Part shown: piece after piece, positions 1 through 64,000 of the stretch
Layout of the letters: each line of letters starts with the position of its first letter
How positions within the stretch are numbered: the first letter of the stretch is position 1
Source: Hyphomicrobiales bacterium
Lineage (GTDB): Bacteria > Pseudomonadota > Alphaproteobacteria > Rhizobiales > Rhizobiaceae
Assembly: GCA_900470155.1 (NCBI GenBank)
Contig: UBZT01000025.1
Location: 62,001 to 126,000 of the forward strand
DNA: 64,000 bases
Direction: 5' to 3'
Made by a program: the position numbers and the translations under genes
The notes under the pieces: generated by a model
What the model was told of the DNA's origin: nothing
The model's input: the letters and a program-made list of their open reading frames with translations, nothing else
Database searches by the model: none

Positions 1-1
1 A

Positions 2-70
2 CCGTTGCAAGGTGGAGGCGGCTGGCGTGCTTCGCCAATTCCGTTCCTGGACAAGCCAATCGACGAGTAA
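2..70 (+). CDS. 3' end of an upstream gene (partial, unidentified)
   Basis: Frame 2 is open from the window edge to a TAA at 68-70 and would encode about 22 C-terminal residues ending in LDKPIDE. It stops 5 nt before the GTG of the MFS gene, the spacing expected of an operon neighbour. Too short to name a family. An alternative reading is that this is only upstream leader sequence. Confidence 0.35.
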   Translation, partial: PLQGGGGWRASPIPFLDKPIDE

Positions 71-75
71 GCTCT

Positions 76-1704
76 GTGCCCGACAGCCGATCTCCGCTAT
101 CTCCGCTTGCAAACGAGTTCTATCGACGCATCTGGTTCGCCAGTATGGCGTCCAATCTTGGTGGCCTCATTCAAGGTGTCGGCGCGGCCTGGATGATGGC
201 GTCCATCTCCAGTTCCGAAAACATGGTGGCGCTGGTCCAGGCGTCCAACACCGGACCAATCATGCTGTTCTCGCTGATCGCTGGCGCCATTGCCGACAGT
301 TTCGATCGTCGGCGCGTGATGATCGCCTCGCAGATCTTCATGGTGACGATCTCGGCGCTTCTCGCCTTGTTTGCCTATCTCGATCTGATCACGCCCTGGG
401 CGCTTCTCGCCTTTACCTTCCTGATCGGCTGTGGCACGGCACTCAACAATCCGTCCTGGCAGGCCTCGGTCGGCGATATGGTGCCGCGCGCCGATCTGCC
501 GGCGGCTGTCTCACTCAACAGCATGGGCTTCAACATCACCCGAAGCGTCGGCCCCGCCATTGGCGGTCTGATCGTGGCCGCAGCCGGTGCGGCGGCGGCT
601 TTTGCCGTCAACACACTGAGCTATTTCGCCATTCTGTATGCGCTTTTCCGTTGGAAACCGAATTTTCCGCAGAGCACGCTGCCGCGTGAGCAATTGGGCC
701 CGGCGATCTCCGCCGGTCTTCGTTACGTTGCCATGTCGCCCAATCTCGGTAAGGTTCTGTTCCGCGGCTTTGTCTTCGGCCTGACCGCAACCTCCATCCT
801 ATCGCTTTTGCCGATCGTCGCCCGCGACCAGTTGGCCGGAGGACCGCTGGTCTATGGCGGTCTTCTGGGTGCCTTCGGCATCGGCGCGATCCTCGGCGCG
901 CTCTACAATCAGCGCCTGCGCGACATCCTGTCCAGCGAGGATATCGTGCGTGCCTCCTTTGCCGGCTTTGCGCTGGCGACGGTTGTCACCGGGGTAAGCG
1001 ACTCGATCTGGCTGGCGGGCGCCGCATTGATGGTCGCCGGCGCTTGCTGGGTCTTGGCGTTGTCGCTGTTCAATACGGTGGTGCAGCTTTCAACCCCGCG
1101 CTGGGTCGTCGGTCGGGCGCTGTCGCTGTACCAGACGGCCACCTTTGGCGGCATGGCGACAGGAAGCTGGTTGTGGGGCAGTATCGCTGAAAGCTATGGT
1201 TCCGGCCATGCGCTCGTTGCTTCTGGCGCGCTGATGATGGTCGGTGTCGCGATCGGGTTCTTTCTGCCGATGCCGGCTTTCTCCGCCCTTGATCTCGATC
1301 CCCTCAACCGCTTCAACGAGCCGGCGCTCAAGCTGGACATAAGGCCGCGGAGCGGGCCGATCGTCATCCAGATCGATTTCGAGATCGACGACGTCGACAT
1401 GCCGGAATTTCTCCGCATCATGGTCGAGCGCCGTCGCATCCGCCTGCGCGATGGCGCCCGCAACTGGACGCTGATGCGCGATCTTGAAAAGCCGGAGATC
1501 TGGACGGAAACCTATCACGTCCCGACCTGGGTCGATTACGTTCGCCACAACCAGCGCCGCACCAAAGCCGACGCGGAGATCACCGATCGTCTGATCGAAT
1601 TGCATCGCGGGCCGACCAAGCCGCATGTGCACCGGATGATCGAGCGACAGGCGATCCCGCCGGAGGATGATGTGTTCCACCAGTCACATCTGGACCCTCA
1701 CTGA
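76..1704 (+). CDS. MFS exporter with C-terminal soluble domain (MFS_3/EntS-like)
   Basis: Predicted inner-membrane drug/metabolite exporter of the major facilitator superfamily, 542 residues. Residues about 15-415 are strongly hydrophobic with the usual alternation of membrane helices, and an A-type loop motif (FDRRRVM) is visible near residue 75. Residues about 425-542 form a charged, Arg-rich soluble extension that is not part of the transporter core; this two-part layout is known in the MFS_3 (DUF894) family. The start is a GTG with a poor ribosome binding site, so the exact N-terminus is uncertain. Substrate unknown. Confidence 0.85.
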   Translation: MPDSRSPLSPLANEFYRRIWFASMASNLGGLIQGVGAAWMMASISSSENMVALVQASNTGPIMLFSLIAGAIADSFDRRRVMIASQIFMVTISALLALFAYLDLITPWALLAFTFLIGCGTALNNPSWQASVGDMVPRADLPAAVSLNSMGFNITRSVGPAIGGLIVAAAGAAAAFAVNTLSYFAILYALFRWKPNFPQSTLPREQLGPAISAGLRYVAMSPNLGKVLFRGFVFGLTATSILSLLPIVARDQLAGGPLVYGGLLGAFGIGAILGALYNQRLRDILSSEDIVRASFAGFALATVVTGVSDSIWLAGAALMVAGACWVLALSLFNTVVQLSTPRWVVGRALSLYQTATFGGMATGSWLWGSIAESYGSGHALVASGALMMVGVAIGFFLPMPAFSALDLDPLNRFNEPALKLDIRPRSGPIVIQIDFEIDDVDMPEFLRIMVERRRIRLRDGARNWTLMRDLEKPEIWTETYHVPTWVDYVRHNQRRTKADAEITDRLIELHRGPTKPHVHRMIERQAIPPEDDVFHQSHLDPH

Positions 1705-1713
1705 CCACGAGTA

Positions 1714-2991
1714 TCAGCGCAGCTTAGCTTTCAGGCTGGCGCTCGGATAGCAGGTCGGTTTCAGGCCGTTTTTTGCCTGCCATTCGCCGAGAGACCGCCG
1801 TGTCTTGAAACCAGGCAGCCCGTCCACCTTGCCGACATCATAGCCTTGCGCCACCAGTGCTTTTTGCATGGCCAGGACATCCGAGCGCAGCATCTTGCCG
1901 ACATCGCCCCAGGCGGCTTTGAAAGCACCGGATCCGCTGCCGATCCTGTCGGCCAGATTGCCGATGAACAGTGCGTAGAGGTCCGAATTGTTGTATTCCT
2001 TGATGACGTAAAAATTCGGCGTCACCAGGAATTCAGGGCCGAAGGTACCGGCCGGAACCAACATCATCGCGGATTGGCTCATCTCGCTTGATGGGAAAGC
2101 CTTACCGGAAATGCGGGCGAGGCCTTCCGCCGACCAAGCCGTGGCAGGCTGTGCCCGGTCCGGCCCTTCCTGGGCGCAGGAGACACCATCGGGAATGCTG
2201 ATCTCGAAGCCCCAGTCGCGACCGCGCTGCCAGCCGCTCTTGACCAGGTAATTGGCGATCGAGGCGAGCGTGTCCGGCACCGAATTCCAGATGTCGCGTT
2301 TACCGTCGCCATCGAAATCGACGGCATATTTCAGGAAACTCGTCGGCATGAACTGCGGCTGGCCCAGCGCCCCGGCCCAGGAGCCGCGCATCTGCTGCGC
2401 CGTCACGTCGCCGCCCTCGATCATGTGCAGCGCCGAGATCATCTCGCGCCGGAACATGTCCCTGCGCGTCGACATGAAGGCCTTGGTGGCCAGCACTTCC
2501 AGCGCCGGATAGGGCATCTTCGCCTTGCCGAAACCGGATTCCCGACCCCAGATGGCGACAAGGATCGAACCGGGGACGCCATAGGTCGCCTCGACCTTGC
2601 GCAGCGTGCCGGCATGTTGCGAGGCGAGCGACCGCCCGGTCGCGGCCAGTCCCTGCAGTCTTTTTTCGGAGAAATAGGACGCCGGAGAAGAAAACTCTGC
2701 CTGACTTTGGCTCTGTTCCTTCGGCGGCGCAGTACCCGGCGGCACGAGATCCGGCAGTTCCCAGTTGAGCGACAGGCCAGACACTGCGGTGTCGAAAGCC
2801 GGCTTTGAAATACCCGACGCCTTGGCTTCGGTCCACAGGTCGGTCGCGATCCACCGCTGGAATTGCGCTTCGACATTGGCGCGTGACGGCGCAGCCTGGG
2901 CCGTCGGCTGGCCGAACCCGAACACGATCGATAGCGCCAATGCCACCGCCGGCAGCGCACGATGTGAAAGGAAGTGGTGCGGTTTGCCCAT
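1714..2991 (-). CDS. Lytic murein transglycosylase, MltB/SLT_2 family, with PG-binding domain
   Basis: Periplasmic enzyme that cleaves the glycan strand of peptidoglycan, forming 1,6-anhydromuramyl ends. The 425-residue product begins with a signal peptide (hydrophobic stretch about 13-33, Ala-rich cleavage region). The catalytic glutamate is visible as E151 in IWGRESGFG. An SLT_2 domain spans roughly 40-340, and a C-terminal peptidoglycan-binding type 1 domain occupies about 365-425 (MQKALVAQGYDVGKVDG). It lies 24 nt downstream of recR on the same strand. No typical lipobox is seen, so it is probably soluble rather than lipid-anchored as E. coli MltB is. Confidence 0.9.
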   Translation of the reverse strand: MGKPHHFLSHRALPAVALALSIVFGFGQPTAQAAPSRANVEAQFQRWIATDLWTEAKASGISKPAFDTAVSGLSLNWELPDLVPPGTAPPKEQSQSQAEFSSPASYFSEKRLQGLAATGRSLASQHAGTLRKVEATYGVPGSILVAIWGRESGFGKAKMPYPALEVLATKAFMSTRRDMFRREMISALHMIEGGDVTAQQMRGSWAGALGQPQFMPTSFLKYAVDFDGDGKRDIWNSVPDTLASIANYLVKSGWQRGRDWGFEISIPDGVSCAQEGPDRAQPATAWSAEGLARISGKAFPSSEMSQSAMMLVPAGTFGPEFLVTPNFYVIKEYNNSDLYALFIGNLADRIGSGSGAFKAAWGDVGKMLRSDVLAMQKALVAQGYDVGKVDGLPGFKTRRSLGEWQAKNGLKPTCYPSASLKAKLR

Positions 2992-3015
2992 GATGTTCTC
3001 TCCCGTAGGCGACCG

Positions 3016-3621
3016 TCAGATCACCGTGCGTGCTCGGAGCGCTGCAGACAGCGTGCCCTCATCGAGATAGTCGAGTTCGCCGCCGACAGGTACGCCATGC
3101 GCCAGCCGGGTGATCTTCACGTCCATCCCGACCAGATGATCGGTGATATAGTGGGCGGTTGTTTGTCCTTCGACGGTCGCGTTCACCGCGATGATGACTT
3201 CGCGAACGCCGCCTTTGGCCACGCGTTCGATCAGCCCCTTGATGTTGAGATCATCGGGTCCGACGCCATCCAGCGGCGACAGCGTGCCGCCGAGAACGTG
3301 ATAGGCGGCGTTCATCGCGCCTGCCCGCTCCAGCGCCCAAAGGTCGGAAACGTCCTCGACGACGATGATCATCGACTGGTCGCGCCGATCGTCTGTGCAC
3401 ACAGTGCAGGGATCGATCGTATCGACATTGCCGCAGCACGAGCAGATCTTCACCTTGTCATAGGCCTCGCCCATGGCGTGGCCGAGTGGACCGAGAAGCT
3501 GGTCCTTCTTCTTGATCAGATGCAGTGCCGCGCGCCGGGCCGAACGCGGCCCGAGCCCCGGCACCTTTGCCAGAAGCTGGATGAGTTTTTCGATTTCAGG
3601 GCCGGTGACTCGCTTTGCCAT
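3016..3621 (-). CDS. recR: Recombination mediator protein RecR
   Basis: Acts with RecF and RecO to load RecA at single-strand gaps. The length of 201 residues is standard. The order is an N-terminal helix-hairpin-helix ([10 protein letters not shown], about 21-30), a four-Cys zinc finger (C60, C63, C72, C75) and a Toprim domain from about 80. In many bacteria dnaX, ybaB and recR are adjacent; here two plus-strand genes lie between ybaB and recR. recF is also in this window. Confidence 0.97.
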
Positions 3622-3676
3622 GCGGCGTTTCTAGCCCATAACATCGGCAAACGGAATCGATGAACATGGGTCATGG

Positions 3677-4282
3677 ATGAAAATACGCGCCGTATGCCGG
3701 GGTAACCCGGAAGTTCTGTCGGGCAAGAAATACAAGTCCGGCATCAACAAGACCGCGGTCAGCGGACCGATGATGGTCGATGCCGAGGGCCTTGTCGGCG
3801 ACAGCATCTGCAATCGTAAACACCATGGCGGTGTCGATCAGGCGATCTATCTGGAAGGCAGCCTCGATCTCGCCTGGTGGGCGGAAGAACTTGGACGTGA
3901 TCTGCCACCGGGCACCTTTGGCGAAAACCTGATCGTCGAGGGCCTAGACAATCGAACGCTGGCAGTCGGTGACCGCTTTGCCATTGGCGATGTGCTGTTG
4001 GAAGTGACGTCGCCACGCATGCCCTGTGCCACGTTTGCAGCCCGCATGGGCGAGCCCACATTGGTCAAGCGATACGCGCGCGCGGCGCGTGCTGGTGCTT
4101 ATTGCAGGGTCCTGCAGGGCGGCATGATCGAAGCGGGTCAGGACGTGGTTTTTACCGCCTATCACGGCGTTCGGGTCACATTGCCGGAAATGATGGCCAC
4201 CTATGGCAAGCCCCTGTCTCTGCAAGACCGTCAGCGCTATCTTGCTGCTCCGGTGAACGACAGGTGGACGCGGGAAATGTAG
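3677..4282 (+). CDS. MOSC domain-containing protein (YiiM-like)
   Basis: MOSC domains are thought to carry molybdenum cofactor or sulfur; YiiM-type proteins have been linked to reduction of N-hydroxylated compounds. The 201 residues cover a complete MOSC fold, with the conserved GENL segment near 84 and the conserved cysteine in SPRMPCATF near residue 118. It is divergent from recR with about 55 nt between the two starts. The exact substrate cannot be told from sequence. Confidence 0.85.
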   Translation: MKIRAVCRGNPEVLSGKKYKSGINKTAVSGPMMVDAEGLVGDSICNRKHHGGVDQAIYLEGSLDLAWWAEELGRDLPPGTFGENLIVEGLDNRTLAVGDRFAIGDVLLEVTSPRMPCATFAARMGEPTLVKRYARAARAGAYCRVLQGGMIEAGQDVVFTAYHGVRVTLPEMMATYGKPLSLQDRQRYLAAPVNDRWTREM

Positions 4283-4383
4283 AAGACGCTGCCTTGTCGG
4301 TGTCGACGATAGTCGCATCCCGCGCAACTTTACCCGTCTGCCTGGCGCAGTCATCATGCAGCCGGACCACTGCGGGGGACTTT

Positions 4384-5274
4384 ATGCAGGAAAAGCGGAT
4401 CGAACTGCTCTGCGCCGACGGCGTGCGGCTTGCCGGCGACTGGTGGCTGCCACCGTCTGGCGTCGGGGCCGCGATTGTCGTGATCAATGCCGCCACCGGC
4501 GTGCTGGCGCGCTACTACCACCACTATGCCCGCTTCCTGGCAAGGCAGGGATTTGCGGTACTGACCTATGACTATCGCGGCATCGGTCAGTCGCGACCGG
4601 CCGATCTGCGCCGTGTCGCCTACACATGGCGTGAGTGGGGCGAGCAGGATTTCGACGCAGCGCTGCGGCATGCCCTGGATCACGATGAAACGGGTCGCCT
4701 ATTGGTGGTTGGCCATAGTATCGGCGGATTTCTGCCCGGCTACGCGTCTGCGACGGGCAGAATTGCCGGCCTGCTTTCCGTTGGCGGACAGTTTGGCTAT
4801 TGGGGCGACTATCAATTGCGCATGCGCGTGCCACTGGCGATCAAATGGCATCTCGCCATGCCGGCGATCACCGCGGTACTCGGTTATTTTCCCGGGAAGC
4901 GGCTGGGGTGGCTGGAGGACCTGCCCAAGGGCGTGGCGCTCGGTTGGGGCCTGCAGCAGGGCAGGGCGGAGCAAGGGCTGCCGCCTGAAAAGATCACCCG
5001 GATGCGCACGGGTTTTGCCGCGTTCACAGCACCGATTCTGGCCGTGGCAATGTCGGACGATGCGATTGCAACGCCGAAGGCCATCAACAGGGCCACGGGC
5101 TATTACAGCGCAGCGCCGATCACGAAAGTACTTCTGTCACCAGGCGATCTTGGCTTCGACACGGTCGGCCATTTCAACCTTTTCCACGCGCGCCATGAAC
5201 ATGGCTTCTGGAAAAGCAGTCTCGACTGGCTGCGCGAAGGCCGCAATCCATGGCCGCAGCGGATCTACTTTTAG
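4384..5274 (+). CDS. Alpha/beta fold hydrolase
   Basis: Serine hydrolase of the alpha/beta superfamily, 296 residues, substrate unknown. The nucleophile elbow GHSIGG and an oxyanion-side DYRGIGQS motif are visible. The C-terminal histidine is probably in GHFNLF. The start at 4384 (MQEKRIELL) was preferred over longer in-frame possibilities because upstream residues look noncoding and GC-skewed, and GGGGAC precedes the ATG. It follows the MOSC gene on the same strand by about 100 nt and ends convergently with ybaB. Confidence 0.85.
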   Translation: MQEKRIELLCADGVRLAGDWWLPPSGVGAAIVVINAATGVLARYYHHYARFLARQGFAVLTYDYRGIGQSRPADLRRVAYTWREWGEQDFDAALRHALDHDETGRLLVVGHSIGGFLPGYASATGRIAGLLSVGGQFGYWGDYQLRMRVPLAIKWHLAMPAITAVLGYFPGKRLGWLEDLPKGVALGWGLQQGRAEQGLPPEKITRMRTGFAAFTAPILAVAMSDDAIATPKAINRATGYYSAAPITKVLLSPGDLGFDTVGHFNLFHARHEHGFWKSSLDWLREGRNPWPQRIYF

Positions 5275-5299
5275 CAGACCCGCCGAGGCGTGCCTTGGC

Positions 5300-5623
5300 T
5301 CAGAACGGGAACTTCATGCCCGGCGGCAGCGGGATGCCGGCCGTGATCGAGGCCATCTTTTCCTGGGCCTGGACCTCGCCCTTGTCCTTGGCATCCTTGT
5401 GAGCGGCGACGATCAGGTCTTCGAGGATTTCGGAATCCTCTTCCTTGAAAAGCGACGGGTCGATCTTGATGCTCTTCATCTCGCCTTTGCCGTTCAGCAC
5501 GATTGTCACCAGGCCACCGCCGGATTTGCCCTCGATTTCAAGCGCGGCGATTTCCGCCTGCGTCTTTTCCATCTTGGCCTGCATTTCCTTGACCTTGCCC
5601 ATCATGCCCATGATGTCGCGCAT
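5300..5623 (-). CDS. ybaB: YbaB/EbfC family nucleoid-associated protein
   Basis: Small DNA-binding protein of the YbaB/EbfC family, normally dimeric and encoded beside dnaX. The ATG at 5623 gives 107 residues beginning [14 protein letters not shown], matching the family length; AAGGAG lies 6 nt upstream. A GTG further upstream would add ten residues with a weaker signal. The N-terminal helix is Met/Lys/Glu-rich and coiled-coil-like, followed by the conserved LPPGMKFPF tail. It is 66 nt downstream of dnaX. Confidence 0.95.
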
Positions 5624-5689
5624 CGTCATCTCCTTGGATTGTTGTTTTTTCACCGGGCCTAATCTGTGTGCCCGTGCAACAGTAACGCT

Positions 5690-7570
5690 CTAGAACTCGA
5701 TATCGTCGCCAGGCAAGATATCGCCTTCCTCGGTTTCGAGGATCGCCGGCGGCGGACGCAATTCTTCGTCTTCCTCGACACTGCCCGCCTTGATCCGAAC
5801 GTCGGTGATCTTGGCGCCCGGAAAGCGCGCAAGGATGGCCGCTACGTCAGGATCCTGCCGCGCATCGCGCAGCCGCGTCTCGCGCGTCGTATTCTCCAGT
5901 TCGACCAGAGTAGGCGCGCCTTCTTCGCGGCTCAGAATGACCATCCAGCGGATTTCGGTCCATTCCTCCAGCCGCTTCTGCAAGTCGCCGACCAGTGTCT
6001 TCGGCGCGTCGGGCGGCAGATTGATTTCCAGTCGGCCCGGTTCCAGCCGGACAAGCCGGACGAAGCCACGCATCAACGCCTTCAGGCGCGGGTCGCGGTT
6101 CTTGCTGCAAAGCTCGGCAATGTCTTCCAGCGACTTGACCTGCACCTTGGGTGTCGGCGCTTCCTGCGGCTTCGGCTGCACCCGCTCCATGGCGGCTGGC
6201 AGCGAGTCACCGGCAGGCACGCTCTGCAGATGGGCAACAGGTTGGCTGGATGCAATCCGCGGCGCACTGTCGGTTGAAGGCTGGGCGACCGCCTGGACCC
6301 GCATCGCCATCGAGGCGCCACCACCGCCGCCGCCATTCGGGCGTGGCGCAGAGGGTCCGCGCTCGGCCGGTTGGCCATCGGACAGTTCGAGCAGGCGACG
6401 GGCTGCATCTTCCGGTGATGGCAGATGCGCTGCATGTGCCAGGCGGATGATGACCATTTCGGCAGCACCCGCCGGACGCGATGAACCTTCCGCTTCGGGA
6501 ATGCCCTTCAGCAGCATCTGCCACATGCGCGAAAGCGTCGTCACGGCCACGCTTTCGGCGAGCGATGTGCCGCGCACACGCTCGACTTCGCTTAGCGAAG
6601 CATCCTGTGCGGCTGATGGGATATATTTGAGCCGGGTCACCAGATGGGTGAAGTCGGCCAGATCCGTCAGCACCACGGTCGGGTTGGCACCCGCCTCATA
6701 CTGACCGCCGAACTCTTCCAAAGCGGCTGCGACATCGCCGCGCACAACGTGTTCGAACAGGTCGACGATGCGGGCGCGATCGGCAAGTCCGAGCATCGAG
6801 CGCACCGCGTCGGCATGCACGACCCCGCTGCCATGGGCAATGGCCTGGTCGAGCAGCGAAAGACCGTCGCGCGCCGAACCTTCGGCAGCCCGTGCGATCA
6901 TCGCCAGCGCATCCTCGTCAGCCTGGATGCCCTCCTTCGACGCGATGGTCGAGAACAGCCCCACCAGATCGCTGGCACTGATCCGGCGCAAGTCAAAGCG
7001 CTGGCAGCGCGACAGGACGGTAATCGGCACCTTGCGGATTTCTGTCGTGGCAAAGATGAACTTCACATGCTCGGGTGGCTCTTCGAGCGTCTTCAACAGC
7101 CCGTTGAAGGCTGCCGTCGACAGCATGTGCACTTCGTCGATGATGTAGACTTTGTAGCGCGCCGAAACCGGGCGGTAGCGTACCTGCTCGATGATCTCGC
7201 GGATATCGTCGATACCGGTATGCGAGGCGGCGTCCATCTCGATCACGTCGACATGCCGGCCTTCCATGATTGCCTGGCAATGCTCGCCGGGAATGCGAAG
7301 GTCGATGGTCGGCTTATCGATCTCGGGTGTCTTGTAGTTGAGCGCACGCGCCAGAATACGGGCGGTGGTCGTCTTGCCGACCCCGCGCACGCCGGTCAGC
7401 ATATAGGCCTGGGCAATGCGGCCGGTCTCGAACGCATTGGTCAGGGTGCGAACCATCGGCTCCTGGCCGACCATCAGGTCCGAGAAATCCTTGGGGCGAT
7501 ATTTGCGGGCAAGCACGCGGTACCCGCCGGGGGCGGTCTTGGCCTCTGCAGTGGGCTCCAAATCGCTCAT
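5690..7570 (-). CDS. dnaX: DNA polymerase III subunits gamma/tau
   Basis: Clamp-loader ATPase that joins polymerase cores to the helicase, 626 residues from ATG 7570. Walker A (GVRGVGKTT) is at about 60-68 and Walker B (DEVH) at 145-148, with the AAA+ and collar regions to about 370 and a tau-specific C-terminus. Only one Cys (about 98) remains in the stretch that holds the four-Cys zinc module in E. coli. A Gly-rich linker lies near 430. I see no A-rich slippery heptamer for the ribosomal frameshift that makes gamma in E. coli; in Caulobacter a shorter form is made by proteolysis. ffs lies just upstream. Confidence 0.97.
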   Translation of the reverse strand: MSDLEPTAEAKTAPGGYRVLARKYRPKDFSDLMVGQEPMVRTLTNAFETGRIAQAYMLTGVRGVGKTTTARILARALNYKTPEIDKPTIDLRIPGEHCQAIMEGRHVDVIEMDAASHTGIDDIREIIEQVRYRPVSARYKVYIIDEVHMLSTAAFNGLLKTLEEPPEHVKFIFATTEIRKVPITVLSRCQRFDLRRISASDLVGLFSTIASKEGIQADEDALAMIARAAEGSARDGLSLLDQAIAHGSGVVHADAVRSMLGLADRARIVDLFEHVVRGDVAAALEEFGGQYEAGANPTVVLTDLADFTHLVTRLKYIPSAAQDASLSEVERVRGTSLAESVAVTTLSRMWQMLLKGIPEAEGSSRPAGAAEMVIIRLAHAAHLPSPEDAARRLLELSDGQPAERGPSAPRPNGGGGGGASMAMRVQAVAQPSTDSAPRIASSQPVAHLQSVPAGDSLPAAMERVQPKPQEAPTPKVQVKSLEDIAELCSKNRDPRLKALMRGFVRLVRLEPGRLEINLPPDAPKTLVGDLQKRLEEWTEIRWMVILSREEGAPTLVELENTTRETRLRDARQDPDVAAILARFPGAKITDVRIKAGSVEEDEELRPPPAILETEEGDILPGDDIEF

Positions 7571-7654
7571 CGCGTTGCCAGCTTCCCCTTGCCGCCCGGA
7601 TCCGGGCATGGCGCGGCCCATGGTTTTGCATCACGGGCCGGAAATGAAGATGAG

Positions 7655-7752
7655 GTGGGAGGCTGGCACGATGACCCGTGCCGCGCTCGTTAGGGCTGCT
7701 TCCTTCCGGATCTGACCCGGTTGGCGAGTGGCTCGTCCACCACCAACCTCCC
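7655..7752 (-). ncRNA. ffs: Signal recognition particle RNA, small bacterial type (4.5S)
   Basis: The RNA reads on the minus strand. It contains the SRP core with GGTCAGATCCGGAAGGAAGC and the following GCC bulge, which binds Ffh. The ends pair: GGGAGGTTGG at the 5' side against CCAGCCTCCC at the 3' side, giving about 98 nt. It lies immediately upstream of dnaX, a common place in Rhizobiales. The exact ends are estimated from the terminal helix. Confidence 0.95.
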
Positions 7753-7842
7753 GAGGTGACATATCGGCAATAACGACGGCAAATGCAAGCCAAGCCCGTA
7801 AAAAACTGCTACAGCTTGGAAAAACAACAGCGGAGAAACACC

Positions 7843-8250
7843 TTGGAGCCATTCCTTCTTGATGAGCGTCTCGCGCGCGACAGCCAATCAATCCTGAAGC
7901 TGGGGCTTTGTGATCTCAGGCTTGCCCATGACAGCCGCTGGCCATGGATGATCCTTGTCCCACAAAGACCGGGCATGAGCGAGATTTTCGACCTGACGCC
8001 GCTCGATCAGGCCATGCTCACATTCGAGCAGGTGACAGTGGCTGCTGCGTTGAAGAAGGTGACCGGTGCAACCAAGATCAACACAGCCGCAATCGGCAAC
8101 GTCGTGCGCCAGCTCCACGTACATGTCGTCGCCCGCTTCGAGGACGATCCGAATTGGCCGGGCCCGATATGGGGGCATGGAGCGGCCGTTCCTCATTCCG
8201 ACGAAACATTCAATACGCTCAAGACCCGGATGCTCGAAGCGCTGCAATGA
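7843..8250 (+). CDS. HIT family protein
   Basis: Nucleotide hydrolase/transferase of the histidine-triad superfamily, about 135 residues from TTG 7843, which is preceded at 7 nt by CGGAG; an ATG at 7783 would extend it over a region with little coding character. The triad reads QLHVHVV, with Gln in place of the first His, while the two following His, including the nucleophile position, remain. It overlaps nudC by the ATGA type of junction, suggesting translational coupling and a shared role in nucleotide clean-up. Confidence 0.85.
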   Translation: MEPFLLDERLARDSQSILKLGLCDLRLAHDSRWPWMILVPQRPGMSEIFDLTPLDQAMLTFEQVTVAAALKKVTGATKINTAAIGNVVRQLHVHVVARFEDDPNWPGPIWGHGAAVPHSDETFNTLKTRMLEALQ

Positions 8251-9206
8251 CAAAACGATCCATTTTTGATACGTCCGCCCCCCATCCTGAGGCCAGTTCG
8301 CTCACCGCCTTCTCCGGCAATGGTCTTGATCGCAATGCCGAGCACCGCACGGAAGCAAGTCTGGCTGAAGCGCTGGCCGTTGAAGGCACGCACCTTCTGG
8401 CCTTTGCCGGCAACCGCCTGATATTCAAGCACGAGGGCCAGATCCTCGATCCGCTCTTTGCGCCCTACGAACTGGCCGGCCTTGAGCCAGATCTCGACAA
8501 CGCCGTGTTGCTGGGCCACAAGCCGAATGGAGAGCCGCGCATCGCCGTGCCGGTGAATGCCGGCGAAGAACAGCTGGCTATGAATTACAAGGCGCTGACC
8601 GCGCGCGAACTGTTCCGTGAAGCGGGTGTGGATGAAGAACTCGTCGGCGAGGCAGCCCAGGGTTTCAGCCTGCTGCACTGGAATGGCGAGAACCGCTTCT
8701 GTGGCAGTTGCGGGCAAGCGATGGAATCGCGCATCGGCGGCTACAAGCGTGAATGTCTAGCCTGTGGCCGCGTCGCCTTTCCGCGCACGGATCCGGTCGT
8801 CATCATGATGACCATTGATGAACTGAATGACCGCTGTCTCCTCGGCCGCGGCGCGCATTTCCCGGAAGGCATGTATTCCTGTCTGGCCGGCTTTCTCGAG
8901 CCTGCGGAAACCATTGAGAATGCCGTGCGTCGGGAGACACTTGAGGAATCGGGCATCACCATCGGCAGGGTTCGCTACCATGCCACCCAGCCTTGGCCGA
9001 TGCCGCACCAATTGATGATCGGCTGTTATGCCGAGGCCCTGTCGCTTGATGTGACGCGCGACGAGGCCGAACTGGTGGATTGTCGTTGGTTCACGCGCGA
9101 GGAGGTACAGTCGATGATCGACCTGACGAACGAAGCGGTGAAGGCACCGGTGAGGGGCACCATTGCCCATCGACTGATGAGCGATTGGCTGGACTGGGCG
9201 CGCTGA
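8247..9206 (+). CDS. nudC: NAD(+)/NADH diphosphatase (NudC family)
   Basis: Hydrolyses NAD(H) to NMN(H) and AMP, and in E. coli removes NAD caps from RNA. The 319-residue product has a zinc ribbon with C152, C155, C170 and C173. This is followed by a Nudix box at about 215-237 (GFLEPAETIENAVRRE, then EESG) and a downstream SQPWP-like motif (TQPWPMPHQ) typical of the NADH pyrophosphatase subgroup. The start at 8247 overlaps the HIT gene stop. The gene ends convergently with pheA. Confidence 0.95.
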   Translation: MTKRSIFDTSAPHPEASSLTAFSGNGLDRNAEHRTEASLAEALAVEGTHLLAFAGNRLIFKHEGQILDPLFAPYELAGLEPDLDNAVLLGHKPNGEPRIAVPVNAGEEQLAMNYKALTARELFREAGVDEELVGEAAQGFSLLHWNGENRFCGSCGQAMESRIGGYKRECLACGRVAFPRTDPVVIMMTIDELNDRCLLGRGAHFPEGMYSCLAGFLEPAETIENAVRRETLEESGITIGRVRYHATQPWPMPHQLMIGCYAEALSLDVTRDEAELVDCRWFTREEVQSMIDLTNEAVKAPVRGTIAHRLMSDWLDWAR

Positions 9207-9227
9207 GCGCCCGGTCTTCCGCCGGCC

Positions 9228-10079
9228 TTACAGCTTGCCGCGCATCGCATGCGCCTTGTAGACGCCGAGAATGCGAACCTTTTCCGAGAAGAACCGCAGT
9301 TCTTCGAGAGCCCGCTTTACCGCTGCGTCGTCAGGATGCCCTTCGATGTCGGCATAGAACTGGGTGGCAATGAACTTGCCGCCGATCTGGTAGCTTTCCA
9401 GCTTCGTCATGTTGACGCCATTGGTGGCAAAACCGCCCATCGCCTTGTAGAGTGCCGCCGGCAGGTTACGGACATTGAACACGAAGGTGGTGATGAAGAG
9501 TTCATCGTCGCTTTTGCGCTTCGGCTCGTGTTCATCGCGCGACAGCACGACAAAACGTGTGACGTTGTTGTCGGAATCCTCGACATTCTCCGCGATGATA
9601 TCAAGACCATAGAGTGAGGATGCCAGCTGCGGCGCGAGCGCCGCCATGCTGCGGTCGCCTTGCTGCGACACCTGCTTGGCGGCGCCGGCCGTATCGCCGG
9701 CGACGACGGCCTTCCAGCCATGGCTGCGGATGATCTTGCGGCACTGGCCCAGCGCATGGATATGGCTGTGCACGGTGCGGATCTCGTCGAGCTTCACCCC
9801 CGGCAGCACCATCAGCTGGAAACGGATCGGCATGAAATATTCGCCGATGATATGCAGTCGCGACAGCGGCAGCAGGTAGTGGATGTCTGCGACGCGCCCG
9901 GCAAGCGTGTTTTCGATCGGGATCATCGCCAGATCGACTTCGCCGGTTTCCAGCGCCACGAAGGCGTCCTCGAAGGTCGGGCAGGGCAGTGGCTCCATCG
10001 CTGGAAACATGTCCCGGCAGGCCATGTCGGAATTGGCGCCAAAGTCGCCCTGGAAGGAAATCTTGTTGGTCGGGGCCAA
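9228..10079 (-). CDS. pheA: Prephenate dehydratase
   Basis: Converts prephenate to phenylpyruvate in phenylalanine synthesis. It is a monofunctional 283-residue enzyme with no chorismate mutase domain. The catalytic TRF motif is visible in NNVTRFVVL, and a C-terminal ACT regulatory domain covers about 195-275. The ACT phenylalanine site, usually ESRP, reads ESYQ here. The start is a TTG with AAGGA about 9 nt upstream. It follows kdsB by about 12 nt on the same strand, so the two are likely co-transcribed. Confidence 0.95.
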   Translation of the reverse strand: MAPTNKISFQGDFGANSDMACRDMFPAMEPLPCPTFEDAFVALETGEVDLAMIPIENTLAGRVADIHYLLPLSRLHIIGEYFMPIRFQLMVLPGVKLDEIRTVHSHIHALGQCRKIIRSHGWKAVVAGDTAGAAKQVSQQGDRSMAALAPQLASSLYGLDIIAENVEDSDNNVTRFVVLSRDEHEPKRKSDDELFITTFVFNVRNLPAALYKAMGGFATNGVNMTKLESYQIGGKFIATQFYADIEGHPDDAAVKRALEELRFFSEKVRILGVYKAHAMRGKL

Positions 10080-10091
10080 GGGTATGCGTCC

Positions 10092-10847
10092 TTAACTGGA
10101 GTGAGCCGAAAGAATGCGGCGGGCTTTTTCGAGGTCGGCCGGCGTGTCTACGCCGAGCGGAATGGTTTTGACGATCTCAACATCGATGCGCATCCCGGCT
10201 TCGAGGGCTCTGAGTTGCTCAAGCGACTCGCGCTTTTCCAGTGCCGAGGGTGGTAGCGAGACAAACCGTTCCAGAGCGCGCCGGCGATAGGCGTAGAGGC
10301 CGATATGATGGTAGAGCGGCCCGGCGCCATGCGGTGCCGTGGCACGGGTGAAATACAGGGCCCGCAGTCGCGTGTCGCTGAGCGGCGACCCAACCACCTT
10401 CACCACGTTGGGATTGGTCTTTTCGGCCTCGTCCTCGATTTCCACAGTCAGCGTTGCAATATCGACGGCCTGGTTGTCGAGCGGCCGCAGTGCGGCCCGG
10501 ATGGTCTGCGGATCGATGGTCGGCAGATCGCCCTGCACATTGATGACGATCTCCGCCTTGCCATCGGGATCCATCTTGGTCAGCGCTTCAAAGATCCGGT
10601 CGGAGCCGGATTGATGATCGCCCCGCGTCATCACGACCTCGAAACCGGCGGCGACAACCGCATCGAATGTCCGCTGGTCGTCGACTGCGACGATGATTCG
10701 TCCGACATCGGCCTCCTGTGCCCGCTTGGCCACCTGAACGATCATCGGCAGGCCGCAAATGTCGGCCAAAGGCTTGCCGGGCAGGCGGGTAGAGGCCATG
10801 CGGGCGGGAATTAGCACCAGGGTTTTGCCGCTATCGTCTTTATTCAT
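10092..10847 (-). CDS. kdsB: 3-deoxy-manno-octulosonate cytidylyltransferase
   Basis: Activates Kdo as CMP-Kdo for lipopolysaccharide inner core synthesis in the cytoplasm. The ATG at 10847 gives 251 residues, the normal size, and AAGGGG lies 8 nt upstream. The N-terminal nucleotide-binding motif [18 protein letters not shown] and a downstream NVQGDLP motif identify the family. The reading frame stays open far upstream, but that part crosses the cytochrome c gene and is spurious. Confidence 0.97.
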
Positions 10848-11000
10848 GCCTAACCCCTTCAAATCACCGCGCAGAAGTGTCAATAAGTCCCAGTTGCGGG
10901 ACCATAATCGTGTTGCATGTGTTATGCAAAAGACATAGGTTCCGCGCGATTTCAAGATCGCTCGGTTGCTGATCGGCCGGCTGCATGGGGAGCTTTGCAG

Positions 11001-11558
11001 ATGAATTCTTACGTGAATATGGGCGTGGGTGCCTTTCTGGGCACCGTCTTCGTCCTGATGTCTGTGTCCATCGCCTCGGAAGGGATTTTCCATTCGGAAC
11101 ATCCTGAGAAGGAAGGCTTTGCCATTGTGGCTGAAGCTGCTGAAGGCGAAGCTGCGCCGGAAGCCGCAGCGGCTGTGCCGATCGCGGTTCTGCTGGCCAG
11201 CGCCGATGCAACGGCTGGCGAAGGCGTCTTCAAGAAATGCGCGAGCTGTCACACCGATACCAAGGGCGGCGCCAACAAGGTTGGCCCGAATCTCTTTGGC
11301 CTTGTCGACCGTCCGATCGCAACCCATGAAGGCTTCAGCTATTCGGCTGCCATGAAGGACTTCTCCAAGGGTGGTACCGAACTCTGGACCTGGGATCACC
11401 TGAACGCCTTCCTGACCGCGCCGAAAAAGCATATCCCGGGCACCGCCATGGGCTTTGCCGGCATCAAGAAGGATGACGAGCGCGCCAACCTGATCCTGTA
11501 TCTGCATACCATGGCAGATGCTCCGGTCGCTTTGCCGGCGCCGCCGGCGACCAACTGA
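11001..11558 (+). CDS. cycM: Membrane-anchored cytochrome c (CycM type)
   Basis: Electron carrier held on the periplasmic face of the inner membrane; in Bradyrhizobium the CycM protein feeds an aa3-type oxidase. The 185 residues include an uncleaved N-terminal anchor (about 8-27), an Ala/Glu-rich linker, a haem-binding CASCH at 80-84 and a likely axial Met at 150 (IPGTAMGF). The ATG at 11001 is preceded by GGGGAG. It is divergent from kdsB across about 150 nt and is followed by a strong hairpin terminator. Confidence 0.92.
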
Positions 11559-11562
11559 TCAT

Positions 11563-12579
11563 TCAGATCGTGCAAATTTCCATGCCCGGCCGTTGTGCCG
11601 GGCATTTTCGTTTGTCCCGACAACGAACATGCTTCAGAGCAGAAAAAAGAGCCCAGAGCGAGACGCTGATCACGCCGATCGCCGTCGATTGGGTGATGAT
11701 CGAGGCTGCCAGTCCCTGGCCCACGCCGAAGCGGCTGGCGATCAGCCAGGCATTGATCCCGGTCGGAACGGATGATGTGAGCACGAGCGCGGCGGTCCAT
11801 TGTGGACTGAGGCCGAGCAGCGTCGATGCCAGCCAGACGGTTGCAGGCATGACGATCAGCTTGATCACGGTGATGACGCTTGCGATCCGCACATTGCCCG
11901 CCATGCCATATTTGGTCAGCGTCATGCCGAGCGAGATCAAAGCCGCTGGTGCTGCCATCCCGGCCACCTGACCGACGATGCCGTCGAGCATTACGGGCAT
12001 CTTGATGCCGACGACCTGCAGCACCAGCCCGGCCATCAGGCCGATGATCAGCGGGTTGCGGATGAGATTGGCGCCAACCTGGCGCGACACGGCCAGAACG
12101 CCTTCCGAAGGCTTGCCCGTGGTTTTCTGCTCCGCACGTTCCATTGCCACCGTGCCGGCGATCATCATCAGCGGCAGATGCACGGCCAGCAGGATCGACA
12201 TGGCGACAATTCCATCGGGACCAACGGTGCGATCGACCAGCGGAAGACCGATGAACACGTTGTTGGCGAAGGCGCCGGAAAGGCCGGCCAGAACGCCGAT
12301 GCGCTGATCGCGACCGAAAAACCGCGTTGCAATAATATGACCCAGCGTCCAGGCGACGGCCACCCCGGCAAAATAGGCAATCCACAACCGGAATGGCGAG
12401 GCGCCATGGAAATCGGCATTGGCGATGGTGCGGAACATCAGCATCGGCACCGCCACTCTGAACACGAAGTCGCCCAGCCCGTCTCCGATGTCCGCCTTGA
12501 GGATTTTCAGCCTTACCAGCGACCAGCCGAACAGGATGAGAATGAAGATAGGCAGGACGTCTTGGGCAACGGATGACAT
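11563..12579 (-). CDS. AEC (auxin efflux carrier) family transporter
   Basis: Secondary transporter of the AEC/BART group, 338 residues with about ten hydrophobic helices. Proteins of this family export or exchange small organic anions or auxin-like compounds; the substrate here is unknown. The helix pair around residues 60-120 and the internal repeat after 170 are typical. The last 25 or so residues (RCRDKRKCPAQ onward) overlap the cycM terminator and look like an extension beyond the usual family C-terminus. It ends 4 nt from the cycM stop on the opposite strand. Confidence 0.87.
   Translation of the reverse strand: MSSVAQDVLPIFILILFGWSLVRLKILKADIGDGLGDFVFRVAVPMLMFRTIANADFHGASPFRLWIAYFAGVAVAWTLGHIIATRFFGRDQRIGVLAGLSGAFANNVFIGLPLVDRTVGPDGIVAMSILLAVHLPLMMIAGTVAMERAEQKTTGKPSEGVLAVSRQVGANLIRNPLIIGLMAGLVLQVVGIKMPVMLDGIVGQVAGMAAPAALISLGMTLTKYGMAGNVRIASVITVIKLIVMPATVWLASTLLGLSPQWTAALVLTSSVPTGINAWLIASRFGVGQGLAASIITQSTAIGVISVSLWALFSALKHVRCRDKRKCPAQRPGMEICTI
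11582..11609 (+). terminator. Intrinsic terminator after cycM
   Basis: A perfect 9-bp stem, ATGCCCGGC at 11582-11590 and GCCGGGCAT at 11597-11605, encloses a 6-nt loop and is followed by TTTCG. It lies inside the 3' coding end of the convergent AEC gene, so one stretch serves both as coding sequence and as terminator. Confidence 0.85.
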
Positions 12580-12668
12580 GAAATTGGCGACTCACAGAAA
12601 AAGACAGACTTTTTCTTAGACCTTGAATCCACCGCCGACCAGTCATTGAAGGGGTGCTTCCTGACGAC

Positions 12669-12790
12669 AAAAAGCAGGCAATGCCTGCTTTTACGCCCGG
12701 TCGAGCCGGGACCTGTATCCGCGCCGCCAGTACATCCGTGGTCGGCTTGGCCAGGTTGTGGAACCTGTCATGGTTCTTCGGATCGGCGCT
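12669..12790 (-). ncRNA. Candidate small RNA, copy 1 of a shared 18-nt core
   Basis: On the minus strand, the core GACCACGGATGTACTGGC (12726-12743) is followed by a CCCGG/CCGGG hairpin and then a terminator. The terminator has a 10-bp stem, 12683-12692 against 12670-12679, a 3-nt loop and trailing T residues. The same core with its own terminator occurs at 25923-25985. The 5' end is unknown; the coordinates are a minimum guess. Because the AEC gene lies about 90 nt downstream on the same strand, this could instead be a terminated leader of that gene. Confidence 0.4.
12670..12692. terminator. Bidirectional intrinsic terminator
   Basis: AAAAGCAGGC at 12670-12679 pairs with GCCTGCTTTT at 12683-12692 across a 3-nt loop. 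T residues follow on both strands. On the minus strand it would end the candidate small RNA of this gap. Confidence 0.75.
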
Positions 12791-12932
12791 GGGGAGCTAT
12801 GCCGTCCGCACACGCATCCACTAGCCCGCCAAGGTAACAGCCGCATGACAACGAAGGTTTTCTGCGCCCCCTTTCAAACCCGGCAAAAAAGGCTATGACC
12901 GTCTTGCCTATTTAACGGAGCCCAAGACCATT

Positions 12933-13925
12933 ATGAGCCGATTCGACGTCCTCACTGTCGGTAACGCAATCGTCGACATCATTTCCCGCTGCGATGATCG
13001 CTTTCTCATCGACAACGAGATCACCAAGGGTGCGATGAACCTGATTGATGCGGACCGTGCCGAGCGGCTTTACAGTCTGATGGGTCCTGCCGTCGAAGCG
13101 TCCGGCGGCAGCGCCGGCAATACCGCAGCCGGTATCGCCAATTTTGGTGGCAAGGCGGCCTATTTTGGCAAGGTAGCGGAAGATCAGCTCGGCGAGATCT
13201 TCACCCATGACATCCGCGCCCAGGGTGTGCATTTCGAGACAAAGCCGCGCGGTACCCAGCCTCCGACCGCGCGCAGCATGATCTTCGTCACCGAAGACGG
13301 CGAGCGCTCGATGAACACCTATCTCGGTGCCTGTGTTGAGCTTGGCCCGGAAGACGTCGAGCCAGAGGTTGTTGCCCAGTCCAAGGTCACCTATTTCGAA
13401 GGTTATCTCTGGGATCCGCCGCGCGCCAAGCAGGCGATCCTCGAATGTGCCCGCATTGCCCATGAGAATGGGCGCGAAATGTCGATGACATTGTCCGATA
13501 GCTTCTGCGTCGGCCGTTACCGCGAGGAATTCCTCGATCTGATGCGTTCCGGCACGGTCGATATCGTTTTTGCCAATGAGCAGGAAGCGCTGTCGCTCTA
13601 CGAAACGGATGATTTCGCCGTTGCACTCGACAGGATTGCCGCCGACTGCAAGCTTGCGGCTGTCACCATGGGCGAAAATGGCGCCGTCGTGGTCAAGGGC
13701 GACCAGCGTATCCGCGTTCCGGCCACGCTCGTAACCAATCTTCTGGATACCACCGGTGCCGGCGATCTTTTTGCCTCAGGTTTCCTGTTCGGCTACACCA
13801 ATGACCGGTCGCTTGAGGATTGCGCCCATCTGGGCTGTTATGCGGCTGGCGTTGTCATCCAGCAGATCGGCCCGCGTCCGATGAGTTCGCTGGACAAGGG
13901 CGCGCGCGCCGCAGGCCTGCTTTAA
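12933..13925 (+). CDS. Adenosine kinase-like sugar kinase (PfkB family)
   Basis: PfkB/ribokinase-fold kinase, 330 residues, annotated as adenosine kinase in related rhizobia. The substrate-side GG motif region (SGGSAGNTAAG, 57-67) and the catalytic DTTGAGD motif (272-278, with D278 as base) are intact. AACGGAG lies upstream of the ATG. It faces the SH3-domain gene convergently with an 8-nt gap. Adenosine as substrate is inferred from family placement, not shown. Confidence 0.88.
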   Translation: MSRFDVLTVGNAIVDIISRCDDRFLIDNEITKGAMNLIDADRAERLYSLMGPAVEASGGSAGNTAAGIANFGGKAAYFGKVAEDQLGEIFTHDIRAQGVHFETKPRGTQPPTARSMIFVTEDGERSMNTYLGACVELGPEDVEPEVVAQSKVTYFEGYLWDPPRAKQAILECARIAHENGREMSMTLSDSFCVGRYREEFLDLMRSGTVDIVFANEQEALSLYETDDFAVALDRIAADCKLAAVTMGENGAVVVKGDQRIRVPATLVTNLLDTTGAGDLFASGFLFGYTNDRSLEDCAHLGCYAAGVVIQQIGPRPMSSLDKGARAAGLL

Positions 13926-13933
13926 GGCAGGCC

Positions 13934-14476
13934 TTATTTGAAGGCTTCGCCGGGATAGGCGCCCCAGATTTCCGCCTGCGCCACCCAGCCGGCAACGCCC
14001 TTGGTTTCGGCCTTGCACCAGTTGCCGTTGCATTCTTCGATCTTGAGCACGACGCCGGGCTCGAGTTTCGCGATGACGGCGGCCGATGACATCGAATCGC
14101 GCCGCATCATCACATAGACATTGTCGCCGTTGGCGCGCATCCACGGTGCAGCGACGGCGGTGCGTTCGCCCGAAAGCAGCGTCTGGTTGACCCAGCCTTC
14201 GGTCCCGTCGGCGTCGCGGATCTGTCGCCAGTTTTCGTATTCGCGGATGATTTCGACCGGCAGCCCCGATTTGAGATAACGCCAGGAGACGGCGTAGTCC
14301 GTGCTCGGGCCGATCCGCAGGTTGACCTTTTCCGCCTTCAGGCTGACAAAGCGAGGCAGAGGAAGTCCGCTCGACCCCTTGGTCGTCGCCTGGGCAAGCG
14401 CGCTCTCCGACGCTGCCAGCGTCGAGAAGAGCAGGATACAGGATGCAAAACTGATTCGGAGCGCGTTCTGGTTCAT
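13934..14476 (-). CDS. Secreted SH3-domain protein
   Basis: Probable periplasmic protein of 180 residues with a signal peptide (about 5-27, ending SALA) and two bacterial SH3 domains. The first spans about 45-100 (VNLRIGPSTDYAVSWRY, then WVNQTLLSG). The second runs from about 110 to 170 and contains the CNGNWCKAE pair of cysteines. Such proteins usually bind cell wall or form complexes with wall enzymes. An ATG 33 nt upstream (14509) with a better AGGGG signal would give a longer n-region, so the start is uncertain. Confidence 0.85.
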   Translation of the reverse strand: MNQNALRISFASCILLFSTLAASESALAQATTKGSSGLPLPRFVSLKAEKVNLRIGPSTDYAVSWRYLKSGLPVEIIREYENWRQIRDADGTEGWVNQTLLSGERTAVAAPWMRANGDNVYVMMRRDSMSSAAVIAKLEPGVVLKIEECNGNWCKAETKGVAGWVAQAEIWGAYPGEAFK

Positions 14477-14667
14477 ACTGGATCCGACTATGCGATGATT
14501 GAAGGGCATTCCGCGACCCCTGAACCTGTTCCGGCAGGTATTGCGACAAATCCGGAACGGCGAGCGAGTTTTGTTTGTCTTCGCCGGTGGGTTTGCTAGA
14601 AATTGCTCTTTGGGGGAGTATCCCCCGTCTTGGTTAACGAGTTCTGAACAAGGCATTGATCCGTCCC

Positions 14668-15672
14668 ATGACGAACAGGAAAAGACCCAAGGTCTATATT
14701 ACCCGGAAATTGCCTGACGCTGTGGAAACGCGCATGCGCGAACTGTTCGACGCGGAGCTCAATATAGATGATGCACCGCGCAGCCGCGAGGAGCTGATCA
14801 CTGCCATGCAAAGCGCCGACGTCCTGGTGCCGACCGTCACCGATCGCATTGATGCGGCTCTGATCGACGAAGCCGGTCCGCAACTCAAGCTGATCGCCAG
14901 TTTCTCCAACGGCACGGATCATATCGATATCGATGCGGCGGCCCGAAAGGGCATCACCGTCACCAACACGCCGAATGTCCTGACCGAAGACACGGCCGAC
15001 ATGACCATGGCGCTGATCCTTGCCGTGCCGCGCCGCCTGGTCCAGGGCGCTCGCGTCTTGATGGACAGACCGGGCGATTGGGCCGGCTGGTCGCCGACCT
15101 GGATGCTCGGCCGCCGGATCTCGGGCAAGCGCATCGGTATCATTGGCATGGGACGCATCGGCACGGCCGTCGCCCGCCGTGCAAAGGCTTTCGGCCTGTC
15201 GATCCACTATCACAACCGCAAGCGCGTCAGCCCGCAGACCGAGGACGAACTGGAAGCGACCTATTGGGACAGCCTCGATCAGATGCTGGCAAGGGTCGAC
15301 ATCGTTTCGGTCAATTGCCCCTCGACACCGGCCACCTTCCATCTGTTGTCGGCGCGTCGTCTGGCGCTGCTGCAGCCGACGAGCTACATCGTCAACACGG
15401 CGCGTGGCGATATCATCGATGAGGATGCGCTGATCCAGTGCCTGAAGACCGGCAAGATCGCGGGCGCCGGTCTGGATGTTTTCGAAAACGAGCCTGCCGT
15501 CAATCCGAAACTGGTCAAGCTCGCCAATGAAGGCAAAGTCGTGCTTCTGCCGCACACCGGATCGGCGACGATCGAGGGCCGGATAGACATGGGCGACAAG
15601 GTCATCATCAACATTCGCACCTATTTCGACGGTCACCGCCCGCCGAACAGGGTCCTGCCGAATCGCACCTGA
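14668..15672 (+). CDS. D-2-hydroxyacid dehydrogenase (glyoxylate reductase-like)
   Basis: NAD(P)H-dependent reductase of 2-oxoacids, about 334 residues. The dinucleotide motif GIIGMGRIGTAVA lies near 155-167. The catalytic set is visible: Arg in NTARGDIID, Glu in DVFENEP and His in LLPHTGSAT. The overall sequence resembles rhizobial glyoxylate/hydroxypyruvate reductases of the GyaR group. A TTG 12 nt upstream (14656) is an alternative start; neither has a well-spaced ribosome binding site. A second, GhrA-type reductase is at 58156. Confidence 0.9.
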   Translation: MTNRKRPKVYITRKLPDAVETRMRELFDAELNIDDAPRSREELITAMQSADVLVPTVTDRIDAALIDEAGPQLKLIASFSNGTDHIDIDAAARKGITVTNTPNVLTEDTADMTMALILAVPRRLVQGARVLMDRPGDWAGWSPTWMLGRRISGKRIGIIGMGRIGTAVARRAKAFGLSIHYHNRKRVSPQTEDELEATYWDSLDQMLARVDIVSVNCPSTPATFHLLSARRLALLQPTSYIVNTARGDIIDEDALIQCLKTGKIAGAGLDVFENEPAVNPKLVKLANEGKVVLLPHTGSATIEGRIDMGDKVIINIRTYFDGHRPPNRVLPNRT

Positions 15673-15676
15673 ACCG

Positions 15677-16180
15677 TCAGGCAAGCCTCTTGCACATCTC
15701 GATGGAGGTCGTCCGGGTGAAGCCCGGATGGCTGTTTTCGGCCGTCCTTACGAACCCCCACGCGGCAAAGCGCCGGTGATTGCTAGTGAGTTCGATACGG
15801 GTTTCGAGCCGCAGCATGTCGCGCCCGAGAGTCCTGGCGATCGTTTCGGCCTCAGTCAGCAGCCGGTAGCCTATTCCGTGACCTTGCATATCGGCGGCCA
15901 CAGCAAGTTTGCCGACATAGAGTGCCCTGGCCTCCGGCTTGACGAACGCACAGCCGACCAGTCTGCCGTCGAGGAGCGCGGCCAGTCCGATCTCGTCCAG
16001 CGCCTTCTGCCTCAGTCCCTCCACGCTCAACCGATGTGCCGAAGACGGCGGATCGATCACGCCATCCATATAGGCAAACGATCCGATGATCAGGTCGAGC
16101 AGCGCTTCATAGTCACAATATCCGGCAGCGCCGACCCGCCGGATGTCGATGCTGCTGTCCTCGCTCCCGTTCCTGTTCAA
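15677..16180 (-). CDS. GNAT family N-acetyltransferase
   Basis: Acetyl-CoA-dependent acetyltransferase of unknown substrate, 167 residues. The acetyl-CoA loop appears as DMQGHGIGYRLL, close to the family Q/RxxGxG/A pattern. TTG 16180 is taken as start because GGGAG lies 8 nt before it and it overlaps the stop of the MoeB-like gene (TTGA), indicating coupling. The longer open frame upstream runs across that gene and is spurious. Confidence 0.85.
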   Translation of the reverse strand: MNRNGSEDSSIDIRRVGAAGYCDYEALLDLIIGSFAYMDGVIDPPSSAHRLSVEGLRQKALDEIGLAALLDGRLVGCAFVKPEARALYVGKLAVAADMQGHGIGYRLLTEAETIARTLGRDMLRLETRIELTSNHRRFAAWGFVRTAENSHPGFTRTTSIEMCKRLA

Positions 16181-16938
16181 GGACGCGTCTCCCGGCGGCG
16201 ATAGCGGATCGTGTCGAATTTCGCCGTCAGCGCATCGTAGAGCAGCAGGCGCCCGATCAGCGGCTCGCCGGTGCCGGTTATCAGCTTGATCGCCTCCATC
16301 GCCATCAGCGTGCCGATGACGCCGGTCAGGGCGCCGATGATCCCGGCTTCGGCGCAGGACGGAATGAGGCCTTCCGGCGGTGCCTCGGGAAACAGATCGC
16401 GGTAGCGCGGGTTCGGCCGGCCTTCGGCATCGGTCAGGTGTGGAGCCAGTACGGTGACCGAGCCGTCGAAGCGGCCGACTGCCCCCGTCACCAGCGGAAT
16501 GGTGCACATCTCGGCCGCGTCCGCTGCCGCATAGCGCGTCGCAAAATTGTCCGATCCGTCGATCAGCAGGTCGAAGCGCCCCAGATGGTCGTGGGCGAAG
16601 TGCGCGTCGAAGCGCGCTTCGTGTTGCACCACCCGGCAATGCGGATTGAGCCGGGCGATGGCGCGCGCAGCGCTTTCGGTTTTCTTCTCCCCGATCGTAC
16701 CGGTGTCGTGGATCACCTGTCGTTGCAGGTTGGAGAGGGAGACACCGTCATCATCGACAATCCCGATCGTGCCGATACCCGCGGCGGCGAGATACTGCAG
16801 CACGGGCGCGCCCAGCCCGCCGGCACCGATGACCAGGACGCGGGCCGATTTCAGCAATTGCTGTCCATGGCCGCCGATTTCCGGCAGCAGGATATGGCGA
16901 TGATAACGGGACAGTTCGTCGGGCAGCAGTGGATCCAT
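16177..16938 (-). CDS. MoeB/ThiF-like E1 adenylyltransferase
   Basis: Adenylates the C-terminal glycine of a sulfur-carrier protein such as MoaD or ThiS. The 253-residue product carries the nucleotide motif GAGGLG at 38-43, the DGVSLSNLQRQ segment at about 64-74 and the conserved SCAEAG cysteine at 195. The zinc site of E. coli MoeB (two CxxC pairs) is missing: the first position reads RYRD at 178-181 and the protein ends in RRRETRP. It may be a zinc-free MoeB or a related E1 with a different partner. Confidence 0.85.
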   Translation of the reverse strand: MDPLLPDELSRYHRHILLPEIGGHGQQLLKSARVLVIGAGGLGAPVLQYLAAAGIGTIGIVDDDGVSLSNLQRQVIHDTGTIGEKKTESAARAIARLNPHCRVVQHEARFDAHFAHDHLGRFDLLIDGSDNFATRYAAADAAEMCTIPLVTGAVGRFDGSVTVLAPHLTDAEGRPNPRYRDLFPEAPPEGLIPSCAEAGIIGALTGVIGTLMAMEAIKLITGTGEPLIGRLLLYDALTAKFDTIRYRRRETRP

Positions 16939-16979
16939 CAGCCGATCATGCCATGTGAAAGAGGGGTGGGGAAGGGCGG

Positions 16980-18110
16980 TCAGGCATCCAGGCTGCCGTC
17001 CCGCACCGTGATGATATCGGCACGTTCGCCCAATGCTGCAAACATCGAACGATCCGTCCCTGTCATGAACGCCTGTCCGCCCAGCGCATCGATCCGGTCG
17101 AACAGGGCCGCCCGCCGACCCTCGTCCAGATGGGCGGCAATCTCGTCGAGCAGCAGAACCGGAGCAAAGCCGGTCATCGTTCCAACCAGTCTCGCATGCG
17201 CGAGCACCAATCCGATCAGAAGAGCCTTCTGTTCTCCGGTCGAGCAGCGTTCCGCGTTCATGTCTTTCTCGATATGCCGAATCTGCAGGTCGACGCGATG
17301 CGGACCGTCCAGTGTCCGTCCGGCCGCCGCATCCCTGTGGCGTGAGGATGCCAGCATCTGGATGTATCGATCCTCCAGCTCGTAAGCTGGCCTGTCCGCC
17401 TCGTCGTCCATGAAGCCGCTGAGCGCGAGATGGGCCGAGGGAAAACGCGATGTCTGCCGATCCCCTTCGATCAAGCCGGCCAACAATCCGAGCATCTCGC
17501 GTCGGGCAGCCGCCATGGCGACGCCGAGTGCTGCCATCTGCTGTTCGATGCCCGACAGCCAGGAGGGATCGAACCGGCCATCGGATAGAAGCTTGTTGCG
17601 GCTGCGCATCGCCCGTTCGAAATCGCTCGCGCGACGTCCATGCGCCGGATCCAGCGAAAGCACCAGCCGGTCGAGAAAACGTCGCCGGTCGGCGGATGGC
17701 CCGGTGAACAGCCCGTCCATGGCAGGCGTCAGCCACAGCACGCGCAGGTGGTCGGTGAGTTCGTCAACCGATTTGACCGGAGTTGCATTGATCCGCAGGC
17801 GACGAACGAGCGCCTCGTCTTCGCCGCCACCCTCAGTGCCTGTCCCGATCTCCACATCGCCTGCCATTCCTTCGATCTCGGCAAAGATCGAGAAACCTGC
17901 TTGCGCGCCGACCCGGGCGATATCGGAAAGCACGGCCCGCCTCAGCCCGCGTCCGGGCGATAGAAACGACACAGCCTCCATCAGATTGGTTTTGCCGGCC
18001 CCGTTTTCGCCGATCAGCACGACATGACGACCGCGGAGGCTCAGGGAAGCCTGCGCATAGTTGCGGAAGTCGGTCAGCTTGAGTCGTTCTATATGGGTCT
18101 TCTGGATCAT
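16980..18110 (-). CDS. recF: DNA replication and repair protein RecF
   Basis: SMC-like ATPase that directs RecOR to gaps, 376 residues from ATG 18110 (MIQKTHIERLKLTDFRNY). Walker A (GENGAGKT) is at about 34-41. The signature STGEQKALLIG and Walker B LLLDEIAAHLD are present near the C-terminus. An upstream in-frame ATG (18173) would add 21 residues that do not look like RecF. Ribosome binding sites are weak for both. It sits 41 nt upstream of the MoeB-like gene and away from dnaA-dnaN, as is common in rhizobia. Confidence 0.96.
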   Translation of the reverse strand: MIQKTHIERLKLTDFRNYAQASLSLRGRHVVLIGENGAGKTNLMEAVSFLSPGRGLRRAVLSDIARVGAQAGFSIFAEIEGMAGDVEIGTGTEGGGEDEALVRRLRINATPVKSVDELTDHLRVLWLTPAMDGLFTGPSADRRRFLDRLVLSLDPAHGRRASDFERAMRSRNKLLSDGRFDPSWLSGIEQQMAALGVAMAAARREMLGLLAGLIEGDRQTSRFPSAHLALSGFMDDEADRPAYELEDRYIQMLASSRHRDAAAGRTLDGPHRVDLQIRHIEKDMNAERCSTGEQKALLIGLVLAHARLVGTMTGFAPVLLLDEIAAHLDEGRRAALFDRIDALGGQAFMTGTDRSMFAALGERADIITVRDGSLDA

Positions 18111-18273
18111 CGGCCGGATTCGCTGTTGCCCTGAGCTAGGACGATCCAGACGGGATGGCAAGGGAGCCGTCATGGTTTATCTTGCGCATCAAGGATCTGC
18201 GACGTCATGTGCCTTGGGCAAGTTCTGGTTTTGCAATAGTGTGATCGGACTTGAAGGCGAGGAGCCCTCCGCC

Positions 18274-18561
18274 ATGCAGCCGGATCCTGACGAATTGACG
18301 CCTGAAGAAGCCCGCCGCGATCATTGGGAGATGCTGCGCTTTCTGGCGATCAACGCAGCCTTTGGCGCAGTGCTTGGCCTTGTCACCGCGGGTGCGATCC
18401 TCTGGCTCGATCTGGGAGGCGTGGGCACGTCACTGGGACGCGCCAGTCACCCCATCCTGCCGGTCTTGATGATGATCATACCGTTCGCGCTCACCTTTGC
18501 AGCGGCCGTAACAGCGTCAGCCGTGATGCTGATGCCCTACAAGAAAAAGAAGCAAAGATGA
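18274..18561 (+). CDS. Small two-helix membrane protein, unknown function
   Basis: The 95-residue product starts with an acidic cytoplasmic stretch (MQPDPDELTPEEARRDHWEM). It then has two hydrophobic helices (about 24-45 and 58-85) joined by a short loop, and a basic tail YKKKKQR, which predicts both ends inside. AGGAG lies 9 nt before the ATG at 18274; the frame is open further up but without a better start. The product resembles short conserved hypothetical proteins of Rhizobiales. No catalytic motif is seen. Confidence 0.75.
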   Translation: MQPDPDELTPEEARRDHWEMLRFLAINAAFGAVLGLVTAGAILWLDLGGVGTSLGRASHPILPVLMMIIPFALTFAAAVTASAVMLMPYKKKKQR

Positions 18562-18632
18562 GATCCGCGGTTTGACGCTCCGCCATTCTTTCTGCATGAA
18601 GCCCTGGGTATAAACAGTCAGCGGAGATGGCC

Positions 18633-18842
18633 ATGAGCGAACAGGACGACCGCGTAATTCGGCTGGAGGAAATGCTGGCCTATCAGGCTCGGGTGATTGA
18701 AGATCTGTCCGATCAGATTGCCGAGCAATGGAAGGTGGTCGAGCAGACCCGCGCCAAGCTTGAACGGTTGTCGGAGCGATTCTCAAACCTAGAAGAACAA
18801 TCGCTCGACGCCCCGGCCATTACCAAGCCACCACATTATTGA
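18633..18842 (+). CDS. slyX: SlyX family protein
   Basis: Short coiled-coil protein of 69 residues, function unknown. It has a long heptad-like helix (RLEEMLAYQARVIEDLSDQI) and the family's C-terminal KPPHY ending. CGGAG sits 6 nt before the ATG at 18633; the ATG at 18627 is too close to it. It follows the small membrane protein on the same strand. Confidence 0.88.
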   Translation: MSEQDDRVIRLEEMLAYQARVIEDLSDQIAEQWKVVEQTRAKLERLSERFSNLEEQSLDAPAITKPPHY

Positions 18843-18881
18843 GGTTTGACTGCTGCTCGAGCGACACCAGCGGTAAGGCAT

Positions 18882-18911
18882 AAAAAGCGGGCCGAAAAGG
18901 ATCCGGCCCGC
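18882..18911 (-). terminator. Intrinsic terminator after dnaJ
   Basis: GCGGGCCG at 18887-18894 pairs with CGGCCCGC at 18904-18911 across a 9-nt loop. On the minus strand the stem is followed by TTTTT, which suits termination of the dnaK-dnaJ operon. Confidence 0.85.
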
Positions 18912-18938
18912 CTGAAAACATACGCGATCAACAGATGA

Positions 18939-20081
18939 TCAGTCGCTGAGCGTGTCGAAGAAATCCTTCATCCGGGCAAAGAAGCCTGTCGATTCCGGAT
19001 TGTTTTCCTTCGACGACAACTGCTCGAATTCCTGCAGCAATTCGCGCTGGCGCTTGGATAGCTTCTGCGGGGTCTCGATCTGGATCTGGATATAGAGATC
19101 ACCCGTCTGCGTCGAGCGCAGCACCGGCATGCCCTTGCCCTTGAGCCGGAACTGCTTGCCGGGTTGCGTGCCTTCCGGCACGGTCACCCGCGACTTGGTC
19201 CCATCCAGCGTCGCGACGTCGAACGTGCCGCCAAGCGCTGCCGTCGTCATCGAGATCGGCACCGAGCAATAGAGATCGGCCCCGTCGCGCTGGAAGAATT
19301 CATGCGGCCTCACCGACAGGAATATGTAGAGGTCGCCTGACGGGCCACCTCTGAGGCCGGCTTCGCCTTCGCCTTGCAGGCGAATGCGCGTGCCGTCTTC
19401 GATGCCCGACGGAATGTTGACCGACAGCGAACGCTCTTCCGTCACGCGGCCCTGGCCGTTGCACTTGCCGCACGGGTCGGAAATGGTCTGGCCGCGTCCG
19501 TGACAGGTCGGGCAGGTGCGCTCGATCGAGAAGAAGCCCTGCGCCGCACGAATGCGGCCGGAACCCTGACAGGTTGCGCAGGTCGTCGGCTTGGTGCCGG
19601 GCTTGGCGCCACTGCCGGTACAGACTTCGCAGGTGATCGAGGTCGGAACCCGGATCTGCGCGGTCTTGCCGGTAAAGGCCTCTTCCAGCGAGATTTCCAT
19701 GTTGTAGCGCAGGTCCGCACCGCGCTCGCGTCCATTGGTGGAGCGGGCGCGTCCACCGCGGGCACCACCCATCATCTCGCCGAAGATGTCCTCGAAAATA
19801 TCCGAGAAACCACCACCGCCGGCAAAGCCCCCGCCGCCGGCGCCGGCGCCGCCATTTTCGAAAGCAGCATGGCCGAACCGATCATAGGCCGCGCGCTTCT
19901 GGGGATCCTTCAAGGTCTCGTAGGCCTCGTTGATCTCCTTGAACTTGCGCTCGGCGTCCTTGTCTTCAGGGTTCTTGTCGGGATGATAAACCATCGCAAG
20001 TTTGCGGAAGGCGCTTTTCAGCTCCTTCTCGTCTGCGGTCCGGCCGACCCCGAGGGTCTCGTAGAAATCTGCTTTTGCCAT
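18939..20081 (-). CDS. dnaJ: Chaperone protein DnaJ
   Basis: Hsp40 co-chaperone that delivers clients to DnaK and stimulates its ATPase. The 380 residues include the J domain with HPD at about 33-35, a Gly/Phe-rich region (about 72-110), and four CxxCxGxG zinc repeats ([32 protein letters not shown]). Client-binding C-terminal domains follow. It lies 4 nt downstream of a small secreted-protein gene that separates it from dnaK, and a terminator follows it. Confidence 0.98.
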
Positions 20082-20085
20082 GATA

Positions 20086-20559
20086 TTACAGAGCTCTCAA
20101 AGCTTTATCCACGCTGGTGTGGCTGCCAGTTTTCTGGCCTGCCTGCTTGTCGCAAGCCAGCATGTCTTTCCGGAAATCGGATGAAGCGGAAGCGGCGTCT
20201 TCCAGCAGGGCCTTGCGCGGTTCGCCCTTGCTGGCGAGCCCGTCGGATGCCGATACTGCGACGAAGGCCAGGGAATGTGCCGCCATCTCACAGGACGAAA
20301 CCTCACCCCCGTTTTCGCGTCTCTCCAGGGCTGCCTCGATGATCCGTCCGAGCTCATTGCCGATGCGAAACAGGTTTTTGCTGTCGCTTGCAGATATGGC
20401 TTTTGCCACACTCACTTCGGCAGCGCTCACCTGACGATGAACGGCACTGAGCTGAGCCTTGTCCTGCGCCTGCACAACACCCGACGCGGCGATCAAAGAA
20501 AATGCGGCTGGCCCGAGGGCCAGCCACCTTGGAGAAAAACGCCGTGTCGAGGCCCGCAT
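20086..20559 (-). CDS. Predicted secreted protein between dnaK and dnaJ
   Basis: Unknown 157-residue protein with an N-terminal signal peptide (hydrophobic about 13-30, VVQAQ cleavage region) and an otherwise helical, Ala/Ser-rich mature part. Two cysteines (SSCEMAAHS and MLACDKQ) could form a disulfide in the periplasm. Its ATG shares one base with the dnaK stop (TAATG) and it ends 4 nt before dnaJ, so it is placed to be translated within the heat-shock operon. I do not recognise a family. Confidence 0.8.
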
Positions 20560-22472
20560 TAGGCGGACTTCTTCGCGTCTTCGTCCTTCACTTCTTCATA
20601 ATCGGCATCAACGATATCGCTATCCGGGCCATTGTCGGCATTGCCGGCGCCACCTTCAGCCTGCTGGGCTTCATAGATGGCCTGGCCGAGCTTCATGGAC
20701 ACTTCCATGAGCGTCTGCGTCTTCGCCTGGATGTCGTCTGCCGATGGTTCAGAGACTTCGAGTGCGCCCTTCAGGGCAGCAATCGCATCCTCGATCGCCT
20801 TGCGATCGGTCTCGGAAACCTTGTCGCCAAACTCGCTGACCGACTTTTCGGTCGAGTGGATCAGGCTTTCGGCGCCGTTCTTGGCTTCGACGACGGCACG
20901 ACGTTGCTTGTCTGCCTCGGCATTGGCTTCGGCATCCTTGACCATCTTTTCGATGTCGGCATCAGACAGACCACCAGACGCCTGGATGCGGATCTGCTGT
21001 TCCTTGCCGGTGCCCTTGTCCTTGGCGGATACCTGCACGATGCCGTTGGCATCGATGTCGAAGGTGACTTCGATCTGCGGAACGCCACGCGGTGCCGGCG
21101 GCAGGCCGACGAGGTCGAACTGGCCGAGCAGCTTGTTGTCCTGGGCCATTTCGCGCTCGCCCTGCGATACGCGGATGGTCACGGCAGACTGGCTGTCTTC
21201 GGCCGTCGAGAAGGTCTGGCTCTTCTTCGTCGGGATCGTCGTGTTGCGGTCGATCAGGCGGGTGAAGACACCACCGAGCGTTTCGATGCCGAGCGACAGC
21301 GGGGTTACGTCGAGCAGCAGGACGTCCTTGACGTCGCCCTGCAGAACGCCGGCCTGGATCGCGGCGCCCATGGCGACCACTTCATCCGGGTTGACGCCCT
21401 TGTGCGGCTCCTTGCCGAACAGCTGCTTGACGATTTCCTGGACCTTCGGCATGCGGCTCATGCCGCCGACGAGAACCACTTCCTCGATTTCAGCAGCCGT
21501 GACGCCGGCATCCTTGAGGGCTGCCTTGCACGGGGCAACAGTGCGCTGGATCAGGTCGTCGACCAGGTTTTCGAACTTGGCGCGGGTCAGCTTCATCGTC
21601 AGGTGCTTCGGGCCGGAAGCATCTGCCGTGATGAACGGCAGGTTGATTTCGGTCTGCTGCGACGAGGACAGCTCGATCTTGGCCTTCTCAGCGGCTTCCT
21701 TCAGGCGCTGCAGGGCCAGCTTGTCGCCCTTCAGGTCGATACCCTGGTCCTTCTTGAACTCGGCAGCCAGATATTCGACGAGACGCATGTCGAAGTCTTC
21801 ACCACCGAGGAAGGTATCGCCATTGGTCGACTTCACTTCGAAGACGCCGTCGCCGATTTCGAGAACCGAGATATCGAAGGTACCACCACCCAGGTCATAG
21901 ACGGCGATCGTCTTGCCTTCGCGCTTGTCCATGCCATAGGCAAGGGCAGCTGCGGTCGGCTCGTTAATGATGCGCAGCACTTCGAGACCCGCGATGCGGC
22001 CTGCATCCTTGGTGGCCTGACGCTGGGCGTCGTTAAAATAGGCAGGAACGGTGATGACGGCCTTTTCGACCTTCTCGCCGAGATAGGCTTCTGCCGTTTC
22101 CTTCATCTTCTGCAGGATCATGGCGGAGATCTGCGAAGGCGAATAACCCTTGCCCTGAGCTTCGACCCAGGCGTCGCCATTGTCACCCTTGATGATCGGG
22201 AACGGGACAAGATGCTTGTCCTTCTCAACCGTTGGGTCTTCGTAGCGGCGGCCGATCAGGCGCTTGACGGCAAAGAGGGTATTGGTCGGATTGGTGACAG
22301 CCTGACGCTTGGCCGGCTGGCCGACAAGGCGTTCACCATCGTCGGAAAATGCCACCATCGACGGCGTGGTGCGTGCGCCTTCGGAATTTTCGATGACCTT
22401 CGCATCCTTGCCGTCCATGACGGAGACGCAGGAGTTGGTCGTTCCAAGGTCGATACCGATTACTTTAGCCAT
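20559..22472 (-). CDS. dnaK: Chaperone protein DnaK
   Basis: Hsp70 ATPase, 637 residues from ATG 22472, which has AAGGAG 8 nt upstream. The N-terminal phosphate-binding loop [10 protein letters not shown], the second phosphate motif DLGGGTFD, the substrate-binding domain and the acidic lidded C-terminus ending in [10 protein letters not shown] are all present. An in-frame ATG 45 nt upstream lacks conservation. A heat-shock-type promoter precedes it. Confidence 0.98.
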
Positions 22473-22787
22473 ATTATTCTCTCCTTGAAGCAGGCTGTCG
22501 GAACCCCAATCAGGCATTCCTTGACAGCCCCTCGACGTGGACGGTCTGTGTTGTTCGCAGCCACGCTGCGGTTATGTCGCGTATATAAGAAGCAGTTTTT
22601 CGGACTGCAAGGCTGGATTTCCGCTGTAATCCAGTAAAAAGAACAGATTGGCGCGATCCTCTCCACCAGAAATGGGATGGCGATCCCGCTTTGCCAAACA
22701 GATTTTTTAGAGAAGCGGGCTTGCGCCTGGCATGCCGGGCGATAACGGCGCTTGCGGCCGCTTTTTCTGCCCGCTCCGGTATCGAAT
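22473..22787. other. Intergenic region upstream of dnaK
   Basis: This 315-nt gap holds the dnaK leader (about 110 nt) and its RpoH-type promoter. Left to right beyond 22613, towards the PBP1A stop, I see only a weak CCCGCTT/AAGCGGG inverted repeat with a long loop and no convincing terminator or ORF. Confidence 0.6.
22583..22612 (-). promoter_or_regulatory. Heat-shock (RpoH/sigma-32-type) promoter of dnaK
   Basis: On the minus strand CCTTG is followed, 18 nt after CTTG, by CTTATAT, matching the alphaproteobacterial RpoH pattern (CTTG, 17-18 nt, CYTATNT). It lies about 110 nt upstream of the dnaK start. No CIRCE element (TTAGCACTC inverted repeat) is visible, so control by HrcA is not indicated. 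Confidence 0.75.
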
Positions 22788-25067
22788 TTACTGGCCCAGA
22801 ATGAGGTCCAGCAGCGTGGTGCGCCGCGGCGCTCCGCCCTGAGGCGGTGTGGGCCCCACATCGCCTGGCGGGACCGGCGGACCGGGCGCATCGTTCATCG
22901 GAGGCAAACTGCCTTGCGGCGGCGACTGTGCCTCCGGTTGCGCAGGATACCGTTCCTCGCCGCCGCCCGTGAACACGTCTGAAATGATCGTACCGATCGT
23001 CATGTCGTCCTGTTGCGGCGCAGGCTCGTAATAGTCGCCGCCCGGCAGAGGCGCCGGAGACAGCCCCTGATGGGCGGCAGTCATGAAGTCATGCCAGGCG
23101 ACAGCCGGAAGACCGCCGCCGGTGACTTTTTTCATCGACTGGCCATCGTCATTGCCGAACCAGACGCCGGTGGTCAGGTTGCTGGTATAGCCGACAAACA
23201 GCGCATCGCGGAAAGACTGCGTCGTGCCGCTCTTGCCGGCCGCCTCCCAGCCCTTGAGGCGCGCCTTGCGGCCCGTTCCATTGTTGATCACGCCCATCAT
23301 CATCTTGTTCATCGACGATACGACGCCGTCACTGAGGACGCGCGGCGGCTCGAGATAGTTGTTCTCGTAGATCACCGTGCCGTCGGTCTTCAGGATCCGC
23401 CGGATCACATGCGGCGTCGCCTTGTAGCCGCCGTTCATGAACGGTGCATAGGCAGCGGTGAGTTCGAGCAGCGACACTTCCGACGTGCCGAGCGCGATCG
23501 AGGCGTTGTTCTGCAGATCCGAATCGATGCCCATCCGGTGCGCAAGCTTGATCACCTGGTCGGGGCCGACCTCCATCACCAGCTGTGCGGCAATGGTGTT
23601 GAGCGAATCCTCCATCGCCTGTGTCAGCGTCACGGGACCGCGAAATTTCTGATCGTAGTTTTCCGGCGTCCAGGCGCCGATCCGGATCGGTGCGTCATTG
23701 CGGATCGAATCCGGCCGCAAGCCGATTTCCATCGCGGCGGCGTAGACAAAGGGCTTGAACGCCGAACCCGGCTGGCGCTTGGCCTTGACCGCGCGGTTGA
23801 ACTGGCTTTCGGCATAGTCGCGCCCGCCGACAAGCGCCCGGATCGCGCCGGTGCCGTCGATCGAGACCAGCGCTGCCTGGGAGGCATTCAGTTTCCCGCC
23901 TTCGGCCGCCAGCGATTCGGTCAGGGCCGCTTCCGCCTTCTTCTCCAGAGTCAGGTCGATCGTGGTCTCGACCACCAGATCTTCGGTCACGGTGCCGATC
24001 AGCCCCGTCACCTCGTCCTTGACCATGTCGGCGACATACTGGCCCGCGCCGCTCCAGTATCGCTTCGCCTGCGTCGGAGACTGCGACATTGCTGTCTTGA
24101 TTTCGTCCTCGGTGACATAGCCCTCTTCGCGCATCGCACCGAGCACGACCTGCGCGCGCGCTTCCGCCGCCTCCGGGTCGCGCGCAGGCGACAGTCGCGA
24201 TGGCGCCTTCAAAAGGCCGGCCAGAAGCGCTGCTTCCCCCAGGTTGACGTCGCGGGCCGACTTGTTGAAATAGCGCCTCGCCGCCGCCTCGACCCCGTAG
24301 GCGTTCGAACCGAAATAGACCCGGTTCAGATACATGGCGAGGATCTGGTCCTTGGTGAATTTCTGCTCCAGCCAGAAGGACAGGAGCACTTCCTGAACCT
24401 TGCGTTCGATCGTGCGTTCCGGCGACAGGAACAGGTTCTTGGCCAGCTGCTGGGTCAGCGTCGAGCCACCCTGCAGACTGCCGCTTCCGGTCAGGTTGTT
24501 GACCACGGCGCGCGCCAGGCCGAGCGGATCCACGCCGAAATGCGAATAGAAACGCCGATCCTCGATCGCCATCACCGCCTGCGGAATATAAGGCGACATT
24601 TCCTCAAGCGGCAGCGCCTCGCCGCCGGTTGCGCCGCGATTGGCGATGACCGTTCCCTCGACCGAAACGATCTTCATGTTTGGTGGGCGTTCGGGGATCG
24701 ACCAGCTGCTCGCACTGGGCATCTGCATCCCGTAATAGAAGATGAGCCCGCCGACGGCGATCCCGCCCCAGATCGACAGAACGAAGCACCAGTAGATCAG
24801 CTTGCCAATGCCAAAGCCGCTTCTGGGCGCAGGCTTCGCCTTGCGGCCACGCGCCGACGGTTTCGCCTTCGTCTTCGTCTGGGATTTGGCGCCCTTGGTT
24901 CCCGTCTTCGCCTGACCGCTTCGCCCGCCGAGCCGATCGTTGGCGTCAAGGCGAAAATCCTCCTCCTCTCGATCTTCCTCGAAAGTCGGTTCGACACGGT
25001 CGCGGGATTTGCCTCTGGTCACCATCGAGGACGGTCTGCTCCGGATAGGTCTCGGACGCCGCGGCAT
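22788..25067 (-). CDS. Penicillin-binding protein 1A-type bifunctional glycosyltransferase/transpeptidase
   Basis: Class A PBP that polymerises and crosslinks peptidoglycan, 759 residues. The order is a charged cytoplasmic tail with Lys/Arg/Ala-rich repeats (about 1-85), a membrane anchor (about 89-112), a GT51 domain (catalytic Glu in IEDRRFYSHFG near 169, and GGSTLTQQLAKN at 200-211), and a transpeptidase domain. In the latter the nucleophile is S435 in PGSAFK and the KSGTT motif lies near 585. The C-terminal tail is Pro/Gly/Gln-rich. The long basic N-terminus may start instead at an internal Met (residue 15). Confidence 0.95.
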   Translation of the reverse strand: MPRRPRPIRSRPSSMVTRGKSRDRVEPTFEEDREEEDFRLDANDRLGGRSGQAKTGTKGAKSQTKTKAKPSARGRKAKPAPRSGFGIGKLIYWCFVLSIWGGIAVGGLIFYYGMQMPSASSWSIPERPPNMKIVSVEGTVIANRGATGGEALPLEEMSPYIPQAVMAIEDRRFYSHFGVDPLGLARAVVNNLTGSGSLQGGSTLTQQLAKNLFLSPERTIERKVQEVLLSFWLEQKFTKDQILAMYLNRVYFGSNAYGVEAAARRYFNKSARDVNLGEAALLAGLLKAPSRLSPARDPEAAEARAQVVLGAMREEGYVTEDEIKTAMSQSPTQAKRYWSGAGQYVADMVKDEVTGLIGTVTEDLVVETTIDLTLEKKAEAALTESLAAEGGKLNASQAALVSIDGTGAIRALVGGRDYAESQFNRAVKAKRQPGSAFKPFVYAAAMEIGLRPDSIRNDAPIRIGAWTPENYDQKFRGPVTLTQAMEDSLNTIAAQLVMEVGPDQVIKLAHRMGIDSDLQNNASIALGTSEVSLLELTAAYAPFMNGGYKATPHVIRRILKTDGTVIYENNYLEPPRVLSDGVVSSMNKMMMGVINNGTGRKARLKGWEAAGKSGTTQSFRDALFVGYTSNLTTGVWFGNDDGQSMKKVTGGGLPAVAWHDFMTAAHQGLSPAPLPGGDYYEPAPQQDDMTIGTIISDVFTGGGEERYPAQPEAQSPPQGSLPPMNDAPGPPVPPGDVGPTPPQGGAPRRTTLLDLILGQ

Positions 25068-25215
25068 GGGTGCCGCGCCTGCGTCAGGTTGATGTCGAGG
25101 GCAGGCTGCATTCGACGATGGTTAGCCTGCTTCCGATCTGAACACTAAATGCGGCGATTTAAGGGGTGGTTAAGAGGCCGTAAACAGGCCGTTTTCCCGA
25201 TGTCTGCCGTTTGAT

Positions 25216-25674
25216 CTATTGGCAGAGATCCGCCCATTCGGCGCCGGTCAATTCGGCCATCCGCTGCGGCGAGATCCGCACCGCGGCATTCGTCGCGCCA
25301 GCGGCCGGGACCACTTCATCGAAATCTTGCAGCGAGAGATCGCAATAGACCTTCAGCGGCCTCGGCAGGCCGAAAGGGCAGACGCCGCCGACCGGATGGC
25401 TCGTGGAAGCCACGACACCATCGGCATCGAGCATGCGCGGCTTGACCCCGAATAAATCCTTGAACTTGCGGTTGTCGAGCCGCTTCGTGCCGGCGGTCAC
25501 CACCAGCACGACGTCCTCGCCGATCCTGAGGCAGATCGTCTTTGCGATCTGGTCGGGCTCGACGCCATGGGCTTCGGCGGCCAGTGGTACGGTTGCGGAA
25601 CTGGCTTCCGTGACGATCACGGAAATCTCAGGCGCATTGGTGAGGAAGAAGCTGCGGACGGATTCAAGGCTCAT
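25216..25674 (-). CDS. YbaK/EbsC family aminoacyl-tRNA deacylase-like protein
   Basis: Members hydrolyse mischarged aminoacyl-tRNAs such as Cys-tRNA(Pro). The 152-residue protein covers the single YbaK domain, with the conserved lysine in IAKTICLR and the GGVCPFGLP loop. No tRNA synthetase domain is attached, so it is a free-standing editing factor. Which tRNA it edits cannot be told from the sequence. It is followed, 148 nt downstream, by the PBP1A gene start. Confidence 0.9.
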   Translation of the reverse strand: MSLESVRSFFLTNAPEISVIVTEASSATVPLAAEAHGVEPDQIAKTICLRIGEDVVLVVTAGTKRLDNRKFKDLFGVKPRMLDADGVVASTSHPVGGVCPFGLPRPLKVYCDLSLQDFDEVVPAAGATNAAVRISPQRMAELTGAEWADLCQ

Positions 25675-25795
25675 GTGTCAAGGCTACGCTGAGGTCGGCA
25701 ATCTGCGCAAGGCGCCACCGCAACGAAGCGCCACTCCTTGTAAAATGCGACTGAAATCCCATCTCCATGTCAGCCACGCGATCAGTCCGGCAAGT

Positions 25796-25814
25796 AGAAC
25801 TCTTCGAGAGTTCT
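25796..25814. repeat. Short perfect palindrome
   Basis: AGAACTCT and AGAGTTCT are separated by TCG. It lies about 120 nt upstream of the YbaK-like gene and could be an operator or a small hairpin. No T-run follows, so it is not a terminator. Confidence 0.5.
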
Positions 25815-25899
25815 CGTCAGGATTAACCCGGCGTTAAGCATCAAGGGTCATTCTTGGCTCCAGGGTGCGAGCCTGCAGAGCGCAGGCAGACACTGGATA

Positions 25900-25990
25900 T
25901 CGCATGGCACGTTTCCGTTTTTGACCACGGATGTACTGGCAGGGATGTTGAAACGTAAAGGAAAGGCCGGTTTTCACCGGCCTTTTTGCT
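25900..25990 (+). ncRNA. Candidate small RNA, copy 2 of a shared 18-nt core
   Basis: The core GACCACGGATGTACTGGC at 25923-25940 is identical to that in the gap before the adenosine-kinase-like gene. It is enclosed by CGTTTC (25910-25915) and GAAACG (25950-25955) and followed by an intrinsic terminator at 25962-25987. The unit is convergent with the M20 peptidase gene and so cannot be its leader, which favours a free small RNA. The 5' end is unknown. Confidence 0.5.
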
Positions 25991-25996
25991 TTTTTG
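25962..25996 (+). terminator. Intrinsic terminator of candidate small RNA
   Basis: AAAGGCCGG at 25962-25970 pairs with CCGGCCTTT at 25977-25985, followed by TTGC and a second run of T. On the minus strand the same hairpin ends in TTTCCTTT and may also stop transcription from the M20 peptidase gene. Confidence 0.88.
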
Positions 25997-25998
25997 TG

Positions 25999-27387
25999 TC
26001 AGTTCTTCGACAAGGCGTCGAGAATGCGGATCCACGAGCGGATGCCCTTGTGGAATGAATTCAGGTCATATTTCTCGTTCGGAGAATGGATGCGGTCATC
26101 CACCTGTCCGAAGCCGACCAGCAGCGAATCCATGCCGAGCATCTTCTGGAAATCGCCGACGATCGGGATCGAGCCACCCATGCCGATCACGACGGCAGCC
26201 TTTGGCCACTCGTCCGACAGCGCGTTCTTCGCCTTGGTCAGCACCGGCGAATCGTAGGACAACTGGATGGCCGGAGAACCGCCGTGCTCATGAAACTCAA
26301 CCGAGCAATCGGCCGGAATGCGCGACTTCACATAGGTGCGGAAACTGTCGCGGATCTTCGCCGGATCCTGGTCGCCGACGAGGCGGAACGAGACCTTGGC
26401 GGAGGCCTTGGCCGCGATCACGGTCTTGAAGCCTTCGCCGGTATAGCCGCCGATGATGCCGTTGACCTCGGCCGTTGGCCGCGCCCATGTCAGTTCCAGC
26501 ACCGAGCGGCCCTTTTCGCCGGACGGAACGGAGAGTCCGACCTCGCCGAGGAAACTTTCGGCCGTGCGGCCGAGGCTGTCCCACGACGCCTTGATGTTCG
26601 ACGGTGTTTCCTCGACCCCATCGTAGAAGCCGGGCAGCGTCACCTTGCCGGTCTCGTCATGCAGGTCGGCAAGGATCTTTGTGAGGATATGCACCGGGTT
26701 GGCGGCTGCACCACCGAACAGGCCGGAATGCAGGTCGCGGTCGGCGGCAGTGATGGTGATTTCCTCGCCGACAAGGCCGCGCAGGGCGGCCGCAATCGCG
26801 GGTGTCTCGCGGTCCCACATGCTGGTGTCGCAGACCAGGGCGAAATCGGCCTTGAGTTCGGCTTCATTGGCAGTGAGGAAAGGCTTCAGCGACGGCGATC
26901 CGGATTCTTCCTCGCCTTCAAACAGGATGGTGATGCGCACCGGCAGGCTGCCATTCACCGCCTTGTAGGCGCGGCAGGCTTCGAGGAAGGTCAACAACTG
27001 ACCCTTGTCGTCGGACGTGCCGCGACCGGTGATCACCTTGCGGCCGTCTTTTTCCTTGATCGACGGGGCAAACGGGTCGTCTTCCCAGAGGTTCAGCGGA
27101 TCGACCGGCTGCACGTCATAGTGGCCGTAAAACAGCGCATGCGGCGCGTTATCGCTGGCCGCGGCATGATGGGCAACAACCATCGGATGGCCGGGCGTAT
27201 CGCGCACCGAGGCGGTGAAGCCGAGATCGTTCAGTTCCTTGACCAGCCATTCGGCGGCCCGCTGGCAATCTGCCTTGAAGGCCGGATCGGTCGAGATCGA
27301 GGGGATGCGCACGAGCTCGAAAAGGCGCTCGAGGCTCTGCGGCAAGGTCTCGTCGGCCTTGGCGAGAAGAGGGGAAAGATCGGTCAT
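25999..27387 (-). CDS. M20 family dipeptidase/metallopeptidase
   Basis: Zinc-dependent peptidase of the M20/M25/M40 superfamily, 462 residues from ATG 27387. Metal and catalytic motifs are visible: HYDVQP (metal His, catalytic Asp), GRGTSDDKG (bridging Asp) and the FEGEEESGSP segment (catalytic Glu plus metal Glu), with the dimerisation domain inserted about 200-340. Close relatives are annotated as dipeptidases; the real substrate is unknown. The longer open frame upstream lacks conservation and runs towards the MarR gene end. Confidence 0.92.
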   Translation of the reverse strand: MTDLSPLLAKADETLPQSLERLFELVRIPSISTDPAFKADCQRAAEWLVKELNDLGFTASVRDTPGHPMVVAHHAAASDNAPHALFYGHYDVQPVDPLNLWEDDPFAPSIKEKDGRKVITGRGTSDDKGQLLTFLEACRAYKAVNGSLPVRITILFEGEEESGSPSLKPFLTANEAELKADFALVCDTSMWDRETPAIAAALRGLVGEEITITAADRDLHSGLFGGAAANPVHILTKILADLHDETGKVTLPGFYDGVEETPSNIKASWDSLGRTAESFLGEVGLSVPSGEKGRSVLELTWARPTAEVNGIIGGYTGEGFKTVIAAKASAKVSFRLVGDQDPAKIRDSFRTYVKSRIPADCSVEFHEHGGSPAIQLSYDSPVLTKAKNALSDEWPKAAVVIGMGGSIPIVGDFQKMLGMDSLLVGFGQVDDRIHSPNEKYDLNSFHKGIRSWIRILDALSKN

Positions 27388-27492
27388 GGCAATATCCTGC
27401 GCGATTGAAATCGGCGGGACGATAGAACAAAGCGTCGGCAGTTTCGAGCTTGCCGGGAGGTGATTTTTTCTCAAACCTCTTGCAGGCTCGCT

Positions 27493-27936
27493 TCACAACT
27501 TGCGCGCATTGGCGATCGCCCAGCGTATGTATTCCTTCAGCAATTCCTTCTCGAACCTGCGGAACCCGGCAAACACGGCCTGTTCGGCATCCTCTGCGGC
27601 AGCCAAGGCTTCGCCGCGCATCGCGCGCGCCCTGTCGGTCAGGAAAATCTGTTGAGCCCGTTTGTCCTTGGGGTGGATCCGCCGCTCGATCAGCCCGTCA
27701 CGTTCCATCCGGGCCAGCGTATTGGCAATCGTCGCCTGCTCGACATCGACCCGGTCGAGCAATTGCCGCTGCGTCAGGCCTTCTTCTTCCCAGAGCTCCA
27801 GCAGGATGGGAAACTGGCCTGGTGAAAAGCCAAGCCGCGCCGCCCGGCTTTGCAGCGCACGGGTAAAGCCGCGGGCCAGCTGGGTCGCAAGGGACGTGGC
27901 CGATTCTGAGCGTTCATGGGCCATGGGACTGAACAT
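27493..27936 (-). CDS. MarR family transcriptional regulator
   Basis: Winged-helix regulator of 147 residues. The DNA-binding helices are visible in LTQRQLLDRVDVEQATIANT, followed by the wing (IHPKDKRAQQIFLT). ATG 27936 has GAAGG about 10 nt upstream; a longer frame would read through the small-RNA hairpins and is unlikely. A second ATG at 27924 is possible. Its targets are unknown; it is separated from polA by the small-RNA locus. Confidence 0.9.
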   Translation of the reverse strand: MFSPMAHERSESATSLATQLARGFTRALQSRAARLGFSPGQFPILLELWEEEGLTQRQLLDRVDVEQATIANTLARMERDGLIERRIHPKDKRAQQIFLTDRARAMRGEALAAAEDAEQAVFAGFRRFEKELLKEYIRWAIANARKL

Positions 27937-28362
27937 GCCGCTGTTTGCCTTCACGGGAATATCGCATGCGATCCAATCCCGGGGCTGACCATTTTTGGAT
28001 GAGGTATTCTGAATAAATGAAGCCGTCGTGGCGGGCGGGGGGATTGCCACGACGGCTTCAGAATATAGGGACAAAGGCCCGGAGAGGGGGATAAGGCCTT
28101 TGTCCAAGTCTGAAGCGGCGGGGGACGAGCCTCATTCAGACTACGACGTGATCAGGCGTCGATGAGTATCAAATGAGCGGCCGAATGTGGTTTTTCAAGG
28201 GAGGGCCGAATTACAAATCGGTAAGCTTTTCGTGATTGCCGCCCTCGCGCCTAACGTCTGCGATTTCGAGCAGGGCGTGACGCGCCCCAAAGCATCGAAA
28301 TTGCCGTTCACCACCTCAAACCGCAATGGACCTTTTCGCCGCCTCGCGCTATCCATGCCGAC
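27937..28362. other. Intergenic region between MarR gene and polA
   Basis: This 426-nt gap contains the three-hairpin small RNA at 28015-28160. Right of it (28161-28362) lies the polA leader, in which I see no strong promoter match or hairpin. Coding potential is absent: the hairpins carry long G-runs on the plus strand. Confidence 0.65.
28015..28160 (-). ncRNA. Small RNA with three C-rich loops, alpha-r7 (Smr7C)-like
   Basis: Three strong hairpins follow each other on the minus strand: GTCTGAA/TTCAGAC (28108-28141), GGACAAAGGCC/GGCCTTTGTCC (28069-28105) and a 15-bp stem at 28018-28032 with 28046-28060, then TTTATT. Every loop exposes a run of five or six C. The size (about 146 nt), three-hairpin layout and place beside polA match what I recall of the rhizobial alpha-r7 family (Smr7C of S. 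meliloti). C-rich loops of this kind can pair with ribosome binding sites, so it is probably a trans-acting regulator. The family name is from memory. Confidence 0.72.
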
Positions 28363-31350
28363 ATGAAAAAAGGCGATCATCTCTTTCTCGTTGACGGCTC
28401 CGGATTCATCTTCCGGGCGTTCCACGCCATTCCGCCGCTGAACCGCAAATCCGACGGCCTGCCCGTCAATGCGGTCTCCGGCTTCTGCAACATGCTGTGG
28501 AAACTGCTGCGCGATGCCCGCAATACCGATGTTGGCGTGACGCCCACCCATTTCGCGGTCATTTTCGACTATTCGTCGAAGACCTTCCGCAATGCGCTTT
28601 ACGATCAGTACAAGGCCAACCGGTCTGCACCGCCGGAGGACCTGATTCCGCAATTCGGCCTGATCCGCCACGCCACGCGCGCCTTCAATCTGCCCTGCAT
28701 CGAGACGGAAGGCTTTGAGGCCGACGATATCATCGCGACCTATGCCCGTGCAGCGGAAGCCATCGGCGCCGATGTCACGATCATCTCGTCCGACAAGGAC
28801 CTGATGCAGCTCGTCACGGCGAACGTGCATATGTACGACGCGATGAAGGACAAGCAGATCGGTATCCCGGACGTCGTCGAGAAATGGGGCGTGCCGCCGG
28901 AAAAGATGATCGACCTGCAGGCGATGACCGGTGATTCCACCGACAACGTTCCGGGCATTCCCGGCATCGGACCGAAGACGGCGGCTCAATTGCTCGAGGA
29001 ATTCGGCGATCTCGAAACGCTGCTCGCCCGTGCCGGCGAGATCAAGCAGCAGAAGCGCCGCGAAAACATCATCGCCAATGCCGATCTCGCCCGCATCTCG
29101 CGCCAGCTTGTCGAACTGCGCACCGACGTGCCGCTCGACATGGCGCTCGGAGACCTGACGCTGGAGCCGCAGGATGGCCCCAGGCTGATCGCATTCCTGA
29201 AAGCCATGGAATTCACCACGCTGACCCGCCGCGTCGCCGAGGCAACCGGTGCCGATGCCAGCGTCATCGATGCCGCCGACGTCCCGGTCGAGCGCGGTGG
29301 CCGAGCCCATGGCCCCGATCTCGACGCTCAGCCTGCAGCCCCTTTGGAGCCTACCTCTGCATCCGCCGAAGCGCCGGTCGCATCTGCCGGTGCCGCCGAT
29401 CCGGATGGTTCAAGGCCGGCAACACTTGCCAAGGCGCGCGCCGATGCATTTGCATCGCTCCCGATTGATCGTTCCGGCTATGTGACAATCCGCGATCTGG
29501 CGTCGCTGCGCCAATGGGTTGCCGATGCCCGCGAAACCGGCCTTGTTGCCTTTGATACGGAAACTACCTCCATCGATCCGATGCAGGCGGATCTGGTCGG
29601 CCTGTCGCTGGCAATCCAGGACAATCGCACCACGCCGGGCTCTGCCAATATCCGCGCCTGCTATGTGCCGCTGGCGCACAAGACCGGCCGTGATGATCTG
29701 TTCAGCGATGGCGTCAAGCTCACCGAAGGCCAGATCCCGATGGCCGACGCGCTGGCTGCGCTGAAGGACATGCTGGAAGATCCGGCCGTTCTCAAGGTCG
29801 CGCAGAACCTGAAATACGACTACCTGGTGATGAAACGCCACGGCGTCGTCATCGACGGTTTCGATGACACGATGCTGATGTCCTATGTGCTGGATGCCGG
29901 AAGAGGCAATCACGGCATGGACACCCTGTCGGAAAAATGGCTTGGCCACACGCCGATCGCCTTCAAGGAGGTCGCCGGCTCCGGCAAGTCGCTGGTCACC
30001 TTCGACCAGGTCGATATCGACAAGGCGGCGGCCTATGCCGCCGAAGATGCGGACGTGACGCTACGCCTCTGGCTGGTGCTGAAGCCACGCCTCGCCGCCG
30101 AAGGCCTGACCCGCATCTATGAGCGGCTCGAACGACCGCTCGTGCCGGTGCTGGCGGACATGGAAGAGCGCGGCATCACGGTCGACCGCCAGATCCTGTC
30201 GCGTCTCTCCGGTGAACTCGCCCAGAAGGCGGCGGCCACCGAAGACGAGGTCTATGAACTCGCCGGCGAACGTTTCAACATCGGCTCGCCCAAGCAGCTC
30301 GGCGATATCCTGTTCGGCCGCATGGGCCTGCCCGGTGGCTCCAAGACCAAGACCGGACAGTGGTCGACCTCAGCGCAGGTGCTCGAAGATCTCGCCGCTG
30401 AAGGCGCGCCATTGCCGCGCAAGATCGTCGACTGGCGCCAGCTCACCAAGTTGAAATCGACCTATACCGATGCGCTTCCCGGCTATGTGCATCCGCAGAC
30501 CAAACGCGTGCACACAAGCTATTCCCTGGCCTCGACCACGACGGGACGCCTGTCCTCGTCTGAGCCGAACCTGCAGAATATTCCGGTGCGCACCGCTGAA
30601 GGCCGCAAGATCCGCACCGCCTTCATCTCGACGCCGGGCCACAAGCTTCTGTCGGCCGACTACAGCCAGATCGAACTGCGCGTGCTCGCCCATGTCGCCG
30701 ACATTCCGCAGCTGCGCCAGGCCTTTGCCGATGGCATCGACATTCATGCGATGACCGCGTCGGAAATGTTCGGCGTGCCGGTCGAGGGCATGCCGTCGGA
30801 AGTCCGCCGTCGTGCCAAGGCGATTAATTTCGGCATCATCTACGGCATTTCCGCCTTCGGCCTCGCCAACCAGCTGTCGATAGAACGCTCGGAGGCCGGC
30901 GACTATATCAAGAAATATTTCGAGCGTTTCCCGGGCATCAAGGACTATATGGAAAGCACCAAGGCCTTCGCCCGCGAAAACGGTTATGTCGAAACCATCT
31001 TCGGTCGCCGCGCCTACTATCCCGAAATCCGCTCATCCAATCCCTCGATGCGCGCCTTCAACGAACGCGCCGCGATCAACGCCCCGATCCAGGGCTCGGC
31101 CGCCGACGTCATCCGCCGCGCCATGATCAAGATCGAGCCGGTACTGTCCAAGGCCGGTCTTGGCGAACGCGCACGCATGCTTTTGCAGGTCCATGACGAA
31201 CTGATTTTCGAAGTCGAGGACGATGCGATCGAGGCTGCCATGCCACTCATCGTCGATACGATGGAAAATGCCGCCATGCCGGCAGTCTCCATGCGGGTGC
31301 CGCTGAAGGTCGATGCCCGCGCAGCCCATAACTGGGACGAAGCGCACTGA
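28363..31350 (+). CDS. polA: DNA polymerase I
   Basis: Repair and Okazaki-fragment polymerase, 995 residues, longer than the 928 of E. coli because of an Ala/Pro-rich linker at about 305-365. The 5'-3' exonuclease domain is N-terminal (about 1-300). The 3'-5' proofreading domain keeps its acidic motif (FDTETTS near 395) and so should be active. The polymerase domain from about 620 has the motif A segment DYSQIELR, the O-helix region RRRAKAINFGIIYG and the motif C core VHDE. Confidence 0.98.
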   Translation: MKKGDHLFLVDGSGFIFRAFHAIPPLNRKSDGLPVNAVSGFCNMLWKLLRDARNTDVGVTPTHFAVIFDYSSKTFRNALYDQYKANRSAPPEDLIPQFGLIRHATRAFNLPCIETEGFEADDIIATYARAAEAIGADVTIISSDKDLMQLVTANVHMYDAMKDKQIGIPDVVEKWGVPPEKMIDLQAMTGDSTDNVPGIPGIGPKTAAQLLEEFGDLETLLARAGEIKQQKRRENIIANADLARISRQLVELRTDVPLDMALGDLTLEPQDGPRLIAFLKAMEFTTLTRRVAEATGADASVIDAADVPVERGGRAHGPDLDAQPAAPLEPTSASAEAPVASAGAADPDGSRPATLAKARADAFASLPIDRSGYVTIRDLASLRQWVADARETGLVAFDTETTSIDPMQADLVGLSLAIQDNRTTPGSANIRACYVPLAHKTGRDDLFSDGVKLTEGQIPMADALAALKDMLEDPAVLKVAQNLKYDYLVMKRHGVVIDGFDDTMLMSYVLDAGRGNHGMDTLSEKWLGHTPIAFKEVAGSGKSLVTFDQVDIDKAAAYAAEDADVTLRLWLVLKPRLAAEGLTRIYERLERPLVPVLADMEERGITVDRQILSRLSGELAQKAAATEDEVYELAGERFNIGSPKQLGDILFGRMGLPGGSKTKTGQWSTSAQVLEDLAAEGAPLPRKIVDWRQLTKLKSTYTDALPGYVHPQTKRVHTSYSLASTTTGRLSSSEPNLQNIPVRTAEGRKIRTAFISTPGHKLLSADYSQIELRVLAHVADIPQLRQAFADGIDIHAMTASEMFGVPVEGMPSEVRRRAKAINFGIIYGISAFGLANQLSIERSEAGDYIKKYFERFPGIKDYMESTKAFARENGYVETIFGRRAYYPEIRSSNPSMRAFNERAAINAPIQGSAADVIRRAMIKIEPVLSKAGLGERARMLLQVHDELIFEVEDDAIEAAMPLIVDTMENAAMPAVSMRVPLKVDARAAHNWDEAH

Positions 31351-31383
31351 GCGCCCGTTCCGATCACACAGGAGAACAGGGCT

Positions 31384-32169
31384 TTGGCCTTTAAAACAAT
31401 CAACGGCAATGTCGTCCATTACGAACTGATCGGCGAAGCCAAGGCCAAGAACCTGATCGTCTTTTCCAACGGCCTCGGCACCGATTTCCGCATCTGGCTG
31501 CCCCTGTTCGATGAACTCGGCGAAGACGTTTCGGTCCTGCTCTATGACAGCCGCGGCCATGGCCTGTCCGGCGGTGCCGACCAGCCTTTCGGCATGGATG
31601 ACCTTGTCTCGGATCTGGCAGCGCTCTGCGATGAGCTTGAGATCAAGAAGGCAACCTTCTGTGGCCTGTCGGTCGGTGGCCTGATCTGCCAGGGCCTGTG
31701 GAAGGCGCGGCCCGATCTCTTCCGCAAGCTCGTTCTCTGCGACACCGCCTCGAAGATCGGCACAGCGGACATCTGGGCCGAGCGTATCGAGGGCGTCCGC
31801 GCCAAGGGCCTCGATAGTGTGGCCGACAACGCCATGCAGCGTTGGTTCACGCCGGCTTTCCATCAAGACCGTGCCGATGAACTGGCAGGCTACAGATTGA
31901 TGATGACGCGGCAATCAACACCCGGCTATCTTTCGACCTGCGAAGCTTTGCGCGATACCGATTTTTCCGATGTATTGCCGACCATAACTGTCCCGACGAT
32001 GCTCATCGTTGGCGATCAGGATGGCTCGACGCCGCCGGAATTGGTCGAGGCTGCCGCTAGTCTTGTTCCGGGCGCCCGTTTTGAAGTCATCGAAGACTGC
32101 GCGCATATTCCGAGCGTCGAGCAGCCGGAGGCCTTGGCCGAACTGCTGCAGGGTTTTATGCGCAAATAA
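31384..32169 (+). CDS. Alpha/beta hydrolase, 3-oxoadipate enol-lactonase-like (PcaD)
   Basis: The 261-residue protein resembles PcaD, which opens 3-oxoadipate enol-lactone in the protocatechuate branch of the beta-ketoadipate pathway. The nucleophile elbow is GLSVGG, the acid probably in VGDQDGSTP and the His in EDCAHIPSVEQP. The start is TTG with AGGAGAA upstream. No other pca gene is nearby, so a role outside aromatic degradation is possible. It follows polA by 33 nt. Confidence 0.8.
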   Translation: MAFKTINGNVVHYELIGEAKAKNLIVFSNGLGTDFRIWLPLFDELGEDVSVLLYDSRGHGLSGGADQPFGMDDLVSDLAALCDELEIKKATFCGLSVGGLICQGLWKARPDLFRKLVLCDTASKIGTADIWAERIEGVRAKGLDSVADNAMQRWFTPAFHQDRADELAGYRLMMTRQSTPGYLSTCEALRDTDFSDVLPTITVPTMLIVGDQDGSTPPELVEAAASLVPGARFEVIEDCAHIPSVEQPEALAELLQGFMRK

Positions 32170-32183
32170 CAGACTGGATTGGA

Positions 32184-32792
32184 TCAGGACTGCTGCGCGG
32201 GTCTGCCCGCCAGCAGTGCTTCAAGCGTCTCGACAAGTTTCCGGCCGCCTTCTTCGAGAGGGCCACTATTGTCGATAGTCAGGCAATTGTATTGCGCGGG
32301 AATGGCAAGTGAGCCGCCACGCGTCAACCTTGCCTTGATCTCTGCCGCACTTTCACGTCCCCGCGCTTCCAGCCGTTTGGCCAGAACCTCCGGCCTCGCG
32401 GTCACGTTGACCACGAGCAGCGAGGGAAACGCCCGCTGGAAAAGGTCGAGCGCCGATCGTGAGCCATTGGCGATGACCAGATGCCCTTTGGCCAGTTGAT
32501 CCTGAACATCCGATGGAATGCCATAGCGCAATCCATGGGCGTCCCAGTTCACCGCAAAACCACCCGCGGCCCGTTGCGCCTCGAACTCGGTGGCTGATGC
32601 TGCCTGATGGTCTTCCCCGCCAGCATCGGATGCGCGGGTAATGACCCGCTGCACGACATGGATGTCATCGCGTCCGGAAAAATGCCCCATCGCAAACTGG
32701 ATCAGGCTGTCCTTGCCGGCACCGCTCGGTCCGACAACGGCGACCAGCGTTCCCGATGGCAGTGTCCGGGCTTGTCGTGCATTCTCCGCCAT
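32184..32792 (-). CDS. phnN: Ribose 1,5-bisphosphate phosphokinase
   Basis: Converts ribose 1,5-bisphosphate to PRPP with ATP, the last salvage step of the C-P lyase route. The 202-residue product has a Walker A GPSGAGKDS at 21-29 and guanylate-kinase-like architecture. ATG 32792 overlaps the phnM stop (TGATG). It ends the phnC-phnN unit, convergent with the PcaD-like gene 14 nt away. Confidence 0.95.
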   Translation of the reverse strand: MAENARQARTLPSGTLVAVVGPSGAGKDSLIQFAMGHFSGRDDIHVVQRVITRASDAGGEDHQAASATEFEAQRAAGGFAVNWDAHGLRYGIPSDVQDQLAKGHLVIANGSRSALDLFQRAFPSLLVVNVTARPEVLAKRLEARGRESAAEIKARLTRGGSLAIPAQYNCLTIDNSGPLEEGGRKLVETLEALLAGRPAQQS

Positions 32793-33931
32793 CACGCAAC
32801 CCTTCGTCCTTCGCGCCAGACCGAGCGCACCACCGGCACACCTTCCGTGTGACGAACGCGAACGAGATCGGCGCGCAAACCTGCGGCGATCCGACCGCGA
32901 TCGTCAAGGCCGACCGTCCTTGCTGGTGTCGAAGTCACCATGGCCAGCGCCTTTGGCAGAGACAGGCCATCCATTTCGTCGGCCAGAACGAAGGGCGCAT
33001 GCAACAGGCTCAGCGGCACGTAATCGGAAGACAGAACATCGAGCACGCCCTGCGCTGCCAGGTCGCGTGCAGCAATGTTGCCCGAGTGCGACTTGCCGCG
33101 CACGACGTTCGGTGCGCCCATCAGCACGCTCATGCCCGCCGTGTGGGAGGCCTTGGCCGCCTCGAAGCTGGTCGGGAATTCCGCAAGCTTCACGCCGTGG
33201 CCTTTGGCTTCCTCGACATGCGCGAGCGTCGCATCGTCATGGCTGGCAACCGTGATCCCGCGCTCGGCACAGATCGCCGCAAGCGTGTCGCGGTGCACCG
33301 AGGAATAGCGTTCCGACATCTTCAAGCGCCCCTCGACGAAACGGGCGAAGGCTTCCTCGGAAAGGCCGCGCTTGGTTTTGTAGTAAAGCGTATACTGCTC
33401 CATCGTCTGGAACTGCCGCTGACCCGGGGAATGGTCCATCAGCGAGACGAGGCGGACATGCGGATCGGTGGCGAAATCGGAAAAATGGTCGAGCACGTTG
33501 TCGGATGCCACTTCGCAGCGCAGGTGGATCAGGTGCTCCGCGCGCAACCGGTCTTCGCGCTCGGCCGCCTGGATGGCGTCCGCCATTTCGCGCATCTCGC
33601 CCTTGGCAAAGCCGCCGTCTTCGTCCGAGCCCATGCGCAGGCAGTCGAACACCGTGGTGATGCCGGAGGTCGCGACTTGCGCGTCATGCGCCTGGATCGC
33701 CGACATCTTGTTCCAGCGCACACCCGGCCTCGGCGAATAATGCGCTTCGAGATGGTCGGTATGCAACTCGACCAGGCCGGCGACCAGATAGTCGCCACCA
33801 AAATCTTCGCCGGCCTGTGACGGACCTTGCGAGATATCGGCAATCTTTCCGTCGCGCACGAGAACCGAGCCGGAAACAACCTCGTCCTCCAACACGATAC
33901 GGGCATTGTTGAGGGCAAATTCGATCGACAT
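32792..33931 (-). CDS. phnM: Alpha-D-ribose 1-methylphosphonate 5-triphosphate diphosphatase
   Basis: Amidohydrolase-fold enzyme that removes pyrophosphate from ribose 1-methylphosphonate 5-triphosphate before C-P bond cleavage. The 379-residue protein shows the metal-binding HTDHLE at 57-62 and further metal ligands in SLMDHSPGQ and SHDDAT. It is preceded by the DUF1045 gene with a 20-nt gap and overlaps phnN. Confidence 0.96.
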   Translation of the reverse strand: MSIEFALNNARIVLEDEVVSGSVLVRDGKIADISQGPSQAGEDFGGDYLVAGLVELHTDHLEAHYSPRPGVRWNKMSAIQAHDAQVATSGITTVFDCLRMGSDEDGGFAKGEMREMADAIQAAEREDRLRAEHLIHLRCEVASDNVLDHFSDFATDPHVRLVSLMDHSPGQRQFQTMEQYTLYYKTKRGLSEEAFARFVEGRLKMSERYSSVHRDTLAAICAERGITVASHDDATLAHVEEAKGHGVKLAEFPTSFEAAKASHTAGMSVLMGAPNVVRGKSHSGNIAARDLAAQGVLDVLSSDYVPLSLLHAPFVLADEMDGLSLPKALAMVTSTPARTVGLDDRGRIAAGLRADLVRVRHTEGVPVVRSVWREGRRVA

Positions 33932-33951
33932 GGGCAGTCCCTGCTACTGTG

Positions 33952-34641
33952 TCAGGCCCCGATCAACGGGTGCCAGGAATGAACGGTAAACGGCGCACCG
34001 CGCTGGGTCTCGACGAAGAGACCCAGCCCCGAGATGGCCAGCGGTTTTTGGTTGAAAGCGGAAAAACGCCGATCGAGAACGTCAGCGATGGTGGCGCTGC
34101 GCTCGGGTGCGATCGGTCCGGTCAGCGTCATGTGAAAGCGAAAGGCATCGAAGACATGCGGATAGCCCCAGCGCAGGAGATTCTGCCGCAGCGTGGGATC
34201 AAGTCTGTCGGGATTGCGTCTCGCGATATCGGCCTCTGACAACGGCGCCCGGAATGGCTCGAACTCTTCGACGATGCGGGCGGCAAAATCCTGGAGCGGT
34301 GCATGCGTGCGACCGGGGATCATGGCAAAGAACGGCCCCAGCTGCCCGACGACAATGCTCGGTAATTCGAAACTGAATTCGCGGCCACAGAAGGCCTGCA
34401 ATGCAACGACCAGATCGGATTCGTCCTGCCCCTCGGCCAGTTCGAACGGCGCCTTCAGTGTCGCATGAAAGCCATAGCGCCGCGGATCCTCGGTGATCCG
34501 GTGATGTTCGTCTTCATCCAGGCCCGTCAGATCGCCGAGGGCGGCGTCGCAATCCTTGAAAGCATCGCGCTTCAGCCAGGCGACCGCAGCCACGGTCAGC
34601 GGGTCATCGGCGGGAGGCGTGAAATAGATGGCGTATCGCAA
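33952..34641 (-). CDS. DUF1045 phosphonate-metabolism protein, 2H phosphoesterase type
   Basis: The 229-residue protein carries two HxT motifs, HAT at 59-61 and HMT at 170-172, the signature of 2H phosphoesterases, which open cyclic phosphates. It belongs to the DUF1045 family found in phn operons. E. coli uses PhnP to open 5-phosphoribosyl 1,2-cyclic phosphate, and no phnP is present in this window; by position and chemistry this protein could do that job. That role is inference. It lies between phnE2 and phnM. Confidence 0.88.
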   Translation of the reverse strand: MRYAIYFTPPADDPLTVAAVAWLKRDAFKDCDAALGDLTGLDEDEHHRITEDPRRYGFHATLKAPFELAEGQDESDLVVALQAFCGREFSFELPSIVVGQLGPFFAMIPGRTHAPLQDFAARIVEEFEPFRAPLSEADIARRNPDRLDPTLRQNLLRWGYPHVFDAFRFHMTLTGPIAPERSATIADVLDRRFSAFNQKPLAISGLGLFVETQRGAPFTVHSWHPLIGA

Positions 34642-34686
34642 GGATCTGTCCTGAAATTCGAAACTGTTGAAACGACTGCGACGCAG

Positions 34687-36195
34687 TCAGCGTTTGGTGC
34701 CGATCAGCCGTGATCGCAGGCTATTCGAGATTGCGTCAAACACGAAGACCACGATCAGGATCAACAACACCATATAGGCAACGTTTTCCCAGTCGGAATT
34801 GGTCCGCATCGCTTCCCACAGCTTGAGCCCGATGCCGCCGGCACCGACCGCGCCGATGATCGTTGCCGACCGCGTATTGCTTTCCCAGAAATAGAGCGCC
34901 TGCGAGGCAAACACCGGCAGCACCTGCGGCACCACGCCGAAACGCTGCACAGCGACCGCAGGAGCACCGACAGATTTCACCCCTTCGCGCTGCTTGTCGT
35001 CGATGTTTTCCAGCGCTTCCGCATAGAGCTTTCCGAGCGTACCGGTATCGGTGAAGAAGATCGCCGAGATGCCGGCGAGCGGCCCTGGACCGAAAGCGCG
35101 GGTGAAGAACAGCGCCCAGATCAGCATGTCGACGGAGCGAAGGAAATCGAACAGCCGCTTGGTCAACTGGTTGACGGGGCGATTGCGCGTGATGTTGCGG
35201 GCCGCGATGAAGGACAGTGGAAACGCCACCAGCATGGCAAACAGCGTGCCGACAAAAGCCATGACGATCGTCTGCAGAAGCTTGGTCCACACATCCAGAT
35301 GCTGCCAGGAGGCATTGTAGAGGAAGTTGTTCCAGGCCAGTGCCAGATTGCTCATTTTCGGATCGATGCGCTCGCCCGACACGATCGTATCGGTCAACTG
35401 TGCGATCGGCATGTTGAAGAACGGTGAATTCGTGTCGAAGACGAAATTTTCCCAGCCAAGGAAACGCTTGCGGATGCGCACACGGTCAGCACTCACCTCG
35501 ATCCAGCCGGCAAAGCCGAAATAGGCCACCACGCGGCCACCGGCACTGCGTTGGTCGAGCCAGTCAGGCTTGGCACCATTGATCGTCACGGTATCGCCCG
35601 CATGGTCGAGAGCGAGGTCGATGCTCTCGCCACCGCGCACGAGCGTGACCCGATCCGGAGTTATGTCGACATGAGCAGCGGAGCCGAGTGTGACGGTCGC
35701 CTGCGTGATCACGTCCTCAGTAACCGTCGTCGGGCCTGCCTGCGCCGCAACGGTTGCTGCGGGTGCATCCGCGGGCTTTGGCATGAAGCTGAACGCCGAA
35801 GGAGCTTTTGCCGCGGGCACTGCCGCCTGTGTTGTCGGTTCTGCAGCGATCGTGCGCGTCAGCGTTTGCCGCTGCGCATTGATCCAGTCCGGATTGGGAT
35901 TGGGACCGATCGGGTCGAAGCGGGAATAGACGATGCTGATCGCCCCATCGGCGGCAATCTCGAAATCGGGCCGGATCTCGAAGGATACCCAGTCGGCGAG
36001 ATAGTTGCCGGCGATACCCCAATTGGCTTCCGACAGCGTCTTGCCGAAGGCGAAGAACCACCAGCTAAAGCTGAGATAGAGCACGATCAATCCGACCGAG
36101 ATCGGGACCCGGAAACGCTGCCAGAGTGAGCGCTCCAGCACATGCGGATAGCGTTCGGCAAGACGGTTCAGTTCGGCGGTATTGGTCATCGACAT
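34687..36195 (-). CDS. phnE: Phosphonate ABC transporter permease PhnE (second, long form)
   Basis: Inner-membrane permease of the phosphonate importer, 502 residues against about 260-320 for usual PhnE. After one N-terminal helix (near 30-50) there is a large polar insertion (about 55-290), including an Ala/Pro/Thr-rich stretch near 130-170, that should lie in the periplasm. The permease core with its EAA loop (QREGVKSVGAPAV) occupies the rest. ATG 36195 has GAGGA 8 nt upstream and leaves an 11-nt gap to the first phnE. Confidence 0.93.
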   Translation of the reverse strand: MSMTNTAELNRLAERYPHVLERSLWQRFRVPISVGLIVLYLSFSWWFFAFGKTLSEANWGIAGNYLADWVSFEIRPDFEIAADGAISIVYSRFDPIGPNPNPDWINAQRQTLTRTIAAEPTTQAAVPAAKAPSAFSFMPKPADAPAATVAAQAGPTTVTEDVITQATVTLGSAAHVDITPDRVTLVRGGESIDLALDHAGDTVTINGAKPDWLDQRSAGGRVVAYFGFAGWIEVSADRVRIRKRFLGWENFVFDTNSPFFNMPIAQLTDTIVSGERIDPKMSNLALAWNNFLYNASWQHLDVWTKLLQTIVMAFVGTLFAMLVAFPLSFIAARNITRNRPVNQLTKRLFDFLRSVDMLIWALFFTRAFGPGPLAGISAIFFTDTGTLGKLYAEALENIDDKQREGVKSVGAPAVAVQRFGVVPQVLPVFASQALYFWESNTRSATIIGAVGAGGIGLKLWEAMRTNSDWENVAYMVLLILIVVFVFDAISNSLRSRLIGTKR

Positions 36196-36206
36196 GGGAT
36201 CTATCC

Positions 36207-37169
36207 TCACTGGACCGACTGGAAGGCCTGTTCGCCAACCAGCTTGCGCCTCAGGGTGGCGGACAACTGGTCTACGCCGATGATGGTGAGCAGCAGCAAC
36301 AGCACGATGGCGAGCGTCTTCGCCTCGTGGCCCTGGCTGATCGACAGGCGCAGCAATTCACCGATACCGCCGCCGCCAACGGCGCCGATAATTGTGGATG
36401 CGCGGACATTGATCTCGAAGCGGAGCAGAAAGTAGCTGACGAAATTCGGCATCACTTGCGGTGTGATTCCGAACCACACCCGCTCGAACCAGTTGGCGCC
36501 GACGGCGCGCAGACCTTCGTCGGCCCGCATGTCGGCATTCTCGATGACCTCGAAGAACAGTTTTCCGAGTGCACCGATCGTGTGCAGCGATACCGCGGCA
36601 ATCGCCGGGATCGGCCCGAGGGAGAGAATGGCGAGGAAGAAGCCCGCGATCACCACTTCCGGAAAGGCGCGCAGGATCTCCATCGTGCGGCGCACCGGCC
36701 AGCGGACCCAGGCGAGCGGCATCATGTTCTTGGCAGCGAGATACGCCAGGCAGAAGCCGAAAATCGCACCGATCACCGTGGAGAACAGCGCGATGTTGAT
36801 GGTCTCGACCATCTTGTAGATATATTCCGGAATGTAGAGCGTATCGGTGATGTAGAGACGGCCTTCGGGATAATTGTATTTCAGGCTGCCGTCGTCATAG
36901 GGCGAGGCAAGGTCGAACATCGCGCGCCAGATTTCGGTGGCGTCGCGCGGCACCAGTTCCTCGACGAAATCGAAAAGATAGGGCAGGCGGTCGAAGAATT
37001 TGCCGGAATTGGTCTCGTTGGCAAACCACAGCGAACCACTGACGGCTAGAAGCAGAAGGACCAGGCCGAAAAGCGTGTACATCCGCCGGCGTGAGGCAAG
37101 CTCCTGCCAATGTCGCTCGACCAGAGCGCCACGTTCGCTGAGCTGCGGATGAGTTGCGGTCAGACGCAT
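36207..37169 (-). CDS. phnE: Phosphonate ABC transporter permease PhnE (first)
   Basis: Inner-membrane permease with about six hydrophobic helices, 320 residues. One helix lies at about 33-53 and is followed by a periplasmic segment; the EAA loop is visible as DEGLRAVGANWFERVWFG. With the long second PhnE it probably forms a heterodimeric channel. It begins 97 nt after phnD; a terminator-like hairpin in that gap should lower its expression relative to the binding protein. Confidence 0.95.
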   Translation of the reverse strand: MRLTATHPQLSERGALVERHWQELASRRRMYTLFGLVLLLLAVSGSLWFANETNSGKFFDRLPYLFDFVEELVPRDATEIWRAMFDLASPYDDGSLKYNYPEGRLYITDTLYIPEYIYKMVETINIALFSTVIGAIFGFCLAYLAAKNMMPLAWVRWPVRRTMEILRAFPEVVIAGFFLAILSLGPIPAIAAVSLHTIGALGKLFFEVIENADMRADEGLRAVGANWFERVWFGITPQVMPNFVSYFLLRFEINVRASTIIGAVGGGGIGELLRLSISQGHEAKTLAIVLLLLLTIIGVDQLSATLRRKLVGEQAFQSVQ

Positions 37170-37214
37170 GAAACAATCCCCTCGAAAGCCGCGTGGCCGT
37201 CGTCTTCATGACAA

Positions 37215-37244
37215 ACAAACCGCCGGTCGACAGATCGACCGGCG
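37215..37244 (-). terminator. Hairpin between phnD and phnE (attenuator-like)
   Basis: CCGCCGGTCGA at 37219-37229 and TCGACCGGCGG at 37234-37244 form an 11-bp stem with a 4-nt loop. On the minus strand it is followed by TTTGTTTGT. Within the phnC-phnN unit this could partly terminate transcription or protect the phnD 3' end, giving excess binding protein. Confidence 0.75.
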
Positions 37245-37266
37245 GCGTTGATGTCGGTGTGGCGTA

Positions 37267-38172
37267 TCAGCCGCCGATGGTTGCCTTGCGGGCGTCGATG
37301 ATCGGCTTGTAGAAGTCGACATTGACTTCGGCGAAGCCGGTGAAATCACCACCCTGTACGGCCGAGAAGCAGGCCGGGTCCGACTTCGGCAGGTCCATCA
37401 TGAACTGCTTGAACTTCGTCTTCATGTCGTCGTTCATCGAGGTGCGGACAACGACCGGGCCGTTAGGGATGAGTGGCGACTTCCACAGTTCGACCAGGTC
37501 GTCCATGTTCAGGATGCCCTTGTCGACCATCTTGCGCAGGTTGCCGGAGGTATAGCCGTCCTTGAAATCGCCAACGCCGGAGCCGAAGGTCGTGCCGGCA
37601 TCGAACGTGCCCTTGAGCACTTCGAGAACCAGGTTCTCGTGACCACCGCCGAAGCCGGTTTCAGCGACGAATTCCTTGACCGGGCCGCCGATGGCTTCCG
37701 GAAGCGTGACGGTGGGGATCAGGTAGCCCGATGTCGAATCCGGGTCAGCGAAGCCGAGCTTCTTGCCCTTGATGTCTTCGACCTTGGTCATGCCGCTGTC
37801 CTTGCGGGCAACCATGATCGAGTAGTAGCCCATTGCGCCGTCGGTCTGGACGGTGGTCAGGATCGGCTCGACGGCGTCAGCCTTGGCGAGGTAGATCTTG
37901 GCATAACCGGAGGCGCCGAGTTCGGCATAGTCGAGCGTGCCGCCGAGCAGGCCCTGGATAACGCCGTCATAGTCGGCAGCCGGGAACAGCGAGACTTTTT
38001 CAACGCCGAGAACGGCCGGCAGCTTGTCGGTCATGCACTGGTAGTTGCGCAGGCGGTCGGCTTCGTTTTCGCCACCAAGAATGCCGATGCGGAATTCCTT
38101 GAGGTCTTCGGCATGGACGGAGCCGGCGAGAGCGACGAGAGCTGCCGTGGCAAGCAAAGTCTTCTTCAACAT
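37267..38172 (-). CDS. phnD: Phosphonate ABC transporter substrate-binding protein
   Basis: Periplasmic receptor that captures phosphonates and passes them to PhnE. The 301-residue product has a clear signal peptide (1-21, MLKKTLLATAALVALAGSVHA region) and the PhnD fold, with ligand-loop segments such as DPDSTSGYLIPT and GVGDFKDGY. AGGAGATG precedes the ATG. It lies 84 nt after phnC and is followed by a hairpin. Confidence 0.95.
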   Translation of the reverse strand: MLKKTLLATAALVALAGSVHAEDLKEFRIGILGGENEADRLRNYQCMTDKLPAVLGVEKVSLFPAADYDGVIQGLLGGTLDYAELGASGYAKIYLAKADAVEPILTTVQTDGAMGYYSIMVARKDSGMTKVEDIKGKKLGFADPDSTSGYLIPTVTLPEAIGGPVKEFVAETGFGGGHENLVLEVLKGTFDAGTTFGSGVGDFKDGYTSGNLRKMVDKGILNMDDLVELWKSPLIPNGPVVVRTSMNDDMKTKFKQFMMDLPKSDPACFSAVQGGDFTGFAEVNVDFYKPIIDARKATIGG

Positions 38173-38256
38173 GAGTTCATCTCCTGTTCGATAGGATGCG
38201 TGAGGTGGTTCTGGAACCGGTCGCCCTTGACGCGGGCTTGCGATCTTTGCGGGCGC

Positions 38257-39117
38257 TTAGGCCTCGGCGGTGACCAAGGGGCGAAGGCCGGCTGATGGGG
38301 TCTGCATCGCCGCATTGTTCTGATGGGCGGGAATATTGATGCTGGTCGAGGTCATCGTTTCGTCGATGCCGGCGCCATGCTGGTCCGAGCCGTAGATTTC
38401 CTGCACGGCCTCGGCGGTCAATTCGCCCGGCGTGCCGTCGAAGACGACGCGGCCGCGCGCCATGCCGATGATCCGTTCGCAATAATTGCGCGCCGTATCG
38501 AGCGTATGCAGGTTGGTGACGACGGTGATGCCATCCTGTTCGTTGATGTTTTTGAGGGCGTCCATGACGATTTTCGCGTTCAGCGGATCGAGCGAGGCGA
38601 TCGGCTCATCGGCGAGAACCATCTTCGGCGATTGCATCAGCGCACGGGCAATCGCCACGCGCTGCTGCTGGCCACCCGAAAGCGTGCCGGCGGCCTGAAG
38701 TGCCGTCTGTTCGATGCCGAGGCGCTCGAGGGCTGCGATCGCCATCAAGCGCTCTTCGCGGGTGAAGATGTTCAGCAGGCTGAGCGTCGTGGAGCGATGG
38801 TTCAGACGGCCGAGCAGCACATTGGTCAACACGTCGAGGCGCGGCACGAGATTGAACTGCTGGAAGATCATCGCACAGTCGCGCTGCCAATTTCGCAAGG
38901 CCGCACCACGCAGTGTCGAGATTTCCGTATCGCCGAAACGGATGCTGCCGGAGGTTGGATCGACAAGCCGATTGATCATGCGCAGCAGTGTCGACTTGCC
39001 GGCCCCGGAGCGTCCGATCACGCCGACCATCTGGCCGGCCGGAATATCGAGCGTCACGGAATCGACGGCCTTGTTGCTGCCGAACTGGCGATTGAGGTTT
39101 TCCAACTTGAAACGCAT
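38257..39117 (-). CDS. phnC: Phosphonate ABC transporter ATP-binding protein
   Basis: ATPase of the phosphonate importer, 286 residues from ATG 39117, with AAGGA 6 nt upstream. Walker A (GRSGAGKST), the signature [15 protein letters not shown] and Walker B ([11 protein letters not shown]) are complete. About 40 residues rich in Thr/Ala/Asn extend past the usual C-terminus near [11 protein letters not shown]. It is the first gene of the phnC-phnN unit. Confidence 0.96.
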
Positions 39118-39182
39118 CTTGGGTCCTTCGCCATCATGTCTACGGAACGTGCTCCGATCTAGTAGGTTTGCGTGAAGTCCGA

Positions 39183-39200
39183 ATGTCAGTTTCATGTCGG
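39183..39200 (+). promoter_or_regulatory. Weak PHO-box-like repeat upstream of phnC
   Basis: ATGTCAGTTTCATGTCGG contains TGTCA and TGTC 11 bp apart, the period of a PHO box, but only about 9 of 14 positions agree with CTGTCATNNNNCTGTCAT, and it points away from phnC. It lies 66 nt upstream of phnC, in the only gap that could hold that unit's promoter. Confidence 0.3.
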
Positions 39201-39239
39201 TTTTGTAAAATGATCTAAAATACTGATTATTATCGATAA

Positions 39240-39855
39240 TCACGAATATTTCTCGACAAATGCGTCTGCCTCGAGTGCACGAAAGTCCTCAAGTGCTGCA
39301 AAAAGCCGGTCATGCGCCCAGTCCCACCAGGCAAGCCGCTCCATGCCGTCCGCCACCGCCTTGGGAAACCGCTCGCGAATGAGCTTGGCCGGCACGCCGC
39401 CGACGATCGTATAGGGTGCGACATCCTTGGAAACGACGGCCCCGGCACCGATCACCGCGCCATTGCCGACCGTGACGCCGGGCAGCACGGTTGACCCGTG
39501 ACCGATCCAGACATCGTGGCCGATGGTCACGCGGTTCCCGCGGCGCCACTCGAAGAAATCGTGGTCGTTTTCGGCGCCCTCGAAATAGTCCGCTGCCCGG
39601 TAGGTGAAGTGATGCAGCGTTGCCCGCCAGGTCGGATGATTGGTGGCGTTGATACGCACGCTGGCGGCGATGTTGGCGAACTTGCCGATCGTCGCGCACC
39701 AGACGGGCACCGTCATGCATGATGTAGGAATAATCGCCCATCTCGACTTCTTCGAGCCGGCAGCGTTCCGACACTTCGATATAGCGGCCGAGCGTGGAAT
39801 TGTTCACCCGTGCTGTCTCGTGAATGTAGGGCTCAAGACCGAGTTGCTTGCTCAT
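39240..39855 (-). pseudogene. Hexapeptide-repeat acetyltransferase (phn operon), frameshifted
   Basis: Two frames together make one left-handed beta-helix acetyltransferase of the chloramphenicol/xenobiotic acetyltransferase type. Residues 1-48 (MSKQLGLEPYIHE to YSYIMHD) read from ATG 39855. The rest ([13 protein letters not shown] to FVEKYS) reads from another frame to the stop at 39240. The switch is needed near 39710, and one extra G after the Asp codon would explain it. The [10 protein letters not shown] and [12 protein letters not shown] motifs are intact. The start overlaps the phnL stop (ATGA). Such genes end rhizobial phn operons. Either a true pseudogene or a sequencing error. Confidence 0.85.
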
Positions 39856-40559
39856 GCGGCCACTTTCCGAGGTGAAAATTGCGAAACGTCGAGAATGCGG
39901 TCGGCCACCAGTTCACGCACTTCCTCGTCGTGGAAGATGCCGAGAAGCGCGACGCCTTGCGCTTTCTTGGCGCGGATCATCTCGACCACGACGGCGCGGT
40001 TGGCCGCATCCAGCGATGCTGTCGGTTCGTCGAGCAAGAGGATCGTATGGTCGGTGATGAAACCGCGGGCGATGTTGACGCGCTGCTGCTCGCCACCGGA
40101 AAAGGTCGATGGTGGCAATTGCCAGAGATCGTGCGGCAGGTTGAGCTTTGCCAGCAATTCGGAGGCCCGGGCGCGGGCCTCTTCGGTCGAAACACCGCGG
40201 GCAACCAGCGGTTCGGCCACGACATCCAGTGTCGAGACCCGCGGTACGGTGCGCAGGAACTGGCTGACATAGCCGAGCGTGCCACGCCGGACCTCCAGCA
40301 CCTGGCGCGGATCGGCGCTGGCGATGTCGATCATCTTGTCCTGGTGGTTGATCAGAATCTGCCCGGCATCGACGGCATAGTTGCCGTAGAGCATTTTCAG
40401 GATCGAGCTCTTGCCGATGCCCGACGGACCGCCGAGCACGACGCATTCGCCGGTGGCGACCGAAAACGAGACATTGGCGACGACGGGCAGCTTGAGGCCG
40501 CCGCGCAGATGCATGGTGAAGCTCTTCGAGACTTCGGAGACGACGAGGGGCGTTGCCAT
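39852..40559 (-). CDS. phnL: C-P lyase system ATP-binding protein PhnL
   Basis: ABC-type ATPase, 235 residues, required for attaching phosphonate to ribose through PhnGHI. Walker A is GGPSGIGKSS, the signature is FSGGEQQRVNIARGF and Walker B is LLLDEPTASLD. It is not a transporter subunit despite the fold. It begins 12 nt after phnK and overlaps the following acetyltransferase. Confidence 0.96.
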   Translation of the reverse strand: MATPLVVSEVSKSFTMHLRGGLKLPVVANVSFSVATGECVVLGGPSGIGKSSILKMLYGNYAVDAGQILINHQDKMIDIASADPRQVLEVRRGTLGYVSQFLRTVPRVSTLDVVAEPLVARGVSTEEARARASELLAKLNLPHDLWQLPPSTFSGGEQQRVNIARGFITDHTILLLDEPTASLDAANRAVVVEMIRAKKAQGVALLGIFHDEEVRELVADRILDVSQFSPRKVAA

Positions 40560-40571
40560 GGTTTTTCTCCG

Positions 40572-41348
40572 TCAGACCTGCAGGATCGAGGATACGAGCA
40601 GCTGGGTATAGGGTTCGCGGGGATCGTCGAGCACGCGGTCGGTGAGCCCTTGTTCGATGACATGGCCGTCCTTCATCACCATCATCCGGTGCGACAGCAG
40701 GCGGGCGACGGCAAGGTCGTGGGTGACGACGATGGCGGAAAGCCCGAGATCGTTGACCAGGCCGCGCACCAGGTCGAGCAGGCGCGCCTGCACGGAGACG
40801 TCGAGGCCGCCCGTCGGCTCGTCCATGAAGACGAGACGAGGCCCGGTCACCAGATTGCGGGCGATCTGCAGGCGCTGGCGCATGCCGCCGGAGAACGAGC
40901 GCGGCTGGTCGTCGATGCGGTCCGTTGAGATCTCCACGCGCTCAAGCCATTCGTTGGCTGTCTGGCGGATATTGCCATAATGGCGGTCGCCGATTGCCAT
41001 CAGCCGTTCGCCGACATTGGCGCCGGCCGACACCGTCATGCGCAACCCGTCGGCGGGGTTCTGGTGCACGAAACCCCAGTCGGTGCGCATCAGGAACCGG
41101 CGTTCCGCCTCGCTCATATGGTAGAGCTCGCGGTACTGGCCGTCGCGCATGTGATAGTCGACGCTGCCGGTCGTCGGCATCAGCCGGGTCGACAGGCAGT
41201 TGAGTAGGGTGGTCTTGCCCGAGCCGCTTTCGCCGACGATTGCCAGCACTTCGCCGGGCCACAGATCGAAGGACACCGTATTGCAGCCGATCCGGGTGCC
41301 ATAAAATTTCGACAGGTTGCGCACCTTGAGAAGCGGTTGGTCGCTCAT
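40572..41348 (-). CDS. phnK: C-P lyase system ATP-binding protein PhnK
   Basis: ABC-type ATPase that docks on the PhnGHIJ core, 258 residues. Walker A is GESGSGKTT, the signature FSGGMRQRLQIARNL and Walker B FMDEPTGGLD. The insert around MRDGQYRELYHMSEAERR is typical of PhnK. Its ATG overlaps the phnJ stop within a 23-nt repeated junction that also supplies its ribosome binding site. Confidence 0.97.
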   Translation of the reverse strand: MSDQPLLKVRNLSKFYGTRIGCNTVSFDLWPGEVLAIVGESGSGKTTLLNCLSTRLMPTTGSVDYHMRDGQYRELYHMSEAERRFLMRTDWGFVHQNPADGLRMTVSAGANVGERLMAIGDRHYGNIRQTANEWLERVEISTDRIDDQPRSFSGGMRQRLQIARNLVTGPRLVFMDEPTGGLDVSVQARLLDLVRGLVNDLGLSAIVVTHDLAVARLLSHRMMVMKDGHVIEQGLTDRVLDDPREPYTQLLVSSILQV

Positions 41349-41363
41349 TCCGCAGCCTCCTTG
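41341..41363. repeat. 23-nt junction repeat, copy at phnJ/phnK
   Basis: Identical over 23 nt to 42219-42241. On the minus strand it holds AAGGAGG, a 7-nt spacer, ATG and the overlapping TGA, so it encodes the KEAAE end of PhnJ and the ribosome binding site and start of phnK. Confidence 0.9.
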
Positions 41364-42226
41364 CTGGCGGCCAGCATCGCGCCGACATGGCCCTCCGCCT
41401 GGCGGGTTTCGCAGTGGTCGGTATCCGAGCAGACGAACATCCGGCCGCCCTTGTCGTCGAGCACCACTTCGTCGAGATAGACATGTTCTGCGCCACAGAG
41501 CGCGCAGGGTTTGTCGAAGGTCTGGATCTTGAAGGGGTGATCCTCGAAGTCCAGGCTGACGACCTCGGTAAACGGCGGCACCGCATAGATCCGCTTCTCG
41601 CGGCCGGCGCCGAACAGTTGCAAGGCCTCCGACATATGCATCTTCGGATTGTCGAACTTCGGCGTTGGCGACGGATCCATCACGTATCGTCCATGAACCT
41701 TGACCGGATAGGCATAGGTCGTGGCGATGCGGCCGTGCTTGGCGATGTCCTCATAGAGCTTCACATGCATCAGCCCGTATTCTTCCAGCGCATGCATCTT
41801 GCGCGTTTCGGTCTCGCGCGGCTCGAGGAAGCGCAAGGGTTCCGGGATCGGCACCTGATAGACCAGCACCTGGCCTTCCCGCAGCGTCTCTTCGGGAATG
41901 CGGTGGCGCGTCTGGATGATCGACGCCTCGCCGGTATGGGTGGTGACGGCAACTTCGGCGACCTTCTGGAAAAAGGCGCGGATGGAGACCGCATTGGTCG
42001 TGTCGTCGGCGCCCTGGTCGATGACCTTCAGCACGTCGTCGGGCCCGATGATCGAAGCCGTGACCTGCACGCCGCCGGTGCCCCAGCCATAGGGCATCGG
42101 CATTTCGCGGGAAGCAAACGGCACCTGGTATCCCGGAATGGCGATCGCCTTCAGGATGGCACGGCGGATCATCCGCTTGGTCTGTTCGTCGAGATAGGCA
42201 AAGTTATAGGTGGCGAGATCGCTCAT
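41345..42226 (-). CDS. phnJ: Alpha-D-ribose 1-methylphosphonate 5-phosphate C-P lyase
   Basis: Radical-SAM enzyme that breaks the carbon-phosphorus bond. In this 293-residue protein the cysteines fall at 241, 244, 266 and 272, the same numbers as the E. coli cluster ligands and active-site cysteine. The N-terminal two thirds carry the core-complex surface. It overlaps phnI and phnK by ATGA junctions, both within the same 23-nt repeat. Confidence 0.98.
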   Translation of the reverse strand: MSDLATYNFAYLDEQTKRMIRRAILKAIAIPGYQVPFASREMPMPYGWGTGGVQVTASIIGPDDVLKVIDQGADDTTNAVSIRAFFQKVAEVAVTTHTGEASIIQTRHRIPEETLREGQVLVYQVPIPEPLRFLEPRETETRKMHALEEYGLMHVKLYEDIAKHGRIATTYAYPVKVHGRYVMDPSPTPKFDNPKMHMSEALQLFGAGREKRIYAVPPFTEVVSLDFEDHPFKIQTFDKPCALCGAEHVYLDEVVLDDKGGRMFVCSDTDHCETRQAEGHVGAMLAASKEAAE

Positions 42227-42241
42227 TCCGCAGCCTCCTTG
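42219..42241. repeat. 23-nt junction repeat, copy at phnI/phnJ
   Basis: Second exact copy of the junction at 41341-41363. It encodes the KEAAE end of PhnI and carries AAGGAGG plus the overlapping start of phnJ. Confidence 0.9.
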
Positions 42242-43329
42242 ATGTCATTCTGTTCCTGGCGCGCGGCTTCATGCTTGGCCCGCATGCGGCGCACGAGATC
42301 GAGTTCGGCCTGGAAGTCGACATAGTGCGGCAGCTTCAGGTGCTCGACAAAGCCGGTCGCCTGCACGTTGTCGCAATGGGAAATGACGAATTCCTCGTCC
42401 TGGGCCGGGGCGACGACATCCTCGCCGAATTCCTGCGTGCGCAGCGCCCGGTCGACCAGTGACATCGACATCGCCTTGCGTTCGCTCTGGCCGAACACCA
42501 GCCCATAGCCACGGGTGAACTGCGGCGGCGCCTTGGCCGAGCCCTTGAACTGGTTGACCATTTGGCATTCGGTGACGCGGATTTCGCCGAGCGATACACA
42601 GAAGCCGAGTTCCGGCACATCGAATTCGATCTCGACCTGTCCCATGCGGATTTCGCCGACAAAGGGATGCGTGCGGCCATAGCCGCGCTGCGTCGAATAG
42701 CCGAGCGCCAGCAGAAAACCCTCGTCGCCGCGTGCCAATGCCTGCAGCCGAAGATCGCGCGGCATCGGAAATTCCATCGGCTCGCGGGTGATGTCGCCGG
42801 CCATATGGTCCTGCGGCATCTCGCCATCCGGCTCGATCAGGCCTTCGCCATCGAGAATGTCGGAGACGCGCATGACATATTCGCCGCCATCTTCCCGTAT
42901 CATCGGCTCATCGACACTCTCGTCCTCAAGCAGCGACGGGTCGAGAAGGCGGTGGGTATAGTCGAAGGTCGGTCCGAGCAACTGGCCGCCGGGCAGGTCC
43001 TTGTAGGTCGCCGACACGCGCCGCTCAACGCGCATCGCACCCGTTTCAACCGGCAGCGATGTGCCGAAGCGCGGTAGTGTGGTGCGATAGGCACGCAGCA
43101 GGAAGATCGCCTCGATCATGTCGCCGCGCGCCTGTTTCAAGGCAAGGGCGGCCAGCGAACGATCGTAGAGTGAGGCTTCCGCCATCACCCGGTCGACCGA
43201 CAGGCCAAGCTGTTCGATGATCTGGTCGATGGTGATGCTCGGCAGGGTCCGGTCGCCGCGACGTTTGTCGGCGAGCAGGCGATGCGCATTGGCAATGGCG
43301 GTTTCGCCACCTTTGACGGCTACATACAT
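42223..43329 (-). CDS. phnI: C-P lyase core subunit PhnI
   Basis: Subunit of the PhnGHIJ core that displaces adenine from ATP with phosphonate, forming the ribose-phosphonate bond. The 368-residue length is usual. Conserved stretches include YVAVKGGE at the start and RGYGLVFGQSERKAMSM in the last third. It is separated from phnH by 3 nt and overlaps phnJ. Confidence 0.97.
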   Translation of the reverse strand: MYVAVKGGETAIANAHRLLADKRRGDRTLPSITIDQIIEQLGLSVDRVMAEASLYDRSLAALALKQARGDMIEAIFLLRAYRTTLPRFGTSLPVETGAMRVERRVSATYKDLPGGQLLGPTFDYTHRLLDPSLLEDESVDEPMIREDGGEYVMRVSDILDGEGLIEPDGEMPQDHMAGDITREPMEFPMPRDLRLQALARGDEGFLLALGYSTQRGYGRTHPFVGEIRMGQVEIEFDVPELGFCVSLGEIRVTECQMVNQFKGSAKAPPQFTRGYGLVFGQSERKAMSMSLVDRALRTQEFGEDVVAPAQDEEFVISHCDNVQATGFVEHLKLPHYVDFQAELDLVRRMRAKHEAARQEQNDIKEAAE

Positions 43330-43332
43330 GGC

Positions 43333-43941
43333 TCAGGCCTCCAGAGCGGTGATCTTGCAGGTGCGGGGCAAGGCAATCAGTTGGCGCCCGGCGGTCAGCA
43401 CGACATCGACGCCGCGCGGAAACAGCGCGCGATTGTCCGTCCATTGCCGGAGAAACATCTCCGGCAGACCCTTCGGCGCGATCTGCACCGTCTCGCGGAT
43501 GCCGGGGCCGGACAGCTGCAGAAGCCTGCCGCCGTCCAGCGCCTCGACTTCAACGATGATGGTCGTCGAGCGGTCCGGATATTCCTGGCTGCCCAGGGCA
43601 AAATGCGTAAAGGAAGGCAGCATCGCCTTGACCTCGGCAAAGGCGAACCGCGCCTCGATCTTTTCCCGGGTCAAAGGCGCACCGGTGTGGAAGCCGATCC
43701 ACTCGGGCAGGGCCGATTTGCTGAGGCCGGGCGTCAACCAAACGGGCGTGTCGTGATCGCAAAGCGTCAACAGCAGCGCACCCGCGGCAATGCCAAGCGG
43801 TGCCGGCGGCGCCACTGGCGGAAGCACGGCACCCAGCGTCCCTGGTCGCGCCATGCAGTCCATCAGCACCCGAAAGACGTTCTGCGCGTTGAAGACGGCA
43901 TCCGGGAAGCCGCCGATCAGGCTTTCATTCTTGTTGTCCAT
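43333..43941 (-). CDS. phnH: C-P lyase core subunit PhnH
   Basis: Core subunit with a PLP-transferase-like fold that lacks the cofactor, 202 residues from ATG 43941. The N-terminal segment FNAQNVFRVLMDCMARPG is typical, as is the C-terminal PRGVDVVLTAGRQLIALPRT. Its ATG shares a base with the phnG stop (TGATG). A longer frame upstream runs across phnG and is spurious. Confidence 0.96.
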   Translation of the reverse strand: MDNKNESLIGGFPDAVFNAQNVFRVLMDCMARPGTLGAVLPPVAPPAPLGIAAGALLLTLCDHDTPVWLTPGLSKSALPEWIGFHTGAPLTREKIEARFAFAEVKAMLPSFTHFALGSQEYPDRSTTIIVEVEALDGGRLLQLSGPGIRETVQIAPKGLPEMFLRQWTDNRALFPRGVDVVLTAGRQLIALPRTCKITALEA

Positions 43942-44411
43942 CAGTCTTCTCCCCGTACCATGGTGAAGAAATCGACCTTCGTGGCGGCCGTTTCCTGCTC
44001 GGTTCGCATCTTTTCGTCGGCGATCCGTGCTGCGACCAGGGCCAGCAGGCCCGTCTCCAGCACTCGCCTTTGCGCGTCGTCCTGGGCGACGGCGTCGATT
44101 GCCGCGGCAAGCGTCACCGCAGCCCGGTCTGTGCCGAGCCGGTAGCCATGGCCGATTTCCCCGGTGGAGAGACGGACGCTGGCGCGGCTCACGGTCGCTT
44201 CGCCGAGATTGAAGGCAGCCCCGCCGCCGCCGATCCGTCCACGCACCATCACCAGTCCGGTCTCGGGGCCACGCAGCGGCGCAAAACTCGGTGCGGGGGA
44301 GAGGCTGTCGAAAGCGGCCTGTAGTTCCGCCTTTGTCGCGCGTGCGAGCAGATCGACGATATGCTTTCGACCGGAGTGTTGCTCTGTCATCGTTTGTTTC
44401 ACAGCGTCCAT
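43941..44411 (-). CDS. phnG: C-P lyase core subunit PhnG
   Basis: Small core subunit, 156 residues, first gene of the C-P lyase unit. ATG 44411 has GAGGA 6 nt upstream; an internal ATG (44390) is a weaker alternative. The family segment ETGLVMVRGRIGGGGAAFNL and the MARATVRL-like SRASVRLSTGEIGHGY are visible. A PHO box, a -10 and an inverted repeat lie directly upstream. Confidence 0.96.
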   Translation of the reverse strand: MDAVKQTMTEQHSGRKHIVDLLARATKAELQAAFDSLSPAPSFAPLRGPETGLVMVRGRIGGGGAAFNLGEATVSRASVRLSTGEIGHGYRLGTDRAAVTLAAAIDAVAQDDAQRRVLETGLLALVAARIADEKMRTEQETAATKVDFFTMVRGED

Positions 44412-44426
44412 TGCAATTCCTCATAA

Positions 44427-44444
44427 TGTCTAGTAATATAGACA
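44427..44444. promoter_or_regulatory. Inverted repeat, likely PhnF operator
   Basis: TGTCTA at 44427-44432 and TAGACA at 44439-44444 flank 6 nt. GntR/HutC-type regulators bind repeats of this form, and PhnF of mycobacteria recognises a TATAGACCA-type sequence. It sits between the predicted -10 and phnG, where a bound repressor would block transcription. Confidence 0.65.
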
Positions 44445-44461
44445 ACCGTACAAGTTAATGT

Positions 44462-44496
44462 ATGAGTAAACGCAAGGCATGACAAGCATATGACAG
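44462..44496 (-). promoter_or_regulatory. PHO box and -10 upstream of phnG
   Basis: On the minus strand CTGTCATATGCTTGTCAT (44496 to 44479) matches the PhoB consensus CTGTCATNNNNCTGTCAT at 13 of 14 fixed positions. After 10 nt it is followed by TACTCAT (44468-44462), the usual spacing to a -10. It points towards phnG, whose start is 51 nt further on. Confidence 0.82.
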
Positions 44497-44509
44497 GAGC
44501 GGGCAGCCG

Positions 44510-45232
44510 GTGATCCAGAGACAGAAAGGCGTTGCCCTGTGGCGGCAGATTTCAGACCGGATCCGCGCCAATATCGCCAGTGGCGCCTATGACGCTTCCG
44601 GCATGGTGCCGGCCGAAACGGCTCTGGCGGAGGAATTCGGCGTCAATCGCCATACCGTCCGCGCAGCCCTGTCGGCCTTGGCGCAGGAAGGCATGGTCCG
44701 TGCGGTGCAGGGTCGCGGCACCATAATCGAACGGCGCGACAAGTTCGATTTCCCCATCGGCCGCCGCACCCGCTTCACCGAAGGCATTGGCGATCAGGCC
44801 CGCGACATCAAGGGATTGCTGTTGAGCGCCGCACGGGAGGGTGCAACGGCGGAACTCGCCCGCCATCTGAAGCTGCCGGCAGGTACGGAAGTCCTGCGCC
44901 TTGACGGCGTGCGCAAGGCCGATGGCCGTGCCGTTTCCTGCTCGACCATGTGGTTCCCGGCGGCCCGTTTCGAAGGCGTAGACGAGGCATTCCGCCGGAC
45001 GGGTTCGATCACCCAGGCACTCGCTACCTGTGGCGTGCGTGATTATCTGCGCGAAGTGACGGAAATCTCGGCCGTGCATGCCGAGCCGGACGATGTCGCG
45101 ACGCTGGAACTGACGCCGGGCGCCATCATTCTCATCACCCGCGCCCTGAATACGGATGTCGACGGCGTGCCGATCCAGTATGCCGTGACCCGCTTCCCCG
45201 CCGACCGGGTCCAGTTCACCATCCGCAGCTGA
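44510..45232 (+). CDS. phnF: Phosphonate metabolism GntR-family repressor PhnF
   Basis: HutC-type regulator, 240 residues. The N-terminal winged helix spans about 8-72 (VPAETALAEEFGVNRHTVRAA) and the UTRA ligand domain about 90-235. It starts with GTG, with AGGAG 10 nt upstream, and is divergent from phnG, so it probably represses the phn genes until a phosphonate-related ligand binds. The ligand is unknown. A hairpin follows its stop. Confidence 0.92.
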   Translation: MIQRQKGVALWRQISDRIRANIASGAYDASGMVPAETALAEEFGVNRHTVRAALSALAQEGMVRAVQGRGTIIERRDKFDFPIGRRTRFTEGIGDQARDIKGLLLSAAREGATAELARHLKLPAGTEVLRLDGVRKADGRAVSCSTMWFPAARFEGVDEAFRRTGSITQALATCGVRDYLREVTEISAVHAEPDDVATLELTPGAIILITRALNTDVDGVPIQYAVTRFPADRVQFTIRS

Positions 45233-45239
45233 AACGCAA

Positions 45240-45261
45240 GAAGCCGCCTTGCGGCGGCTTC
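45240..45261. terminator. Hairpin between phnF and gpmA
   Basis: GAAGCCGCC at 45240-45248 pairs with GGCGGCTTC at 45253-45261 across TTGC. It lies in the convergent gap and can serve both genes, though the T-tracts on either side are short. Confidence 0.7.
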
Positions 45262-45284
45262 CGAAAGCTTTGTCCCAGACGCGC

Positions 45285-45920
45285 TTAGTGGGCGCCGGAC
45301 ATGTCGCCGAGCACTTCCTTGGACGCGACGGTCGAATCGGCGTTGAGCTTGTAGACCATCGGCACACCGGTCGCGAGATTGACGTTGAGGATCTGCTCCT
45401 TGGTCAGCTTGTCGAGCACCATGACCAGCGAGCGCAGCGAATTGCCGTGCGCCGCAACCAGAACTTTCTCGCCCCGCAGAACCCGCGGCAGAATCTCGGT
45501 CAGGTAATACGGCCAGACGCGCGCGCCGGTGTCGCGCAGGCTTTCGCCGCCCGGCGGCGGGATATCGTAGGAACGGCGCCAGATATGCACCTGCTCCTCG
45601 CCCCACTTGGCGCGGGCATCGTCCTTGTTGAGGCCCGACAGATCGCCGTAGTCGCGCTCGTTCAGCGCCTCGTCCTTGATTGTCTCAAGGCCCGTCTGGC
45701 CGACATTCTGCAGGATGATGTCGCAGGTCCTCTGCGCCCGGCTCAGCACCGAGGTGAACGCCACGTCGAACGTGATGCCGTAGTCGGCGAGCGCCTTGCC
45801 GCCGGCATTGGCTTCCTTGACGCCGAGTTCCGTCAGGTCCGGATCGCGCCAGCCGGTAAACAGGTTCTTCAGATTCCAGTCGCTCTGGCCATGGCGGACG
45901 AGCACGAGTGTACCGGTCAT
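45285..45920 (-). CDS. gpmA: 2,3-bisphosphoglycerate-dependent phosphoglycerate mutase
   Basis: Interconverts 3- and 2-phosphoglycerate in glycolysis. ATG 45920 gives 211 residues, with GAGGA 7 nt upstream; a TTG two codons earlier is an alternative. The phosphohistidine motif [10 protein letters not shown] has H10, and the second His appears in [10 protein letters not shown]. The form is shorter than the about 250 residues of E. coli GpmA, as usual in rhizobia. It ends a run of same-strand genes from mgsA. Confidence 0.95.
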
Positions 45921-45941
45921 CGACAATTCCTCTCTTGACGA

Positions 45942-46766
45942 TCAGTGGGTGGAAGAAAGCCCGAGAACATCGAGCATGGTATAACGGCCGGGTTTCTTGT
46001 CCCGGGCCCAGGTCGCGGCCTTGACGGCGCCACGGGCAAAGATCGAGCGGTCAAGCGCGCTGTGCGACAAAGTCACCAGTTCGCCTTCGCCGGCCAGAAT
46101 GACGGAATGTTCGCCAACGACGGAGCCGCCGCGCAGCGTGGCAAAACCGATCGAGCCTTCTTCACGCGCGCCCGTATGCCCGTCGCGAACACGGACCGAA
46201 GCGTCGGCCAGGTCGACGCCACGACCGGCAGCGGCAGCCTCGCCCAACAGAAGGGCCGTGCCCGAAGGCGCGTCCACCTTGTGCTTGTGGTGCATTTCCA
46301 GCACCTCGATGTCCCAGTCCGCGGCTTCAAGCGCTTTCGCCGCCTGCTGGACCAGAACCGACAGAAGATTGAGCCCGAGGCTCATATTGCCCGACTTGAC
46401 CACGCGGGCATGCCGCGCGGCCGCATCGATTTTCGCTTCATGCTCCGGGCCGCAACCGGTCGTGCCGATGATATGCACGATGCGCGCCTGGGCGGCGAGT
46501 GCCGCAAATTCCGTCGTCGTCTCTGGCGCGCTGAAGTCGATCACGCCATCGGCATGCAGGAAGGCAGCCAGCGGATCGTCGGTCACCGGTATGCCAAGGT
46601 GGCCACATCCTGCAATTTCACCGGCATCGCTGCCGATCGCGACTGAGCCGGGCCGGCCGAGGGCTGCATGCAGGACCACAGTGTCGGCATCGGCAATCAC
46701 CTGGATCAAGGCCTTGCCCATCCGGCCGGCAGCACCGACAACGACAAGCTTCATCGGGGTGTCCAT
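45942..46766 (-). CDS. dapB: 4-hydroxy-tetrahydrodipicolinate reductase
   Basis: NAD(P)H-dependent step of lysine and diaminopimelate synthesis. Length is about 274 residues from ATG 46766. The dinucleotide motif is VVGAAGRMG near 10-17, and the family signature [15 protein letters not shown] is complete. ATG codons at 46772 and 46754 are alternatives. It lies 12 nt after the ABC exporter gene and 21 nt before gpmA. Confidence 0.96.
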
Positions 46767-46778
46767 AATCATCCGTCC

Positions 46779-48572
46779 CTAGTGCGTTTCTGGCTCGGCT
46801 GGTGCCGATTGCAGGCTGTTGAGGCGAGCGTAGAGCCCGCCCGGCTGCTTCGCAAGGCTCTCATGCGTGCCTTCTTCGACCACAAGCCCGTCCTGCATCG
46901 CAATGATCTTGTCGGCATTCATCACGGTCGACAGCCGGTGCGCGATGACGACAACGGTACGGCCGTTCATCGCCTCGTCCAGCGCCTTCTGCACCGCGGC
47001 TTCCGATTCCGTATCGAGCGACGATGTCGCCTCGTCGAGCAGCAGGATTGGCGCATTGCGCACCAGGGCGCGGGCGATGGACAGCCGCTGGCGCTGGCCG
47101 CCCGACAGCGTCACGCCGTTTTCGCCGACCGGCGTATCATAGCCCTGCGGCTGCGCCAGAATGAAATCATGCGCATAGGCGAGCCGGGCTGCCTCTTCGA
47201 TCTCCGCATCCGTGGCGTCGGGCCGTCCATAGCGGATATTGTCCCGGATCGTGCCTTCGAACAGATAGGGCTGCTGCGATACATAGGCGATGTGCTGGCG
47301 AAGCGATGCCTTGGTCACATTGGCAATGTCCTGGCCATCGATGAGGATCTGGCCCGCCATCGGGTCGTAGAACCGCGGAATGAGCGTGATCACGGTGGAT
47401 TTCCCGGCACCCGACGGGCCGACCAGGGCGGTCGTCTTGCCGCCTTCGGCAGTGAAGCTCAGTCCCCTCAAGGTCTGTTCGTTCTGCCCATAGGCAAACT
47501 GCACGTCACGGAACTCGATTTTCGCCGCGCTGACCGACAGCGGCTTTGCCCCGTCCTTGTCGCGCTGGTGCGGCTGCATGTCGAGAATGTCGTAGATCAT
47601 CCGCGCATTGACCACGGCGCGTTCCATATGCACCTGCAGGCGCGCCAGGCGCCGGGCGGGTTCATAGGCGAGCAGCAACGCCGTGACGAAGGAGAAGAAG
47701 GCGCCCGGCAGCATGCCGCCATAGATCGACTGATAGGCGGCATAGGCAAGCACGCTGGAGATGGCGACGCCGGCAAAGGTTTCCGTCAGCGGCGACGTGC
47801 GCTCGCTCAGGCGGGCAATCCGGTTGGAGCGATGTTCGGCAGCGTCGATCGTGCCTTGGATCTTGCGCGACAGCTCGGCTTCCATGGTGAAGGCCTTGAC
47901 GATCGCGATCCCCTGGATCGTCTCCTGCATCGCGCCCATCACATGCGCATTGTAGAGCACGGATTCGCGCGTCGCGCTGCGCAGCCGCTTGGAGATATAG
48001 CGCAGCGCCAGCAGCAGCGGCGGCGCGATGACGAAGACGATCAGCGTCAGCAGCGCATCCTGGTAGATCATCACGCCGACCAGCGCGATCAGCGTCAGCA
48101 GGTCTCTCGCCAGAGAGGTAATCGTCAGGTTCAGCACATCGCGGATGCCGTCGATGTTTTGGCTGACCTGTGCTGCCAGGTGCGACGAGCGTGCATCGGA
48201 GAAGTAACCGATCGACAGCGTCATCAGATGGGCAAAAAGCCGGCGCTGATACCGCGCCACGATGTTGTTGCCGATCTTGGACAGCGTCACCGCCTGGCCA
48301 TAGCCGGCAAAGCCGCGCAACACGAAGGAGGCGAGGATGGCGCCGCAGATCAGCCAGATGAGATCGGCGCGGCGGTTGGCAAAGGTTTCATTGATCACCG
48401 ATTCCATGATCCAGGCGGTGAACGCCGTAGTCAGGGCCACGGTGATGAGACAGAGGACGGCAAACACATAGCCGCCGACATGGTCGCGGCCGTTTTCCGC
48501 CATGATGCGTTTCAGCATGGCAGTGACGCTGCCTGAATCCACGACTGTTTTGTTGGTGCCGCTGGCGTCCAA
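46779..48572 (-). CDS. ABC exporter with fused membrane and ATPase domains (MsbA-like)
   Basis: Half-transporter of the lipid A/multidrug exporter type, about 597 residues from TTG 48572, which has AGGAA upstream. A six-helix membrane domain (about 25-320) is followed by an ATPase with [24 protein letters not shown] and LLLDEATSSLD. Longer in-frame starts would bring it within 12 nt of glk but encode an unconserved basic stretch. Substrate unknown; lipid or drug export is inferred from the fold. Confidence 0.9.
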   Translation of the reverse strand: MDASGTNKTVVDSGSVTAMLKRIMAENGRDHVGGYVFAVLCLITVALTTAFTAWIMESVINETFANRRADLIWLICGAILASFVLRGFAGYGQAVTLSKIGNNIVARYQRRLFAHLMTLSIGYFSDARSSHLAAQVSQNIDGIRDVLNLTITSLARDLLTLIALVGVMIYQDALLTLIVFVIAPPLLLALRYISKRLRSATRESVLYNAHVMGAMQETIQGIAIVKAFTMEAELSRKIQGTIDAAEHRSNRIARLSERTSPLTETFAGVAISSVLAYAAYQSIYGGMLPGAFFSFVTALLLAYEPARRLARLQVHMERAVVNARMIYDILDMQPHQRDKDGAKPLSVSAAKIEFRDVQFAYGQNEQTLRGLSFTAEGGKTTALVGPSGAGKSTVITLIPRFYDPMAGQILIDGQDIANVTKASLRQHIAYVSQQPYLFEGTIRDNIRYGRPDATDAEIEEAARLAYAHDFILAQPQGYDTPVGENGVTLSGGQRQRLSIARALVRNAPILLLDEATSSLDTESEAAVQKALDEAMNGRTVVVIAHRLSTVMNADKIIAMQDGLVVEEGTHESLAKQPGGLYARLNSLQSAPAEPETH

Positions 48573-48686
48573 GAAAAGAATTCCTGTGCGATTTCGCTCA
48601 CTACGCCCTTTTGAGCGCCGCCGCTCTATAGCCAGTCGCGCCGCGTTTGACCATAGCTGCCCACTTTTGGGCACATAAGCGCCGGT

Positions 48687-49730
48687 TTAGCGGCGCCAGT
48701 GCCGTCCCTCGGTGGCAAGCCCGAAGCCGCCGGGATTGCAGGCATAGGCCGCAAGACCGGAAAGCGCGGCCTGCGGATGGGTGACCACGAAGGTCGGAAT
48801 GCTTGTCATCAGCATCGTATGTGGAGCCTTGTCCTCGAAGGCCGCACGAAACTCCGGCTTTTCCAGCGCCGGCAGGATCTTCGGCGAAATGCCGCCGGCA
48901 AGGAAAACGCCACCGCGCGCCATGAAGATCAGCGCCAGATCGCCGGCAACCCGGCCGAGATAGGTGGCAAACAGGCCGAGGGCTTCGGCCGCCAGAGCAT
49001 CGGAACCATTGAGCCCGGCAAGCGAAATCTCTGCTGGCTCGCCGTAGCGCGGCGTGCGATCGCCCTCGGCCTGGCACAGCGCCTGATAGATGTTCATCAG
49101 GCCGCGGCCGGAAAGTAGCTCCTCCGCCGAAATACGGCCGAGCGTTGCGGTCGGATCCTTGACCGGTATCAGGAACGGCCAGATCTGCTGATCGCGTGCA
49201 GTACGCGGACCGACATCCACATGGCCACCTTCGCCCGGCACCGGGAACCAGGTGTCGCGGGCATGCACGAGACCGGCAACACCGAGACCGGTGCCGGGAC
49301 CGAGAACAACACGGGATGCGATCGGCGCATCGCTGGCGGGTCCCAGCGGATGCCGGTATTGCGGCGCAAGCGTCGCGGCAGCCAGCGCCTGCGCCTCGAA
49401 ATCGTTGAGCAGCAGCACCGACTCGAAGCCCAGTTCGGCCATCAGCACCTTCGGCTTCACCACCCAGGGATAATTGGTCAACGGCACTTCGTCGCCATCG
49501 ATCGGGCCCGCCATGGCAATGATCAACGTGCGCGGCGTGTGCGTGGTCTTGTTGAGAACGCTCTGCCGGATCGCATCGTCGATCGTGGCGAAATCCTTGT
49601 TCACCACATTTGGAAACGGGATGGTTTCTCCGCTTTCATCGATCAGGATCGAAAAGCGCGCATTGGTGCCGCCGATATCGCCGATCAGGATCGGAAAGCT
49701 GAGCTGGTTGTCGCGAGATGTCTGGGCCAT
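48687..49730 (-). CDS. glk: Glucokinase
   Basis: Phosphorylates glucose with ATP in the cytoplasm. The 347-residue product belongs to the bacterial Glk group. The N-terminal phosphate loop is [10 protein letters not shown], the catalytic Asp is in [19 protein letters not shown] is the adenosine-side glycine loop, and [11 protein letters not shown] carries the sugar-binding Glu-Gly-Gly-His. It follows mgsA by 35 nt. Confidence 0.95.
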
Positions 49731-49765
49731 CGTCTATCCGTTTCGAGCCGCGTGAAGCGCGTGTT

Positions 49766-50146
49766 TCAGGCGACCGGAGTGGTCATCAGGATTTCGGCAG
49801 TCGCAAGATTGAGCGCCATGGGAATATCGTAAACCGTGGCCAGCCGCATCAATGCTTTCACATCGACATCATGCGGCATCGAAGTCAGCGGATCGACGAA
49901 AAACACCAGCACATCCACTTCGCCGGTCGCAATCAGCGCCCCGATCTGCTGGTCGCCGCCCAGCGGGCCGCTTTTCAGCGGCGTCACATCCAGATCCGGA
50001 CAAGCGTCCTTGACCCGCCCGCCGGTTGTTCCGGTCGCGACGATCCGCCAGCCGGTGAGGCGGGCCTGATGACGACGGGCGAAGTCCGCCATGTCGTCTT
50101 TCTTCTGGTCATGGGCAATCAGGGCGATACATTTTGCGCGGGTCAT
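49766..50146 (-). CDS. mgsA: Methylglyoxal synthase
   Basis: Converts dihydroxyacetone phosphate to methylglyoxal and phosphate, a bypass that relieves sugar-phosphate overload. ATG 50146 gives 126 residues, the family size. The start [13 protein letters not shown], the TTG phosphate loop (ATGTTGGRV) and [16 protein letters not shown] are diagnostic. Being next to glk and in line with gpmA suggests carbon-flux linkage. Confidence 0.95.
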
Positions 50147-50242
50147 GGCGAGGATCGGCGGCTCTTTTAAATCGATTTGACTTAGATCCTGTAGCTGAGG
50201 AATGGCGGCTTGAAAAGCCACTGCCCTCAAGCCGCGTTTCGC

Positions 50243-51316
50243 TCACTGATCCGCCGGCCGCGGCAGCGGAACGGGCACGTCGGCCGGCAATGCAAACATC
50301 GCCGCCCCGTCTGTCACAGGCGTGGCTGCGGGCGCAGAAAACGCCGATGCGGTGACCGGTATCTGCCCGTTGCCCCGATACGTTGCCTCAAGTTCGCTGT
50401 CCGGCGACGGTGCATTGAGGATCATCGCACAGGCCTTCGGCAAAGCCGACAGTTGCATTGGCCTGGGTTTCGGCGCCGGCTTGGCGTTCGGGTCCTTCTT
50501 CGGCGGCGCCCACGGCTCGTCGGTAAACCACCACGCCAGCGACTTGTCGCATCCGTCGCCGCGGCCGATCGGATCCTGCGACTTGCAGCCGACGGAATCC
50601 GCCGGGCACTTGATCCGCACATGGAAATGGTAGTCATGGCCGTAATAGGGACGCACCTTGCCGAGGTCGCTGCGGTCGCCGGTCCACGTCTCGCAGAGCT
50701 TCTTCTTGATCGCCGGATTGACGAAGATGCGCTCGACCTGCGGATAGCTGGCGGCCCGCATGATCACGGCGGCATGCGCCGGCGTCCACACCTTCGGATC
50801 GACAGTCAGGAACGCCTTCGGCTTCAGCATGGTCGTGGCGGAGATGTTCTCCCGCTCGCTCGGGGTCAATGTGCGAGAGGGCATCGGCGTCAGCCAGATA
50901 TCGGCGTCGAGCCCGATCTGGTGCGAGGCATGGCCCGTCAGCATCGGGCCGCCGCGCGGCTGCGAAATGTCGCCGAGAAGAAGTCCCGGCCAGTTGTCGT
51001 AACGCGCCGCATCCTGCGACAGCTGTTCCAGCATCGCGATCATCTGCGGATGGCCCCAGCGCCGGTTGCGCGACAGCCGCATCGCCTGCCAGGTCGGCCC
51101 ATCGGTCGGGATCGCCACGCCGCCGGCAAGGCAACCTTTGGAATAGAAGCCATAGGCGGTCGGTTCAGCGCGCGCGGGAAGTTTCATGCCGCCAAACAAT
51201 TCCTTGGCCGGCGGTCCATCGGCGGCGATCGCCTCGGGTGCGGCAGCGCCGAATGCTGCCACCAGCATCAAGGCCTTGGCAATCCTGCCGGAGCGTTTCA
51301 CCGATCTCATCGTCAT
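50243..51316 (-). CDS. mepA: Penicillin-insensitive murein endopeptidase (MepA, M74)
   Basis: Periplasmic zinc peptidase that cuts D-Ala-meso-DAP crosslinks. The 357-residue product has a signal peptide (about 11-32) and the zinc motifs GHASHQIGLDADI (H129, H132 and Asp 137 or 139) and YYGHDYHFHVR (H227, H230, H232). Six cysteines suggest disulfides. The last 80 residues, rich in Pro and Ala, exceed the E. coli enzyme (about 274) and may be a linker to the wall. Confidence 0.94.
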   Translation of the reverse strand: MTMRSVKRSGRIAKALMLVAAFGAAAPEAIAADGPPAKELFGGMKLPARAEPTAYGFYSKGCLAGGVAIPTDGPTWQAMRLSRNRRWGHPQMIAMLEQLSQDAARYDNWPGLLLGDISQPRGGPMLTGHASHQIGLDADIWLTPMPSRTLTPSERENISATTMLKPKAFLTVDPKVWTPAHAAVIMRAASYPQVERIFVNPAIKKKLCETWTGDRSDLGKVRPYYGHDYHFHVRIKCPADSVGCKSQDPIGRGDGCDKSLAWWFTDEPWAPPKKDPNAKPAPKPRPMQLSALPKACAMILNAPSPDSELEATYRGNGQIPVTASAFSAPAATPVTDGAAMFALPADVPVPLPRPADQ

Positions 51317-51358
51317 CCATCCTCATTCATCACCGCATCCGGGATTGTGGTCCCGAAC

Positions 51359-51401
51359 GATTCACCTTTCAGTCTATCCTGAATGGCGATTTTGGTGAAT
51401 C
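51359..51401. repeat. Inverted repeat upstream of yejA
   Basis: GATTCACC at 51359-51366 and GGTGAATC at 51394-51401 are separated by 27 nt in the divergent gap between mepA and yejA. It could be a regulator site or a loop-closing stem. No known regulator consensus is recognised. Confidence 0.4.
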
Positions 51402-51497
51402 TGCGAATGTGCACCCGCTCACTTCTGTGTCAGCCGTCTGTATTTTGCCGTCATTTGCCCTATTCTGCATCCAAGCGAAAACAAAAGGGGTTGGCGG

Positions 51498-53336
51498 ATG
51501 GCATTGGCAAGGCGGATTGCGGCATCGGTTCTGGGGCTACTGCTCTATAGCCCGGCTCTGGGCGTTCAGGCCCAGGAACCGGAATGGCGTCATGCACTCG
51601 CCGTGATCGAGGCACCGAAATACCCCAAGGATTTCGAGCGTTTTTCCTATGTGAACCCGAATGCCCCCAAGGCGGGCAATATCAACCTCTCGGCATCCGG
51701 CACATTCGACAGCTTCAATCCGGTTCTCGACAAGGGTGAACTGGCAGCAGGCCTTGCACCACGACTGTCGCTGGTCACCGAAACACTGCTGAAACCGTCC
51801 ATGGATGAAGTCGATGCCGTTTATGGTCTGCTGGCCGAAGCCGTCTACTATCCGGAGGACTATGCCTATGCCAGGTTCCGCCTGCGGCCGGAAGCCAAAT
51901 GGGCCGATGGCGTGCCGGTGACACCCGAAGATGTCATTTTCAGCTTCGACAAGTTCAAGGAACTCAATCCGCTCTATTCGACCTACTACAATCACGTCGT
52001 GAAGGCGGAAAAGACCGGCGACCGCGAGGTCACCTTCACCTTCGACGAGAAGAACAATCGCGAACTGCCGGTGATTGTCGGCGAACTGGATATCGTCCCC
52101 AAGCACTGGTGGACGGCCAACGGGCCGGACGGGAAACCACGCGACATTTCCAAAACCACGCTGGAACCGATCCTGGGATCGGGACCTTACAAGATTGCCG
52201 CGTTCACCCCCGGCGCCAAGATCCAGTATGAACTGCGCGATGACTATTGGGGCAAGGATCTCAACGTCAACATCGGCTACAACAACTTCAAGAGCCAGAC
52301 CTACACCTATTTCGCCGACCTGGACGTCGAGTTCGAAGCCTTCCGCTCCGGAAGCGTCGATTTCTGGGCCGAGAATTCGGCCATGCGATGGGCAAGATCA
52401 TATGATTTCCCCGCCGTCGCCGATGGCCGGGTCAAGCGCCAGGTCCTCGACAACGAATACAAGACCTCGGGTGTTCTCGTCGGCTTCGTTCCGAATATGC
52501 GCCGTGAAATGTTCAAGGATGCCCGCGTGCGAAAGGCCCTGAACTACGCGTTTGATTTCGAGGAATTGAACAGGACAATCTTCTTCGATCAATACAAGCG
52601 CATCGACAGCTATTTCTACGGCTCCGAACTGGCCTCCAAGGGTCTGCCCGAAGGCAAGGAACTGGAGATCCTCAAAGGTCTGGGCAGCGACGTTGCGCCG
52701 GAAGTCCTCACGCAGGAATACAAGAACCCGGTCGGCGGCGATGGCGCAAAGCTGCGCGATAATCTGCGCCAGGCGCTGGCGCTGCTCAAGGAAGCCGGCT
52801 ACGAATTGCGCAACGGCAAGATGGTGCTGGCCGCGACCGGTGCCCCGCTGCAGTTCGAGATCCTGTTGAATGGCCCGACCATCGAGCGCGTCGCTATCCC
52901 CTTCGCCGACAATCTTCGCAAAATCGGCATCCAGGCCAATGTCCGCACCGTCGATTCGGCCCAATATGCAAACCGCGTCCGCAGCTTCGACTATGACATG
53001 ATCTATCTCGGCTGGGCGCAGAGCCTCAATCCGGGCAACGAGCAGCGCGATTACTGGGGCTCGAAGTCCGTCGATCAGCCGGGATCGCGCAACTATGCCG
53101 GTATTTCCGACCCCGGGATCGACAAGCTGATCAACCAGATCATTTTCGCCAAGGATCGCGACACCCTGATCCCGACGGTCAAGGCGCTCGACCGTGTATT
53201 GCTCGCCAGCAATTACACCTTGCCCACTTATACGCTGCGGTCCTCGCGCATTGCCTATTGGGACAAGTTCGATCACGCCGAATTGCCCACTTATGGCATC
53301 GGCTTTCCCTCCATCTGGTGGTCGAAGTCGCCATGA
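51498..53336 (+). CDS. yejA: Peptide ABC transporter substrate-binding protein YejA
   Basis: Periplasmic receptor of the SBP_bac_5 family, 612 residues, with a signal peptide (1-26, ending QAQ). Segments such as RPEAKWADGVPVTPEDVIFS and ILGSGPYKI are typical of the YejA branch. YejABEF imports microcin C in E. coli, and in S. meliloti it has been linked to tolerance of host antimicrobial peptides. AAAGGGG lies about 8 nt before the ATG. It is the first gene of the yej operon. Confidence 0.93.
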   Translation: MALARRIAASVLGLLLYSPALGVQAQEPEWRHALAVIEAPKYPKDFERFSYVNPNAPKAGNINLSASGTFDSFNPVLDKGELAAGLAPRLSLVTETLLKPSMDEVDAVYGLLAEAVYYPEDYAYARFRLRPEAKWADGVPVTPEDVIFSFDKFKELNPLYSTYYNHVVKAEKTGDREVTFTFDEKNNRELPVIVGELDIVPKHWWTANGPDGKPRDISKTTLEPILGSGPYKIAAFTPGAKIQYELRDDYWGKDLNVNIGYNNFKSQTYTYFADLDVEFEAFRSGSVDFWAENSAMRWARSYDFPAVADGRVKRQVLDNEYKTSGVLVGFVPNMRREMFKDARVRKALNYAFDFEELNRTIFFDQYKRIDSYFYGSELASKGLPEGKELEILKGLGSDVAPEVLTQEYKNPVGGDGAKLRDNLRQALALLKEAGYELRNGKMVLAATGAPLQFEILLNGPTIERVAIPFADNLRKIGIQANVRTVDSAQYANRVRSFDYDMIYLGWAQSLNPGNEQRDYWGSKSVDQPGSRNYAGISDPGIDKLINQIIFAKDRDTLIPTVKALDRVLLASNYTLPTYTLRSSRIAYWDKFDHAELPTYGIGFPSIWWSKSP

Positions 53337-53479
53337 TGTTAATCAGCGGGACTTGTGCGCCGAAGCTGGCTATCAAGGATGAATAGGGCGAATCGCTTTT
53401 GCAGGAGGGCCGACGGATTGGCTGACAGACAGGAACTGTGGTTTGACAGCGGCGCAAGATCCGCGATGAGGCGCGTTCC

Positions 53480-54574
53480 ATGACAGCCTATATTTTCCGC
53501 CGCCTTCTGCTGATGATTCCGACGATCATCGGAATCATGGGCATTTCCTTCGCCGTCATCCAGTTCGCCCCGGGTGGCCCGGTCGAACAGGTGATTGCCC
53601 AGCTCAGCGGTCAGGGCGACAGCGCCGATGCTAGGCTATCAGGCGGCGGTGATATGCTCGGCCAGCAGATGGGCGGAGACGAGGGGGGTGCGCGCTATCG
53701 CGGCGCCCAGGGTCTCGATCCGGAACTGATCGCAAAGCTCGAAAAGCAGTTCGGTTTCGACAAGCCACCGCTCGAGCGTTTCCTTGAAATGATGTGGAAC
53801 TACATTCGCTTCGATTTCGGCGAGAGCTTCTTCCGCAACACGTCGGTGATTGATCTGATCATCGAAAAGATGCCGGTGTCGATCTCGCTCGGCGTCTGGG
53901 TCCTGCTGATCTCCTATGCGATATCCATCCCGCTCGGCATCAAGAAGGCCGTTCAGGACGGCTCCACCTTCGACGTCTGGACCTCCGGCGTCATTGTCAT
54001 CGGTTATGCCGTCCCAAGCTTCCTGTTCGGCATCCTGCTGATCGTCGTCTTTGCCGGCGGATCGTTCTTCGACTGGTTCCCGTTGCGCGGCCTGACCTCG
54101 GACAATTTCGCCGAACTCAGCTGGTGGCAGAAGATCCTCGACTACTTCTGGCATCTGACGTTGCCGCTGACCGCGCTGCTTCTGTCTGCCTTTGCCACGA
54201 CGACGCTCTTGACCAAGAATTCCTTCATCGACGAAATCAAGAAGCAATATGTCGTCACCGCCCGCGCCAAGGGTCTCGGCGAACGCCAGGTGCTCTACGG
54301 CCATGTCTTCCGCAATGCCATGCTGATCGTCATTGCCGGCATCCCCGCCGCCTTCATCTCGGCCTTCTTCACTGGTTCGCTGCTGATCGAAAACATCTTC
54401 TCGCTCGATGGCCTCGGTCGCCTCGGTTACCTCGCCGTGGTCAATCGCGACTACCCGATCGTCTTTGCCACGCTCTACATCTTCTCGCTGATGGGCCTCG
54501 TCGTCGGCCTGATCTCCGACCTGATCTATACCTGGATCGATCCGCGCATCGATTTCGACCGGAGGGATGTCTGA
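53480..54574 (+). CDS. yejB: Peptide ABC transporter permease YejB
   Basis: Inner-membrane permease, 364 residues. Between the first helix (about 9-29) and the second lies a periplasmic stretch (about 35-105) that contains the YejB-typical segment [15 protein letters not shown]. The EAA loop is [21 protein letters not shown]. Its stop overlaps the yejE start by one base. The 143-nt gap from yejA shows no clear hairpin. Confidence 0.95.
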
Positions 54575-55716
54575 TGTCCGCCGTCGAACCCGCCATTTCC
54601 GGTGCCGTGCCGCCGCGCAAGCCCTTTCTGTCGCCGACCAATCGCCGCCGCCTGGAGAACTTCAAAGCCAATCGCCGCGGTCTCTGGTCGTTCTGGATCT
54701 TCATGATCTTGTTCCTGCTCAGTCTTTTCGCCGAGTTCATCGCCAACGACCGGCCAGTCATCGCCTCTTACAAGGGCGAGATCCTGTTTCCGGTGGTCGT
54801 CGATTATCCGGAGGAAAAGTTCGGCGGCTTCCTCGCCGTCACCGACTATCGCTCGCCCTTTATCGCCGACGAGATCAACGCCAATGGCTGGATGCTCTGG
54901 CCGCCGATCCGCTATTCCTACCGGACGGTCAATTCCGAGATCCCGCATTCGGCCCCAACGCCGCCCTTCTGGCTGATGGACAAGGAAACCCGTTGTGCGG
55001 CCTATCCGCTGAAGGCGGAGGATCCCGGTTGCGTGCTTGGCAACCTGAACTGGCTCGGCACCGACGACCAGGCGCGCGACGTCACGGCCCGGATGATCTA
55101 CGGTTTCCGCATCTCGATCCTGTTCGGGCTGGCGCTGACGATTGCGTCGGCCATGATCGGGGTCACCGCCGGTGCCGTGCAGGGATATTTCGGCGGCTGG
55201 ACCGACCTGTTGATGCAGCGCTTCATCGAGATCTGGTCGTCGATGCCGGTGCTCTACATCCTGCTGATCATCGCCGCCATCCTGCCACCGGGCTTCTTCG
55301 TCCTGCTCGGCATCATGCTGCTGTTTTCCTGGGTCGGCTTCGTCGGCATCGTCCGGGCCGAATTCCTGCGGGCGAGAAACTTCGAATATGTGAACGCGGC
55401 GCGCGCGCTCGGCGTCGGCAACTGGACCATCATGTTCCGCCACCTTTTGCCCAATGCCATGGTGGCAACCTTGACCTTCCTGCCTTTCATCCTGTCGGGC
55501 TCGATCACCACGCTGACCTCGCTCGACTTCCTCGGCTTCGGCATGCCGCCCGGCTCGCCCTCGCTCGGCGAACTGATCGCCCAGGGCAAGCGTAATCTCC
55601 AGGCGCCTTGGCTCGGGCTGACTGCCTTCTTCACCATGTCGATCATGCTGTCGCTGCTGATCTTCGTCGGCGAAGCTGTGCGCGACGCCTTCGATCCGCG
55701 AAAGACCTTCCGATGA
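54574..55716 (+). CDS. yejE: Peptide ABC transporter permease YejE
   Basis: Second permease of the importer, 380 residues from ATG 54574 (TGATG overlap with yejB). A first helix near 35-57 is followed by a long periplasmic loop (about 58-165) and then five helices; the EAA loop is NAARALGVGNWTIMFRHLLPN. The frame is open far upstream within yejB, but that part is spurious. It is followed by a toxin-antitoxin pair rather than directly by yejF. Confidence 0.95.
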   Translation: MSAVEPAISGAVPPRKPFLSPTNRRRLENFKANRRGLWSFWIFMILFLLSLFAEFIANDRPVIASYKGEILFPVVVDYPEEKFGGFLAVTDYRSPFIADEINANGWMLWPPIRYSYRTVNSEIPHSAPTPPFWLMDKETRCAAYPLKAEDPGCVLGNLNWLGTDDQARDVTARMIYGFRISILFGLALTIASAMIGVTAGAVQGYFGGWTDLLMQRFIEIWSSMPVLYILLIIAAILPPGFFVLLGIMLLFSWVGFVGIVRAEFLRARNFEYVNAARALGVGNWTIMFRHLLPNAMVATLTFLPFILSGSITTLTSLDFLGFGMPPGSPSLGELIAQGKRNLQAPWLGLTAFFTMSIMLSLLIFVGEAVRDAFDPRKTFR

Positions 55717-55783
55717 GTGCAGGTTCGTCAAGGCAAAGCATTTGTGGCATGATGGTCGCAGGTCCGATCAGGAGCACGATGCC

Positions 55784-56032
55784 ATGAACAAGATCGTCAG
55801 AGAGCATTATCCCGTTGAGAATCTCCCCGCCGATCTGCGAGAGGGATTGACCGACGGCAGCACCGTGCGCGTCGTGGTGGAGATCGAAAATCGATCGCCG
55901 AGCCCTGCCGAAATAAGCTTTGCCGAATTCATGACGCAGGTAGAGGCCTATCGTAATCAAGACGACCGCCGCGTCACATCCGCCGAGGCCGTGGCGCGGA
56001 TCCGGGAACTTCGTGACGAATGGGACGACTGA
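55784..56032 (+). CDS. Putative antitoxin of a PIN toxin-antitoxin pair
   Basis: The 82-residue protein has an acidic C-terminal half (ARIRELRDEWDD) like many antitoxins that wrap a partner toxin, and an N-terminal part (KIVREHYPVENLPADLREG) that could form a small DNA-binding fold. It resembles short proteins paired with VapC-like toxins, but I cannot assign an antitoxin class. AGGAG lies 9 nt upstream. Its stop overlaps the toxin start by one base. Confidence 0.7.
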   Translation: MNKIVREHYPVENLPADLREGLTDGSTVRVVVEIENRSPSPAEISFAEFMTQVEAYRNQDDRRVTSAEAVARIRELRDEWDD

Positions 56033-56516
56033 TGCCGCACCGGCACCAAATCTACCTCGACACGAATGCCGCGATTTTGCTCGTCGAAGGCGAGGGTGAT
56101 CTACGTGAATTGTTGCGAAACTTGACCGGGAAGGCATCATCTCGATCGAGCGCGATCTTGGCGACAAGCGCTTTGACAGTCTCGGAACTCTTGGTGAAGC
56201 CTCTGCGCCACGGCGACAAGAGGCTCGTTGAAGTCTACAGGACTTGGGGCTCGGGTCTGCCGTGGCTGCAGATCGTTCCAGTATCGAGCGACATTCTGGA
56301 TATGGCTGCACAATTGCGGGCGCGCCGGAACGGCCTGAAGCTTCCCGATGCCATCCATATCGCATCAGCTCTCGCTGTCGGCACGACGCATTTTTTGACT
56401 GAGGACCGAGATATCTCGCCTCCCTTCGACAATTCAACCGCGGACGCGGTTACTCCTTTCGAAGTCTGCCGTCTGAACGCAGCCTCCCTCACCGCCCTGA
56501 TCGAAAGCCTGTCCGC

Positions 56517-56520
<4 letters not shown>
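56032..56520 (+). CDS. PIN-domain toxin (VapC-like ribonuclease)
   Basis: The 162-residue protein shows the acidic set of a PIN ribonuclease: D10 in YLDTNAAI, E52 in TVSELLV, D106 in KLPDAIHIASA and D125 or D127 in LTEDRD. VapC toxins cut tRNA or rRNA. ATG 56032 overlaps the antitoxin stop (TGATG); an ATG at 56020 is an alternative. Its own stop overlaps the yejF start (ATGA). Base composition seems less GC-rich than the yej genes, consistent with later insertion. Confidence 0.85.
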
Positions 56521-58145
<1,625 letters not shown>

Positions 58146-58155
58146 TGGGAATCGC

Positions 58156-59136
58156 ATGTCTTCCAAGAGCCCCGTTTCTTCCAAGAGCCCTGTCATCATC
58201 GATCTGAAATTCCAGCGTGAAAGCGTCGTCAAGGCATTGCGCAACGCCTTTGCCGGTCGTGAGGTGATCGACATGGCCGATCCGGCCAATGCAGAGCGTG
58301 ATCTGGCCGCCGCCGCCTATGCCGTGGTCTGGAAGCCGGATCCTGCCCTTTTCGAAAAGGCAAAGGGCCTGAAAGCCATCTTCTCCGGTGGTGCCGGCGT
58401 CGACCATATCCTGACCACCTATGAGCTGCCGGATTTGCCGATAGTCCGTTTCGTCGACCGCAGCTTAACCGACCGGATGAGCGAATGGGTCGTGTTGCAA
58501 TGCCTCAGCCATCTTCGCCAGACATTGACCTATGCGCGCCAGCAGCGCGACCATCTTTGGCATGAACTCCCCGGCCAGCCGGAAGCCTGCGACGTCACCG
58601 TGGGCGTCATGGGGCTGGGCGTGCTCGGTCAGGATGCCGTCGCCAAGTTGAAGGTCATGGGCTTCAATGTCGTCGGCTGGTCGCGTCGGCCTAAGCAGAT
58701 CGCCGGTGTCGAAACCTATGACGCTTACGGGCTGGATGCTTTTCTCGGACGCACCGATATCCTTGTCGGGCTTCTGCCGCTGACGGATGAGACCCGTGGG
58801 GTCTATGACCGCGCGCTGTTCTCGAAGCTCAATCGCCACGGTGCCCTCGGAGGGCCGGTGTTTCTCAACGCAGGTCGGGGCGGTAGCCAGGTCGAGGCGG
58901 ATCTTGTGTCTTGTCTGGAGGACAGCACGCTGAAGGCGGCTTCCGTCGATGTCTTCGAGCAGGAACCCCTGGCGCTCGAAAGTCGGCTCTGGGACATGCA
59001 CAATGTCATTATCACGCCCCATGCCGCCGCATCGTCCGAAGTCAGCGCGCTTTTCCGCCATGTCGACAGTCAGATCGCCCGGTTTGAAGACGGCTTGCCG
59101 CTGCAGAACGTTGTGGACCGGCTCACCGGTTACTGA
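58156..59136 (+). CDS. ghrA: Glyoxylate/hydroxypyruvate reductase A-like
   Basis: D-2-hydroxyacid dehydrogenase of the GhrA branch, 326 residues. The dinucleotide motif is GVMGLGVLGQDA, and the catalytic residues are Arg in LNAGRGG, Glu in DVFEQEP and His in ITPHAAAS. An 18-bp tandem duplication at the start encodes SSKSPV twice, so the first six residues after Met look dispensable. It follows yejF by 10 nt on the same strand. Confidence 0.92.
   Translation: MSSKSPVSSKSPVIIDLKFQRESVVKALRNAFAGREVIDMADPANAERDLAAAAYAVVWKPDPALFEKAKGLKAIFSGGAGVDHILTTYELPDLPIVRFVDRSLTDRMSEWVVLQCLSHLRQTLTYARQQRDHLWHELPGQPEACDVTVGVMGLGVLGQDAVAKLKVMGFNVVGWSRRPKQIAGVETYDAYGLDAFLGRTDILVGLLPLTDETRGVYDRALFSKLNRHGALGGPVFLNAGRGGSQVEADLVSCLEDSTLKAASVDVFEQEPLALESRLWDMHNVIITPHAAASSEVSALFRHVDSQIARFEDGLPLQNVVDRLTGY
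58159..58194 (+). repeat. 18-bp tandem duplication at the ghrA start
   Basis: TCTTCCAAGAGCCC occurs at 58159-58172 and again at 58177-58190, an 18-bp period within coding sequence. It encodes SSKSPV twice and keeps the frame. Confidence 0.9.
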
Positions 59137-59234
59137 CCCGCCCCGCGCACTTTCGGAACCTTTAGGACATTCCCGCCGTTAGCTGATCAGAACCTGCGCG
59201 AAAGCGCTGCATCAGACGACAATGGAGAATGATC

Positions 59235-59525
59235 ATGAGCAGCCGAACCGATCTGCCTGGCGACACTGATCGCAGGACACGCGGACTTCAGCCGGAAACC
59301 CTGACAGCAACCGAAGCGCGCCAGGGAAACCGCGGTTTTCCGGTGCTGATTGTGTTGCTCGGCGGGCTCATCCTTGCCATGCTGGTCTGGATCCCTGCAG
59401 AATGGTGGGGCAATTCCATCGAGTCCGAGGGCCAAAGCCCGGCCCAGACGGAGACTGCACCACAGCCGGCCGAAAGCAGTCAGGAGCAGAATATGCCGCT
59501 GTCCAATCCGACCCCGGGTCAGTAA
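59235..59525 (+). CDS. Small single-pass membrane protein, unknown function
   Basis: The 96-residue product has a charged N-terminus (MSSRTDLPGDTDRRTRG), one hydrophobic helix (about 36-56), a Trp pair (EWWG) and a Gln/Ser/Pro/Glu-rich tail that should lie in the periplasm. ATG 59235 has GGAG 7 nt upstream; an ATG at 59229 is too close to it. No known domain is recognised. A hairpin without T-run follows at 59582-59607. Confidence 0.7.
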   Translation: MSSRTDLPGDTDRRTRGLQPETLTATEARQGNRGFPVLIVLLGGLILAMLVWIPAEWWGNSIESEGQSPAQTETAPQPAESSQEQNMPLSNPTPGQ

Positions 59526-59650
59526 ACGGCGGCGCCACTGTCTGGACATTCCGGCGGAGTTTGCCGATAACTTGAAACGGAAACGGCCGAAGCGATTTTC
59601 GGCCGTTCAGCCGTGTCCGGAGCGTCGCGGTAAATAAGGCAGTGGCTTCC

Positions 59651-60955
59651 ATGACGAAGACTGATATCGCAACCAGGGTTTTCAATCATGCCTGGAAGCT
59701 CGATCCGATCATCCGCAGCCTGATCGACACCGATTTCTACAAGTTGCTGATGCTCCAGATGATCTGGAAGCTCTATCCGACAGTCAATGCCACCTTCACC
59801 CTGATCAACCGCACCACCTCGGTCCGCCTCGCCGACGAGATCGACGAGCAGGAACTGCGCGATCAACTGGATCATGTGCGCTCGCTCAGGCTGACCAAGA
59901 AGGAAATGATCTGGCTCGCCGGCAACACCTTCTATGGTCGCGCCCAGATTTTCGAACCGGAATTCCTTGCATGGCTCGGCAACCTGCAACTGCCGGAATA
60001 CGAACTGCACAAACGCGATGGCCAGTATGAGCTGACGTTTCACGGTTCCTGGATGGAAACGACGCTGTGGGAAATCCCGGCGCTCGCCATCATCAACGAG
60101 TTGCGCAGCCGCGCCGCCATGCGCTCGCTCGGTTATTTTACCCTCGACGTGCTCTATGCCCGTGCCAAGGCCAAAATGTGGGCCAAGGTCGAGCGATTGG
60201 GCGAACTTCCGGGCCTGCGCATTTCCGATTTCGGCACCCGCCGTCGCCACAGCTTCCTGTGGCAGCGCTGGTGTGTCGATGCCCTGAAGGAAGGCATTGG
60301 CCCAGCCTTTACCGGCACCAGCAACGTCCTGCTGGCGATGGATTCCGATCTCGAAGCCGTCGGAACCAATGCGCATGAACTGCCGATGGTGGTGGCAGCT
60401 CTGGCCAACACCGATCAACAGCTTGCCGCCGCCCCATATCAGGTTCTGAAAGACTGGAACCGGCTTTATGGCGGCAATCTTCTGATTGTCCTGCCGGATG
60501 CCTTCGGCACGGCGTCCTTCCTGCGCGACGCACCGGAATGGGTCGCCGATTGGACCGGCTTCCGCCCGGACAGCGCACCGCCGATCGAAGGTGGCGAAAA
60601 GATCATCGACTGGTGGAAGAAGATGGGCCGTGATCCGCGCAAGAAGCTGCTGATCTTCTCCGATGGCCTCGATGTCGATGCGATCATCGATACCTACCGC
60701 CATTTCGCCGGCCGCGTGCGCATGAGCTTCGGCTGGGGCACCAATCTCACGAACGACTTTGCCGGCTGCGCCCCGCACGAGATTGCCGGACTAAAGCCGA
60801 TTTCCATCGTCTGCAAGGTCGCCGAAGCCAATGGCCGGCCCGCAGTCAAGCTGTCGGACAATCCCCGCAAAGCCACCGGCGATCCCGCCGAGGTCGAACG
60901 TTACCTGAAGTTTTTCGGCTCACAGGACCGGGTCGAGCAGGCCGTCCTGGTCTAG
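59651..60955 (+). CDS. pncB: Nicotinate phosphoribosyltransferase
   Basis: Forms nicotinate mononucleotide from nicotinate and PRPP in NAD salvage. The 434-residue product contains the N-terminal [16 protein letters not shown], the phosphorylated-His region TFHGSW and the [10 protein letters not shown] segment of the PRPP site. ATG 59651 is preferred; a GTG 9 nt upstream is possible. It stands alone, with hairpins on its left side. Confidence 0.96.
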
Positions 60956-61119
60956 GAGATACCTTAAGATGCGGTGTCTGCCGTTTGGCCGGAATGTCCC
61001 GAACGGGATGTCGGGTGGCGTTTGTTAAATCTGCAGGTCAAGGCTGAAAGCCCTGCGCAAGCCACCTTGTTGATGTTCATCATGAGCCGAGATGATTCGG
61101 TGATATGGGGACATGTAAG

Positions 61120-61275
61120 ATGATTGAGGGACCGGATCAGTATTTTGAGCAGCAGGACATGGCGATCAAGCTGATGCTGCTGGAAAACAAGGCTGACGAG
61201 TTGACCAACATTTTGGTTGCTGCCTTGCAGGATGCGTTGAAGCTTCTCGAAGACGAGATGGACACCGTTCACTGA
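61120..61275 (+). CDS. Short ORF, 51 residues, unknown function
   Basis: An ATG at 61120 opens a frame to TGA at 61273-61275, encoding an acidic, fully helical peptide (QDMAIKLMLLENKADELT, then ILVAALQDALKLLEDEMD) with leucine-type heptads. The amphipathic pattern and synonymous third positions look coding, but the ribosome binding site (GGGGA, 10 nt away) is weak. It ends 16 nt from the tadC stop on the other strand. Confidence 0.5.
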   Translation: MIEGPDQYFEQQDMAIKLMLLENKADELTNILVAALQDALKLLEDEMDTVH

Positions 61276-61291
61276 GCCTGTCCGGCCGGGC

Positions 61292-62275
61292 TTAGAACCG
61301 GTCGGAAACCTGAATGCCGGCCGGTCCGAGAATGACCGCGACGAGTACCGGCAGGAAGAACAGGATCATCGGCACGGTCAGCTTCGGCGGCAATGCTGCG
61401 GCCTTCTTCTCGGCTTCGTTCATCCGTTCGTCGCGCCCTTCCTGGGCGAGTACCCGCAAAGCCTGGGCGATCGGCGTTCCGTATCGCTCGGCCTGGATCA
61501 GCGCCTGCATCACATTTTTCACGCCGTCGAGCTGTGTGCGGGTCCCGAGATTTTCCAGCGCCTGCCGGCGATCCGGCAGAAATGAAAGTTCCGCGGTCGT
61601 CAGGACCATTTCTTCGGCCAGTTCCGGAGACTGTTCACCGATTTCGTCCGCCACCCGCCGCATCGCTGCTTCGATGGAAATGCCGGATTCGACGCAGATC
61701 AGCATCAGGTCGAGTGCATCGGGCCATGCCCGGCGGATCGAGTGCTGACGTTTTCCGATCCGGTTCGAAACATAGATATTCGGCAGATAGAAACCGATAT
61801 AGCCGCCGACTATGGTGGCGAATAGCCGGACCGGCAGTGGCCTCTCGGCAAGATTGCCGAGTGCGAAGATCCAGATTGCCGTGACGACGAGTGTCGCGAA
61901 AGGCAGCAGGAAACGTGCCAGCAGGAAGATGTTGAGGGCGTTTTGCGAGCGAAGGCCGGCCGCCTTCAGCTTGTCCATCGTCGTGTCGTCGACCAGCGCC
62001 TTGCGCAGGTTGAACCGTTCGACAAGCTGGCGCACAGACTGGTTGTTGTTGGCACGAAGCGACGCCTTGCCTTGCGCGTCGGCGTTCAGTCGCGCGCGTT
62101 CGCGTGCCCGGATCTGGTCGCGCTCGGTCGAGACGGCGCGCATGCGCTTGTTCAGGTCGCCTCGCTCCAGCATCGGCATGACAAGCGTGTACAGGGTTGC
62201 AAAAACCGCAAGTGCCACCAGCACTGCGATGATCAGGGTAGGGTCGGTAACGCGGGCGGCCCAGTCTTCGCTCAT
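61292..62275 (-). CDS. tadC: Tad pilus assembly protein TadC
   Basis: Inner-membrane platform protein of the tight-adherence (Flp) pilus, 327 residues. An N-terminal helix (about 15-35) is followed by a charged region, then a type II secretion F domain (about 175-300) with helices near 115-160 and at the C-terminus. WPDALDLMLICVESGISIEAA is the domain's typical start. It follows tadB by 12 nt. Confidence 0.93.
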   Translation of the reverse strand: MSEDWAARVTDPTLIIAVLVALAVFATLYTLVMPMLERGDLNKRMRAVSTERDQIRARERARLNADAQGKASLRANNNQSVRQLVERFNLRKALVDDTTMDKLKAAGLRSQNALNIFLLARFLLPFATLVVTAIWIFALGNLAERPLPVRLFATIVGGYIGFYLPNIYVSNRIGKRQHSIRRAWPDALDLMLICVESGISIEAAMRRVADEIGEQSPELAEEMVLTTAELSFLPDRRQALENLGTRTQLDGVKNVMQALIQAERYGTPIAQALRVLAQEGRDERMNEAEKKAAALPPKLTVPMILFFLPVLVAVILGPAGIQVSDRF

Positions 62276-62287
62276 GCCTTGCCGCTC

Positions 62288-63298
62288 CTAGATATCGAAG
62301 TTGATCATGTTGCGCATGACCAACAGGCCGATGCTCATCCACACCGCGGATGCGCCGAGGATCATGTGTCCGCGCGAGTCGGTGAAAAGGATCATGATAT
62401 AGGCGGGTGACGTCATGTAGACGAGGAAGGCGACGATGAATGGCAGGGCACCGATAATCGCCGCAGACGCCTTGGCTTCCATCGATAGCGCACTGACCTT
62501 TGCCCGCATTTTTTTGCGGTCACGCAGCACCCGTGACAGGTTGGCGAGCGCTTCGGAAAGGTTGCCGCCTGCTTGTCCCTGGATGGCGATGACAATGGCA
62601 AAGAAGCTGATCTCGGACAGCTGCATGGTCTGATACATGCGCGCGCAGGCTTCCGGCACGCTGAGACCCATCTGCTGCGCATCGACGACCCGCCGAAACT
62701 CGGTTTTCACCGGTTCCTGACCATCAGCCGCGATCATCCGGATTGCATCGTTGAGCGGCAGGCCGGAACGGATGGAGCGGGTCATCACGTCGAGCGAGTT
62801 GGGGAATTCGTTGATGAACTGCTTCTGCCGACGTTTGATCAGGAAACCGAGGATCCATCGAGGCAGGCCGACGGCGGTCACGAAGCCCAAGCCGCCAATG
62901 ACCAGCGGCGGCAGGCCCATCACGAAGGTGCCGACAACGACGAAGATGCCGAGCAAGGCGCTCAGCAGGAAAAAATGCGTCGGCGTCAGGGGCAGGTTGG
63001 CCTGGGTCAATTTGCCTTTCAGGCTGGTTTGTTTGGCCTTTTTCGACTTTTCCTGCTTCTTTTCCAGCTCTTTCAGCGAGTCCTGCACTGATTTTCGACG
63101 CTTGGAGATCTCCAGCACCCTGTCGCGGGCTGCCTTGACCTGGGTGAGGTCGGTTTCCGCCGATTTCACCCGGCTGATCCGGGTCGCGGTCTTCTTGTCA
63201 GTTTCGATGCGGGTATACAGAACCCCATAGGCCACCGCGCCGGTCGAGATCGCGGCGAGCATGACGATGGCCAGTATGGTCGGATCGATACCGAACAT
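62288..63298 (-). CDS. tadB: Tad pilus assembly protein TadB
   Basis: Partner platform protein of TadC, 336 residues from ATG 63298; a TTG 9 nt upstream would overlap the tadA stop. A first helix (about 6-26) precedes a long Lys/Glu-rich coiled-coil stretch (about 35-95), then two helices and a T2SSF domain starting at FPNSLDVMTRSIRSGLPLND. AAGGGGA lies about 10 nt upstream. Confidence 0.93.
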   Translation of the reverse strand: MFGIDPTILAIVMLAAISTGAVAYGVLYTRIETDKKTATRISRVKSAETDLTQVKAARDRVLEISKRRKSVQDSLKELEKKQEKSKKAKQTSLKGKLTQANLPLTPTHFFLLSALLGIFVVVGTFVMGLPPLVIGGLGFVTAVGLPRWILGFLIKRRQKQFINEFPNSLDVMTRSIRSGLPLNDAIRMIAADGQEPVKTEFRRVVDAQQMGLSVPEACARMYQTMQLSEISFFAIVIAIQGQAGGNLSEALANLSRVLRDRKKMRAKVSALSMEAKASAAIIGALPFIVAFLVYMTSPAYIMILFTDSRGHMILGASAVWMSIGLLVMRNMINFDI

Positions 63299-63303
63299 TG
63301 CGA

Positions 63304-64000
63304 TCAAATCCCCTTGGATTTCTGTTCCATGGCGTCGAGAGACGCAGCAAGTCTGCGATCTTCGTTGTAGTAGCGGGCGCGGTCCCAGAAATGCGGCTTG
63401 CCGATACCGGTCGACATGTGCCGGCCGATGATCTTGCCGTGCGCGTCTTCGCCTTCGATTTCGTAGCGCATCAGATCCTGGGTGATGATCACGTCGCCTT
63501 CCATGCCGATAACCTCGGTAATATGGGTGATGCGACGCGATCCGTCACGCAGTCGGGCGGCCTGGATGATGATGTCGATCGAACCGGAAATGATTTCACG
63601 CACCGTTTTGGCCGGCAGCGTGAAGCCGCCCATGGCAATCATCGATTCCATGCGGGAAAGGCATTCGCGCGGCGTATTGGCGTGGATCGTGCCCATCGAG
63701 CCGTCGTGGCCGGTGTTCATCGCCTGCAGCAGGTCGAAAACCTCGGGTCCGCGCACTTCGCCGACGATGATGCGTTCCGGGCGCATACGAAGGCAGTTCT
63801 TCACGAGATCGCGCATGGTGATCTCGCCTTCGCCTTCGATGTTCGGCGGACGTGTTTCCAGTCGCACCACATGCGGCTGCTGCAGTTGCAGTTCGGCCGT
63901 GTCCTCGCAGGTGATGATGCGTTCGTCGGTATCGATGAACGCGGTGAGGCAGTTCAGCAGCGTCGTCTTGCCTGAACCGGTGCCGCCGGAGATGACGACG
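63304..64000 (-). CDS. cpaF: Tad pilus ATPase TadA/CpaF (N-terminus beyond window)
   Basis: Secretion ATPase that powers Flp pilin assembly. Only the last 232 or so residues are inside the window; the frame is open to the edge. Visible are Walker A ([10 protein letters not shown]) at the very edge, the Asp box region (EDTAELQL), the Walker B region [11 protein letters not shown] and the His box ([13 protein letters not shown]). The ATG at 63870 is internal, not the start. tadB follows directly. Confidence 0.95.

Follow-up and report, generated by a model that had tools for sequence, protein, structure and literature searches.

A hairpin with a GGAUGUA loop, common to the SmelB053 small RNAs and the 3'UTRs of cold-shock genes, was published in 2011 (Reinkensmeier 2011, PMC3927594, section 2.5). 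As described there, the element combines this loop with a variable first stem and a terminator, and it recurs in 33 related 3'UTRs, 29 of which belong to cold-shock genes. It was likened to the E. coli cspA 3'UTR, and a sequestration of degradation complexes was proposed; an interceptor role has already been put forward in that paper. SmrB35, an RNA of 139 nt discovered in 2007, responds to luteolin with a stimulation of about 4-fold, and a LysR-type motif lies upstream of it (PMC2780559). In 2008 a second copy was described at a distance of 3 kb (PMC2573895), and SmrB35 was not detected in an Hfq co-immunoprecipitate, which its authors read as no or weak binding (PMC2848018). We found no function for the family in the literature under the names smrB35 and SmelB053. 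CsrB/RsmZ-type decoy RNAs also carry hairpins with GGA in the loop, and CcnA of Caulobacter (PMC8959179) is counted among the closest known systems.

The window, by which we mean the whole 64-kb stretch of DNA analysed here, contains two copies of such an element. They share core, hairpin and terminator with the ar35/SmrB35/SmelB053 family (Rfam RF02346), from which they differ as follows: a CtrA-type box marks copy 1, a paralogue, while copy 2 is a sub-threshold match with a Pho-like box. They share loop and terminator with the cold-shock (csp) 3'UTRs of PMC3927594, SmelC521 for example, but neither window copy is attached to a csp gene. Compared with the CsrB/RsmZ-type decoys, there is one GGA-containing loop per RNA here, and no CsrA gene was found in the 60 genomes scanned.

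Two related hairpin loci and their family

The 18-nt core GACCACGGATGTACTGGC occurs exactly at 25923-25940 (+) and 12726-12743 (-) and nowhere else in the window, even when up to 3 mismatches are allowed. In 100 shuffles of the window, the mean number of core matches was 0.02 and none of the 100 contained two. No reading frame of at least 100 aa covers either copy, and each core is followed on its own strand by an intrinsic terminator, whose stem begins about 21 nt on in copy 1 (near 25961) and about 33 nt on in copy 2 (near 12693). The features of the two loci are as follows.

Copy 1
25216..25674, minus strand: aminoacyl-tRNA editing-domain gene, a neighbour on the upstream side of copy 1 that is conserved in the genus
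25823..25837, plus strand: CtrA-box-like site TTAACCCGGCGTTAA (TTAA-N7-TTAA) at the promoter position, from 20 loci of the genus
25850..25855, plus strand: putative -10 element ATTCTT, 12 nt past the second TTAA, inferred from the orthologue alignment
25865..25991, plus strand: ar35-family small-RNA gene (RF02346), 53.5 bits
25910..25955, plus strand: conserved hairpin (bulged A, CCA/UGG, loop CGGAUGUAC), from fold and covariation
25923..25940, plus strand: 18-nt core, exact match
25961..25987, plus strand: intrinsic terminator, from terminator scan and fold
25999..27474, minus strand: M20 peptidase gene, convergent with copy 1, a conserved neighbour

Copy 2
11563..12579, minus strand: conserved membrane transporter gene (PF03547), which shares the strand of copy 2 and lies downstream of it
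12664..12811, minus strand: inferred small-RNA transcript, both ends inferred, from fold and a 17.4-bit match
12669..12693, minus strand: intrinsic terminator, from terminator scan and fold
12711..12756, minus strand: hairpin with loop and apical stem as in copy 1, from fold
12726..12743, minus strand: 18-nt core, exact match
12818..12823, minus strand: putative -10 element TAGTGG, exactly 10 nt past the Pho-box-like repeat, with TA kept in 20/20 loci
12834..12850, minus strand: Pho-box-like direct repeat TGTCAT-N5-TGTTAC at the promoter position
12933..13925, plus strand: PfkB-family sugar kinase gene, divergent from copy 2, conserved

An earlier sequence-only reading had described two related intergenic loci, each with an exact core and a same-strand terminator 21 or 33 nt downstream. 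All of this is borne out, the kinship by an apical hairpin that is the same in both. That reading also took copy 1 as convergent with its neighbour and therefore no leader, as the M20 peptidase gene confirms. Its statement that no named family matched does not stand. Indeed, the covariance-model search it had proposed places copy 1 in Rfam ar35 (RF02346), which is SmrB35/SmelB053 in S. meliloti, at 53.5 bits (E 4e-07) with a gathering score of 45. Copy 2 reached 17.4 bits, aligned to model positions 67-86 only, which is the core; since this lies below 45 it is not classed as ar35, though the same hairpin is present. By its anatomy, copy 2 is a family member, a paralogue so far unlisted. The third stand-alone copy of the genome (L001) scored 127 bits, and the two S. 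meliloti pSymB copies 139 and 97 bits; L001 is thus the closest SmelB053/SmrB35 counterpart in this genome, and the window copies are paralogues.

Both copies show the anatomy that defines the SmelB053 RFM, a GGAUGUA-loop hairpin followed by a Rho-independent terminator (12693-12669 and 25961-25987). With an M20 peptidase and an editing-domain gene as neighbours of copy 1, and PfkB and transporter genes as neighbours of copy 2, neither qualifies as a csp 3'UTR. The RNA family has thus already been named, and what appears new, on sequence evidence only, is the promoter signatures and perhaps the phage carriage. The window also contains the bacterial small SRP RNA (RF00169, 7655-7751, minus strand) and, some 2 kb away from copy 1, an ar7 small RNA (RF02342, 28017-28164, minus strand, 112.6 bits); ar7 lies within 5 kb of an ar35 copy at L138, L149 and L179 as well.

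In both copies, the CGGAUGUAC loop is closed by a CCA/UGG stem and followed outward by one bulged A, a covarying stem and the terminator. The inferred transcripts folded better than their shuffles (z -3.7 for copy 1, z -2.7 for copy 2), and the copy 2 fold of -61.9 kcal/mol was equalled in 1/200 shuffles. When right flanks were exchanged among 196 sites, the mean hairpin energy rose from -20.9 to -14.3 kcal/mol (sd 0.21, 20 permutations). Among 113 sites picked for diversity, including one in a long reading frame (L012), 111 can form the pair (-3,+2), where shuffles gave 92.4 +/- 1.8; it is U-A in 85 and C-G in 21; many loci are closely related, so counts of this kind are not independent. Each of five more pairs outward of (-3,+2) exceeded the largest of 500 shuffles of the same 113 sites, and slid pairings, used as a control, reached at most about 2 sd above their own shuffles. 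Covariation of the stem, named beforehand as supporting evidence, is seen in both the 196-site and the 113-site test.

The loop and most of the apical stem were set by the search pattern itself; the invariance of the loop is therefore partly by construction, and these counts say nothing on how conserved either part is. A less biased look came from a 2-mismatch search of the genome, which gave a compensatory variant (L005, A-U to G-C), the only non-exact copy at this threshold that lies outside a long same-strand reading frame. That the stem tolerates such a change suggests that structure, not sequence, matters. A small ORF from AUGUACUGG was rejected on by-eye inspection of the printed loci, in which the downstream codons are not conserved. 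All together, we regard it as practically certain that this is a real hairpin RNA family.

Cold-shock genes, free copies and viral contigs

The genome itself contains four exact 18-mers and two at two mismatches, and none of the reversed pattern. These six are the two window copies (L003 and L004), the third stand-alone copy (L001), two that directly follow cold-shock genes (L002, with an exact core, and L005, whose core has a compensatory double change) and L006, a presumed chance match within a same-strand frame of 301 aa. A second look less biased by the search pattern came from the csp genes, which number seven (from 8 domain matches, since one frame has two): the exact core, the compensatory core and a diverged loop occur once each, and four have no hairpin. 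In the diverged case (L217, contig C21:482926-483120), the 3'UTR hairpin is kept in place with its loop changed to CGGATTTTC.

Beyond this genome, a 15-mer of the core was present in 36/36 genomes of the genus (own included), with 2 to 8 matches each, a few of them in coding sequence, and in 4/24 genomes of other families, that is in 40/60 overall; the reversed control gave 0 or 1 per genome. The loci retrieved from this 60-genome scan, 30 initially and 60 more taken by place, are a subset of the matches. In the four out-of-family genomes, one site has a csp-like gene and a strong terminator (L009), one a csp-like gene and a weak terminator (L008), and two have neither (L007, L010). The exact 18-mer was found in 27/150 genomes of an order-wide sample and in 5/115 of a class-wide sample (own included in both), with 0 control matches in either. 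Outside the order, 4/4 sites lie 22-134 nt after a csp-like frame, with a terminator detected in 2/4, which suggests that the csp 3'UTR is the older context. Among named genomes, a scan gave at least 118 stretches and, among the matches listed, all but L133, L144, L211 and L214 are Hyphomicrobiales by title.

A csp-like gene precedes 44/89 distinct sites in the first site set. The larger set comprises 201 distinct sites with at least 250 nt of upstream sequence, in which csp genes were called by sequence motifs only: 97 have a csp gene and a terminator, 12 a csp gene without one, 82 another context with a terminator and 10 another context without. The terminator scan of these sites placed 178 terminators downstream on the sense strand and 7 on the antisense side, with none on the sense side at 23. 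A few coding-type matches in long reading frames exist (L006, L007, L010, L012 and L019), all judged chance; the last four are kept in the pooled counts of 89 and 201 sites. The core is thus not mainly coding and terminator-less, the pattern that the sequence-only reading had said would speak against it. Of the small-RNA family claimed there, the family is real; about half of the copies, however, are 3'UTRs of cold-shock mRNAs and not separate small-RNA genes, and the trans action it had argued for stays conjectural. Tandem core hairpins follow the csp gene at L158 (86 nt apart) and L212 (67 nt apart).

The 18-mer also occurs in at least 120 IMG/VR viral contigs (L225-L344). The 120 sites listed comprise 48 with a csp gene and a terminator, 59 in another context with a terminator, 12 in another context without and 1 with a csp gene without; some of these contigs may carry host flanks, and most were judged by one neighbour only. 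Looser 16-mer matches (L345 onward), mostly without terminators or csp genes, were excluded from the counts. The largest nearby frame belongs to a DNA polymerase/primase family at 15/59 stand-alone viral sites, and is a phage DNA-repair exonuclease at 10 of the 46 csp viral sites scanned (of 48). On contig L303, terminase, portal and phage-type helicase genes adjoin the hairpin, and the contig also has a head gene that resembles its counterpart in Rhizobium phage 16-3. Searches of named cultured phages with the module gave no match or only partial matches in the csp-like stretch, and short-query searches found no exact hairpin among the matches listed (30/30; best 40 of 101). Rhizobium phage 16-3 has a single match within 3 mismatches, inside gene p009. 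In a genome of the same genus (G006, contig C17), the hairpin L081 lies between two genes of a podovirus-like region, with no strong terminator; this region is 70.7% identical to Rhizobium phage RHph_I20 around the head-to-tail joining gene. L332 resembles L081, its hairpin following a head-tail adaptor gene.

Promoter signatures of the free copies

Throughout the genus, copy 1 keeps its place between the editing-domain gene and the M20 peptidase gene, an arrangement also found in part in Agrobacterium and Rhizobium. The TTAACCCGGCGTTAA box starts 102 nt upstream of the core's CCACGG, and transcription would start near 25861 (+). Among 20 copy-1 loci of the genus, TTAA-N7-TTAA was exact in 15 and had one mismatch in 5. 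Stand-alone sites with a terminator carried an exact box within 200 nt upstream in 23/82 cases, against 0/97 for csp sites with a terminator. Other TTAA spacings gave 2 (N4) or 0 (N5, N6, N8, N9 and N10), and dinucleotide-shuffled upstream regions contained the box in 7/4600. The motif appears together with CtrA in 15 published papers. On box and position, copy 1 is probably wired to CtrA, and hence to the cell cycle.

The exact motif occurs only twice in the window, the second time at 25159-25173; the gene that begins some 90 nt downstream of this site encodes a penicillin-binding protein (22788-25067, minus strand) and is a possible CtrA target. The box is also present at Mesorhizobium, Shinella, Agrobacterium and Bartonella loci; in other genera it stands at other distances from the core, and L390 and L391 show TTAAGGGTTCGTTAA by eye. 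It was absent from both S. meliloti pSymB copies, SmelB050 and SmelB053, and an order-wide search for box and core at one spacing found this genome only (1/297, 12 of the others being of the same family); CtrA control is thus no family trait. As a family-wide feature, the box was rejected on these two copies (0/2), the csp sites and the viral sites listed (0/120 with an exact box). The literature under smrB35 and SmelB053 contains no passage linking these RNAs to CtrA, and sRNAs do not come up in the main text of the study of CtrA binding in S. meliloti.

Upstream of copy 2 stands TGTCAT-GCGGC-TGTTAC, one mismatch from the motif used, TGTCAT-N5-TGTCAC. We compared 20 copy-2 loci (17 of the genus, 3 named): the repeat lies 89-123 nt upstream of the core in 20/20 within 3 mismatches and in 13/20 within 2, and TA follows exactly 10 nt after it in 20/20, as read by eye. 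The corresponding controls were 2/20 and 0/20 for copy-1 loci, and 90/2000 and 9/2000 for random stretches of the window. Only two window sites come within 1 mismatch, that of copy 2 and one at 44495-44479 (-). The latter (44479-44495) is just upstream of the phosphonate genes phnH, phnI and phnJ, which are classic Pho targets.

The published Pho box consists of two 7-nt CTGTCAT direct repeats with a 4-nt A/T-rich spacer (PMC3131613); unlike that spacer, the GCGGC of copy 2 is GC-rich, which counts against PhoB. On the motif and its placement, we lean slightly towards copy 2 being wired to PhoB, that is to phosphate starvation. One copy-2-type locus, L123 of Rhizobium subbaraonis, has a CtrA-type box and a Pho-like repeat together, which blurs this division of labour. 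A further block near GGTCATAGCC(G/T)TTTTT (12885-12900, minus strand) is conserved upstream of copy 2 in orthologues and is perhaps the divergent PfkB promoter. L001 and its relatives share a promoter block with CTATA, unlike copies 1 and 2; three or more types of promoter thus seem to serve the free copies.

Proposed docking and decoys, and rival explanations

As the best explanation of the whole, we tentatively propose, at a little short of even likelihood, that each locus is a small-RNA gene built around the ar35/SmelB053 hairpin, with the hairpin as a docking site and the free copies as decoys. A docking site for a host RNA-binding factor would be expected from the pairing, which is kept while the sequence of the lower stem drifts; the kept loop and bulge on this drifting stem, the csp link and the presence in phages favour a hairpin that docks a protein. 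On csp mRNAs, the hairpin would set 3'-end stability or autoregulation, and the free copies would titrate the factor that acts on csp mRNA ends. Titration as the mechanism is possible, if doubtful. Each free copy would have its own promoter, copy 1 probably fired by CtrA and copy 2 probably by PhoB, and csp control would thereby take in cell-cycle and phosphate states. That both versions are found in phages fits a decoy worth borrowing. S. meliloti CspA5 has been described as a CtrA activator (PMC7143759); a regulatory loop could then be closed by a decoy that CtrA drives and that acts on csp mRNAs, which is speculation. Against the proposal, four of the seven csp genes of this genome have no hairpin and one more has a changed loop.

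ACGGAUGU resembles the CsrA consensus. A CsrA gene (PF02599) was found in 0/60 genomes, own included, and in 3/14 control genomes, an absence in agreement with a passage of PMC7143759, and RsmZ (Rfam PrrB_RsmZ) matched over copy 1 at 23.8 bits, under its cut-off of 44. A CsrA sponge was rejected on these grounds and is retained as an analogy only.

The free copies may instead be classical trans-acting small RNAs in which the loop is an antisense seed, all copies, including processed fragments of csp 3'UTRs, silencing one shared set of mRNAs by base pairing. A seed common to many RNAs typically shows up as an exposed, conserved loop, small RNAs are often derived from 3'UTRs, and each window copy has the look of an independent gene with its own terminator. 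We nevertheless consider this somewhat unlikely: the stem tolerates a change from A-U to G-C, which suggests structure over sequence, and no near-complete mRNA complement of the 18-mer was seen in the genome within 2 mismatches, since the six sites found are five family members by anatomy and L006 in its same-strand frame. It is more improbable that the element is a 3'-end stabiliser only, hairpin and terminator shielding abundant transcripts such as csp mRNAs and phage RNAs from decay at the 3' end while any specific function of the free copies resides in their variable 5' part. The frequent sense-strand terminators (178/201 sites), the published likeness to the E. coli cspA 3'UTR (PMC3927594) and a 5' part that differs between copies agree with it; a stabiliser would, however, have no obvious need for a kept 9-nt loop and bulge, and no terminator was detected at 23/201 sites.

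For copy 2, the idea that it is no small RNA but acts on the transporter gene downstream, as its leader or attenuator, is kept as a rival because copy 2 lies upstream of this same-strand gene in orthologous loci, where the gene starts 145-211 nt after the core (loci matching from the first residue). A complete terminator stands between the core and the transporter, however, and contexts unrelated to this gene use the same core hairpin, which makes this very unlikely. A mobile element or dispersed repeat acting at the DNA level only, with no role as RNA, would account for several copies per genome and for those in phage contigs, but it would explain neither the RNA covariation, nor the fixed orientation to terminators, nor the conserved gene neighbours; rejected on covariation and orientation, it is extremely unlikely.

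Returning to the docking hairpin, its broadest form is that a portable hairpin serves as a shared docking element, with csp mRNA ends and decoys from CtrA, PhoB and other promoters competing for one RNA-binding factor in bacteria lacking CsrA, and that phages took up csp-linked and free forms to tap this circuit; in full, this may be so, though we think it rather unlikely. The promoter signatures give direct and cheap handles, CtrA for copy 1 and PhoB for copy 2. Phage carriage suggests that the hairpin does something worth having. Moreover, genomes that have several CsrA-like hairpins but no CsrA hint at another RNA-binding protein in the Hyphomicrobiales.
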